From Geobacter sp. (lineage in GTDB: Bacteria > Desulfobacterota > Desulfuromonadia > Geobacterales > DSM-12255), in the NCBI GenBank assembly GCA_009886125.1, contig VFJK01000001.1, forward strand, positions 1-46,641: a DNA stretch of 46,641 nucleotides, given 5' to 3'. Positions within the stretch are counted from its first letter, which is position 1, and every line of letters begins with the position of its first letter. The translations under genes were made by a program, and so were the position numbers. Shown piece after piece: positions 1 to 46,641 of the stretch. A model generated the notes under the pieces. It was not told the DNA's origin. It was given only the letters and a program-made list of their open reading frames with translations, and did not search any database.

Positions 1-777
1 CCTGAGAGCATTCACCCGCTCGTCACGCTGAAGGAGGTACCCTGTGTAGTTGCAGTAATAGTCACTTATGGAGTGGTTCCAGACCTCGGCAATCCGGCTG
101 CAGACCTTGTCGAGAAAGAAACGGTCGTGTGAGACGAGCATGACCGAGTACGGGTACGAGCAGAGATACTCTTCAAGCCAGTTCCTGGCCTCGATATCGA
201 GATGGTTGGTCGGCTCATCCAGCAGCAGGACGTTCGGCCGCTGCAGCAGCAGCTTTGCCAGTGCGATCCGCATCTGCCAGCCGCCGGAGAAAGTGCCGCA
301 GTCCCGTTCCCACTGTTCCGGCAGGAAACCGAGACCGGTCAGGACGACACCGACATCCGCTTCTTTCGTGTAGCCACCTTTGACCCGGAACTCCTCCTGC
401 AGATGTCCGAAGCGGTCAAGAGCAGCCGTATGGCGGGGATCGTTGTGCTCGACAGTCTCCAACTCAAGCGTCAGCGTCCGAAGCTCCTCCTCCATCGCCT
501 GCAGTTCGGAGAGTGCGGAGAGCGCCTCCTCGAACAGGCTTGTGCCGCGGGTGACCAGCCCATCCTGCGGCAGATAGCCGACTGTGGCCCCCTTGGCAAA
601 CTGTAGCTCACCGGAGGAGAGTTCAACCTGCCCGGCGATTATCCGCATGACCGTCGATTTGCCGGCGCCGTTCTCGCCGACAAGGCCGACTCGCTCCCCC
701 TTTTTCAGGTGCCAGGAGATATCAGTAAAAAGAGGTTTCCCGGCAAACTCTTTGGTAATGGATTTCAGATGGAGCAT
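1..777 (-). CDS. ABC-F family ATP-binding protein, N-terminal part (cut by window edge)
   Basis: Reading the minus strand from an ATG at 777 gives 259 codons without a stop, running off the left edge. The protein begins MLHLKSITKEFAGKPLF. Walker A is GENGAGKST (about residues 34-42), the ABC signature is FSGGWQMR (163-170), Walker B is LLLDEPTNHLDIEAR (184-198) and the H-loop is SHDRFF (217-222). No membrane segment is seen, and the EPTNHLD form is typical of soluble ABC-F proteins (Uup/YheS/EttA group), which act on the ribosome. A second ATPase domain should lie beyond the edge. An AAAGGAAT ribosome-binding site precedes the start. The gene is divergent from the RNase E/G gene. Assignment to a particular ABC-F subfamily is not possible from the first half. 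Confidence 0.9.
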   Translation of the reverse strand, partial: MLHLKSITKEFAGKPLFTDISWHLKKGERVGLVGENGAGKSTVMRIIAGQVELSSGELQFAKGATVGYLPQDGLVTRGTSLFEEALSALSELQAMEEELRTLTLELETVEHNDPRHTAALDRFGHLQEEFRVKGGYTKEADVGVVLTGLGFLPEQWERDCGTFSGGWQMRIALAKLLLQRPNVLLLDEPTNHLDIEARNWLEEYLCSYPYSVMLVSHDRFFLDKVCSRIAEVWNHSISDYYCNYTGYLLQRDERVNALR

Positions 778-966
778 GGTATTCCTTTGCAGTTTCAGAT
801 GCCGCATTCTATGGAAACTCATACCTTAAAGTCAATTATCATGGCAGCCCGATTGGATCAAAAGTGCTTTTAAATGTGCAACTGCCAAGAGTTCTGCTAT
901 AGTTTCAAGATTATACGTGACTTATCGCAGCTTGACGCTGCTTATTTAAAAAAAGGATTAAAGAAA

Positions 967-3318
967 ATGCCAAAAAAGATGCTTATCAATGCCCTCCATC
1001 CGGAAGAGTCGCGTGTAGCGATCGTCGATGAGAACGGGCAGCTGGTAGATCTCGACATCGAGATCACCGGCAGTGAACAGATGCGGGGAAATATCTACAA
1101 GGGGATCGTCCTGCGGGTCGAACCGGGCCTCCAGGCTGCCTTCATAGATATCGGACTCAAGAAACCGGCCTTTATCCAGATGGGTGAACTTCATCCGGAC
1201 AACTGGCAGTGGCGCGATGAAGTCCCCGAAGATCAGCGCAAGAGGCGACCGCGCATTCAAGAGGTCCTCCGCCGGGGACAGGAGCTGATCGTCCAGATCG
1301 AAAAGGACGAACGGGACATGAAGGGTGCGGCCGTCACGACCTATATCTCTCTGCCCGGTCGTTACATGGTAGTCATGCCGGGGAGTGATTCGACCGGCAT
1401 CTCCCGCAAGGTCGAAGGCGAAGGCGAGCGCAAGAAAATGAAAGAGCTTGCCGCCGGAATGACCTTCCGTGACGGAGTCGGCTACATCATCCGGACAGAG
1501 GCCATGGGAAAGAGCCTTGAAGAGCTGCAGCACGACCTCGACCAGCTTCTGGCCAAGTATGACGAGATCGTAGAAAAAGGCTTGAAGACCAAGGGCCCGG
1601 CAATCATCTACAAGGAGTTTGCCGTCGTCATCAGGACGATCCGGGACTACTTCACCGCGGATATCGATGAAGTGCTCGTGGACAGCAAAGAGGTCTGCAA
1701 GGAGGCCAAGGCGTTCTTCAAGGAGACGATGCCGAAGTTTGAAAAACGGGTGAAAATGCACCAGGAGAAGCGCCCGATCTTTTCCCGCTACCAGATCGAG
1801 GAGCAGATCGACGGGATCTACGAGAAAAAGGTCCTCCTCAAGTCCGGCGGATCGTTGGTGATAGAGCCGACCGAAGCGCTGGTCTCCATAGATGTCAACT
1901 CCGGAAAATCGACCGGCGAGCGCAACGTCGAGGATACCGCTTTCCGCACCAACATGGAAGCGGTGGACGAAGCTGCCCGGCAGCTGCGACTGCGCGACCT
2001 CGGCGGACTGATCGTCCTCGACCTGATCGACATGCGGGAGATGAAGCATGTCAAGGAGGTCGAGAAGGCCCTGAAAGCGGCCCTGAAGAGCGACAAGGCA
2101 CGGGTCACGGTCGGGCGGATCTCCCAGTTCGGGATGCTCGAGATGTCACGGCAGCGGATCAAACAGACCCTGGAACAGGGGAGCGTCCTTGACTGCCCGC
2201 ACTGTTCCGGTCGCGGGAAAGTCAAGGGTGTCGAGAACATGGCCATCTCCTTTTTACGGAAAGTCCATGCAGCCGCTGCAAAAGGGACTGCTGCGGAGGT
2301 CCGTGGAGAGCTGCCTCTGGAGGTCGCCTACTATCTCCTGAACCGCAAGAAACGCGAGCTTGCCCAGATAGAGAACGATTACGACATCGAAGTGACCGTC
2401 AAAGGCAAACCCTCCTTCCTGATGAACCAGTTGGAGTTGGTGGTGATCAAGCGGGAAAAGCCTACTCACCAGGAGCAGCCGCTGACTCAGGCAGAGCCGG
2501 AGATCACCCCTGTGGCAGCAGTTCCTGAAGTAAAAGCTCTGGAGCCTGAACAGCCACTCGATGACGGCAAGCCGAAGAAAAAGCGGAGAAGCCGGAAAAA
2601 GGCCGAGGGAACCGAGTCTGTCGAGCCGGCAGCAGTTCAGGTCCTTGTTGCTGAAGAGGCCGACGAACCGGACGCTGAAGAATCAGGACTTCAAACAGCC
2701 GGGGAAACCGATGCTGTTGAAGGTACTCCGGAAGAGCACAAGAAAAAGCGACGCAGGAAACGCCGGAAAAAAGGGAAACCCGGTGCTGGTGAGCCTGGTG
2801 TTGCAGAGAGTGCTGAAGAAAGTCCCTCTGACGTCAACATCGAACACGCTGAGAGTGTACTTGAGCCGGGCGTTCAGGATGACATATCTGCCGAGCCCCA
2901 CAAAAAGCGGAAACGCCGCCGTCGCAAGCGCGGCGGGGCAAAAACAGCAGAAGGAGAATCATCATCTGCGGCAGAGATGAGTGACGAAGCTTTCGCTGCT
3001 CCGGCACCGGTAGTTGAAACTGCAGCTGAAGAACCGGCGCCGAAAAAGCCTCGCTCCCGCACACCGCGCAAGAAAGCAGGTGAAACGGCTCTGCTTCCCC
3101 CTTCTGAAAGCACGCCTCCTCCTCTGCCCGCAGCTGTAGCAGAACCTGAAATCGCAAATCCAAAGCGGACCCGCACGAAAAAGGCCGTTGTTGCCGAGGT
3201 TCAGGCTGAAACGGTTTCGGCTCCGGTCGAAACTGCTGCTCCTGAAGCGGAGAAACCGAAGAAGGCAAAAAGCCCGGCAAAAAAGAAAAAGGCTGTCGCA
3301 GGAGATCAGGAGGTGTAG
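967..3318 (+). CDS. rng: Ribonuclease E/G family protein with long basic C-terminal tail
   Basis: The start is taken at 967 because AAAGGATT lies just upstream; an in-frame ATG at 874 would add a poorly supported 31-residue Cys-rich leader. The 783-residue product has an S1-like RNA-binding region (about 40-125), the catalytic DNA-nicking-like domain with Asp309 (SIDVNSGKS) and Asp352 (VLDLIDM) that bind Mg2+ in RNase E, and the CPHC zinc-link at 410-413. The family cuts single-stranded RNA in rRNA maturation and mRNA decay. From about residue 510 the protein becomes a ~270-residue low-complexity tail with at least five Lys/Arg blocks such as KKKRRRKRRKKG, separated by acidic or Pro/Ala-rich stretches. 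Tails of this sort usually bind RNA or scaffold a degradosome. The stop codon lies inside a palindromic repeat (see 3315-3366). Whether it is functionally RNase E or G is not decidable here. Confidence 0.92.
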   Translation: MPKKMLINALHPEESRVAIVDENGQLVDLDIEITGSEQMRGNIYKGIVLRVEPGLQAAFIDIGLKKPAFIQMGELHPDNWQWRDEVPEDQRKRRPRIQEVLRRGQELIVQIEKDERDMKGAAVTTYISLPGRYMVVMPGSDSTGISRKVEGEGERKKMKELAAGMTFRDGVGYIIRTEAMGKSLEELQHDLDQLLAKYDEIVEKGLKTKGPAIIYKEFAVVIRTIRDYFTADIDEVLVDSKEVCKEAKAFFKETMPKFEKRVKMHQEKRPIFSRYQIEEQIDGIYEKKVLLKSGGSLVIEPTEALVSIDVNSGKSTGERNVEDTAFRTNMEAVDEAARQLRLRDLGGLIVLDLIDMREMKHVKEVEKALKAALKSDKARVTVGRISQFGMLEMSRQRIKQTLEQGSVLDCPHCSGRGKVKGVENMAISFLRKVHAAAAKGTAAEVRGELPLEVAYYLLNRKKRELAQIENDYDIEVTVKGKPSFLMNQLELVVIKREKPTHQEQPLTQAEPEITPVAAVPEVKALEPEQPLDDGKPKKKRRSRKKAEGTESVEPAAVQVLVAEEADEPDAEESGLQTAGETDAVEGTPEEHKKKRRRKRRKKGKPGAGEPGVAESAEESPSDVNIEHAESVLEPGVQDDISAEPHKKRKRRRRKRGGAKTAEGESSSAAEMSDEAFAAPAPVVETAAEEPAPKKPRSRTPRKKAGETALLPPSESTPPPLPAAVAEPEIANPKRTRTKKAVVAEVQAETVSAPVETAAPEAEKPKKAKSPAKKKKAVAGDQEV

Positions 3319-3366
3319 GGGCGACGCATGCGTCGCCCGATTGGGCGAGTCATGACTCGCCCCTAC
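3315..3366. repeat. REP-like double palindrome
   Basis: Two perfect 20-bp palindromes, 3319-3338 (GGGCGACGCATGCGTCGCCC) and 3343-3362 (GGGCGAGTCATGACTCGCCC), are separated by GATT. The outer ends GTAGGGGCGA and TCGCCCCTAC are themselves inverted, so the whole 52 bp is one nested inverted repeat. The left arm includes the TAG stop of the RNase E/G gene. This is the layout of paired REP elements (BIMEs). No REP transposase gene is in the window. Confidence 0.75.
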
Positions 3367-3398
3367 GATTGACATGCTTAACAGCAGGCACGATAATT

Positions 3399-3434
3399 GG
3401 GCGCGACCTTTTTGAATAAAGGCCGCGCCTTTTT
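3399..3434 (+). terminator. Rho-independent terminator after RNase E/G gene
   Basis: GGCGCGACCTTT pairs with AAAGGCCGCGCC (one mismatch) around a short TTGAAT-type loop and is followed by TTTTTG. It sits about 80 bp beyond the stop codon of the RNase gene. Confidence 0.75.
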
Positions 3435-3501
3435 GTTGCTTAACAATCACTCACCCCGCACAATATCCTCAAACTTTTTTTCGATATCATGGAAAATTTT
3501 G

Positions 3502-3530
3502 TTGCCTGAACCTGAGCCAGAATATATCTT
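3502..3530 (+). promoter_or_regulatory. Candidate sigma-70 promoter for scoAB
   Basis: TTGCCT (3502-3507), a 17-bp spacer and TATCTT (3525-3530) lie about 65 bp before the scoA start. Both boxes match at four of six positions, so this is a weak prediction. Confidence 0.3.
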
Positions 3531-3596
3531 CGAAAAATAAAACAGTGTCATCAAAAAGAGCACCACCCTGCTTTGAGTCAATACATGGAGGAACGA

Positions 3597-4292
3597 ATGA
3601 TCTGCAACTCGGTACAAGAAGCGCTGGCCGGCATCCCAGACGGCGCCACCCTCATGGTCGGCGGATTCGGTCTGGTCGGTATCCCGGAAAACCTTATCTT
3701 GGGTCTGCGCGAGACCGGAGTAAAGAATCTGACTGTCATCTCGAACAACTGCGGTGTCGATGACTGGGGACTGGGACTGTTGCTGGAGAACCGGCAGATA
3801 CACAAGATGGTCGCCTCCTATGTCGGTGAGAACAAGGAGTTCGAACGGCAGTACCTCTCCGGCGAGCTCGAAGTAGAGCTGGTGCCGCAGGGGACGCTGG
3901 CCGAGCGGATCAGAGCGGGCGGAGCCGGGATACCGGGATTCTACACACCGGCCGGCGTCGGCACGCCCATAGCTGAAGGACGGGAGACACGGATTTTCGA
4001 CGGGAAAGAGTACCTGCTCGAACTCGGTTTGAAGGCCGACTTCTCCCTGGTCAAAGCATGGCGCGGCGACGGACTGGGGAACCTTCAGTACCGCCGGACC
4101 GCACAGAACTTCAACCCGATGATGGCCGCCGCCGGCAAAGTGACGATCGCTGAAGTCGAGGTCATGGCAGGGGTCGGCGAACTCGAACCGGAAGCTGTCC
4201 ATACGCCGAGTATCTATGTCCAGAGGATCATCTGCTGTGACAAGCATGAAAAGCGGATCGAGCGGCGCACCGTATGCAAAGGGGAGGCATGA
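3597..4292 (+). CDS. scoA: 3-oxoacid (succinyl-CoA:acetoacetate) CoA-transferase subunit A
   Basis: This 231-residue protein starts at 3597, five bases after GGAGG; an upstream in-frame ATG lacks such a site. It has the glycine-rich front of family I CoA-transferases ([17 protein letters not shown]), the [13 protein letters not shown] segment, and a [13 protein letters not shown] loop, and its length is close to known ScoA proteins. Together with ScoB it would move CoA from succinyl-CoA to acetoacetate, releasing acetoacetyl-CoA for thiolysis. The ScoB start lies one base beyond its stop, so the two are one transcription unit. Placement beside sucAB, whose complex makes succinyl-CoA, fits that reaction. 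The acceptor could instead be another short-chain acid such as acetate or butyrate. Confidence 0.9.
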
Positions 4293-4293
4293 C

Positions 4294-4938
4294 ATGGCCT
4301 GGACACGTGAAGAGATCGCCCAACGGGCCTCGCAGGAGATACATGACGGCTTCTATGTGAACCTCGGGATCGGTATGCCGACCCTGGTGGCAAATTTTAT
4401 CCCCAAAGGGGTGCAGGTCGTGCTGCAATCTGAAAACGGTCTGCTCGGCATCGGCCCCTATCCGACGGAAGCAGAGCTCGATCCCGACCTGATCAATGCC
4501 GGCAAGGAGACGATCACCATGATCCCGGGCGCAGCCCTGTTCAGCAGTGCCGAATCCTTCGCCATGATCCGCGGCGGCCATATCGATCTGGCCATCCTCG
4601 GCGGCATGGAGGTCTCGGCCGGCGGCGACCTGGCAAACTGGGTCATACCGGGCAAGATGGTCAAGGGTATGGGCGGGGCGATGGACCTGGTGCACGGGGC
4701 CAAACGGATCGTCGTCATCATGGACCATGTCAACAAACAGGGGGAATCGAAGATCCTCAACAGCTGCACCCTGCCACTCACCGGCAAAGGGGTCGTCAAC
4801 CGGATCATCACCGACCGGGCTGTGCTTGATGTCACTCAGGACGGACTGCTGCTGGTCGAGGTAGCTCCGGGGCATACGGTCGAAGAGATCAAGGCATGCA
4901 CCGAACCGCGCATCTCTGTAGCAGCGGGACTTGCATAG
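4294..4938 (+). CDS. scoB: 3-oxoacid (succinyl-CoA:acetoacetate) CoA-transferase subunit B
   Basis: This 214-residue protein starts at 4294 behind GGGGAGG. It opens [16 protein letters not shown] and has the [13 protein letters not shown] segment and the [11 protein letters not shown] motif, whose glutamate forms the enzyme-CoA thioester in family I CoA-transferases. Later blocks ([39 protein letters not shown]) are typical of ScoB/AtoA. It pairs with ScoA to form the active enzyme. A longer reading from 4216 would overlap scoA by about 75 bases and has no ribosome-binding site. The gene is followed after nine bases by the start of a bdhA remnant, suggesting the original operon was scoA-scoB-bdhA. 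Confidence 0.92.
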
Positions 4939-4947
4939 GAGGCATCA

Positions 4948-5019
4948 ATGCTCAAGGGTAAACCTGCACAGATCACCGGCACCGCCATCCCGGTCGACGG
5001 AGGCTGGACAGCCCGGTAA
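4948..5019 (+). pseudogene. 3-hydroxybutyrate dehydrogenase remnant (internal deletion)
   Basis: A 23-codon reading frame begins at ATG 4948, preceded by TAGGAGG, and encodes MLKGK followed by PAQITGTAIPVDGGWTAR. The first five residues match the usual start of BdhA-type short-chain dehydrogenases (MLKGKxALVTG...), and the remainder matches their C-terminus (QITGTxxxVDGGWTA). About 235 residues in between, including the nucleotide-binding and Ser-Tyr-Lys catalytic regions, are absent, yet the frame is kept. I read it as an in-frame internal deletion of a bdhA gene that once ended the scoAB operon. The product cannot be a dehydrogenase. A functional micropeptide is possible but has no support. 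Confidence 0.75.
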
Positions 5020-5025
5020 CAGTCG

Positions 5026-5053
5026 TTGCGCCTGTCATCAACTCTGCTATACT
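5026..5053 (+). promoter_or_regulatory. Sigma-70 promoter with extended -10 for sucA
   Basis: TTGCGC (5026-5031), a 16-bp spacer and TATACT (5048-5053) preceded by TGC give an extended -10 promoter. Transcription would start near 5060, about 25 bases before sucA, so sucAB need not depend on the scoAB promoter. Confidence 0.5.
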
Positions 5054-5084
5054 TTAGCGACATTTGCGTTAAAGTGAGGGCTTG

Positions 5085-7754
<2,670 letters not shown>

Positions 7755-7780
7755 ACCGCAAAGATTTTATTGGAGGTTGT

Positions 7781-8965
7781 ATGGAAATAAAAGTACCCTC
7801 TGTCGGCGAATCTGTTGTCGAGGCACTTGTCGGGAAATGGCTGAAAAACAGCGGCGATCAGGTCGTAAAGGACGAGATCATCTGCGAGCTGGAGACTGAC
7901 AAGATTACCTTTACCCTTCAGGCCGATGCTGCCGGAGTGCTGAAACAGCTCGTTGCTGAAGGGGAGACAGTCAAGATCGGCACGACCATAGGTACGATCG
8001 AAGAAAATGGCAAAACCGTCCCTCCCCCTGCTCCGACAGCATCACCAGAACCGGCACACCCTGCTTCTCCTGCTGCGCGGAAACTGGCTGCAGAGAAGGG
8101 GATCGATCTTGCCACTGTCAAAGGGAGCGGAAAAGGCGGGCGGATAACACCGGTGGATCTGGCAGGAAAGGCTGAGGTTAAGGTTGAGGAAGATCTTTCT
8201 CCGCCAGTGGTTCGTTCTGAAGAGCCTACACCGTATGCAGTGTCTCGAAGTACCCCACAGCAGGACGACAGAACCAGGCGCGTTCACATGTCCCCGATCA
8301 GGAAGAGGATCGCGGAGCGTCTCCTAGCAGCCAGGCAGCAGACAGCGATGCTGACGACCTTCAATGAGGCTGACATGAGCCGCATCATCGAACTCCGCAG
8401 TCGGCACAAGGAGCAGATGAAGGAGCGCCACGGCATCCCCCTCGGCTTCATGTCGTTCTTTGTCAAGAGCTGCTGCGAGGCGCTGCGGGAGTTCCCGGCA
8501 GTCAATGCGCGTATTGATGCTGAAGATATCGTCTTCAATGACTACTATGACATCGGCATTGCCATCGGTGCCGAGAAAGGACTGGTAGTGCCGGTGCTGC
8601 GCGATGCGGACCGGCTTCACTTCTGGGAGATAGAGAAGGGGATCGCCGATTTTTCACTGAAGATCAAGGAGAACAAGATCGCCATAAGCGACCTCGAAGG
8701 AGGGACGTTTACGATCAGCAACGGCGGGGTCTACGGTTCGATGCTCTCCACACCGATCATCAACCCTCCCCAGAGCGCGGTCCTCGGGATGCACGCGATA
8801 CAGGAGAGAGCAGTTGTCAGAAGAGGTGAGATCGTCATCAGGCCGATGATGTACCTTGCCCTCTCCTACGACCACCGGCTGATCGACGGCAGAGTAGCGG
8901 TGCAGTTCCTGAAGAGGGTTAAGGAACTTCTTGAGGAGCCGGAAGAGCTGTTTCTGGAGGGGTAA
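7781..8965 (+). CDS. sucB: Dihydrolipoamide succinyltransferase (2-oxoglutarate dehydrogenase E2)
   Basis: This 394-residue protein starts at 7781 after TGGAGG. It has one lipoyl domain with Lys41 in ETDKI as the attachment site, an Ala/Pro-rich linker, a peripheral-subunit-binding domain ([22 protein letters not shown], about 97-130), and a catalytic domain beginning [11 protein letters not shown]. The active-site motif [10 protein letters not shown] carries the His and Asp of the acyltransferase family. It transfers the succinyl group from E1-bound thiamine to CoA. E3 would be supplied by lpd at 10893. In this window sucB and lpd are separated by a toxin-antitoxin pair and a phosphoesterase, which looks like an insertion in the ancestral operon. 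Confidence 0.96.
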
Positions 8966-8984
8966 GGGATGTGACTTTTGCTTC

Positions 8985-9033
8985 TTGACTAAGGCATACG
9001 TTAAATGCATATTAAGTCACATGAAATATGCAT
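8985..9033 (+). promoter_or_regulatory. vapBC promoter with inverted-repeat operator
   Basis: TTGACT (8985-8990), a 17-bp spacer and CATATT (9008-9013) form a promoter. The -10 overlaps the left arm of a perfect 9-bp inverted repeat, ATGCATATT (9005-9013) and AATATGCAT (9025-9033), with 11 bp between. Ribbon-helix-helix antitoxins such as VapB bind sites of this kind, so autorepression is likely. Confidence 0.55.
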
Positions 9034-9048
9034 ACAGGAGATTGCCCC

Positions 9049-9246
9049 ATGAGGACTACGCTTAATATCGAAGATGCCTTGATAGAAAAAGCCGCGAAAT
9101 TGACCGGCATTACCGAGAAGACATCACTTGTCAGGCTCGGATTACAAGCGCTCATTGCCAGAGAAAGCTCGAAACGACTTGCCGGATTGGGCGGAAGTGA
9201 AAAAACTCTTAAGATGATCCCCCGACGAAGATCAGAGGGGATCTAA
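9049..9246 (+). CDS. vapB: VapB-type antitoxin
   Basis: A 65-residue protein starts at 9049, eight bases after AGGAG. The N-terminal MRTTLNIEDALIEKAAKLTG is the DNA-binding strand and first helix of the ribbon-helix-helix DUF2191 type, and the C-terminal part ending MIPRRRSEGI would wrap the toxin. It should neutralise VapC and repress its own promoter through the 9005-9033 palindrome. The vapC ATG follows one base after its stop, so the two proteins are made together. Confidence 0.85.
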   Translation: MRTTLNIEDALIEKAAKLTGITEKTSLVRLGLQALIARESSKRLAGLGGSEKTLKMIPRRRSEGI

Positions 9247-9247
9247 A

Positions 9248-9604
9248 ATGATTCTAGTGGACACGTCTGTCTGGATTGAGCACTTTCGCTCCGGCAGCAT
9301 TGAACTTGGAACTCTTCTGAATGAAGGGACCGTGGCCTGTCACCCATTCATTATCGGCGAACTGGCCTGCGGAAACCTGAAAAACAGGGTTGAGATACTC
9401 TCGCTGCTTAAAGAGCTTCCCATGGCATGCTGCGCCGAGGATGACGAGGTTATTCAATTCATCAATGACCACAAGCTTATGGGGAAAGGGCTGGGGTATA
9501 TTGACATTCATCTGCTCATGTCTGCCCTGCTGACCAGAATACCGCTCTGGACAATCGATAAGCGGCTGCATGAGATTTCTCTGGCACTGCTGCCGATGCA
9601 TTGA
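9248..9604 (+). CDS. vapC: VapC-type PIN-domain ribonuclease toxin
   Basis: This 118-residue protein has the PIN-domain acidic residues Asp5 (ILVDTSVWI), Glu38 (IIGELACG), Asp86 (GYIDIHLL) and Asp104 (WTIDKRLHE), which bind the metal ions of the nuclease site. VapC toxins cleave tRNA or rRNA and stop translation. The active site looks intact. With VapB it forms a type II toxin-antitoxin module sitting between sucB and a phosphoesterase gene. Confidence 0.9.
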   Translation: MILVDTSVWIEHFRSGSIELGTLLNEGTVACHPFIIGELACGNLKNRVEILSLLKELPMACCAEDDEVIQFINDHKLMGKGLGYIDIHLLMSALLTRIPLWTIDKRLHEISLALLPMH

Positions 9605-9688
9605 AGAGAAAGGAATTGGTGGAAAAGCCGGGAGAGATATCGCTGGGAGGGCAAACCCAATCCAAACCCGGAAATCATCTGAATTTAT

Positions 9689-9702
9689 GCGGTTCAAACC
9701 GC
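9689..9702. other. Small hairpin followed by AT-rich run
   Basis: GCGGT pairs with ACCGC around TCAA and is followed by a run of A and T up to about 9722. It may be a weak terminator for vapBC or part of the phosphoesterase promoter. Confidence 0.3.
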
Positions 9703-9747
9703 AAATTTTATATATATTTTTCGTATGAACCAAACGGGACACTGCGC

Positions 9748-10815
9748 ATGGGAACTCAAACCAATCTGAATCACCATCGTAAGGAGATGCTTTTGAATTC
9801 GTGGATATTGTGTGTCCTGATCCTGCTTATCGGCGCAGTTTTCCCTACATGGGCGAACGAAACGCCGCAGACCTGGTCATTTGTGGTCATGGGTGATACC
9901 CGTGACAAGATCACTGCCACTGCTACCGGCATCAGTCCTGACCTTCATCGTCTGGCAACGGCCATTGCCATGGAACATCCTGATCTTGTCATCCATACCG
10001 GAGACCTGACAAACGGCTATTTCACCGACACGGATTCACCAATGCACGGCAGGTTTGTTGAGATGTTCCGGAACTGGAAAACCGCGGTACAGCCGATCTA
10101 TGACTACCGTACCGGAAAAGGGACGCCGATCTATCCGGTGCGCGGCAACCATGAGGACGGAAAACTGGTGACCGACTCCAGGCTGAAGAAAGCCTATTCC
10201 GAAGAGTTTGCCACGATGATGCCCCAGAATGGGCCCCCTCAGGAAAAGGGGCTGACCTACAGCCTCACACACAAAGGAGCACAATTCATTGCCCTTGATG
10301 GCTATAACAGGAAGAATCTGGCGATCGTGCGGGGTTATGTGGATCAGGAGTGGCTCGACTCGACCTTTGCCAGCTACAGGCAGCCGTTCACCTTTGCTTT
10401 TTCCCATACGCCCGCTTTCAAGGTCGGCACTTCTCACAAATCACCCTTTCCCGATTTATACTCCCATACCGGCAGTCGGGACACTCTCTGGAAAAGCTTT
10501 AAGCAGGGAGGGACTCTGGCGTATTTCTGCGGCCACATCCACCTCTACTGCCGCGGCACGGTCGATGGCATAGAGCAGGTGGTGGTTGGAGCCGGCGGAG
10601 CGGATACGGTCGCCTATGATGCCGGCAATGTCGATGAGCGCCTCACCATGCATTATCCGGCCGCGCAGATGGCTGCTGCCGACGTCTGGACCGGCTATCT
10701 CGTCATGACCGTCGATGAACGTGCAAAAAAGGTTACCGGTGTGCAGAAGCTCTGGAATGCTCAGAAGGGGCTCTGGGTACGCGGAGATGTTTTTACTCTG
10801 CATCTGCCACGCTGA
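9748..10815 (+). CDS. Exported calcineurin-like metallophosphoesterase
   Basis: The conserved metal-binding blocks of the calcineurin-like family are in order: VVMGDTRD, HTGDLTNG, RGNHED, FSHTPAF and CGHIHLY. The hydrophobic stretch WILCVLILLIGAVFPTWA followed by NETPQ looks like a Sec signal peptide with cleavage after TWA, so the enzyme should act in the periplasm. The substrate is not evident. The start is uncertain: ATG 9748 gives a basic HHRK n-region before the hydrophobic core, while TTG 9793 has a perfect AAGGAG six bases upstream but no basic n-region. A much longer reading from 9601 is not credible. It stands between vapBC and lpd. Confidence 0.8.
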   Translation: MGTQTNLNHHRKEMLLNSWILCVLILLIGAVFPTWANETPQTWSFVVMGDTRDKITATATGISPDLHRLATAIAMEHPDLVIHTGDLTNGYFTDTDSPMHGRFVEMFRNWKTAVQPIYDYRTGKGTPIYPVRGNHEDGKLVTDSRLKKAYSEEFATMMPQNGPPQEKGLTYSLTHKGAQFIALDGYNRKNLAIVRGYVDQEWLDSTFASYRQPFTFAFSHTPAFKVGTSHKSPFPDLYSHTGSRDTLWKSFKQGGTLAYFCGHIHLYCRGTVDGIEQVVVGAGGADTVAYDAGNVDERLTMHYPAAQMAAADVWTGYLVMTVDERAKKVTGVQKLWNAQKGLWVRGDVFTLHLPR

Positions 10816-10892
10816 GTCAATCAGCACGTAAAGGCAGATCTTTTCAAAATCAGGACAAAACATTTGAACCGGTTACATGAGGAGAGCTGATA

Positions 10893-12311
10893 ATGCCTGA
10901 CAAAACATACGACCTGATCATCATCGGCGGCGGCCCTGGCGGCTATGTCGCTGCCATCAGGGGTGCACAGCTCGGGATGAGTGTCGCGGTGGTGGAAAAG
11001 CGGGAGACGCTCGGCGGGGTCTGCCTGAACGAAGGCTGTATCCCGAGCAAGGCACTGCTCGATTCATCGGAGCTGTTCGCCCAGGCGCGGGACAAGTTCG
11101 GAATTCACGGCATCCTGATCGATCCTCCCCGTCTCGATCTGGCAAAGATGATGGCACGCAAGGATGACGTCGTGAAGAAGAACACTGACGGCATAGCATA
11201 CCTGTTCAAGAAGAACGGCATCACCTTTATTCAGGGGAGCGGCAGGATCGGGAAGGTGGAGGGCGACTCTCTGACTGTCGAGGTGACCCTTCCGGGGCAC
11301 AGCAAACCTGAAATACTCAGAGGGAAACGGCTCCTGCTGGCGACTGGGAGCAGAGCAGTAGAGCTTCCAGGACTGCCGTTCGACGGCAAGCGGATAGTCT
11401 CCGCCCGTGAAGCCCTTTCATTCGCTGCCGTTCCGGAGCATCTGCTGGTAGTCGGCGCCGGCTATATCGGCCTTGAACTGGGATCGGTCTGGCTGCGGCT
11501 CGGAGCGAAAGTCACGGTTGTCGAAATGCTGGACAAACCGTTGGCGACGATGGATGGTCAGGCGGCAGACGCGCTGGTAAGAGCATTGAAAAAACAGGGG
11601 ATGAAATTCCTGTTCGGCACAAAGGTGACTTCTGCTGAAGCTCAAGGGGATACTCTGAAAGTCTCTCTTTTCGGTGCTTCAGGAGAGCAGGAGCTGCTCT
11701 GCGACCGGATACTGGTCGCTGTCGGTCGCAGACCGCTTGTTGACGGTCTGGGTCTGGAGGAAGCGGGCATTTTTCTGGACAGCTCGGGAAGAGTGATTGT
11801 CGATAAAGAGTATCGGAGTTCGGCAGAGGGGATCTATGCCATCGGCGACCTGATCCACGGCCCCATGCTTGCCCACAAGGCTTCCGAGGAGGGGGTGGTC
11901 GCTGTCGAACGGATGCATGGTGAGGCTTCGGTGGTCGATTATGAATACCTGCCGGGGGTCTGCTATACCTGGCCTGAAGCCGCATCAGTGGGGATGACCG
12001 AGGAGCAGCTGAAAAGCGAAGGGATCGTCTACGCTGTCGGCAGGTTCAATTTCCTCGCCAATGGTCGAGCCCGCTGCATGGACGAGACCGACGGGTTCGT
12101 GAAGATCCTGGCGGCTCAGGACTCAGGGCAGATACTCGGTATACATATCGTCGGGCCGAGAGCCTCGGACCTGATCGCCGAGGCAGTCACCGCCATGACC
12201 TTCGGAGCGACAGCCGAGGATATGGCGATGACCTTTCATGCCCATCCGACGCTTTCGGAGGCGTTGAAAGAGGCGGCGCTGGATGTAATGAAACGGGCGA
12301 TACATGCATAG
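10893..12311 (+). CDS. lpd: Dihydrolipoamide dehydrogenase (E3)
   Basis: The 472-residue flavoprotein has the FAD-binding GGGPGGYVAAIRGAQLG motif, the redox disulfide in GGVCLNEGCIPSK (Cys44 and Cys49), a second Rossmann motif for NAD (GAGYIGLELGSVW), the FAD motif YAIGDLIHGPMLAHKASEEG, and the C-terminal HAHPTLSEALKEA with the catalytic His-Glu pair. It reoxidises dihydrolipoamide on E2 with NAD+. The most likely partner is SucAB, about 2 kb upstream, but it may serve other 2-oxoacid complexes as well. A GAGGAG site lies before the ATG. Confidence 0.95.
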   Translation: MPDKTYDLIIIGGGPGGYVAAIRGAQLGMSVAVVEKRETLGGVCLNEGCIPSKALLDSSELFAQARDKFGIHGILIDPPRLDLAKMMARKDDVVKKNTDGIAYLFKKNGITFIQGSGRIGKVEGDSLTVEVTLPGHSKPEILRGKRLLLATGSRAVELPGLPFDGKRIVSAREALSFAAVPEHLLVVGAGYIGLELGSVWLRLGAKVTVVEMLDKPLATMDGQAADALVRALKKQGMKFLFGTKVTSAEAQGDTLKVSLFGASGEQELLCDRILVAVGRRPLVDGLGLEEAGIFLDSSGRVIVDKEYRSSAEGIYAIGDLIHGPMLAHKASEEGVVAVERMHGEASVVDYEYLPGVCYTWPEAASVGMTEEQLKSEGIVYAVGRFNFLANGRARCMDETDGFVKILAAQDSGQILGIHIVGPRASDLIAEAVTAMTFGATAEDMAMTFHAHPTLSEALKEAALDVMKRAIHA

Positions 12312-12340
12312 CATTTTGTAACTCTTATTCTTTCACAGCA

Positions 12341-12414
12341 AACCCCTCTAAATCTCCCCTTAACAAGGGAGACTTCAAGGCTTCCCCCCTGTCAAGGGGG
12401 GATTGAGGGGGGTT
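12341..12414. repeat. C/G-rich nested inverted repeat
   Basis: Outer arms AACCCCTCTAAATC and GATTGAGGGGGGTT are inverted with three mismatches. Inside lie two hairpins, around CTCCCCTT/AAGGGAG (12354-12371) and TCCCCCCT/AAGGGGGGA (12383-12402). It resembles dispersed intergenic repeats and may also attenuate read-through from lpd into the aconitase gene. Confidence 0.6.
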
Positions 12415-12453
12415 GGTTTTAGCTGTTCCATGGTACTAGATACGGAGGAAGTC

Positions 12454-14421
12454 ATGCCAAAAAACCTCGCCACAAAGATTCTTGAAGCTCACCTCGTCTC
12501 CGGGGAGCTGATCCCCGGCACCGAGATCGCTCTGAAGATCGACCATACGCTGCTCCAGGACGCAACCGGGACCATGGCGATGCTTGAGTTCATTGCTATG
12601 GGGGTCGAGCGGGTCAAGGTGGAACTGGCCGCCCAGTACATCGATCACAACCTGCTGCAGACCGACAACCGGAACGCTGACGACCATATTTTTCTGATGA
12701 CCGCTGCGGAACGCTTCGGCATCCATCTCTCGAAGCCCGGTAACGGCGTATCGCATCAGGTGCATCTGGAGCGCTTCGGCCTCCCCGGCAAGATCATGCT
12801 CGGAGCCGACTCCCACACCCCCTCTGCCGCAGGTGTGGGGATGCTCGCCATCGGTGCCGGTGGTCTTGATGTCGCCCTTGCCATGGCCGGGCATCCGTTC
12901 TATCTCCCCTGCCCGAAAATCTGGGGGATCAAGCTGACAGGGCGCCTGCCGGAATGGGTCTCAGCCAAAGATGTCATCCTGGAGATGCTCCGCCGCCATA
13001 CGGTCAAGGGGGGAATCGGCAGGATCATCGAATACTACGGTGAAGGGGTGAAGAGCCTTTCCGCAACGGACCGGGCAGTCATTGGGAACATGGGAGCCGA
13101 ACTCGGAGCGACCACCAGCATCTTCCCGTCCGATGAACGGACACGGGAGTTCCTCGAAGCGCAGGGGAGAGTCGGCGGCTGGATACCGATGGAAGCAGAC
13201 CCCGGAGCCGCTTATGACGAGTATGATGAAATCGACCTTTCGACACTGGAGCCGCTCATAGCGCGCCCCTCATCGCCTGACAACATTGTCACGGTCAGGG
13301 AGCTTGCCGGGCTGAAAGTCGACCAGGTACTGGTGGGAAGCTCGGCGAACTCTGCATTCCGTGATCTGATGACCGCCTGCCGCATCCTTGAAGGGCGCAA
13401 GATCGCTCCGCACCTTTCATTCAATGTGAACCCGGGCAGCCGGCAGGTGATCGAGAACGTCGCCGCTCAGGGGGGGTTTCTGATGCTTCTTCAGGCAGGT
13501 GCACAGGTGCATCAGCCCGGCTGTCTCGGCTGCATCGGCATGGGGCAGGCTCCCGGGACCGGTCAGGTTTCGCTGCGCACGTTTCCGCGCAATTTCCCCG
13601 GACGGAGCGGCACCAAAGGTGACCAGGTCTACCTCTGTTCACCTGAAACAGCTGCTGCTGCCGGGATTTTCGGCGTAGTGACCGACCCGCGGGAGCTGGG
13701 GAAGCTCATGAAATGGCCGGATGTGCAGAATCCATCGACCTATCTTCTGGACGATTCGAGCATCAACTTCCCCCTCCCTCCTGTCGAAGCCGCAAAGATC
13801 GAGATAGTCACCGGACCGAATATCGTGCCGTTCCCGGATTTTGAACCGATGCCGGAAGACCTAGCGGTAGAGGTCATCCTCAAGACCGGAGACAACATCT
13901 CCACCGACACGATCATGCCTGCCGGGAACAAGGTGCTCCCGTACAGAAGTAACATCCCGGCCATATCACAGTTCGTGTTCGAACAGATCGCCCCCGGTTT
14001 TGCAGAAAAAGCACAATCAAAAACTGCCGGCGCAGTGGTCGGCGGAGACAATTACGGTCAGGGCTCCAGCCGTGAACATGCTGCGCTGGCCCCCCGTTAT
14101 CTAGGCATCCGGGTAAAGCTCGTGAAGAGCTTTGCCCGGATCCACAAGGCGAATCTGGTGAACTTCGGCATTCTTCCACTGATCTTCAAGGATCCGCTTG
14201 ACTACGACCTGATAGCTGACGGAGACATCCTCATATTTAAAGGGGTCCGAAGCCTTATAATCAAAGGGGCGACCGAGATACCGGCAGAACTCGGCAACAG
14301 AACGATTATGACCATTCTCGACGTTTCAGACCGCCAGCGAAGGGAGCTCGTGGCAGGCGGGACGCTCAATTATGTGAGAAATGCCGGAAAATGGGAGGAT
14401 GCCCCTCACGGATGTCTTTGA
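12454..14421 (+). CDS. Aconitate hydratase, Aquifex-type
   Basis: This 655-residue protein interconverts citrate and isocitrate in the TCA cycle. The start is ATG 12454 behind CGGAGG. The aconitase/3-isopropylmalate dehydratase large-subunit part has GADSHTPSAAGVGMLAIGAGGLDVA and HQPGCLGCIGMGQAPGTG, with two cysteines that bind the [4Fe-4S] cluster. The swivel domain follows in the same chain (about 500-645) with NYGQGSSREHAALAPRYLG. Its length and layout fit the shorter Aquifex-type family rather than the ~900-residue AcnA. The segment that in classical aconitases reads GSCTN, giving the third cluster ligand, is here GSSAN, so that cysteine is not at the usual place. It follows lpd in the same direction. 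Confidence 0.88.
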   Translation: MPKNLATKILEAHLVSGELIPGTEIALKIDHTLLQDATGTMAMLEFIAMGVERVKVELAAQYIDHNLLQTDNRNADDHIFLMTAAERFGIHLSKPGNGVSHQVHLERFGLPGKIMLGADSHTPSAAGVGMLAIGAGGLDVALAMAGHPFYLPCPKIWGIKLTGRLPEWVSAKDVILEMLRRHTVKGGIGRIIEYYGEGVKSLSATDRAVIGNMGAELGATTSIFPSDERTREFLEAQGRVGGWIPMEADPGAAYDEYDEIDLSTLEPLIARPSSPDNIVTVRELAGLKVDQVLVGSSANSAFRDLMTACRILEGRKIAPHLSFNVNPGSRQVIENVAAQGGFLMLLQAGAQVHQPGCLGCIGMGQAPGTGQVSLRTFPRNFPGRSGTKGDQVYLCSPETAAAAGIFGVVTDPRELGKLMKWPDVQNPSTYLLDDSSINFPLPPVEAAKIEIVTGPNIVPFPDFEPMPEDLAVEVILKTGDNISTDTIMPAGNKVLPYRSNIPAISQFVFEQIAPGFAEKAQSKTAGAVVGGDNYGQGSSREHAALAPRYLGIRVKLVKSFARIHKANLVNFGILPLIFKDPLDYDLIADGDILIFKGVRSLIIKGATEIPAELGNRTIMTILDVSDRQRRELVAGGTLNYVRNAGKWEDAPHGCL

Positions 14422-14460
14422 AACTTGCCTGTAACAGCTTGATGAGATATAGATAATCTG

Positions 14461-15525
14461 ATGAACAATTTATTGCCCGGAGTGACTATATCCACCCTTT
14501 TTAAAGGGAAGTGCAGATGGTTGACACTGACCGCGATTTTCGTCGTCCTGCTGCTGCCGGTCCGGTTCACCTACTTTCTGAACTCGTCTGCCGGTGACGG
14601 GAAAAATGTCCGGATCATAGATTTTGCCAAAGGCAGCTCTCTCAAAAAGCTTTCGGAAGAGCTTGAAAACAGCGGTGTAATCGGAAGCAGTACCCTTTTC
14701 GTCATTTATGCCAGGATAAGCGGCCTTGCCGGGAAGGTGAAGGCTGGCACATACCAGTTCACAGATTCAATGACACCACTGGAAATATTCAGGAAACTTG
14801 AAACCGGTGATGTCTACGAAAAGAAGTTTGCTGTTCCTGAGGGATACTCGATCTACCAGATAGCGGAGATGCTCGACAGCCGGGGGGTTTTCAGTAAAGA
14901 GCTCTTTCTGAAAGAGTGCGGCAATCACCAGACGCTTAAAGAGCTCGGCATCAAAGGGCCGACTGTCGAAGGGTATCTTTATCCAAGCACCTACAACCTG
15001 CTGAAAGCTGAAGACCCTGCAGCATTGATAAAAATAATGGCCGGGCAGTTCAGGAAGGTCTATGACGAGCGGTTTGCAGCAGTGGAGAAAAATTCACATC
15101 TGAGCAGGAGCCAGATAATAACCCTTGCTTCGATTGTCGAGAAAGAAGCGGTCGCCCCTCAGGAGAAGCCGATCATCGCCTCCGTTTTTTTGAACCGTCT
15201 GAAAAAAAAGATGCCCCTGCAGAGCGATCCTACATCTGTCTACGGGACTCGAGCATTCGGAGGCAAAGTATCGGGGAGTGATGTCAGGCGCAACTCAGCC
15301 TACAACACTTACAAGATCAGCGGCCTGCCGCCGGGTCCGATAGGCAGTCCCGGAGCCGGTGCGATCGAGGCGGTTTTGAAACCTGCGGCTACCGGATACT
15401 ACTATTTTGTGGCAAAAAATGATGGAACCCATCACTTTTCTGTTACCCTTGATGAGCATAACCGTGCGGTTCACCTTTACCTGAAATCCGGATCATCTCA
15501 AGCCGGGTCTCCAGAGTACAAATAA
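14461..15525 (+). CDS. mltG: Endolytic murein transglycosylase MltG (YceG-like)
   Basis: The 354-residue protein has one N-terminal membrane segment (about 20-37, TAIFVVLLLPVRFTYFL), a LysM-like region and the YceG catalytic domain. Characteristic blocks are VEGYLYPSTYNL, LASIVEKEA with the presumed catalytic Glu227, SVFLNRLKKKMPLQSDPTSVYG, and the C-terminal YNTYKISGLPPGPIGSPG and YYYFVAKNDGTHHFS. MltG cuts nascent peptidoglycan glycan strands at the inner membrane. No strong ribosome-binding site precedes ATG 14461. Its TAA overlaps the ATG of the response-regulator gene (TAATG), indicating translational coupling. Confidence 0.92.
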   Translation: MNNLLPGVTISTLFKGKCRWLTLTAIFVVLLLPVRFTYFLNSSAGDGKNVRIIDFAKGSSLKKLSEELENSGVIGSSTLFVIYARISGLAGKVKAGTYQFTDSMTPLEIFRKLETGDVYEKKFAVPEGYSIYQIAEMLDSRGVFSKELFLKECGNHQTLKELGIKGPTVEGYLYPSTYNLLKAEDPAALIKIMAGQFRKVYDERFAAVEKNSHLSRSQIITLASIVEKEAVAPQEKPIIASVFLNRLKKKMPLQSDPTSVYGTRAFGGKVSGSDVRRNSAYNTYKISGLPPGPIGSPGAGAIEAVLKPAATGYYYFVAKNDGTHHFSVTLDEHNRAVHLYLKSGSSQAGSPEYK

Positions 15526-17471
15526 TGACCGTCCGCATATTACTGGCAGAAGATAACGAAAATCTGGCGCAGCTGCTCGCCAGATTTATCGAGGCAAAAG
15601 GACATGCTGTCGTAACGGCTTTCACGGGTGCGCAGGCAGTCAGACTTCTTGCCTCGCAACCGTTCGACCTGCTGCTCCTCGATCTCGGCCTGCCGGAAGT
15701 AAGCGGCATCGAACTTCTTCAGAAACTCCGGAAATCTCCCAAATTCTCCTCTCTCCCGGTCATCATTATCACCGGTCTGTACAAAGGTGAGAAGTACTCG
15801 CAGGCAGCTCTCAAGCTTGGTGTAAGCCATTATCTGGAGAAACCGTTCACCAGGGAATCATTTGAAGCAGCCCTTTCTGACACCATCACTTCTATTGAAT
15901 CCTCCCGAAATGGACCAACCCTGATTGAAACCCTTTTTTCCATCTACAACTCCAGGCAGAGCGGCGTCCTGACTGTCGGCGAACTCTCTCCAATAACATT
16001 TGTCAAAGGTGAGCCTTCTTCTTTTCTCCCGAAAGGGAAGCGGGACTTCCCCGAGTTCCTTCTGGCAAAAGGGAAAATACGTCCGGATGACCTCCAGCTT
16101 TTTCTTGAAAACAGCGGAGAGAGGATCTTCTTCACCGAAGCCGGGGTCCTGACCTTCGACGAACTTCAGAGTGAATCGCAACTCTACCTGATAAAACTTC
16201 TCCTGGACCATCTTATAAAATCAGACGGGATCTCTTTTTCCGAAAATACCGGGATGGATGAGCCTCCGCTGCTGCATCTTTCTCTTCCGAGACTGCTTTA
16301 CGATGCAGTGAAACTTTTCCCGGAACAGTTTCAAGCTGAAAAATCTCTATCCGGTAAATCAGCAGCCTTCCCGGCACGGACAGCTCTGTTTTACCGCCGT
16401 GCAAACCTCATAACCATGCGTGAAGCTGATATACTGCTCCTCGAAAAGATCAACGGCCGGAGACCCGTTTCAGAGCTTTTTGGTGATAAGGAAGGAGCGC
16501 AGCATGACTCAGCACTCTTCATCAACTACCTGCACCTCATGAGGATGATATCCCTGAATGATGAGCCGGGAGATGAGGCTTCTCCTGATTTCCCGCAGAA
16601 AGCCCTCTTTAACAGGCCTCTTGACGAAGAGTCCCCCATGGAAGACCTTGTCATTGACTTTGAGGATATAGTAGAAGCGGTTTCAAGCAATGTGGTCATG
16701 GCGATGGGGAGCAACGACATGTCTGCCCCGCTCTCCGAAGAAGAGATCGGTTTCGAACAGACTGTCCAGAGAGAGCACTCTCTCATCAAGGACAAGGATT
16801 ACTATACAATTTTCGGGATGACGCCGGGAAAGTTCAGTTTCAACACCCTGAAAGACGCTTACTTTACAAAAGTCAAAGAGTACTCTCCCGAGCGCTTCAT
16901 GGAACTATCCGGAGCGACCTCTGCCATGGCACAGGAGATTCTCTCCATCTATGCCGAGGCCTACAACACCCTTTCGAATGTTGTCGCTAAAGAGCGCTAT
17001 GACGAGATGCTGAACGATAACCAGACGATGGGAATAGACGGCAAGCAGGACGGGAAACTCCACGCCAGGATTCAGTTCCAGTCCGGCAAGGTTTTCCTGG
17101 ATATGGGTGAGTTCGAGAACGCAGAAAAAGCATTACAGGATGCATATACGCTGGAGCCGGAAAACAGTAGCCACGCTGCTTTCCTTGCCTGGGCAATCTA
17201 CAACAACAGCGCAAACAGCAAATCCAAGGCGGCCCAGGAACGAGCCCGGAACCTGTTGACAAAGTCGCTCCAGATAGACAAGACTCCGGAAGCCTATGCT
17301 TTCAGGGGCTGGATGCTTATCGATGAAGGTCGTGACGGACTGGCAGAGAGTGAATTCCTCAAAGCTTTGAAACTTAATCCGAAAGAGGCGAATGCAAGCA
17401 AGGGGATTAAAATGATAGCAGAAAAACGTGAAGGCGAGAAAAAAGGGGTGTTGAGAAGATTTTTCGGCTAA
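15525..17471 (+). CDS. Multidomain response regulator (REC, DUF4388-like, J-like, TPR)
   Basis: The 648-residue protein begins with a receiver domain (about 3-120) with acidic pair Glu9/Asp10, phospho-acceptor Asp53 (LLLDLGLPEVSG) and the HYLEKPF lysine. Next is a DUF4388/PATAN-like region (about 125-215, starting TLIETLFSIYNSRQSGVLTV), then a stretch with acidic linkers. Residues about 425-500 resemble a J-domain (DYYTIFGM... AYNTLSNVVAKERYDEML), but the HPD tripeptide needed to stimulate DnaK is missing. TPR-like repeats fill the C-terminus (about 515-630), ending in KKGVLRRFFG. There is no DNA-binding domain, so output is probably through protein contacts. It is coupled to mltG by a TAATG overlap, suggesting a link to envelope or motility control. 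The partner kinase is not in the window. Confidence 0.8.
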   Translation: MTVRILLAEDNENLAQLLARFIEAKGHAVVTAFTGAQAVRLLASQPFDLLLLDLGLPEVSGIELLQKLRKSPKFSSLPVIIITGLYKGEKYSQAALKLGVSHYLEKPFTRESFEAALSDTITSIESSRNGPTLIETLFSIYNSRQSGVLTVGELSPITFVKGEPSSFLPKGKRDFPEFLLAKGKIRPDDLQLFLENSGERIFFTEAGVLTFDELQSESQLYLIKLLLDHLIKSDGISFSENTGMDEPPLLHLSLPRLLYDAVKLFPEQFQAEKSLSGKSAAFPARTALFYRRANLITMREADILLLEKINGRRPVSELFGDKEGAQHDSALFINYLHLMRMISLNDEPGDEASPDFPQKALFNRPLDEESPMEDLVIDFEDIVEAVSSNVVMAMGSNDMSAPLSEEEIGFEQTVQREHSLIKDKDYYTIFGMTPGKFSFNTLKDAYFTKVKEYSPERFMELSGATSAMAQEILSIYAEAYNTLSNVVAKERYDEMLNDNQTMGIDGKQDGKLHARIQFQSGKVFLDMGEFENAEKALQDAYTLEPENSSHAAFLAWAIYNNSANSKSKAAQERARNLLTKSLQIDKTPEAYAFRGWMLIDEGRDGLAESEFLKALKLNPKEANASKGIKMIAEKREGEKKGVLRRFFG

Positions 17472-17491
17472 CTACAAACAGGAGGCAATTT

Positions 17492-18241
17492 ATGTCCAAT
17501 TCATTCAAGTGCTTCATTGTCGCATCAGCGCTACTATCTTTTTATGGGATTTCATTGGCTGAGACAATGCAGCAGCCACCCGCAGGCAGGGGCCCGGCAG
17601 CAATGAAGAAGCAGAGAAGTGAGCTGAGTAATCCTGAAAAAAGGCTCGCACTGATGAAGCAGACTCTCTCTCTTACTGATGATCAAGTCGCAAGGATACG
17701 GCCGATAATAGTAGCTGAGCAGGCCGAACTCGAGAAACTGCGCGGAGACAGCACTCTCAACAGGGACCAGCGCAGGGTAAAACTGCAGGAGCTTAACAAG
17801 GGGACATCCGATAACGTCAGGGAACTTCTTACCCCTGAACAGCAGACGAAGCAGGATTCGATCAAGGCAAAGATTGCTGAAAACCGCTCAAAAACCCGAG
17901 GAGCAAGGCCCGGAGCAGTTCCGGTTGAGTTTACACCCGAAAAAAGGATCGTCAGGCTGACAGAGCATCTGGCTCTTACACTGGAGCAGCAGGACAAGAT
18001 AATGCCGATCCTTCAGGATGAGTATACCCAGCTTAAAACGCTTCCGGGAAATGACACCTATAACCGCGATCAAAGACGGGCAAAACTGCAGCAGCTCACC
18101 CAGGAGACCAACTCAAAGATAATGCCGATACTGACTCCGGAACAGCAGAAAAAATACAAGGAGACCAGGGAAAAGATTATCGACCGTCGCTCTCAGAAAA
18201 AGAGAGGCGGAGAGAAGGGGCTTGAGAGAGAACCGAAATAG
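17492..18241 (+). CDS. Secreted Spy/LTXXQ-like repeat protein
   Basis: This 249-residue protein follows an AGGAGG site. The first 23 residues (basic start, then IVASALLSFYGISLAE) form a Sec signal peptide, so it is periplasmic or exported. The mature part holds two similar ~75-residue units (about 47-118 and 154-225), each with ALTLEQQ/SLTDDQV, a RDQRR(V/A)KLQ segment and LTPEQQ, the repeated LTxxQ pattern of Spy/CpxP-type helical proteins. These act as chaperones or stress sensors in the periplasm. Sequence outside the motifs is rich in Lys, Arg and Gln. The function in this organism is unknown. Confidence 0.7.
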   Translation: MSNSFKCFIVASALLSFYGISLAETMQQPPAGRGPAAMKKQRSELSNPEKRLALMKQTLSLTDDQVARIRPIIVAEQAELEKLRGDSTLNRDQRRVKLQELNKGTSDNVRELLTPEQQTKQDSIKAKIAENRSKTRGARPGAVPVEFTPEKRIVRLTEHLALTLEQQDKIMPILQDEYTQLKTLPGNDTYNRDQRRAKLQQLTQETNSKIMPILTPEQQKKYKETREKIIDRRSQKKRGGEKGLEREPK

Positions 18242-18258
18242 CCACAGCTAATAAATCA

Positions 18259-18294
18259 GGGGCGGCGGGGTTATTTCCGCCGCCCTTCCTTTTG
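18259..18294 (+). terminator. Rho-independent terminator after the LTXXQ gene
   Basis: GGGCGGCGG (18260-18268) pairs perfectly with CCGCCGCCC (18277-18285), followed by TTCCTTTT. It closes the rightward run of genes. Confidence 0.85.
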
Positions 18295-18330
18295 AGCAGC
18301 ACAACAACGCTCCCTCCTCACTCCCGAACT

Positions 18331-18518
18331 TAACTCGTTTCCGTCCGGAAAGGGTGCTTTCCCGCCCTGGCGGTGTCAATCTTCGGTCTTGCTTGTGCGG
18401 CGTACAGTCGTACGCCTCCGCGCAATTCCTCGATTTCCTTGCCAGGACAAAAAATCCCCGCTTTCCAAATCGGAAACCAACAGTTTCTCATCCGGAGTTT
18501 CCGGATGGAAACTAACTC
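18331..18518. mobile_element. MITE-like element with terminal inverted repeats and flanking direct repeats
   Basis: Terminal inverted repeats GTTTCCGTCCGGAAA (18337-18351) and TTTCCGGATGGAAAC (18498-18512) match at 14 of 15 positions. They are bounded outside by the identical hexamer TAACTC (18331-18336 and 18513-18518), as a target duplication would be. The interior also folds: CCTGGC near 18375 faces GCCAGG near 18440, and GGCGTAC/GTACGCC forms the centre. No open reading frame of note lies inside. It looks like a non-autonomous element at the left border of the accessory island. The hexamer could instead be part of a dispersed repeat rather than a duplicated target. Confidence 0.6.
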
Positions 18519-18551
18519 ACAAAAATTTCCCCCTGTATAAATAAAAACATG

Positions 18552-18581
18552 TTGAAATCCATTTACTATGGGCATACCATA
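18552..18581 (+). promoter_or_regulatory. Candidate promoter and operator of the TumE/TumA-like pair
   Basis: TTGAAA (18552-18557), a 17-bp spacer and TACCAT (18575-18580) lie just before the toxin-like gene. TATGG (18567-18571) and CCATA (18577-18581) form a short inverted repeat across the -10. Confidence 0.3.
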
Positions 18582-18586
18582 CCAAT

Positions 18587-18892
18587 ATGAGCCGTAAGGC
18601 ACGTCTCTTCAGGCATGAGAAGTACACTGATCGTTTCGGCAATACCGCTGAAATCAAGATATGGATTGTTCCGGTATCTGAGCATCACCCGGACGGGGTC
18701 AAGTACTCGCTTGTGTATGTGGTTGATGGTGCCCGTGCGATCGGCTTCGATAACGAGCGGGGTAAGGGAGACCATTTTCATCTTGACGATAGTGAAATCC
18801 CTTACAGCTTCAGCAGCATCGGCAATCTTCTGAAGGATTTTCTACAGGCAGTACATGAGTGGAAGGAGAATCGGTATGGCAATCAAGGCTAA
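18587..18892 (+). CDS. TumE/DUF6516-like putative toxin
   Basis: This 101-residue basic protein (MSRKARLFRHEKYTDRFGN...) has the strand-rich pattern of the DUF6516/TumE family: an early EIKIWIVP strand, then YSLVYVVDGARAIGFDNERGKGDHFHLDD, and a C-terminal helix FLQAVHEW. Proteins of this kind are paired with a helix-turn-helix partner and are annotated as toxins; the biochemical activity is not something I can infer. The conserved HFH segment may matter for function. The next gene overlaps it by 17 bases, with its ribosome-binding site inside this gene. The ribosome-binding site before ATG 18587 is weak. Confidence 0.6.
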   Translation: MSRKARLFRHEKYTDRFGNTAEIKIWIVPVSEHHPDGVKYSLVYVVDGARAIGFDNERGKGDHFHLDDSEIPYSFSSIGNLLKDFLQAVHEWKENRYGNQG

Positions 18893-19268
18893 GAATATTA
18901 CCATCGGCATTAAAACCCTTGAAGAAGGCATAAGTGAAATTGCCGAGGCCTATGAATCGTATCAGGCTGGTGGCAGCGCCAAGCCTCACCGTGGCATTTA
19001 CTTTGAAAATCTGGATGCATTCAGAAAGATTCTGACTGAAAAACGGCTTGAGCTGCTGCATGTCGTCAAGCGGGAAAAACCGGATACCATTCATCAGTTG
19101 GCACGGCTTGTCGGCAGAAATGTCAAAAATGTCAGCGACGACTTGAAGCATCTCGCCGAACTTGATCTGGTAACAATGGACAAACACGCATCTACCAGCG
19201 ATCAGGCCAACGCCCCGCGTGCACCGCGAGTCAGTTATGACAAGATTTGTCTGGAGATTGCGATTTGA
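18876..19268 (+). CDS. HTH antitoxin/regulator partner (TumA-like)
   Basis: The start is ATG 18876, seven bases after AAGGAG; an ATG at 18855 has no such site. The 130-residue protein holds a winged helix-turn-helix (about 54-110) in KRLELLHVVKREKPDTIHQLARLVGRNVKNVSDDLKHLAELDLV, the MarR/ArsR-like arrangement of HVO_A0114-type DNA-binding proteins. It probably represses the operon and neutralises the upstream DUF6516-like protein. The order toxin first, antitoxin second is the reverse of most type II modules but is common for pairs of this family as I recall. Confidence 0.65.
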   Translation: MAIKAKNITIGIKTLEEGISEIAEAYESYQAGGSAKPHRGIYFENLDAFRKILTEKRLELLHVVKREKPDTIHQLARLVGRNVKNVSDDLKHLAELDLVTMDKHASTSDQANAPRAPRVSYDKICLEIAI

Positions 19269-19367
19269 AAAGTCAAAGACAGGGTGAATGAAGAAATGTG
19301 AAAGTGAGTTAGTAAAGAAGGACCGTCAGTAGAGGCTTCCCGAGCGATTAATTTGTAAACTGAACAA

Positions 19368-19401
19368 ACACAGAGGAGGAGCGCCTGCTCCTCCTCTGTG
19401 T
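19368..19401. terminator. Perfect 15-bp hairpin terminator
   Basis: ACACAGAGGAGGAGC (19368-19382) pairs perfectly with GCTCCTCCTCTGTGT (19387-19401) around GCCT. It lies between the converging TumA-like gene and the 37-codon gene. The T-richer flank is on the minus-strand side, so it best serves the small gene. Confidence 0.75.
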
Positions 19402-19407
19402 CCTTCA

Positions 19408-19521
19408 TCAGCGTTTGATCTTTTCGACAACGGCTGTGCTTTTCCGTCTTTCAGCTTCCTTTACCGGAATGAACTGACCGTTTTTTGCATCTCTGCCGAT
19501 CTTGATGGTCTTACCTGCCAT
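19408..19521 (-). CDS. Small basic protein, 37 residues, unknown function
   Basis: The minus-strand ATG at 19521 is preceded by GGAAAGGAGGT, one of the best ribosome-binding sites in the window. It gives MAGKTIKIGRDAKNGQFIPV followed by KEAERRKSTAVVEKIKR. The longer reading from 19653 would start inside the next terminator and is rejected. The product is very basic, with a strand-turn-strand feel (KTIKIGRD...GQFIPV). I have a memory of near-identical short proteins in many proteobacterial genomes, sometimes misnamed as transporters, but know no function. It is framed by its own terminator (19368-19401) and by that of the upstream gene (19642-19673), so it is a separate transcription unit. Confidence 0.75.
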   Translation of the reverse strand: MAGKTIKIGRDAKNGQFIPVKEAERRKSTAVVEKIKR

Positions 19522-19641
19522 ATTAGCGTACCTCCTTTCCGGAAGGAGATTGAAGCTTGCCACTGTTTGTCGGTTCTGGTATTTATGATTTGACTGTTGC
19601 CGACTTGGCAAGGGACCGTATACCTTCCGTATCAGGTCTCC

Positions 19642-19673
19642 AAAAGCCGCCATTCTTCACAATGGCGGCTTTT
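19642..19673. terminator. Bidirectional terminator below immA-like gene
   Basis: AAAAGCCGCCATT (19642-19654) and AATGGCGGCTTTT (19661-19673) form a perfect 13-bp stem with loop CTTCAC. It lies five bases past the stop of the minus-strand ImmA-like gene. A/T runs at both sides let it work in either direction. Confidence 0.85.
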
Positions 19674-19677
19674 GCTT

Positions 19678-20304
19678 TTATGGAATCTTTGCGTCGAGCT
19701 TGTCGCTCTTGATTCTTCTCAACATGACTTCAGGAGATACGTCAAACACGCCGGACAGTCTGCTTGCAAGCGAGTTCACCACAAAATCCAGATAAGCAGC
19801 ACGATGTATCCCGGCGCTTTTCGCCGCAACAATTTCAGACTGAATCTCCGGCAATACTTGTTTGAATTTTGCTGCCAAGTGATGCTTCGGAACCAGGAGA
19901 TACCCTGCAAAAGCATATCCTTGATACTCGTAACTATCCTTATCCGCCCCTAAGTCTCTAACGAATTGCCGCCACGAGTCCACGTCGTCAAAAGTTGCGA
20001 GTTCCTCCAGAAGCGCTCTATGCAGGACGAAGTGCCCTACCTCGTGAGCAAGCGTAAACCGGTAACGTGTAGGCCTGTTGTTCTGAATGTTATCGTCAAC
20101 GTAGATGCTGGAAAAATCTCTAGTCAGAAACCCGTCAATTTCGAAACCCTTCAACAAACCAGGTGTCGGAACGATGTCCAGTCCCAATTGCAATTCAATA
20201 ATTTCCTCAATCGGCACGGGCAGCGAATCTTGCGGATGGTATTCTTGCAGGAATGTCATTGCTGCTTCGTGAATCTGGTCATTCGTCAGGAACGGAATCG
20301 CCAT
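19678..20304 (-). CDS. ImmA/IrrE-family zinc metallopeptidase
   Basis: This 208-residue protein has the zinc-peptidase motif HEVGH (His87, Glu88, His91) in YRFTLAHEVGHFVLHRALLEE, followed by the acidic third-ligand region expected of the COG2856 fold. ImmA-type enzymes cut a partner Xre repressor in mobile elements, and IrrE-type enzymes cut a repressor in the DNA-damage response. The start lies one base after the stop of the Xre gene, so the pair is translated together. The likely substrate is the Xre protein or another island repressor. Pairs of this kind have also been classed as toxin-antitoxin systems. Confidence 0.85.
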   Translation of the reverse strand: MAIPFLTNDQIHEAAMTFLQEYHPQDSLPVPIEEIIELQLGLDIVPTPGLLKGFEIDGFLTRDFSSIYVDDNIQNNRPTRYRFTLAHEVGHFVLHRALLEELATFDDVDSWRQFVRDLGADKDSYEYQGYAFAGYLLVPKHHLAAKFKQVLPEIQSEIVAAKSAGIHRAAYLDFVVNSLASRLSGVFDVSPEVMLRRIKSDKLDAKIP

Positions 20305-20305
20305 C

Positions 20306-20680
20306 TTAACTCCTTCGGATGAGTTCGGCCAGATCCGGCAGTTTCTCGTCGGGAACGTCCTGACCTCTCAACGTCCGGAAGAGTAACGGTAGCTTTGCGG
20401 CAAGCTGCTTGTCATCCAGAATGTCCGGCGGAATCATCCCTGAGCAGGCTGATGCAAGATCGTAAAATCTGAACCAATCGTCACTCCCTTTTTCAATTTT
20501 CAAATACTGTGCATATTCATCGAGCTTTTCCCTTGTTTTTGATGGTGCGATCAACCCCCTTTCCAGCTTGCTGATGTTACCTGCATCGAGACTGTTACGC
20601 TGGCAAAAACTCCGCAGCGTTTCACCCTCTTTCACGCGCATCTCCTTGAAAAAACGCCCAAACTCCTCCAGGGCACTCAT
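20306..20680 (-). CDS. Xre-family HTH repressor paired with ImmA-like peptidase
   Basis: The start at 20680 follows AAAGGGGG on the minus strand. The 124-residue protein has an N-terminal Cro/C1-type helix-turn-helix (about 10-58: LRSFCQRNSLDAGNISKLERGL) and a C-terminal tail ending LPDLAELIRRS that may hold the peptidase-sensitive region. It should bind the palindrome at its own promoter. Together with the ImmA-like gene it forms a self-contained regulatory module immediately downstream of the restriction locus. Confidence 0.82.
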   Translation of the reverse strand: MSALEEFGRFFKEMRVKEGETLRSFCQRNSLDAGNISKLERGLIAPSKTREKLDEYAQYLKIEKGSDDWFRFYDLASACSGMIPPDILDDKQLAAKLPLLFRTLRGQDVPDEKLPDLAELIRRS

Positions 20681-20717
20681 GACATGTTCCCCCTTTCTGT
20701 AGTCCTCCGCGTTGGTA

Positions 20718-20757
20718 GTGTTGTACAATTTATACAACACACCAAGTAAGCTGTCAA
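20718..20757 (-). promoter_or_regulatory. Strong promoter with palindromic operator for xre-immA pair
   Basis: On the minus strand TTGACA (20757-20752), a 17-bp spacer and TATAAA (20734-20729) form a near-consensus promoter. The -10 is covered by an 8-bp inverted repeat, GTGTTGTA (20718-20725) and TACAACAC (20733-20740). Binding there would block RNA polymerase, a typical autorepressor layout. Confidence 0.8.
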
Positions 20758-20776
20758 GCTGCAATAAAACAGGCAT

Positions 20777-20824
20777 TAAAAAAGGGACAAACTACTTTTG
20801 TAAAAGTAGTCTGCCCCCTTTTCT
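20777..20824. repeat. Long imperfect hairpin, REP-like, possible terminator
   Basis: AAACTACTTTT and AAAAGTAGTCT form the core around GT, extended by GGGACA/TGCCCC, with A and T runs at the ends. On the minus strand it ends CCCTTTTTT and lies 55 bases past the C45-like gene, so it may end the restriction operon. The sequence recalls REP elements moved by tyrosine transposases. Confidence 0.55.
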
Positions 20825-20878
20825 GCTTGAATATTATGTGAAGAAGCATTACGAAGGAAGCAAAACCTCTTACTCAGC

Positions 20879-21946
20879 TCACCTGGCCTTGCAACTGATT
20901 ATTTCCTTTTTGCCATAAAACAGATGAACTTCGCATGACAAAGGCTTATCTTTTTGGACGGTGAAAAAGAAGCTCCCAGAAGTTCTCTTTACCAGGATTT
21001 CTCCTTCCTGCTTATATGTCTTCAAAAATTTAATAAACTTTTCCTGAACCTGTTCCGCGGTATTAACTCCGTTCATGGTTGATCCTAACTCACGGCGTCT
21101 TGTTTTGCTTTCCTCGAAACCGCTACATTGCCATTTTTTTGAAGTGTTGCTTAAAAAATGATTAGTTTGAACGTGAATATCATTATTCAGTTTCTGTTTT
21201 TCCACCCCTTTGTCGCTATCTGGGATAACTTCTACAGAATAGGCCTTATCAGGGAATATCACATAGTGATGATTGGGAAGAGTTGAAGGGTACTTTTGAT
21301 ATATCGCCTCGATTTCGTCGATTGTCGACATCTCAAGCATCATCCGGGTGAAGACTGTTTTGGGGATTCTCTTGTCCCATGAAGCTTGAAGCTTTTTCAA
21401 TGTGTCTTTATTGCACCCAATGGAATTACCTTGGAAGGCAAAGTTTTGGTTCATCCCTACAGCACTGCCAAGCAACTGGAAGGGATGGGAAACTGAATGG
21501 AAATATTTAGTCTTGCCTTTTTTTACTTCAAGAGAAACATCTGCAACCACCATTGGGTACTGTCCATCATACTCATCGGAGTGAGCGAGAAAATATCCAT
21601 CACTTGTTTTTAAAACTACTGATGAACAGAGATCAGTCTCCGCAAGCCAACAGGTAAAAAGGCCGAAAATAGTCACTTCAAATCCGATTTTGGACTCGTT
21701 TATGCCGATAGTCATACCCACAAGTTCATCAAAAAGACTTGGAAATTGCCGAACCATATCTGTCAGGAGCTTACCACGGTCTTCATCAATATTAGTGTCC
21801 TGAAGCCATTCCCTGTAATCGTAGTAGAGATGTCGCTGACAAGGGATTTCTTTATTCAATTTGGTAAAATAATCACCCCAATACTTGCCAAGCCCTCGGC
21901 CAATCTCGAAATTATTCCCTTCAAGTTGTATTAGCGGTTCAATCAT
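20879..21946 (-). CDS. C45-like Ntn hydrolase (acyltransferase/peptidase) coupled to hsdS
   Basis: The 355-residue protein has the outline of the C45 penicillin acyltransferase-like family: GNNFEIGRGLGKYW near the N-terminus, then ETDLCSSVVLKTSDGYFLAHSDE, where Cys107 would be the N-terminal nucleophile released by self-cleavage, and later WDKRIPKTVFTRMML and PNHHYVIFPDKAYSVEV. Family members hydrolyse or transfer amide-linked acyl groups. No signal peptide is seen, so it should be cytoplasmic. Its ATG overlaps the TAA of hsdS (TAATG), which ties its translation to the specificity subunit. Codon use is visibly more A/T-rich than hsdR and hsdM, as for the C39-like gene, suggesting separate acquisition. 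The substrate is unknown and the family call rests on motifs only. Confidence 0.65.
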   Translation of the reverse strand: MIEPLIQLEGNNFEIGRGLGKYWGDYFTKLNKEIPCQRHLYYDYREWLQDTNIDEDRGKLLTDMVRQFPSLFDELVGMTIGINESKIGFEVTIFGLFTCWLAETDLCSSVVLKTSDGYFLAHSDEYDGQYPMVVADVSLEVKKGKTKYFHSVSHPFQLLGSAVGMNQNFAFQGNSIGCNKDTLKKLQASWDKRIPKTVFTRMMLEMSTIDEIEAIYQKYPSTLPNHHYVIFPDKAYSVEVIPDSDKGVEKQKLNNDIHVQTNHFLSNTSKKWQCSGFEESKTRRRELGSTMNGVNTAEQVQEKFIKFLKTYKQEGEILVKRTSGSFFFTVQKDKPLSCEVHLFYGKKEIISCKAR

Positions 21947-23382
21947 TAATGCTCCTTGGCAATACTTTTCTTTTGCGCATCTATTTTCTTGCTTACTTGT
22001 GGCACGCTCTGTTTCTGCTTGCGTATCCGTTCCAGCAGCACCGCCGCCGGTTCATCGTTCGGGTCCTGCGGCACCAGTTCTCCGCGGAAAGCCTTGGCGA
22101 GGATGGATTGGGTGAGTTTGTCCACGTGGGTCTTGGCCTTCCGGTAGCGGGCTTCCAGCTGATCGGCGAGGGTGAAGAAGGATTCGACGCGGCGGACGAT
22201 TTCTTGTTGTTCGGGGAGAGGGGGGTACGGGATTGGTTGCTCAGTAATTGCACCCATTGAAATTCTCTGGTGGCCTGCAGAAGACTTTGAAGAAATAGTT
22301 ATGAATTCTCTTAATACTGGGCTTCCAAAACATATTTCAAGATAGGGTGCAGTGCTTTGGTCCTTCAAACGTGCACAAAAAAGTCTGTCTGGATATTGTA
22401 ATTTTTTCCCACTCAGACCACGAACCAATCCGCAATTTGCCACATACTCCAAACTGCCACTAAGTCGAGTAAACAAGAGATCAAAATCTTGAATAAAGTT
22501 TGCTGGATTTGTGCTCTGCTGATCTGACAGATACCGAACATCAGAGAAATCAACTGACCCAATGCGGACACTACTTGAACGCAGGATCGGGAACGATGTT
22601 GTCTCGTTTACAGGAACCTCAGTTGAGCCGCTTCGGAACATAGTTGTAAGCTGGCCAAACTTCACCCATTTCCATGACTCAGGTATATCTGGCAAGCTTT
22701 CATCAACTGCTTGCTTTTCAACAAAAGCTGAAGGATTCTCCTCCCGCCAATCAGACGTCAGCCGCCCGGAGCAGGCAGCGGCAAGCACTGCCTGGCGGAA
22801 GCGCTTGAGAATGACCGGAATCTTCGCCAGCCGCTGCTGGCTGGCGTCCACTCTTGTCAGCACATCTTCCAGCTTGGCGACGATGCGGCGCTGTTCGTTG
22901 AGGGGAGGAAGAGGGAATGGAATTTTCAAGATATCAAGAGAAGAAAGATGCCCTACAGTGACCGAGGAAGTAGCATCTTGAATTGCCATTAGATAGCCAT
23001 TCAGCCCGTAAAAGACGAATTTGCGACATATGGATTCTTCGCTCGGAATGATCTTGCAAACCCGTTGATTGAGTCCTGCCTTTCCTCCTGACCACTCCCA
23101 GCAGGCAAAGTTACCATCCATACCAATCAGCAAATCGCCACTATCGACAATGTAATCGGGCGGGAAATCTCCATCATAAAGCGTTTCAGCTGTTCCCTTT
23201 GAAAGATCGCGAATTCGGATAATCGGAAAACCCTTATCGTTATTGAAGCGCGACGACTTGAAGGCAAATCCATTGAGAATTCTACAAACAGCTCCAAGCT
23301 CTACCCGTTGCCAGGATTGATGGTTCGCAAGCAGCCCCGTCTTGTTTGCAAAGATTTCCTCTAATGGAACGACGAGACTCAA
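21946..23382 (-). CDS. hsdS: Type I restriction-modification specificity subunit
   Basis: This 478-residue subunit has the two-target-domain plan of HsdS. The first recognition domain (about 22-150) is followed by the conserved LPPLNEQRRIVAKLEDVLTRVDASQQRLAKI helix, the second (about 235-380) by PPLPEQQEIVRRVESFFTLADQLEARY and a final conserved AKAFRGELVPQDPNDEPA. Each recognition domain reads one half of a bipartite DNA site. It overlaps hsdM by four bases (ATGA) at its start and the C45-like gene by one base at its end. Both target domains look complete. Confidence 0.93.
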   Translation of the reverse strand: MSLVVPLEEIFANKTGLLANHQSWQRVELGAVCRILNGFAFKSSRFNNDKGFPIIRIRDLSKGTAETLYDGDFPPDYIVDSGDLLIGMDGNFACWEWSGGKAGLNQRVCKIIPSEESICRKFVFYGLNGYLMAIQDATSSVTVGHLSSLDILKIPFPLPPLNEQRRIVAKLEDVLTRVDASQQRLAKIPVILKRFRQAVLAAACSGRLTSDWREENPSAFVEKQAVDESLPDIPESWKWVKFGQLTTMFRSGSTEVPVNETTSFPILRSSSVRIGSVDFSDVRYLSDQQSTNPANFIQDFDLLFTRLSGSLEYVANCGLVRGLSGKKLQYPDRLFCARLKDQSTAPYLEICFGSPVLREFITISSKSSAGHQRISMGAITEQPIPYPPLPEQQEIVRRVESFFTLADQLEARYRKAKTHVDKLTQSILAKAFRGELVPQDPNDEPAAVLLERIRKQKQSVPQVSKKIDAQKKSIAKEH

Positions 23383-24833
23383 ACCTCTACCCCCTCTTCC
23401 CGCTCAATCAGCCGGATAATCTCCCGCAGATCATCCACCACCGCTTCCAGCTCGGTGATCGCCTCGGCGGCCAGGTCCTGGGGGTCGGGAAGTTCGTTGC
23501 CGTCCTCCAGGGATTCGTCCTTCAGCCAGGTGATGTCCAGCTTGTAGTCGCGCCCCTTGATGTCTGCCAGGGTGAACGGGCGAAAACGGCCCGTCTCGCC
23601 GCCATCAATGCGGGGGGAGCGACCATTGGGGTCATTGCCGTAGGCAGCATCGAACTCGGCAAAATGCTGGGCCGAAAGGGGGCGGTCCTTCTTGGTGATG
23701 CCGGGGACATTGGAGCGGGCGTCGAAAATCCAGGTGGTCTCGGTAGGCAGCCCCTTCTGGAAAAAGATAACATTGGCCTTGACCCCTTGGCTGTAGGGGG
23801 TGAAGGTGCCTCGCGGCAAGCGGAGGACGGTGTGCAGGTTGCAGTCCTGCATGAGGATTTCGAAGACCTCGCCCGCCTTACCCTCGAACAGGCAGTTGTC
23901 CGGCAACACCATGGCGGCCCGGCCGCCGGGCTTCAGGGAGTTGACCACGTGCTGGACAAAGTTGAGCTGTTTGTTGCTGGTCTCGATGGTGAAATCTTCC
24001 CGGTCCGGCGCCTGATTGGCCCCTTTGGTGCCGAAGGGTGGGTTGGTAAGAATAACGTCGAACTTGTCGGCGCCGGGCGGCTCATAGATGGTGTCTCCCA
24101 GCCGAATCTGCGGCTCCACGTTGTGCAGGTAGAGGTTCATCAGCGCCAGCCGCCGCGGCCGGGCTACCAGATCCTGACCGTAGTAGGTGGAAGTGCGAAT
24201 CCGCTTGGCATCGGCCCGGTCAAAGGCCCCTTTGGTCTTGCCAAAGAGCCATTCATAGGCGCAGACCAGAAAGCCGCCGGTGCCGCAGGCCGGATCGCAG
24301 ATTTTGAAATCCGCCTTGCCGCGCGGATCGGGCTGCATCACCCGGACGATGGACTGAATGAGAACCCGCGGCGTGAAATACTGCCCCGCCCCCTTCTTCC
24401 CTTCGCTGGCGGCCTTCTCCAGCAGCCCCTCAAAAGCGGCCCCCTTCACATCCACATCCAGACCGGTCCACTCTTCATCATCAATCAGGCCGATAATCTT
24501 TTTCAGACTCACCGGGCTGTTGAACTGGTTCTTCGACTGGGCAAAGATATCCCCCAGCATCCCCTGCTGACTGCTCAGGGCGCGGAGTACCTCGGAGAAA
24601 TGGTAGAGGACCGCCGTGCCGGACTTGTTCCGCAGAGCGGCCCAACTGCAGTCGGTGGTAATTGTCTCATGCTTCTCGTTGACCCAGGAGATGGCGTGCA
24701 GCTCAATTCCCTTTTCATCGGACATCTTGAGAAACAGCAGGTAGGTGAGCTGCTCGATATAATCGCCATAATCGATGCCGTCATGGCGCATCTGGTGGCA
24801 GAAGCCCCAGAGTTTGTTGACAATGTCAGACAT
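23379..24833 (-). CDS. hsdM: Type I restriction-modification DNA methyltransferase subunit
   Basis: The 484-residue protein has the HsdM N-terminal helical domain (MSDIVNKLWGFCHQMRHDGI...), the SAM-binding motif ICDPACGTGGFLVCAYEW, and the catalytic NPPF of N6-adenine methyltransferases (TNPPFGTKGANQ). With HsdS it methylates adenine in the target site, and with HsdR added it restricts unmodified DNA. An AAGGA site precedes ATG 24833. It follows the C39-like peptidase gene by 21 bases. It appears intact. Confidence 0.95.
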   Translation of the reverse strand: MSDIVNKLWGFCHQMRHDGIDYGDYIEQLTYLLFLKMSDEKGIELHAISWVNEKHETITTDCSWAALRNKSGTAVLYHFSEVLRALSSQQGMLGDIFAQSKNQFNSPVSLKKIIGLIDDEEWTGLDVDVKGAAFEGLLEKAASEGKKGAGQYFTPRVLIQSIVRVMQPDPRGKADFKICDPACGTGGFLVCAYEWLFGKTKGAFDRADAKRIRTSTYYGQDLVARPRRLALMNLYLHNVEPQIRLGDTIYEPPGADKFDVILTNPPFGTKGANQAPDREDFTIETSNKQLNFVQHVVNSLKPGGRAAMVLPDNCLFEGKAGEVFEILMQDCNLHTVLRLPRGTFTPYSQGVKANVIFFQKGLPTETTWIFDARSNVPGITKKDRPLSAQHFAEFDAAYGNDPNGRSPRIDGGETGRFRPFTLADIKGRDYKLDITWLKDESLEDGNELPDPQDLAAEAITELEAVVDDLREIIRLIEREEGVEV

Positions 24834-24854
24834 GAATTCCTTTTTATTCTTGAG

Positions 24855-25448
24855 TTATTTCTTAGGCCTTCTGAGAAGCAGGCATTCGCGTTCTAATTTA
24901 CTGCCAAGCACATATTTTTTACTGTTTGAGAAAGTATCAATCCATTCGTAACTAATTTTCAGATTAGGACCTTGTGGATCAATTGGTCGTTCAAATTGGA
25001 TGGCACCAGGTATAGATTTTTTTGGACTTGGGTCGAAACAGTGTAACCAGCTATTCTCTGACTTAATCCCCAAAATGTAATGCCAGTTCTTTTTCGTCGA
25101 ATGAATATTTATAAGGGCAACTCCGTTTTCATTTAAACATCTTGCTATCTTATTGCCTGGTCCGAGATGGACATCACTTCCCGTTATGAACTCCGTTTCA
25201 AGGGCAAACGTCTGGTAATTTTTATCTTTGTAATTTTCCAGCCACTCTCCAAGATGCTTAACTGCACAACCTGTCGTGCCGTGACCATGCCTATGAGAGG
25301 AAGAATCATAATCAAGACAATAGAGATAAGTTTTGTGAATAACTATAGGTGGAATTTCCTCTCTTTTGAAAAGATAAATTAATGCATTAATAAATGTGGT
25401 TGGAACACAATCATAGTCAGATATTTGCTCTCTAAAGGGTACCTTCAT
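24855..25448 (-). CDS. C39-like cysteine peptidase between hsdR and hsdM
   Basis: This 197-residue protein starts at 25448 with AGGAGG seven bases upstream. The N-terminal QISDYDCVPTTFINALIYL fits the oxyanion Gln8 and nucleophile Cys14 of papain-like C39 peptidases. NWHYILGI (His123) and CFDPSP (Asp139) fit the rest of a catalytic triad. There is no signal peptide, transporter domain or membrane segment, so it is a free-standing cytoplasmic enzyme, unlike the C39 domains of bacteriocin exporters. It lies 18 bases after hsdR and 21 before hsdM, and so is inside the operon. It is markedly more A/T-rich than its neighbours. The substrate is unknown. Confidence 0.65.
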   Translation of the reverse strand: MKVPFREQISDYDCVPTTFINALIYLFKREEIPPIVIHKTYLYCLDYDSSSHRHGHGTTGCAVKHLGEWLENYKDKNYQTFALETEFITGSDVHLGPGNKIARCLNENGVALINIHSTKKNWHYILGIKSENSWLHCFDPSPKKSIPGAIQFERPIDPQGPNLKISYEWIDTFSNSKKYVLGSKLERECLLLRRPKK

Positions 25449-25466
25449 AGATCATCCTCCTGCTTA

Positions 25467-28169
25467 TTACACCGCAACTGCCTCATTGAACCGCTTCACC
25501 AGCACTTCCAGCTTCCCGCCAAACTCCCGGTTCGCCCGCCCCCAACCGCCGGCATGGGAGAACACCGGCATATCATCAAAATCATCGCGGCTGATGGAGA
25601 GATTCTGCACCAGATGCACCCGCACCCGCTCCAGCCATTCCAGCTGCTGCGGCGTAAAGGTCTGCCCTCCGGTGATCCGCATCATGGCCCGCTGTACCCG
25701 CTCCTGGGCGGTGAACAGCTCCTTCTCCGCCGCTGCCGCATGCTGCACCATGGAGATAATGTCGGCCATGGCCTTGTGGTAGGTCAGTTCGTGGGCCTTC
25801 TGCAGCCGCTCGTCGTTGAAACGGAGTGACGCCGCCGCCAGCTTGCTGCGCAGCTCGGTCAAGGCGTCCACATTCCAGTCTGCGGGCCGGTCGAGGAGAA
25901 TCTGCACCGCCTCGATATCGCTTTTGTGTTCACGGATGTAGTTGGCAAAGGCCGCCAGATAGTCCGCCGGTTTGTACTCGTTGCCGGCGCTGTCCCGGAT
26001 CAGCCAGACGCTCTCCACCTGATCTTCCAGCTCGTAACTCTTGAGAAAGGTCCGCTCCGGGCGTTTGTAGTTGACCAAAAGATCCTGAAAGGCCGGACTG
26101 CGCAGCATCTCCATGGTAGCGGCGAAGCGGCTCTTGAGATTCTGCGGCAGTTCATCGGCATAGCGGGCCAGATCGCCGCCGGCAATGAAGGCGCTGAAAT
26201 CCGTGCGGGATTCGCCGCTCATCTCCTTGTCGATCCGCTGCAGCCGCTTGACCAGACAGCGGCTGTTGTACTCCCGATCTTTGTTTTGCCAGATATCCTC
26301 GATGATCTCGATGATGGTGCGGGTTTTGGGGGCCGGTTTCAGGGCGGTAATGGCGGTGGCGCTGCGGAAGAACTCCAGCAGGGTGCCGTCGAAACAGTCA
26401 AAGACGGTGAAGTGGGATTTGTCCGGGTATTTCTCCCCCTTGCGGGTGCCGCGGCCGAGCATCTGCTCGAAGAGGATGCGAGACTTGACCGGCCGCAGGA
26501 AAACGATGAACTCCAGATCTGGAATATCGACACCGGTAGTGAGCAGGTCAACCGTGACGGCAATGGAAGGCTGAGGCCGGTTACGGAACTCGCGAATGCG
26601 CTGAAGCGGCCGATCCACCCGACCGGTGATCTTGGCAGCAAAGGCCTCGCCCTTGCCGAAGACCTCCCGCGCCAGCTCCACCAACTGGTCGGCATGGGAG
26701 GTGTGGGGCAGGTCGTTGGCAGCAAAAATCAGCGTTTTCGGGAAACGGCCGTATTTCGCCTCATGCTCATCGGCATAGGTCTTGATCTCTTCCAGAATCT
26801 TCCGGTTGGAGCTCGGCACGGTCACCTTGCTCTCCAGTTCCGAAACCTCGAAGCCGCGGTCGTCTTCCAGATTGTCCAACTGCTCAGCGCCGCTGGCGGT
26901 ATCCACCAGACCGACCAGTTCCCCCTCTTTCAGGAAAGCGCCGTTCATGCGGACTTCCGAGCGAATCGCCACCACATCGTAATCCACCAGATGCCCTTCC
27001 CTGATGGCCCGCTCGTATTCGTAGCGATAGACCAGATGCTTGAAGAAGGTGGTGGTGTGGGCCGCCGGGGTGGCGGTCAAGCCGATCTTGATGGCGTCAA
27101 AGTGGTCCAGCGTCGCCCGCCAGGTGGCGACCTCCTGGGCGGTGTAGCCGCGATGGCATTCATCGGCGATGATCAGGTCAAAGGCGTGAATGGGGATGTC
27201 TAGCTGGCCGGCATCATCTTCCTCGTCCCCTTCGCCGTTGAAAGCTGCATTACGACCGAAGAGGTTGATAGTCATCCGCTGGATGGTGCTGATGTAGAGA
27301 AAGGCGTCGCCCGGCTTGGGGGCGGTCAGATAGCTGTTGGGCAGAACCTTGGGATCGAACTTTTCACCCTCTTCAAAGTCTCCGGTCTGGAAACGCTGAC
27401 TGTAGACTTCGTAGATGGCATCAAACTTGTGCCCCGGCTCCGGCTCGAAAGCGGCAAAGGAGCGGACCGCCTGGGCGGCCAGGGCGCGGCGGTCGACGAG
27501 GAACAGCACCCGTAGCGCCACGCCGCACTTCATCAATCGATAGACCTGGTTGACCATGGTGAAGGTCTTGCCGGTGCCGGTCGCCATGGCAACCAGCATG
27601 TGATGCTTCCGCTCGCCAATGGCTTTTTCCACTTCGGTGTTGCACTCCCGCTGGTGAGGGCGCAGCCGCTGGTGGTCATTGGCCAGCCTCTGCAGGGCAC
27701 TGCAGGCGGCATCCAGATTCCGGCCCAGCTTTTCCAGCAGTGCCGCCGGAGTGTGAAAAGCGGTGAGCTGCCGCGAGCGACTGTTTTCGTGACGAATGTC
27801 GTGATGCCAGATCAGCTCGCCGTTGGTGGCGTAGAGAAAGGGGACGTAGTAAGGGCCAAAGGAAAGGTCGCTGCCGCTAACGCCGCGGGAGTAGCGCTGT
27901 GCCTGGGTCAGGACGTTCTGCGGGCCGAGAGAAAGTTTTTTCGCTTCGACAATGCCAAGGATTTTGCCGCCGACACAGAGGGCATAGTCGGCCGGGCCGT
28001 TGTCAGTCGGGTACTCGACGATGGCACAGCCATCATAGGCAGCCAGAGGTTTAGTGGGGTTGTACGCGCAGACTTTCCAACCGGAGGAGGCAAGTTTCGG
28101 ATCTACCAGCTTGCGGCGGGTCAGCCATTCGGAGTTGGCTGTGGAAGCGGATGTTCTGGCAGCTGTCAT
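25467..28169 (-). CDS. hsdR: Type I restriction endonuclease/translocase subunit
   Basis: The 900-residue protein starts with an HsdR N-terminal nuclease domain containing PADYALCVGGKILGIVEAKK (the D...ExK cleavage motif). It continues with a superfamily 2 DNA translocase: Walker A MATGTGKTFTMV, DECHRG, GLTATP, and the helicase C part with MLGRGTR. The C-terminal domain resembles EcoEI-type HsdR proteins. It pumps DNA and cuts away from the recognition site when the site is unmethylated. The ATG at 28169 is preceded by a run of eight G residues that must serve as ribosome-binding sequence (see findings). It is the first gene of the operon. Confidence 0.95.
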   Translation of the reverse strand: MTAARTSASTANSEWLTRRKLVDPKLASSGWKVCAYNPTKPLAAYDGCAIVEYPTDNGPADYALCVGGKILGIVEAKKLSLGPQNVLTQAQRYSRGVSGSDLSFGPYYVPFLYATNGELIWHHDIRHENSRSRQLTAFHTPAALLEKLGRNLDAACSALQRLANDHQRLRPHQRECNTEVEKAIGERKHHMLVAMATGTGKTFTMVNQVYRLMKCGVALRVLFLVDRRALAAQAVRSFAAFEPEPGHKFDAIYEVYSQRFQTGDFEEGEKFDPKVLPNSYLTAPKPGDAFLYISTIQRMTINLFGRNAAFNGEGDEEDDAGQLDIPIHAFDLIIADECHRGYTAQEVATWRATLDHFDAIKIGLTATPAAHTTTFFKHLVYRYEYERAIREGHLVDYDVVAIRSEVRMNGAFLKEGELVGLVDTASGAEQLDNLEDDRGFEVSELESKVTVPSSNRKILEEIKTYADEHEAKYGRFPKTLIFAANDLPHTSHADQLVELAREVFGKGEAFAAKITGRVDRPLQRIREFRNRPQPSIAVTVDLLTTGVDIPDLEFIVFLRPVKSRILFEQMLGRGTRKGEKYPDKSHFTVFDCFDGTLLEFFRSATAITALKPAPKTRTIIEIIEDIWQNKDREYNSRCLVKRLQRIDKEMSGESRTDFSAFIAGGDLARYADELPQNLKSRFAATMEMLRSPAFQDLLVNYKRPERTFLKSYELEDQVESVWLIRDSAGNEYKPADYLAAFANYIREHKSDIEAVQILLDRPADWNVDALTELRSKLAAASLRFNDERLQKAHELTYHKAMADIISMVQHAAAAEKELFTAQERVQRAMMRITGGQTFTPQQLEWLERVRVHLVQNLSISRDDFDDMPVFSHAGGWGRANREFGGKLEVLVKRFNEAVAV

Positions 28170-28172
28170 CAG

Positions 28173-28180
28173 CCCCCCCC
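28173..28180 (-). promoter_or_regulatory. G8 tract at the hsdR ribosome-binding site
   Basis: The minus strand reads GCCGGGGGGGGCTGATG at the hsdR start. The homopolymer of eight G lies three bases before the ATG and is the only Shine-Dalgarno-like sequence. Slipped-strand changes would alter initiation spacing. Confidence 0.5.
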
Positions 28181-28298
28181 GGCAGAGATGTTAATGATAT
28201 TAAATGGATTAGTCTCAATTCAATTAGCATGGTTAGGAGGTTAATTCAAGGCGTAACCTCATAGCACCAGATGCATGTGATTATATCGTGTGGAGTTT

Positions 28299-28664
28299 TC
28301 ACTTAATCCATTCAAAGTAAACGGAACCGATCACTCGCTTTCCGTCCAGGTAACCGGCGATTGAATATGTTGCTCCGTTAAAATCTATCGACCTGTACAG
28401 CTTGCCTTTCACAAAGAACTCCGATGCTGGGCCATCAGGTTCCTGATCTTCGTCAGCGATATAGCGTAATATCCTGACGCAAGGTTTTCTCTTGAAAGCT
28501 TCACTCGCCACGTCTTCCCCGACAAGAGTTTTTACATCCTTAAAAGTGTCAAAATGCTCCATCATCTTATGCAGACGGCGAGCGGCTTCATACCCTTCAT
28601 AATGATCACCGATTACCTCATTGCCTGTTGTCAAGGGCTCCTCCTCCAGTTTTATTGCAAACAT
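28299..28664 (-). CDS. Unknown protein between hsdR and WYL regulator
   Basis: The start is taken at ATG 28664, with AAGGA just upstream; a TTG at 28736 would put the WYL operator inside the gene. The 121-residue product (MFAIKLEEEPLTTGNEVIGD...) has an acidic N-terminal half with helices around YEGYEAARRLHKMMEHFDTF and a strand-rich C-terminal half (GKLYRSIDFNGATYSIAGYL, VIGSVYFEWIK). No known motif, signal peptide or membrane segment is seen. It points the same way as the restriction operon, with a 129-bp gap to hsdR, and is divergent from the WYL gene, so the palindrome at 28693-28711 may control both. Confidence 0.55.
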   Translation of the reverse strand: MFAIKLEEEPLTTGNEVIGDHYEGYEAARRLHKMMEHFDTFKDVKTLVGEDVASEAFKRKPCVRILRYIADEDQEPDGPASEFFVKGKLYRSIDFNGATYSIAGYLDGKRVIGSVYFEWIK

Positions 28665-28711
28665 TTCCTTATCTGCTATTATCACCCATGAATGCGTCAG
28701 AAAGTGACGCA
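28655..28711 (+). promoter_or_regulatory. Promoter and palindromic operator of the WYL regulator gene
   Basis: TTGCAA (28655-28660), a 16-bp spacer and TATTAT (28677-28682) preceded by TGC form an extended -10 promoter. A perfect inverted repeat TGCGTCA (28693-28699), GAAAG, TGACGCA (28705-28711) begins just past the expected start point near 28690. Binding there would block elongation, a layout known for WYL repressors next to defence genes. Confidence 0.55.
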
Positions 28712-28759
28712 ATAATGTGCTTTTATTTAATGGCAAATTTTTTCGTAAAGGAGCTCTTC

Positions 28760-29758
28760 ATGGATACTCTCTACCGCCGCTGGCTGATCCTCTGCTTGAT
28801 CCCCCGCTACGGAAACAGCATCACTGTCAGTCAGATTGCTGATCGGCTCAGTACCAGAGGCGCTGAAAGAGCGTCTGTGAGAACCATCCAGCGCGACCTG
28901 GAGGAGCTTTCCACTTTTCCCATAACCAGTGAGCTGAACGGTCGCACTTTTCACTGGAGCTGGGCAGAAAACGCCAGACGTTTTGATCTCCCAGTGATGG
29001 ACCCGCAGACAGCCCTTACCTTCCATTTGGTCAGGGAGCATCTGACACCCCTGCTCCCCGCTTCGTCCCTGAAGTATCTGGAATCATACTTCACCACAGC
29101 CGCTTCTATCCTCTCCGGCAATAATGAAATGCCCCTCGCGCAGTGGCGCGACAAGGTGCGAAAAATCTCTCGTGGCTTGCAGATGGAACCGCCGAGCATA
29201 AGCCCCGGAGTAGCCGAGGTTGTCTACGAAGCACTGCTGCGGGAACGGTGCCTGCGGGTCAGCTACCGGCCAAGATCGGAAGGCACCGCCAAAGAGTACA
29301 AGGAGCTGAACCCCCTCGGACTGGTTCTGGTAGGCAGTCTGGTCTATCTGGTAGCAACAATCGGAGAGTACACCAACCCCCTCCAGTTCCTGCTGCACCG
29401 GATGGAGGAAGCAACCATGCTGGACAAACCGGTAACGGTTCCAGAAGGGTTTTCCCTGCAACGATATATCGAAAGCGGTGAGTTCAGTTATCCGGTGGGT
29501 AAGGAGACGATTCGCCTGAAGGCACTTTTTGACAAGGATGCTGCCGCTTATCTGCACGAGACACCTCTGCCAGGCCTGTTCAGTCTGACTGATGATGAAA
29601 AGGAAGAGACCGTGTTGCTGGAAGCTGAAGTGCTTGACAGCCTTCAACTGCGCTGGTGGTTGCGGGGATTTGGTGATTCGGTAGAGGTGCTGGAGCCTTT
29701 GGAATTGCGGGAGGAGTTTAAGGAGATGGCGAAAAACCTGAAAAGTATTTACAGATAA
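28760..29758 (+). CDS. WYL-domain transcriptional regulator
   Basis: The start is ATG 28760, seven bases after AAAGGAG. The 332-residue protein has an N-terminal DeoR/YafY-type helix-turn-helix (TVSQIADRLSTRGAERASVRTIQRDLEELS) and a central WYL domain (about 150-225, with LRVSYRPRSEG...YKELNPLGLVLVGSLVYLVA), then a WCX-type C-terminal domain. WYL regulators sense a nucleic-acid or nucleotide ligand, and the BrxR and CapW proteins that control BREX, CBASS and restriction loci belong to this class. Its position beside hsdR and a palindromic site supports control of the island. It has no nuclease or peptidase domain. Confidence 0.88.
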   Translation: MDTLYRRWLILCLIPRYGNSITVSQIADRLSTRGAERASVRTIQRDLEELSTFPITSELNGRTFHWSWAENARRFDLPVMDPQTALTFHLVREHLTPLLPASSLKYLESYFTTAASILSGNNEMPLAQWRDKVRKISRGLQMEPPSISPGVAEVVYEALLRERCLRVSYRPRSEGTAKEYKELNPLGLVLVGSLVYLVATIGEYTNPLQFLLHRMEEATMLDKPVTVPEGFSLQRYIESGEFSYPVGKETIRLKALFDKDAAAYLHETPLPGLFSLTDDEKEETVLLEAEVLDSLQLRWWLRGFGDSVEVLEPLELREEFKEMAKNLKSIYR

Positions 29759-29823
29759 TTCAACTGACAAAACCGGTGATAACAATACTGCAACTTCAAA
29801 TTCTCTACTGTAATTAATTCCCC

Positions 29824-29863
29824 TTGACATACATCATATATGCTGTATAAACTCCTTATATGA
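29824..29863 (+). promoter_or_regulatory. hicAB promoter with inverted repeat
   Basis: TTGACA (29824-29829), a 16-bp spacer and TATAAA (29846-29851) form a strong promoter. TCATATA (29834-29840) and TATATGA (29857-29863) are inverted around the -10, a likely HicB operator. The predicted start point falls about two bases before the hicA ATG. Confidence 0.65.
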
Positions 29864-30045
29864 CAGGCAAGCAGCTTAAAAAACTTCTTGAAGAAAATGG
29901 ATGGTTGCTTGACCGCATTTCCGGTAGCCATCATATCATGATTCGCGAAGGTTGCCGGTCGATACCCGTTCCGGTTCACGGTTCAAGCGATCTGCCCAAG
30001 GGTCTTGTTCATGGCATCCTGAAACAGGCAGGGATAAAGGAGTAA
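29860..30045 (+). CDS. hicA: HicA-type mRNA interferase toxin
   Basis: This 61-residue protein has the HicA double-stranded-RNA-binding-like fold with the catalytic histidine region SGSHHIMIREG (His24/His25) and the C-terminal DLPKGLVHGILKQAGI helix. It cleaves mRNA independently of translation-site choice and is held in check by HicB. No ribosome-binding site precedes the ATG, and the predicted transcript starts almost on it, so translation may be leaderless. hicB begins five bases after its stop. Confidence 0.88.
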   Translation: MTGKQLKKLLEENGWLLDRISGSHHIMIREGCRSIPVPVHGSSDLPKGLVHGILKQAGIKE

Positions 30046-30050
30046 CAATC

Positions 30051-30467
30051 ATGTTGGCATATCCGGCAAAGATAGAAAAACAGGACGACGGCTATCTGGT
30101 CACTTTTCCTGATCTGGAGAATGTCTTGACCTACGGCGAGACCATGGAAGAGGCTCTGCAAAATGCTGAAGAGGCCCTGAACGGCTGCATAGAATCTGAT
30201 TTCGAGCGGAACTTTGCCGTTCCGGCATCGACAAGCATTACAGCTAAAAATATATTCAACATCCCTGTTGCCCCACATATCGCTGTTGCTGTGATGCTCC
30301 GCTCTCTGCGTGCCGATCGATCACAAACAGAGGTTGCGCGCCAGCTTAACATCTCCTATCAGGTTTATCAGCGACTGGAGAATCCCCGCAAAGCCAACCC
30401 GACTGTCAAGACTCTGGAAAAAATAGCTCGTGTGTTCGGTAAACGGATTGAGTTGGGATTTGTCTAA
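30051..30467 (+). CDS. hicB: HicB-type antitoxin with Xre DNA-binding domain
   Basis: The start is ATG 30051, eight bases after AAGGAG. The 138-residue protein has the HicB partial RNase-H-like domain (YPAKIEKQDDGYLVTFPDLENVLTYGETMEEALQNAEEAL) and a C-terminal Cro/C1 helix-turn-helix (TEVARQLNISYQVYQRLENP). It binds HicA and represses the operon through the inverted repeat around the hicA promoter. An upstream reading from 29952 overlaps hicA and is not used. Confidence 0.9.
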   Translation: MLAYPAKIEKQDDGYLVTFPDLENVLTYGETMEEALQNAEEALNGCIESDFERNFAVPASTSITAKNIFNIPVAPHIAVAVMLRSLRADRSQTEVARQLNISYQVYQRLENPRKANPTVKTLEKIARVFGKRIELGFV

Positions 30468-30495
30468 TCGAACAGTTCCTGTCGTAAACTTATGT

Positions 30496-30537
30496 AAAAA
30501 AAGGCCCTCTGTCATGTCTGACAGAGGGCCTTTTTAT
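30496..30537. terminator. Bidirectional terminator between hicB and sfrA-like gene
   Basis: GGCCCTCTGTCA (30503-30514) and TGACAGAGGGCC (30519-30530) form a perfect 12-bp stem, with A and T runs at both ends. It serves hicB on the plus strand and the oxidoreductase operon on the minus strand. Confidence 0.92.
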
Positions 30538-30556
30538 TTCAGCTCAGCAAAAATAA

Positions 30557-32980
30557 TTATGCTTTGGCAACCGTAACAAATACAGAGTTCGAATTGCCTG
30601 CCAGAAGCGAGGCTGCATTCAGATCACTGAAGTGGTAGGGTGCGAACAGAACTCCGGGCTGAAGACTCTTTGAAATTGCAGCTTTACCGGTCATGGAGCC
30701 GCTTCCGGATGTGACCGTTATAGATGCCCCTTCGCTGATCGACAGTTTTAAGGCATCTTCAGCCGAGATCTCGATGCTCCCCTTTGGAGCAACTACGCAA
30801 TTGTTATCGGAACTGAGCGTCGATGTACCGTTGTGATACAGAGATGCGCCGACGAAAAGGGTCAGGTCGGAACAGACCGGTTTGGAAACGTTCACCGGAG
30901 CAAATGACGGTGCAACCGAAGAAGCGCCCCTTTCAGATCCGCTGCCGTAAAGACCGTTCGATGATTCTATCTCCATCATCACAGAGTCAGCTGTAGCTGA
31001 ATCTGCCGCACCTGTAAGAGCGGAGATGATCGCCGAGATGATGGCGATGTCCTCTTTTGCTTCACCCGGAGCGTTGACCGCTTTCTGGAGCGACTGGACC
31101 CTTCCGTCAGGAGTCGTGAAGGTACCGCTCTTCTCTGCTGCAGCAGATGCCGGAAGAAGAATATGAGCCATCTTTGTAACTTCAGAAGAGAGTATGTCCT
31201 GAACGATCAGAAGTTCGAGTTTTTCGAGAGCCTTTTTGATCCTTCTGTTTTCAGGAAAGGATACCAGCGGATTGCACCCCAGAAGATACAGTGCCCTGAT
31301 GCTCCCCTTCTCGATTCCATCAATGATCCCCCAGAGATCAAGACCGTTCTCACCCGGATTGACCCCCATCTCGATCATGCCGAGGGTATTGTTCTTTTCG
31401 TCGACCGGGAACAGGCCGCCGGCCTCTTTACCGACAGCTCCCAGGAGAAACGCCAGGTTTGCCACTGCGGTGAGTGCATCTGTTGGCGATTCGCTCCGGA
31501 TGATATCGGCGCCGAAGATGACCGCAGGATTTTTGCTCCCGCTCAGAAGAGCTGCCGCTTCCTTCAGGGCCGCTTCCGAAACACCGGCAGTTGCAGCCAG
31601 ATCAGCCATCGACAAGGCCGAAAGTGAAGCGCTGTATGTGTCAAATCCTGCGGCATCAGATCTGCAGCCTGCCTCAAGAAGAGCTTTCGAAATGCCGGCA
31701 AGCAGAGCTACTTCTCCCCCCGGACAATAGTTGAGGTACGAGTTCGAGTATTTTCTGAGCTTTATCGTCCTGGTATTTGCAACGACAAGCTTTGCGTCAT
31801 TTTTAGTAGCAGCCTTGATGACCCGGTATTCGATCCCGGTTGATTCGGCCTTGAGATCCGAGCCGATGACCAGAATCGCGTCCGCGTTGTCAATCCGGTC
31901 TATTGTTGCGCTTGCACCGTCTATCCCAAGCCGTGCTTTCATGATCTCGACAGCTGCTGCAAAGCCGAGACGCGCCTCTGAATCGAGGTTCGGAGAGCCG
32001 AGAGTTTTCTTGATCAGTTTTGCAAAGAGAAAATTCTCCTCATTGGTCAAGCGAGGGGAGGAGATGCCTGCAATCGCAGCTGCCGGAATCGATTTCAGTT
32101 TATCCACTGCAGTTGAGAGTGCTGACTCCCACGAAGCCGGAGTCTGGTTGACCATAGGGGTCTTGAGGCGCATGTCGGAATTCAGGTATGCATAGCCGAA
32201 TCGGCCGTTGATGCAGAGATTCCCTTCATTGAAGGTACTGTCGTCACTGGTGACCCGTTCAACGCGCCCATCCTTCGAATGGTATTCGATCTGGCAGCCG
32301 GTGCTGCAGAATGGGCAGACGCTTTTTGTGACATCGAACGTCCACGGGCGACCTTTGAACTTGAACGGCTTGGAGATGAGCGTACCGGTCGGGCAGACGG
32401 CGATGCAGTTCCCGCAGAAATCGCAATCGAGGGGTTTCCCGTCGACTGTATCGATGATCGTCGCCTCTCCCCGGTTCACGACGGCTATCGCATCACAGCC
32501 GACGATCTCGTGATCGACCTTAACGCACTTTTCGCAAAGGATGCAGCGGTTCGGATCGCTTTCGAGCAGTTTCCAGTCATAGCGGATGGGACGGCGCTCC
32601 AGAACGGCAGAGTACTCCTGCCTGGCGACTTCAAGTCCGTAACAGTTGTCCTGGAGATCACATTCACCGCCGGCATCACATACCGGGCAGTCAAGCGGAT
32701 GGTTGACGAGCATAAGCTCCATGATCTTCCGGCGGATCTCAGCCAGCTTTTCCGACTGTGTCGTGACCACAATCCCGTCCTTAACAGGGGTATTGCAGGC
32801 CGTCATCGTCCGATCGACACCTTCGACCTCGACCGCACAGATCCTGCAGGCGCCGGTCGGGGAGACCTTCTGCAGCCAGCAAAGGGTCGGTATCGTGATG
32901 CCGAGCTGCCGGGCAGCTTCAAGTATGGTGGTCCCTGCAGAAACGCTGATATTTTTACCGTCAATTGTCAAACTGACCAT
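30557..32980 (-). CDS. sfrA: NuoG/formate-dehydrogenase-like subunit, SfrA-like
   Basis: The 807-residue protein starts with a [2Fe-2S] domain (Cys34, Cys45, Cys48, Cys62) and the His-Cys3 cluster [19 protein letters not shown]. Two [4Fe-4S] sets ([24 protein letters not shown]) follow, and then a molybdopterin oxidoreductase domain led by CPFCSTGC and ending near the C-terminus with the dinucleotide-binding-like barrel. This matches NuoG-type subunits and the 87-kDa subunit of the NADPH-dependent Fe(III) reductase SfrAB of Geobacter, which is thought to run as an NADPH dehydrogenase in acetate oxidation. The partner gene lies 37 bases upstream. No active-site Cys or Sec for formate is evident. 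Confidence 0.85.
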
Positions 32981-33017
32981 ATTGTATTACTCCTCAGACT
33001 TTCAGAGCAGAATTAAT

Positions 33018-35036
33018 TTAAACAGCTGCCATTGCCATTCTGTAACATCGCAGGCACCGCTCAGCCTCTTTCACCGCCTGCTTATTGGTAAAGCCGAGCT
33101 CCACTTCCTGATAGTTACCCCTGCTCGCCCGCTCTTTCCCATGCACTTCAGCCTGATGTGCACGGCTGGCAGAATCGAGCCATGGTACCGGCTCATTCTT
33201 GTCATAGACAGGAAGGTAGGTAAGGATATCCTCAAGCAGCTCTTCATCGGTTATGTATGCTTTGCCTTCCTCAAGCCAGCGCTCTATGACACGAGCCGCC
33301 CGGTGAGCATTGCCGACACAGGCAACGACGGTCAGCGGTCCGATCTCGGCGTCGCCGCTGGCAAATACGCCGTCAAGGTCCGTGATCAGGGTACGGGAGA
33401 GCTCATTCCCCATCCCGTCTTTCAGGCCTTTGCCGTCAGCCCCTTTGAGCGGGACATACTTGGTGACCACGGTGTTCCACTTGGTTACGTCAATGCCGCA
33501 GTCGTGCGGAATGAAGGAGAGATCCGGATCCTGGCCGATTGCAGGTATTACCGTGTCGCATTCGATGACAAATTCGCTCCCTGCCATAGGCTCAGGTCTG
33601 CGACGCCCTGATGCATCCGGCTCACCAAGTGCCATCCTCACGCACTCGACACCGGTGATCTGGCCGCTGGCATCGGCAATTACTTTTGTCGGCAGAACCT
33701 GGAATTCGAACTTGACCCCTTCGTCATCAGCACCGTCCACTTCCCATACATCAGCCGGCATCTCTTTGCGGGAGCGGCGATACACAAGACAGGAAACTTC
33801 TGCACCTTCACGAAGCGCAACCCTGACGCAGTCGATTGCGGTATTACCGCCGCCGACAACGACAACCTTGTTACCCATTCCGGTCGGTTTACCCATATAG
33901 GCTTCACGGAGAAAATCGATCCCGCCCTTCAGGAAGCCCTTGTAACCGGCATCCTCACCTTCGACGCCCATCGGCTTGGAACGGTGAGCACCCGGAGCAA
34001 GGAGCACAGCATTGAACTTCTCTTTCAGCTCAGCAAGCGAAATATCCTTGCCGATTCTGGTATCGTATATAATCTCGACGCCCATGGAGGCAATGATGTC
34101 GATGTCTCGTTGAAGAATATGACGCGGCATCCTGTACGGTGGTATTCCGACAGCGATCATCCCGCCGCCGAACCCTTCGGGGAGCGCTTCGTAGATCGTT
34201 ACCGGATAGCCTTCGAGGGCCAGATAGTATGCCGCAGCAAGTCCGGCAGGACCGGCACCGATAACTGCTACGCTCTTGCTCTTTCCCGGTTTCGGCTGCA
34301 TCGGCGGGGTCAGACTGTGCTGCCACTCGTAATCTGATGCCGAACGCTTCAGGATCATGATGCTGATCGGTTCGTCAACGCTCTTCCGTCTGCAGGCGGT
34401 TTCGCAGGGATGAGGACAAACCCTGCCGCAGACCGAGGGGAGAGGCATGTTCTCACGGATTATTTCAAGCGACTCTTCGAAGCGGTAATCCTTGATCGCC
34501 TCGATATAACTCGGGATATCGATATGCGCCGGACACTTATCCTGACATGGTGCCGTGTATTTGTGAATATAGCGGTGCTCTTTGCCCGCTTTTGCGCTCC
34601 CGTTGATACGGGCGACAAAATCGCTTCTGAAGTGCTCGACCGCATCCATAACCGGGATTGTCGAACTTGGACAGAGTGTACATTTACAGTTTTTGAGGAG
34701 TTCGCGCAGATCTGCGAATTTTTCGAGATCACCCTCGCTGGCATTGCCTTCGAGAATTGCTTCAAGAAGGTCGGAGAGAACTTTCGTCCCCTTTTTACCG
34801 GGAGTACACTTGCCGCAGCAGTACAAAGTCTGGACACGCTTCATATACTCTGCAGTCATTGCCGGGATGTCAATTGCCGGGTCGAAAACGATCAGACCGT
34901 CCCACCCCATGAAGGCAGCCATCGGATGTTCGCCGTCATGCGCCACCGGAAGCCTGAAACTTGCATCTTTCGGATCTTCGCCCTTGCGATTGTCAATAAT
35001 ATTTCTTCCCCAGCTGGAAAAAACCACCTGTGCCAC
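33018..35036 (-). CDS. sfrB: GltD-like FAD/NAD(P) oxidoreductase subunit, SfrB-like
   Basis: The 672-residue protein starts at a GTG (35036) with GGAGG five bases before it. The N-terminal ~150 residues carry cysteine groups CCGKC and CKCTLC similar to the NuoF C-terminal region. The GltD-like part has CQDKCPAHIDIPSYIEAI, CGRVCPHPCETACRR, an FAD motif GAGPAGLAAAYYLALEG, and an NADPH motif GGGNTAIDCVRVALREGA. It ends in a final AERCLRCYR. This is the layout of SfrB, the NADPH-oxidising subunit. It should pass electrons from NADPH through Fe-S clusters to the SfrA-like subunit in the cytoplasm. It is first in the operon. Confidence 0.86.
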   Translation of the reverse strand: MAQVVFSSWGRNIIDNRKGEDPKDASFRLPVAHDGEHPMAAFMGWDGLIVFDPAIDIPAMTAEYMKRVQTLYCCGKCTPGKKGTKVLSDLLEAILEGNASEGDLEKFADLRELLKNCKCTLCPSSTIPVMDAVEHFRSDFVARINGSAKAGKEHRYIHKYTAPCQDKCPAHIDIPSYIEAIKDYRFEESLEIIRENMPLPSVCGRVCPHPCETACRRKSVDEPISIMILKRSASDYEWQHSLTPPMQPKPGKSKSVAVIGAGPAGLAAAYYLALEGYPVTIYEALPEGFGGGMIAVGIPPYRMPRHILQRDIDIIASMGVEIIYDTRIGKDISLAELKEKFNAVLLAPGAHRSKPMGVEGEDAGYKGFLKGGIDFLREAYMGKPTGMGNKVVVVGGGNTAIDCVRVALREGAEVSCLVYRRSRKEMPADVWEVDGADDEGVKFEFQVLPTKVIADASGQITGVECVRMALGEPDASGRRRPEPMAGSEFVIECDTVIPAIGQDPDLSFIPHDCGIDVTKWNTVVTKYVPLKGADGKGLKDGMGNELSRTLITDLDGVFASGDAEIGPLTVVACVGNAHRAARVIERWLEEGKAYITDEELLEDILTYLPVYDKNEPVPWLDSASRAHQAEVHGKERASRGNYQEVELGFTNKQAVKEAERCLRCYRMAMAAV

Positions 35037-35076
35037 TTATGCCTCCGGAGAACTGTAAATAATGTTATGATTCTGG

Positions 35077-35132
35077 ATTATGTAAATAGTTGTAATTGCT
35101 AGGCAAAAGCCCGTGATGGAATTGTATACAGT
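35077..35132 (-). promoter_or_regulatory. Candidate sfrBA promoter and upstream palindrome
   Basis: On the minus strand TTGCCT (35106-35101), an 18-bp spacer and CATAAT (35082-35077) form a plausible promoter. A near-palindrome ATTGTATACAGT (35121-35132) lies just upstream and could bind a GntR- or IclR-type regulator. Confidence 0.4.
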
Positions 35133-35279
35133 ATGCAGGTTTTTATCACAGGTAATACCGGCAAATCAAGGAAAAATTCACTCTTTTTCGCAGAGTGATT
35201 GATTCGATGATGCTCGTTTGCTATATGATTTGAATCGGTTTGCCATTATGATAATTGATTCATCCGATCGGAGGTTTGA

Positions 35280-36428
35280 ATGCGGGATATGTCGGCGGCT
35301 TTCACGTCGCTTTTCAAAGTCAATATGGGGGTACAGAAAGGAGAACGAATCGTCTTATTCAGCGATATTATCCGCAAAGACGAGACTGTAGACCCTGCTG
35401 ATTCTGATCGCCGTCTCAGGCTTCATGCTGCGGCGTGCAAAGCAGCAGCTCACGCAGAAGCATCATTCGGCCGGACTTCTTTTATCGACTTCCCTGCAAC
35501 TCCGGCTTCCGGAGCAGAACCACCGGAAGAGCTCTGGATCAAGGTTTTCGGGACGGCTGCAGTTCAGCTGCTGAAGACCTGTGGTATCCTTGAAAAACTG
35601 CTTCTGAAAGAAGTCTCCACCGAAGAGCTTGAAGAAACAAAGCAAATACTCCTACTCCACAAATCCGACAGTGCTGATGTAATAATCGCCATGGCGAACA
35701 ACTCGACCAGTCACACCAGGTTCCGCCATTTTGCAAACCTTATTGGCGCACGTTTTGCCAGCCTCCCTCACTTTGACCCTGAGATGTTCTTTACATCAAT
35801 GGCAGTAGACTGGCAGGAACTCTCGAAACGGACTGCCTCACTTGCCGCAGTGGTGAACAGAGGAGAATCGCTGGCTCTTTCAACACCGAACGGCACATCT
35901 CTTACGTTCAGCAGTAAAGGGAGAAAGGCTGAAGCGGATGACGGGCTTTTGACCAGTCCAGGGAGCTTCGGGAATCTCCCTGCCGGCGAGGTATACCTTG
36001 CACCGCTTGAAGGAAGTGCCGAAGGAGTCCTTGTTCTTGAGTATGCACCGACCAGAAGATTGAGCGAGCCGCTGCAGCTGATAGTATCCGGAGGCGAGGT
36101 GGTCGAGATCAAAGGAGATGACCCTCACCGGAACTGGCTGGAGCAGAAGTTCTCCTCCAGCAGGAAGAACAGAAACATCGCCGAGCTGGGAATCGGCACA
36201 AATGACAAAGCAACCAGACCGGACAATATTCTTGAGGCCGAAAAGATCCTCGGGACAGTCCATGTCGCTCTCGGCGACAATTCAGGCTTCGGAGGCGTGA
36301 TCAGCACTCCATTTCATGAAGATTATGTCTTTTACCGCCCGAAGTTATCGACACTACTGTCAAACGGCAGAACGGTTCCTATTCTGGAAGACGGCAGACT
36401 CTGCCTTCTGCCGAAGGATCACCCATGA
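35280..36428 (+). CDS. M29-type aminopeptidase-like protein
   Basis: This 382-residue protein follows CGGAGG. Blocks typical of thermophilic metalloaminopeptidases (family M29) are GSFGNLPAGEVYLAPLEGSAEG, ELGIGTN and ILGTVHVALGDNSGFGG, with metal-binding Glu and His residues in the second half, and STPFHEDYVF near the end. The enzyme would remove N-terminal amino acids in the cytoplasm. The ATG of coaE overlaps its stop by four bases, so the two form an operon. The N-terminal 100 residues are less conserved. Confidence 0.75.
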   Translation: MRDMSAAFTSLFKVNMGVQKGERIVLFSDIIRKDETVDPADSDRRLRLHAAACKAAAHAEASFGRTSFIDFPATPASGAEPPEELWIKVFGTAAVQLLKTCGILEKLLLKEVSTEELEETKQILLLHKSDSADVIIAMANNSTSHTRFRHFANLIGARFASLPHFDPEMFFTSMAVDWQELSKRTASLAAVVNRGESLALSTPNGTSLTFSSKGRKAEADDGLLTSPGSFGNLPAGEVYLAPLEGSAEGVLVLEYAPTRRLSEPLQLIVSGGEVVEIKGDDPHRNWLEQKFSSSRKNRNIAELGIGTNDKATRPDNILEAEKILGTVHVALGDNSGFGGVISTPFHEDYVFYRPKLSTLLSNGRTVPILEDGRLCLLPKDHP

Positions 36429-37048
36429 GAGTCATCGGACTGACCGGCGGCATTGCATCAGGGAAAAGCACGGTAGCGGAGTTGATCGCTGCATTCGGAA
36501 TACCGGTCATCGATGCTGATCAACTTTCCCGTGAGGCAGTCCTCCCCGGCACATCGGCTCTCACCAGAATCATCGAAGTTTTCGGGTCCAGGGTATTGAG
36601 CAAAGACGGGACGCTCGACCGGAAGGCTCTTGCCGATATCATTTTTGCCGACCCTCAATCAAGGGTCACGCTTGAAGGGATTCTCCACCCGGCAATCAAG
36701 GAACTTGCGGAAAACCGGCTTGCAGCTCTGCGTAAAACGGGCGCACCTGCAGCCATCTACGTTGCCCCGTTACTGATTGAAGCCGGGATTGTCGATCGTG
36801 TCGATGAGGTATGGGTTGTGTATGTCGATCGCAGCACACAGCTTGCGAGACTGCAGCAACGAGACGGCATCTCCATCGATGATGCAGAGAAACGGCTTTC
36901 ATCTCAGATGCCCATGGAAGAGAAACGAAACCAGGGCAGGATAGTTATCGAAAACTGCAGGACAATTGAAGAGCTTCGGATAAAAATCAATACGTTGTGC
37001 AGAGTTGAATTTGGAGAGCGTCCGGGAGAGGAAAAGTACCGTAAATGA
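36425..37048 (+). CDS. coaE: Dephospho-CoA kinase
   Basis: The 207-residue enzyme has the P-loop GGIASGKST (8-16), the DADQLSRE motif and the RLSSQMP lid segment with catalytic arginines, as in CoaE. It phosphorylates dephospho-CoA in the last step of CoA synthesis. It overlaps the M29-type gene by ATGA. The length is standard. Confidence 0.95.
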   Translation: MRVIGLTGGIASGKSTVAELIAAFGIPVIDADQLSREAVLPGTSALTRIIEVFGSRVLSKDGTLDRKALADIIFADPQSRVTLEGILHPAIKELAENRLAALRKTGAPAAIYVAPLLIEAGIVDRVDEVWVVYVDRSTQLARLQQRDGISIDDAEKRLSSQMPMEEKRNQGRIVIENCRTIEELRIKINTLCRVEFGERPGEEKYRK

Positions 37049-37117
37049 AAAAGACGGCATCAGAGAGTCATGAAAGACCACTGATCCCGCCTTCAGATGC
37101 TACAGACCACAGACCGG

Positions 37118-37900
37118 TTACTTGTGAAAACCGAGCTTTGTCGAAATATCCTCTCCCGCTTTTACAACCAACGGGATCAGCACTTTCTCGATCCTCTCCT
37201 TAGAAAACCTCATCGAAGGGCCTGATATACTGACAGCGCCGATGATCCTGCGGGTATAATCGCGGATAGGGGCTCCGACGCAACAAACACCGATATCCAT
37301 CTCTTCATTGTCTATGGCATACCCCTGTTCGACAATTTTCTTCAGGTGGGCCTTGAACAGATCACGATCGGTTATTGTGTCCGGAGTATATGCTTTAAGC
37401 TCCTTGTTCGGGAGATAATGGTCAAGCTCCTCCTCTGTCATGTATGCAAGCTGAACTTTTCCTGCTGCAGTACAGTAAGCCGGAAGCCTCGATCCGACGC
37501 GAGGGACGACCCTCACCGTTAGGTCGGTCTCCACAACATCGAGGTACACGATGTGTGACTCCTTGAGTATGGCAACATAGGTGGTTTCGTTACACTCCCT
37601 CACCAGTGCCTCAAGAACCGGCCTTGACTGCCTCAGCAGGCCCATCTGCTTGATGAAGGTCTGACCGAGTTCGAGGGTTTTCAAGCCGAGACGGTAGTTC
37701 TCCGTAACCCTGTTCTGCTCTATGTAATTGCGTGATTCGAGCGTCGCGAGGAGACGAAAGACGTTGTTCTTGTGAAGCTTCAGGCGCTTGCTGAGTTCAG
37801 TGACTCCCAGCTCATCAACATCCCCCTGAAACTGCTCGAGAAGGTCAAGCGCATGGTCAACAGCCTGGATTATGTATTCAGATTTGTCTTTTTTAGCCAT
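37118..37900 (-). CDS. IclR-family transcriptional regulator
   Basis: The 260-residue protein has an N-terminal winged helix-turn-helix (ALDLLEQFQGDVDELGVTELSKRLKLHKNNVFRLLATLESRNYIEQ) and an IclR effector domain (RVGSRLPAYCTAAGKVQLAYM...EEMDIGVCCVGAPIRDYTRRIIGAVSISGP). It should bind a small carboxylic acid or related metabolite. GAGG lies eight bases before ATG 37900. The neighbourhood sfrAB-M29-coaE-iclR-usp recalls the G. sulfurreducens region that holds GSU0514, an IclR-type regulator reported in lactate-adapted strains to control succinyl-CoA synthetase. That link is from memory and not shown by this sequence. Confidence 0.92.
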   Translation of the reverse strand: MAKKDKSEYIIQAVDHALDLLEQFQGDVDELGVTELSKRLKLHKNNVFRLLATLESRNYIEQNRVTENYRLGLKTLELGQTFIKQMGLLRQSRPVLEALVRECNETTYVAILKESHIVYLDVVETDLTVRVVPRVGSRLPAYCTAAGKVQLAYMTEEELDHYLPNKELKAYTPDTITDRDLFKAHLKKIVEQGYAIDNEEMDIGVCCVGAPIRDYTRRIIGAVSISGPSMRFSKERIEKVLIPLVVKAGEDISTKLGFHK

Positions 37901-38217
37901 TTTAAGATCCTCTATAATTTATTCAAACTATATAAATAGCTCATTTTTTTCAAGTTAGTCAAGTAGTTTTAAAGAGTAGAACAATTTATCAATCAAGCCG
38001 ATACTACTCGGCACTGCAAAAGGGGTAGATCAGAATAACTGCTGTTTTATTAAAATTGCATGGCATCCTTCAGTTGTTTGCCGGACCTGGTAAAATCCTT
38101 ATATATCTAAGTGATATACTCACATAAAATATAGAATAATGTTTTATAGTTGTCAACAGGTAAAAATAAGGATATTTTTATTTTCGCATCAAACTGTTTT
38201 TACGTGGAGGATAATAG
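37901..38217. other. A/T-rich divergent intergenic region (iclR/uspA)
   Basis: The 317-bp gap holds no credible gene. It is rich in A/T with several promoter-like hexamers. The best rightward candidate is TTGCCG (38078-38083), 16 bp, TATATA (38100-38105). GTGATATACTCAC (38113-38125) is a small inverted repeat. A/T-rich inverted arms AAAAATA/TATTTTT lie near 38162-38179. Confidence 0.4.
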
Positions 38218-38673
38218 ATGCTCTCTCTAAGGAAAAAAATTCTGGTCGCGATCGATGGATCTCCCATGTCCGACAAGGCTGCTGAAGAAGCGATACGGCT
38301 TGCGGCGGGCAACCAGGGGCAGTTCAAGAGCAAAGTGTATGCGATGCTCGTCCTTCCAAATGCACCCAGGACTACTTTTACAGACTTTGTCCCGCCAAAG
38401 CCGGTGACTGAGACCGAGCAGTGGGAAGAGATCCGGACCAAGATATTTTTTGTCGTTGAAAAAATTGCTGAAGAGACGGGAATACCCCTCGAGATCAAAG
38501 TGGCTCACGGCGACCCCGTTGACGAACTGCTGGCTTTTTCAGAGAGGGAGAATATTGATGTGATTGTGATAGGAAGCACCGGCAAAGGGTTTATCAGAAG
38601 GAAACTGCTCGGAAGCGTATCCGACAAAATCGTACGGAACGCAAAGTGCTCCGTCTACGTAGTAAGAGGGTAG
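38218..38673 (+). CDS. Universal stress protein, UspA family
   Basis: The 151-residue protein has the Usp fold: KILVAIDGSPMSDKAAEEA at the N-terminus and the ATP-binding GSTGKGFIRRKLLGSVSDKIV (G-2x-G-9x-GS pattern) near the C-terminus, ending CSVYVVRG. It is expected to bind ATP and act in stress survival. GGAGG lies before the ATG. It converges with gspB, whose stop is 11 bases away. Confidence 0.9.
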   Translation: MLSLRKKILVAIDGSPMSDKAAEEAIRLAAGNQGQFKSKVYAMLVLPNAPRTTFTDFVPPKPVTETEQWEEIRTKIFFVVEKIAEETGIPLEIKVAHGDPVDELLAFSERENIDVIVIGSTGKGFIRRKLLGSVSDKIVRNAKCSVYVVRG

Positions 38674-38684
38674 GCACTTAGAGT

Positions 38685-39269
38685 TCATCTGCCGGAAGAG
38701 TAGATAACCTCAAAGAGCTCCCCGCCGCGGCTGAATCTGACGAGATTCTCCCTGATCTCAACTACTTTTGCCCCCTGTATCTCAGCACCCTCCCCGACCA
38801 GAGCTCCGTTTATAACGGCACGCCGTAAATGTCGCTCATCCTGCCAGGCAATACCGGAGACAGCTATTCCCTCATCACCACTCTTTTGTACAGGCTTCAG
38901 ACTCTTTCCGGCTGGACCCTGAGAACCCTTGAGGGACTTACCCTCTGGAAGAGGATTTTTCTGAAGCGGCTGCGCCGGCGTCAATTGAAACGGTTGCTGC
39001 GCGATGGCAGTCGGCGGCTCCTGCTGCAGAGGTTCCGCTGACTTTACCGACTCCCTGCTCCGGGTATCCGGTCGGGTAAAAAAATAGATGCCGGAGACTG
39101 CTGCCGAAGCGATCACTACCAGCAGCGCGATCCAGGCAATGCGGCTCTTATCTGAAGCAGGCGCCGTCCCCCGGTAGTTCAGGACATCAGTCCGTATCTC
39201 ATGTGAGTTCTGTCGCTTTGCCTTACGTTCCAGCTCCATCTTTCTGAGTGCGTCAAGTATCAGGCTCAT
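38685..39269 (-). CDS. gspB: GspB-like general secretion protein
   Basis: The 194-residue protein begins MSLILDALRKMELERKAKR, the cytoplasmic start typical of GspB/ExeB, followed by one membrane segment (IAWIALLVVIASAAVSGIYFF, about 44-64). A Pro/Gln-rich periplasmic linker leads to a C-terminal GspB domain (GIAVSGIAWQDERHLRRAVING...VRFSRGGELFEV). With GspA it helps insert the type II secretion secretin in the outer membrane. It overlaps gspA by ATGA and lies at the end of the operon. Confidence 0.82.
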   Translation of the reverse strand: MSLILDALRKMELERKAKRQNSHEIRTDVLNYRGTAPASDKSRIAWIALLVVIASAAVSGIYFFTRPDTRSRESVKSAEPLQQEPPTAIAQQPFQLTPAQPLQKNPLPEGKSLKGSQGPAGKSLKPVQKSGDEGIAVSGIAWQDERHLRRAVINGALVGEGAEIQGAKVVEIRENLVRFSRGGELFEVIYSSGR

Positions 39270-40465
39270 TGTGCACCTCCCGGACGGGTGCTTCTCCTGG
39301 CAGAAGTATAATTCAAAACACCCCCGCCGCTCTTCTGATAAAGGCGCACCAGTGTCTTGGCGCCCGGTCTTCCGTCCGCCTTCAGCCCTTCACTGACCTG
39401 AAAACTCTTCACCGCCTCTTCGGTCCTGACGTCGAACCGATTACTGGAGGGACCTGCATAGTGGCCGACACTCCGGAGCATCTCCTGGAGAAGCTTTACC
39501 CCTCCCTGCACAGTCTCTTTGGGTGCTGCCGGTGCTACTTGGACAGGCATCTCAACAGGGGAATAAAGATTCAGATATACCGGGATTGAAGCAAGAACTA
39601 TTGCAATAATCAGGGAGATCGACAAAACCAGCACCCTTGCCGGGGAGCGCTTATCGACTTTGGTCAGATCGCGGATCGCCGCAGCGATCATCTCTCCGGA
39701 AATCTCCCGTGACTCCTTCGTATAGGCAAGCAGGAGCGCCCTGTCGCAAACGCTGTTGATAAGCCTCGGGAGCCCTTTCGAGTATCCGCAGATTTTTTTT
39801 ACAGCCGACTTTGAAAAAGAGACCGGCTCTCGCCCCTCTGCCGCAATCCTTATCCTGTGACGGATATAGGAGTGAATATCACCCTCATCCATCCGTTCGA
39901 GATGATATCTGACCGTTATCCGCTGGCTCAGCTGCCTCAGGTCTTCTCTGGCAAGAAGAGCCCGGAGTTCAGGCTGTCCCACCAGAACGATCTGGATCAG
40001 CTTTTCTTTCTCCGTTTCAAGGTTCGATATCAGGCGGACCTGTTCCAGAACATCCCGAGTGAGGTTCTGAGCCTCATCGATGACAAGCACAACAGTCCGG
40101 CCCTCACTGCTCTCCTTCAACAGAAACCAGTTCAGAGCCTGATGAAGCTCGCGGGTCTCAACCCCGGTCGAAAAAAGTCCGAATTCGCGGTTGATCTCCT
40201 GAAGGAGACCCAGAGGAGACAGGGTCGGATTGAAGATCAGGGCAGTACGGTACGTTTCAGGCTGAAGCTGTGAGAGAAGAGTCCGGACCAGAGTCGTCTT
40301 GCCGGTGCCGACCTCCCCGGAGAGCTCGATGAAGCCCGCCCTGGACTCAATCGCATAAAGGAGGTGCGCATAAGCCTCCTGATGGCATCTGCTCAAAAAG
40401 AGAAATTCGGGGTTTGGCGTCAGGGTAAACGGCGGCTCCCTGAATCCGAAGTAGTTCTGGTACAT
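39266..40465 (-). CDS. gspA: GspA/ExeA-like ATPase with peptidoglycan-binding domain
   Basis: The 399-residue protein starts MYQNYFGFREPPFTLTPNPEFL and has an AAA ATPase domain with Walker A SGEVGTGKTT (49-58) and Walker B VVLVIDEAQNL. A membrane segment (about 280-302, LVLSISLIIAIVLASIPVYL) comes next, then a periplasmic part ending in a peptidoglycan-binding_1 domain (LLQEMLRSVGHYAGPSSNRF...). This is the ExeA plan. It binds peptidoglycan and, with GspB, guides secretin assembly. The rest of the type II secretion genes are not in the window. Confidence 0.88.
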   Translation of the reverse strand: MYQNYFGFREPPFTLTPNPEFLFLSRCHQEAYAHLLYAIESRAGFIELSGEVGTGKTTLVRTLLSQLQPETYRTALIFNPTLSPLGLLQEINREFGLFSTGVETRELHQALNWFLLKESSEGRTVVLVIDEAQNLTRDVLEQVRLISNLETEKEKLIQIVLVGQPELRALLAREDLRQLSQRITVRYHLERMDEGDIHSYIRHRIRIAAEGREPVSFSKSAVKKICGYSKGLPRLINSVCDRALLLAYTKESREISGEMIAAAIRDLTKVDKRSPARVLVLSISLIIAIVLASIPVYLNLYSPVEMPVQVAPAAPKETVQGGVKLLQEMLRSVGHYAGPSSNRFDVRTEEAVKSFQVSEGLKADGRPGAKTLVRLYQKSGGGVLNYTSARRSTRPGGAQ

Positions 40466-40478
40466 GCTATTCCTTTAT

Positions 40479-41300
40479 TTATTCGACAGCATCTGACTGC
40501 TGCGAAGAGACGCCCTCTTTCCTCGTCTCTCTTCTCAGGTAGCCAAGAATCTCGGTGAGACTCGCCTTGATTATCTCTTCGTCATTCGGGAACTCATGAG
40601 GGGAGAGTTCAAGTGTCACCGTATCGTTGTAGTCGGTGTTGCGGAGATGATTGAGGAATCGTGTCAGGGGGAGCATCCCGTGACCGGGGATAAGATGCTC
40701 CCGGCCATGACCGTAGTCGGAAAAGTGGATGTTCCGTATCCGTCCACTATTATAGCAGAGATAGAAGTCATTGATGAAATTCGCCTTTCCCGACCCCATA
40801 TGCGTACAGTCAAACGTCATAAAGAGGTTCCGCTCCTGGATGAAATCGATCATCTGGCCGGTATCCGAAAGGATATGCGGGTTTACACTGAGCTTCCCTA
40901 CCCAGGGCATGTTTTCAATGGTCACCAACACGTTCTCGGAACCGATCTCCTTCTGGAAATCATGAATCCTGTAGAGCCAGCGCCAGAAACCGATCTCCAG
41001 CCCCATCCATGACGGAGGGTGAAAATTTACGAGGGGGATCCCGGATATTTCCGCAAGCTCGACGCATCTCTTTAACGAGTCGACCTGAGCTCCCCACCCG
41101 TCAAGCGGCATGAAAGGGGCATGAATCGTTAGTATAGGCGCAATCACCTGAAGCTCCCCAAGAAGGACGAGTGCATTCACCCGCTGGAACTCCTGGTTGA
41201 TGATCAGCTCCACCCCGTCAAAACCGAGTTCGCTGGCAATGGAGAATACCTTGCGAATCGGAAAGGTATGCAGGGTTCCGCTTGAAAGCGTTATCTTCAT
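40479..41300 (-). CDS. Xylose-isomerase-like TIM-barrel protein
   Basis: The 273-residue protein has the AP_endonuc_2/sugar-isomerase barrel: FDGVELIINQEF, LTIHAPFMPL, LVNFHPPSW, VTIENMPWVG, FMTFDCTHMG, NIHFSDYG.GREHLIPGHG and VTLELSPHEF hold the metal-binding Glu, His and Asp residues in order. It might be a sugar-phosphate isomerase/epimerase or an endonuclease IV-like enzyme; the substrate is not evident. Its ATG overlaps the TAA of the upstream DUF294 gene (TAATG), so the two are coupled. Confidence 0.75.
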   Translation of the reverse strand: MKITLSSGTLHTFPIRKVFSIASELGFDGVELIINQEFQRVNALVLLGELQVIAPILTIHAPFMPLDGWGAQVDSLKRCVELAEISGIPLVNFHPPSWMGLEIGFWRWLYRIHDFQKEIGSENVLVTIENMPWVGKLSVNPHILSDTGQMIDFIQERNLFMTFDCTHMGSGKANFINDFYLCYNSGRIRNIHFSDYGHGREHLIPGHGMLPLTRFLNHLRNTDYNDTVTLELSPHEFPNDEEIIKASLTEILGYLRRETRKEGVSSQQSDAVE

Positions 41301-42559
41301 TACTGCTCGACCTCTACCAACTGCTGATATACAAATCTCTGCAGAGTCGAGATATCTTCCAGCCCGCTTATCAGACGTTCTCTGGAGGCCTCATCGAGAT
41401 CGTCCGGATTGAGGAAAAGGTTGCCGTCAAGAGATCCCGTACCTAATTCGATCCTTACGAACTGGCGCATGAAATCCTGATAAGCGACAAGCAGTCGATC
41501 CGCCAGAGTAACCCCCAGGTTTCCTGCGGCCAGCACAGCTTTTAACCGGGCGATCGTTGCTGTCCCGGTAACACCCTGAGCAACGGCCAGCATCCTTGCA
41601 CATGCTACGAGAGGATCGATGGCCAACTCCTTCAGAGAAAACTCGCCCCGGTGCTTTCCGCTCCTTTCAGTCTTGATCCGTCCGAAAATACTCAGGGCAA
41701 GCGGCATTACGGCAACGGTCTTTGCCAGATGCCAGAATCTGTCACCTGAAACAACTTCAGCAAGAAGCTTTCCCGTATGGGTCAACAAGGATTCGGACAA
41801 CTCCCTGTCTCCGCATATCCAGCGTAAATCTGCAGCAGTCTCCAACATCCTGGAGAAAAGCAGTTCGTCGCTTTCACTGCCTGACATCGAAGACCCTGGA
41901 TCTGCTCCCCTGAGCGGTGCTGACACAAAAGATTCCCATTCTGATCGGGAACCGGACCAGAACAGATTGCCGCCCTTGAACAGACTCCGGCTTACTGACG
42001 GGAAGCGGACTGAAAGAACTGCCATGAGCCTGATAGCCAGATCATCCAGATACTCTCTCTCTTCCGGATCAGAATCCTGAAATATAAAAAAGAAACTGCT
42101 CCTCTCGCCGAGGATCACTTCCCGCCTGCCCATCTCACCGGATACCATGAGAGCTGTCGGAACATCCGGAGGGAACCGTCCTTCCTGATGCAGCAGATCC
42201 ATTGAGTGGATAAGGGCTGTCGAGACAAGTTTCTCATTGAAAGCGCAGGAGAGCTCATGGATCCTGTTAACAGACGCCCGTGCTGCAAACTGCTCGGCGA
42301 GAAGCCGGTCGAATCGTTCTGCATAGCCCAGGATCTCATCGGAAAAACGGATCGCCCCCAACCCTGAGACCAGTCTCCCGATCTCTTCAGAGGAGCTCAA
42401 ACCTGCAGACGCCTCTTGTTTCAGTTCATCCCTGAGTGTGTACAGAAGGTCGAGAGACTCCGCTGTCCCCTCCATAGAGAGGCGTGCAAGAACTTTTTTC
42501 TGAAAATCCTCGGCCAACGCCTTTGTCCCTTTTGAGGTCATTATGGCGCTTACTTTCAT
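41300..42559 (-). CDS. DUF294-type nucleotidyltransferase-like protein, catalytic residues lost
   Basis: I start it at 42559, five bases after GGAGG; an ATG four codons earlier has no ribosome-binding site. The 419-residue protein has the DUF294 layout: a helical front, a nucleotidyltransferase core SGEMGRREVILGERSSFFFIF (about 140-160), and a DUF294_C-like helical domain (about 275-400). Active members have G-S-x-G-R-x-E followed by DQDN. Here G, G-R and E remain but the DQD triad reads RSS, so catalysis is unlikely. DUF294 genes are commonly found beside Na+/acetate-type symporters, as here, and are thought to regulate them. It is coupled to the TIM-barrel gene. Confidence 0.7.
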   Translation of the reverse strand: MKVSAIMTSKGTKALAEDFQKKVLARLSMEGTAESLDLLYTLRDELKQEASAGLSSSEEIGRLVSGLGAIRFSDEILGYAERFDRLLAEQFAARASVNRIHELSCAFNEKLVSTALIHSMDLLHQEGRFPPDVPTALMVSGEMGRREVILGERSSFFFIFQDSDPEEREYLDDLAIRLMAVLSVRFPSVSRSLFKGGNLFWSGSRSEWESFVSAPLRGADPGSSMSGSESDELLFSRMLETAADLRWICGDRELSESLLTHTGKLLAEVVSGDRFWHLAKTVAVMPLALSIFGRIKTERSGKHRGEFSLKELAIDPLVACARMLAVAQGVTGTATIARLKAVLAAGNLGVTLADRLLVAYQDFMRQFVRIELGTGSLDGNLFLNPDDLDEASRERLISGLEDISTLQRFVYQQLVEVEQ

Positions 42560-42585
42560 ATTCGCCTCCATGGAGCAAAACAGTT

Positions 42586-42638
42586 AGGAGCCGTTACGAA
42601 ATAAGTGTTACATTTCAAGCTATTTCGTTACGGCTCCT
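42586..42638. repeat. 18-bp inverted repeat (long hairpin) between symporter and DUF294 genes
   Basis: AGGAGCCGTTACGAAATA (42586-42603) and TATTTCGTTACGGCTCCT (42621-42638) match as an inverted repeat at all but one pair, with 17 bases between. It lies 63 bp after the symporter stop. There is no clear T-run, so it may be an mRNA-stabilising hairpin or a dispersed repeat rather than a terminator. Confidence 0.6.
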
Positions 42639-42700
42639 TATGCCGTTCTTGCCACAGCATATGTAACAGTTATTTTATTCCGACGGCTTAGAACTCAGGG

Positions 42701-44230
42701 TCACTGAATCTCTCCGTGTACCTCTTCAGCAAGGAATCTCCGTATCTCCTCGGATGGCGGCCTGGTGAACCGGGATACGATTATCATCACCATGATAACG
42801 AGTGGTGCACCGCAGAGAGCAGACGCGGTAATCGGCAAGAGCGTGTTTACCAGCGGCACTGCAGCTCCGAAAAGCGGCTGGGCAAACGTGATCAACAGCC
42901 CGGTCAGCATCCCCGAAATAACACCGTATCTGTTTGTCCCGCTCCACCAGATTCCAAGCAGGAAGGCAGGGAAGATGGTGTTACCGGCCAGCGCAAAAGC
43001 AACCGCCGCGATCTCGGCAATTAGTCCGGGTGGATTCATGGCGCCTATAAGGACAATAAAGGCAAGAACCAGGGTCGCTCCTTTCGCTATCGACATCCTC
43101 TGTGATTCGCTCGCGTGAGGGTTTATCATCCGGTAATAGATGTCGTACGAGACTGATGCCGCACCGGTCATAAGGAGACCGGCAACCGTGAAGAATGCCG
43201 CACTGACGGCACCTGCGGCAAGCATGCCGATGAGCCAGGACGGAAGACCGCCCATGACAGCGGTCCTGAGGACGATGATGTCGGCCATCTTCTCGGCGGT
43301 GCCGGGCGGGAGGATCATCCCGGCCCGTGCCTCCAGAAGCCTGCCGAATACGGCATATGCCGGGGCAGACCAGTAAATGAGGGCTATGAAGAAAAGTCCC
43401 CAGACAACACTCCAGCGAGCATCACGAACATTGGAGACGGTGTAGAATTTCGATAATACATGCGGAAGACCGGCTGTCCCGAACATCAGCGTAAAGCAGA
43501 GTGCCGTCCACTGGAACAGCCCGAAATGACTGAACGAACTGGACATATTGATCCCGAATTCGGATGAAAGATCGGTCATCGCCCTGCCGTATCCGAACTG
43601 CGGCAGCGCCCAGAAATAGCCGAGCCGGTAAGCCAGGAACATAAGCGGCAGGATGAACGTCACGATGAGGACGAAGTACTGCAGCTTCTGGCTCCGGGCG
43701 ACCCCCATGACCCCTGACAGGACGATGTACGCCATAAAAATCACCGCCCCGATGACGACCCCTTGACTGTACCCGGTCCCCAGAAGCCAGGCAAAGACCA
43801 TTCCGATCCCCTTGAACTGTGCCATGCTGTAGATCAGGGTAATGAGTATGGAGATTATCGCCGAGATGAGCCGGGCTGATGGAGACTCATACCGCTCGCC
43901 GATAAAGTCAGGAGCCGTGTATTTCCCGAAACGGCGAAGCTGTCCGGCAAGCAGGACGAGCAGAAGGACATAACCGCCTGTCCAGCCGATCACATACGCA
44001 AGAGCTGCGTATCCATACAGGTATACCAGACCGGCGATCCCGAGGAAACTCGCTGCGCTCATCCAGTTGCTGGCGATAGCCGCCCCGCCGCCTATCCTTC
44101 CGGTATAACGCCCCGAAAGGCCGTACTCGGAGCCTTCACGCGTCTTATACAGCAGCCCGGCAACGACAAAAAGGAGCAGTACTCCGAACACGACAAGCAT
44201 CGGGATTATCTTCTGGCCTGAATCAATCAT
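42701..44230 (-). CDS. Sodium:solute symporter (acetate permease-like)
   Basis: The 509-residue protein has about 13 membrane helices and SSS family signatures: GGGAAIASNWMSAASFLGIAG near the first helices, YTAPDFIGERYESP, a GTAGLPHVLSKFYTV segment typical of ActP-like members, and GALMNPPG-type loops. It would import a carboxylate such as acetate with Na+. Its ATG overlaps the DUF4212 subunit gene by eight bases. In Geobacter, proteins of this kind serve acetate uptake, which would feed the TCA cluster in this window. Substrate identity is inferred. Confidence 0.85.
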   Translation of the reverse strand: MIDSGQKIIPMLVVFGVLLLFVVAGLLYKTREGSEYGLSGRYTGRIGGGAAIASNWMSAASFLGIAGLVYLYGYAALAYVIGWTGGYVLLLVLLAGQLRRFGKYTAPDFIGERYESPSARLISAIISILITLIYSMAQFKGIGMVFAWLLGTGYSQGVVIGAVIFMAYIVLSGVMGVARSQKLQYFVLIVTFILPLMFLAYRLGYFWALPQFGYGRAMTDLSSEFGINMSSSFSHFGLFQWTALCFTLMFGTAGLPHVLSKFYTVSNVRDARWSVVWGLFFIALIYWSAPAYAVFGRLLEARAGMILPPGTAEKMADIIVLRTAVMGGLPSWLIGMLAAGAVSAAFFTVAGLLMTGAASVSYDIYYRMINPHASESQRMSIAKGATLVLAFIVLIGAMNPPGLIAEIAAVAFALAGNTIFPAFLLGIWWSGTNRYGVISGMLTGLLITFAQPLFGAAVPLVNTLLPITASALCGAPLVIMVMIIVSRFTRPPSEEIRRFLAEEVHGEIQ

Positions 44231-44546
44231 GAGACCGCTCCCCTTTTCTGTCTCGCCGCTCTGTCAGACGATCCATGAAGAGATTAAAGAGTGCACAGAT
44301 AATGATGAACCAGAGCGGAAGCATCTGGGCGGTAAACCAGAAGTGAAACGGAAGATTGAAAAAAGTGAACCCTTCGAGCCAGCTCATACCGGAAGGGGGT
44401 ACAGAGAGCTTCAACCAGAGCTGAAAACCGAAGACAGCAACACCCCATCCGATCAGGACAATAATCATTGCCAGAATCTCGCCCTTCATGGCACGTGACT
44501 TCGGGCGAAAAAGATTTACGTCAAACTTTCCGTCCGGGCTGTTCAT
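44223..44546 (-). CDS. DUF4212 small subunit of sodium:solute symporter
   Basis: The 107-residue membrane protein has two hydrophobic segments (about 28-46, MIIVLIGWGVAVFGFQLWL, and 76-93, LPLWFIIICALFNLFMD) and the W-x-EGFTFFNLPFHFWFTAQ motif of DUF4212. It is the partner subunit of SSS transporters. AAGGAGG lies before ATG 44546. It is the first gene of the minus-strand operon running to gspB. Confidence 0.88.
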   Translation of the reverse strand: MNSPDGKFDVNLFRPKSRAMKGEILAMIIVLIGWGVAVFGFQLWLKLSVPPSGMSWLEGFTFFNLPFHFWFTAQMLPLWFIIICALFNLFMDRLTERRDRKGERSHD

Positions 44547-44571
44547 TCCAGAGCCTCCTTTTTCGACTTTT

Positions 44572-44583
44572 TCAACCGGTTGA
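44572..44583. promoter_or_regulatory. 12-bp palindrome upstream of symporter operon
   Basis: TCAACCGGTTGA is a perfect palindrome 26 bp before the DUF4212 gene and could be an operator. There is no independent support. Confidence 0.25.
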
Positions 44584-44613
44584 TACCCATCCGGGAGCTC
44601 CCGACCGGGAATG

Positions 44614-45807
44614 TTACTTCATGACTTCGCGAAGTACAGACGTCGCATAAGAGCCTTTCGGCAACGTGAACTCAAGGAGCAGTGCCCCATCCTCAAAAGC
44701 GACAGAGACCTCCTTCAAGGGTATCCTCAGGGGGCGACGCTCTCCGCTGAGCCGGTACCTGCCTTCACCGTTGAACGTCTCGGGTGACAGCCCTGATCCT
44801 TCAAGTATCCCCGCCTCGACCATTGCCACACTCCCCTGCGGAAGCAGCATCTTACTCCCGATCATCGGACCGGTCGGGGAGATCTCGAAAGATGCAGCCC
44901 TTGGGGCAGCCTCGTCCTGATCCAGGGCCAGAAAACAGGCGCCGTTCACATGCTTGAAAGCGATATCCCCGGACTCGATAGAGTCCAGATAGTCGATCCG
45001 GGCAGCAAGTACCTTGTCAAACAGAGATGACTGGGCAGCGGAAACATACAGGGAGATCAGCCGCGGATGGACTGTTTTCACTGCTCTCTGCCAATCTCCC
45101 GGCTTGCGGAGAAGAGAATGTATGACCTCGCGCTCGGTGCGGCAGTGAGAAGGCAGGATTTCAAGTGCTTCAGTAAACATACCTGCCTGAAACGCAACGA
45201 TCGCCTTTTGCCAGCGCTCATCCTGGACCAGCTCCGGACTCCCGATCAACGCAGTGACAGCTCCTTCAAAGTCACCCTGAAGAAGCCTGACCCCGATATC
45301 AGCCGAGTTCCCCTGACTGCCGTACCGCTGTTCGCCGAAAAAATTGGGCACTCCCCTGCGGCAAAGGACCGAAAAAACGGCATTCGCTTTCTCAACAGGG
45401 TTAGCAGAGACATCCCGGACCCGTATCCTGAAACTGTTGCCGGCAAGATGTCCGAGCCTCAGCTTGTTGGCATGCCGGACAGCAGAGATGACCTTGATCC
45501 CGGAGATCTCGACCGCTTCGACCTGTTCAGGAGTCACCCCCGGGATCGAGACCGTCTGCCTCGTGATACCACGGGCATCCTTCATCCCGGCATACCCCAT
45601 GTCCCTCTCCGAAACACCGAGCACTCTTGAAATCCGTCGCAGCATCTCAAGCGTCGTCAGCCCCCGCTTCTCGATCAATGCATACACGTGTTCACCGCTG
45701 CCTGACGCTTCGTACAGGGGAAGCTCGGTGACTTCGAAATCTTCGGCAGAAGCCTTGAAAATGCCGCCTGTGCCGGGCAGGCCTGCTGTTAGATACGGAT
45801 GCTTCAT
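44614..45807 (-). CDS. truD: tRNA pseudouridine(13) synthase
   Basis: The start at 45807 follows GGAAGA and leaves one base after the trmB stop. The 397-residue protein has the TruD catalytic motif GYAGMKDARGITRQ with the nucleophile Asp, the N-terminal GGIFKASAEDFEVTELP, and NFFGEQRYGSQGNSADIG in the insertion region. It converts U13 of tRNA-Glu to pseudouridine. A TTG/ATG reading from 45831 would overlap trmB. Confidence 0.93.
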   Translation of the reverse strand: MKHPYLTAGLPGTGGIFKASAEDFEVTELPLYEASGSGEHVYALIEKRGLTTLEMLRRISRVLGVSERDMGYAGMKDARGITRQTVSIPGVTPEQVEAVEISGIKVISAVRHANKLRLGHLAGNSFRIRVRDVSANPVEKANAVFSVLCRRGVPNFFGEQRYGSQGNSADIGVRLLQGDFEGAVTALIGSPELVQDERWQKAIVAFQAGMFTEALEILPSHCRTEREVIHSLLRKPGDWQRAVKTVHPRLISLYVSAAQSSLFDKVLAARIDYLDSIESGDIAFKHVNGACFLALDQDEAAPRAASFEISPTGPMIGSKMLLPQGSVAMVEAGILEGSGLSPETFNGEGRYRLSGERRPLRIPLKEVSVAFEDGALLLEFTLPKGSYATSVLREVMK

Positions 45808-45808
45808 A

Positions 45809-46429
45809 TCAGATCTTCCGGTAATGGACAAAGTGTATGTTCTTCCCTTCTGCCATGAATTTCAGCATGTATTTGGACCGGTGATACCCTTCAAGATCGT
45901 GCCGGGAAAGATCAGGCGACTGCATATTCTGAAAGCCCTGCTGCTGCGGCATGAACTGCGCTACATCTTCGCCGTAATCCTCGAAATCGGTCGCAAAGTA
46001 GAAGTCCGCACCCGGCTGCATATAACCTTTCAGAAATTCAATAAAAGCGCTGTTCACCAGTCGCCTTTTCCGGTGCCGCAGTTTCGGCCACGGATCAGGA
46101 CAGTTGATATACACGGCGCAGAGCGACTCTTCAGGGATCTGCTCAGTGATGAACTCACGCGCCTCCACCCGCAGAACACGGACATTCTGTATCCCGTGCT
46201 TTTCCAGACGCTTGCAGGTCTTGTTGCACCCCTTGTTGTAATAGTCTATGGCGATGAAGTTCCTATCCGGAAAGTCGGCTGCCGTCTTTGCCATAAAATC
46301 GCCGATTCCGCAGCCGATCTCCAGCGCAAGCGGGTTTTCATTCCCGAATACAGTGCTCCACTCAACCCTGCTCTTTATATCTTCGCTGCCGAGAAAAAGC
46401 GGCGACCTGATCTCTATCATCCTCTGCAT
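45809..46429 (-). CDS. trmB: tRNA (guanine-N7-)-methyltransferase
   Basis: The 206-residue protein has the SAM-binding [12 protein letters not shown] motif, the acidic IAIDYY loop, the family motif [18 protein letters not shown] and the C-terminal T-D-F-E and [11 protein letters not shown] region. It makes m7G46 in tRNA. truD follows immediately on the same strand, giving a tRNA-modification operon. The typical active-site text FPDPWPK reads NCPDPWPK here, a small change. Confidence 0.93.
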
Positions 46430-46629
46430 GAGAAAACCCTGTAATCACAAAATAGTTCGGCAACCGTAATTTCAACAAAGTAGCATAAGAGCGGTAACTG
46501 TTGAAGTATAAATAAGGGTTCGTCTCAGACATCAGTGCGTAAATCGCACTTTTAAAAGTTGAAAAGCATGAGTTCCTTCAGGTAGTTATGGAAGTGCGAC
46601 CAACCATATCTATCTTTTAGGAGGAACCC
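46430..46629. other. Intergenic region with possible left end of a mobile element
   Basis: The 200-bp gap contains GTGCG/CGCAC hairpin sequence (46532-46546) and GGGTTCGTCTCAGACATCAG (from 46518) ahead of a strong ribosome-binding site. It could be the upstream region of an insertion-sequence transposase, but the right side is outside the window. Confidence 0.25.
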
Positions 46630-46641
46630 ATGCTTGTCGAA
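46630..46641 (+). CDS. First codons of a gene running off the right edge
   Basis: ATG at 46630 follows AGGAGG (46619-46624) with five bases between and encodes MLVE before the window ends. The identity cannot be told. The strong ribosome-binding site makes a real start likely. Confidence 0.5.

Follow-up and report, generated by a model that had tools for sequence, protein, structure and literature searches.

Papain-like and C45-like hydrolase genes as probable accessory cargo of a type I restriction–modification operon in Geobacter

Loci for type I restriction–modification (RM) systems that carry embedded accessory genes are already known. A described example is prrC, which is embedded in the hsd locus ecoprrI and responds when the restriction enzyme is blocked (PMC12707154). 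The restriction subunit HsdR is known to be proteolyzed by ClpXP (PMC12707154). The parts of the literature available to us contained no protein of C39, papain or C45 type connected with restriction operons or with phage defense, which is no proof of absence.

We analyzed a stretch of 46,641 nucleotides (hereafter the window) that constitutes contig C140 of a draft genome of 3.57 Mb in 192 contigs. Within it lies an operon in which an hsdR, hsdM and hsdS set is accompanied by two hydrolase-like genes. Below we compare this operon with its relatives and weigh the explanations for its unusual gene content.

Composition of the operon and its two extra products

The operon is read from the minus strand and begins with hsdR (25467..28169), whose predicted 900-aa product is an EcoAI/EcoEI-like type I restriction subunit (Pfam EcoEI_R_C and ResIII; PADLOC REase_I). 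It continues with an ORF for a 197-aa C39-like (papain-type) cysteine-peptidase-like protein (24855..25448), hsdM (23379..24833; 484 aa; Pfam N6_Mtase and HsdM_N), hsdS (21946..23382; 478 aa; TTG start; Pfam Methylase_S in two stretches), and a gene for a 355-aa C45-like Ntn hydrolase/acyltransferase (20879..21946). The first-pass annotation had described five packed minus-strand genes with gaps of 21 bases or less. This description is correct, because the coordinates agree and the C39-like ORF is separated from hsdR by 18 bases and from hsdM by 21 bases, after which come overlaps of 4 bases (hsdM with hsdS) and of 1 base (hsdS with the C45-like gene). Its identification of hsdR, hsdM, and hsdS is likewise clear from Pfam, NCBIfam, and PADLOC. 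These three genes are open frames at a single locus and make up what is predicted to be a complete type I RM set in the order R-M-S.

The base composition of the operon is uneven. GC fractions are 0.602 for hsdR, 0.375 for the C39-like gene, 0.598 for hsdM, 0.490 for hsdS, and 0.405 for the C45-like gene, in agreement with the earlier statement that both extra genes are A/T-rich relative to hsdR and hsdM. Plausible ribosome-binding sites precede both extra genes, and we consider their frames to be more than chance ORFs because they are long and are conserved in other genomes. A regulator with a WYL domain (28628..29758, plus strand; Pfam WYL and WCX) diverges from the operon and, judging from its position, may control it. 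Downstream of the operon, a gene for a helix-turn-helix (HTH) protein (20306..20776, minus strand; Pfam HTH models below cut-off) and one for a capP-like, ImmA/IrrE-type M78 metallopeptidase (19678..20304, minus strand; Pfam Peptidase_M78; PADLOC capP) possibly form a separate two-gene unit.

The window C39-like protein itself matched none of the Pfam, NCBIfam or PADLOC models. Nevertheless, when it was aligned with 14 relatives, Q8, C14, and H123 proved invariant in all 15 sequences, and position 139 was Asp in 11 of them, including the window copy, and Glu in 4. Eight of the 15 family members matched Peptidase_C39_2 (best E 0.0012). The ordered pattern of Gln, Cys, His, and an Asp-type residue appeared 21 times in 3000 shuffles and in 5 of 287 ORFs of comparable length, among them the ORFs occupying the space between hsdR and hsdM both here and in the closest relative described below; note that the pattern was picked after viewing, and derived from, the very families tested. 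A search of PDB sequences with the family profile returned nothing meaningful, and an AlphaFold2 model built from the single sequence had a mean pLDDT of 30, unusable for assigning a fold. The proposed identity as a C39-like peptidase is weakly supported: the candidate catalytic residues and the profile matches of relatives argue for it, but the protein has no family match of its own. C39 peptidases usually accompany transporters; none of the five operon genes encodes one.

The proposal that the last gene encodes a protein of C45 type fared better. Its product scores 38.1 bits against Pfam AAT (cut-off 23.2) and 80.2 bits against the NCBIfam C45 model, just under the cut-off of 85. C107, the candidate nucleophile, and S108 are invariant among four aligned sequences, and the residue that precedes the Cys is Leu in the window copy, Gly in genome G145, and Ala in genome G535. 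Cysteines are thus present at both positions singled out in the first-pass annotation; Cys14 is conserved in all 15 aligned members of its family and Cys107 in all 4 of its own. A PDB sequence search with the C45-like profile gave nothing meaningful.

Distribution of the two extra genes

A profile for the C39-like family recovered matches in 15 of the 277 genomes of the class, of which 12 carry a full-length gene, one carries the gene in two pieces (G556), one a fragment (G522), and one a weak match only (G409; E 7.9e-4). The C45-like protein was found in 2 of the same 277 genomes, although this search was less sensitive because it used a single protein as query instead of a profile. A C45-like profile matched 2 of the 127 genomes of the order, and the protein was found in 3 of 375 genomes drawn from the phylum, where the gene of G145 is split and that of G154 is a short piece with an internal stop. 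Both extra genes occur together in only 1 of the 277 genomes of the class, that of the window itself. The suggestion that the two hydrolases belong together as one system is not supported by these counts, and we therefore reject it and treat the C39-like and C45-like genes as separate accessories.

Neighbors of the C39-like gene in several other genomes include RadC-, RecT-, and exonuclease-like genes and a gene for a protein of ∼92 to 104 aa, with defense-type genes nearby; these labels were assigned mostly by eye, with RadC and RecT confirmed by Pfam in one example each. At a further type I locus (L039), hsdM and hsdS are immediately followed by a 953-aa ORF whose C-terminal part is a C39-like domain. 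Neither window protein had a match among plasmids, plasmid and phage searches with a C39-like relative were also negative, and a plasmid search with a C45-like relative yielded 16 records for distant C45 peptidases at 23 to 24% identity.

The C45-like gene resides in equally diverse surroundings. A second copy on contig C81 of the same genome, 76% identical to the window copy, is the last gene of an unrelated minus-strand island that holds an AAA+ protein (Pfam) and a protein with a caspase-like look (by eye). Beside this copy is a WYL gene whose product is 89% identical to the window WYL regulator. The broken C45-like gene of G145 follows a gene for a PLD-type protein, and its other piece lies on another contig, adjoining a transposase-like ORF; by eye, a WYL-like gene is located upstream in this genome. 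In G535, a 1037-aa ORF of hsdR-like appearance (by eye), which adjoins a labeled hsdM (26% identity), is ∼6 kb away from the C45-like gene, with opposite-strand genes between.

The space between hsdR and hsdM in related operons

A search with HsdM identified three close relatives, with identities of 92, 83, and 81%. The closest, G595 (locus L050), has an HsdM that is 92% identical and an HsdR that is 81% identical to those of the window. In a tree of 55 HsdM sequences, the window and G595 are sisters (support 0.97) within a clade that also includes G544 and G553 (support 0.999). The slot between hsdR and hsdM in G595 holds a different ORF of 219 aa, with gaps of 10 and 1 bases. Q29, C36, H149, and D172 are invariant in the five-member family of this protein, two of the five members match Peptidase_C39_2 (best E 0.0016), and the family profile matches Alr0975 in the PDB (E 1e-4), which we take to be a papain-fold, phytochelatin-synthase-like protein. 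Other members of the family are encoded on plasmids: on one from Pseudomonas luteola the gene is near an hsdR- and hsdM-type pair, and on one from Prevotella it is next to a Sir2 gene. A remoter match in Pseudomonas aeruginosa is annotated as a transporter gene and has no defense context, and scans of viral contigs gave no relatives apart from a short match to the 219-aa family.

Although their catalytic residues align in register, the C39-like and 219-aa families gave no convincing match to each other (hhalign probability 2%). G595 carries a C39-like copy at another place (L042), so that this gene was within reach of its hsd operon. That sister operons hold apparently unrelated papain-like ORFs at the same site is a new point, seen at two loci only.

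The remaining relatives are arranged differently. In G544, hsdR and hsdM overlap by 4 bases, and in G553 they are separated by 532 bases, within which lies a 118-aa ORF with no resemblance to a peptidase by eye. Among all 55 loci, hsdR directly precedes hsdM in 13, hsdS lies between them in 19, no same-strand hsdR is present within 4 kb upstream in 22, and 1 (L097) was set aside because its unlabeled 131-aa ORF resembles part of an hsdS. The 13 loci with hsdR before hsdM comprise 2 with papain-like ORFs, 3 with other genes in the slot (L052, L067, and L116), 1 (L104) with a piece that resembles a split-off hsdR end, and 7 with nothing between, the classes of cargo having been assigned by eye.

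The expectation that related hsd loci carry either extra gene holds only in part. Neither gene was found in G544 or G553, in which hsdR, hsdM, and hsdS are present. A set of 45 further hsd loci (L053–L057 and L065–L104) contained no C39-like or 219-aa-family gene and no C45-like gene other than that of G535, at the edge of L056. On the positive side are the C39-like domain fused into the ORF after hsdS in L039 and the other papain-like ORF in the slot of G595. Note that HsdM was matched in 202 of 271 genomes, and that we examined 47 of the listed places, chosen largely by rank, together with 6 of 25 listed plasmid records (of 3318), so that less similar hsd systems are undersampled. The hsdM genes of the window, L085, and L092 were reassigned from raw ORFs, and that of L037 was left unlabeled.

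Origin and possible roles of the extra genes

The explanation we prefer, with a probability of roughly 0.55, is that this type I RM operon captured cargo from the defense-island gene pool of its lineage. The anatomy of the operon, its base composition, the presence of both extra families in unrelated loci, and the different papain-like ORF in G595 all support this conclusion. That the C39-like and C45-like genes are cargo is well supported by their A/T-richness and their tight packing in the operon. Some of the same observations would also suit passive hitch-hiking, by which island genes entered the operon and are tolerated there without contributing to restriction: the inserts are A/T-rich, both families are present in unrelated loci, and the slot of L052, L067, and L116 holds other cargo. 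We regard hitch-hiking as possible but doubtful, because the extra frames are intact with their catalytic residues kept, the spacing is tight and ribosome-binding sites are in place, and sister operons carry two unrelated papain-like ORFs in one slot. Ranked just behind it is the idea that the C45-like and WYL genes mark the two ends of a cassette, the interior of which recombination swaps between defense systems. The C45-like and WYL pair does bracket unrelated contents twice in one genome, but these are the only two such loci, and no WYL gene was seen near the C45-like gene of G535.

We consider it unlikely that the papain-like protein provides built-in alleviation by cleaving HsdR or limiting its assembly while host DNA is unmodified, as a local counterpart of the action of ClpXP on HsdR in Escherichia coli. 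Such a role would fit the location of the gene between hsdR and hsdM and the degradation of HsdR and delay of restriction by ClpXP (PMC12707154). The C39-like family, however, adjoins mostly genes other than hsdR (by eye), and G544 and G553 are without the C39-like gene though hsdR, hsdM, and hsdS are in place. Equally improbable is a dedicated hsdR-hsdM position for papain-type peptidases of different families, amounting to peptidase-armed type I restriction in which proteolysis would be triggered by the sensing of foreign DNA or of a blocked restriction enzyme. The other cargo accepted by the slot counts against its being peptidase-specific, and the location of the C39-like family mostly outside hsd operons, along with the separate copy in G595, makes a specific link to restriction uncertain.

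The mechanism by which captured cargo might act is much less certain than the capture itself. The papain-like protein would be made together with HsdR and HsdM and could assist the restriction enzyme as a partner that cleaves proteins. As a tentative proposal, this partner would most likely be a PrrC-like effector that, judging from the position of its gene, is quiet while restriction works and is released once restriction is blocked. It is similarly conjectural that the C45-like protein has a broader accessory role, in which it hydrolyzes or transfers the acyl group of an amide. We favor an effector or general defense role over built-in alleviation because the C39-like family is found mostly outside hsd operons, and passive hitch-hiking is no less likely than such a role.

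The papain-like and Ntn-hydrolase cargo, with the different peptidase-like gene in G595, suggests that enzymes of these kinds are add-on defense parts. If peptidase-like proteins do cooperate with the restriction enzyme, a protein-cleaving arm would complement DNA cleavage in type I systems, and this pair of sister operons, whose slots hold different peptidase-like genes, offers a direct test of such an arm. Otherwise, the locus remains an illustration of how the accessory genes of this lineage enter and leave restriction operons.

Among known families, the Peptidase C39-like entries PF13529 and PF03412 share with the C39-like family the Q-C-H-D/E order and weak profile matches by relatives, whereas the window protein itself lacks a profile match. 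The C45-like protein shares with the C45/AAT acyltransferases (PF03417 and NF040521) a profile match and the invariant C107-S108 pair, but it falls just under the NF040521 cut-off and the residue before the Cys varies among Leu, Gly, and Ala. As described (PMC12707154), ecoprrI resembles the window operon in combining complete hsd genes with a co-oriented, tightly packed extra gene inside the operon. The two differ in that the window operon has two extra genes with hydrolase-like products, whereas PrrC is an anticodon nuclease.

Cargo in type I restriction loci

Two of the type I loci that we collected, L074 and L083, carry the same pair of genes, encoding proteins of 463 and 221 amino acids, between hsdS and hsdM (positions 3491-5549 and 3516-5574, respectively). 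The pair is recurrent cargo in R-S-M order.

At another type I locus, distinct from that of the window, a C39-like domain is fused to a protein of ~750 amino acids (L039, 9929-12790), and the fusion gene is located directly 3' of hsdM and hsdS. Genes that by eye appear RecT-, exonuclease- and RadC-like come after the fusion.

Islands and neighboring proteins

An island adjoins the C39-like gene in locus L004 (8700-19842), whose proteins, labeled by eye, we take to be HSP90-like, radical-SAM-like, DGQHR-like (two), ParB-like and SNF2-like. The window's own genome has a second island (L011 on contig C81, 9513-17529), in which a WYL gene is accompanied by an AAA+ protein and by one of caspase-like appearance, with a C45-like gene at the island's end. 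The caspase-like appearance was judged by eye, and this protein gives a weak DUF4347 match. Locus L064 seems, also by eye, to encode a relative of the AAA+ protein.

FtsZ-like proteins were repeatedly present in loci with C39-like, C45-like or 219-amino-acid-family (a different papain-like ORF) genes, namely L063 (6636-7646) and L044 (8078-9073), each recognized by eye, and L049 (10813-11829), recognized by eye and by a weak Pfam FtsZ_C match.

Genes downstream of the window operon

Directly downstream of the window's hsd operon reside an HTH gene and an M78 metallopeptidase gene (19678-20776), the latter classified as capP-like by PADLOC. These genes possibly constitute a separate regulatory pair.
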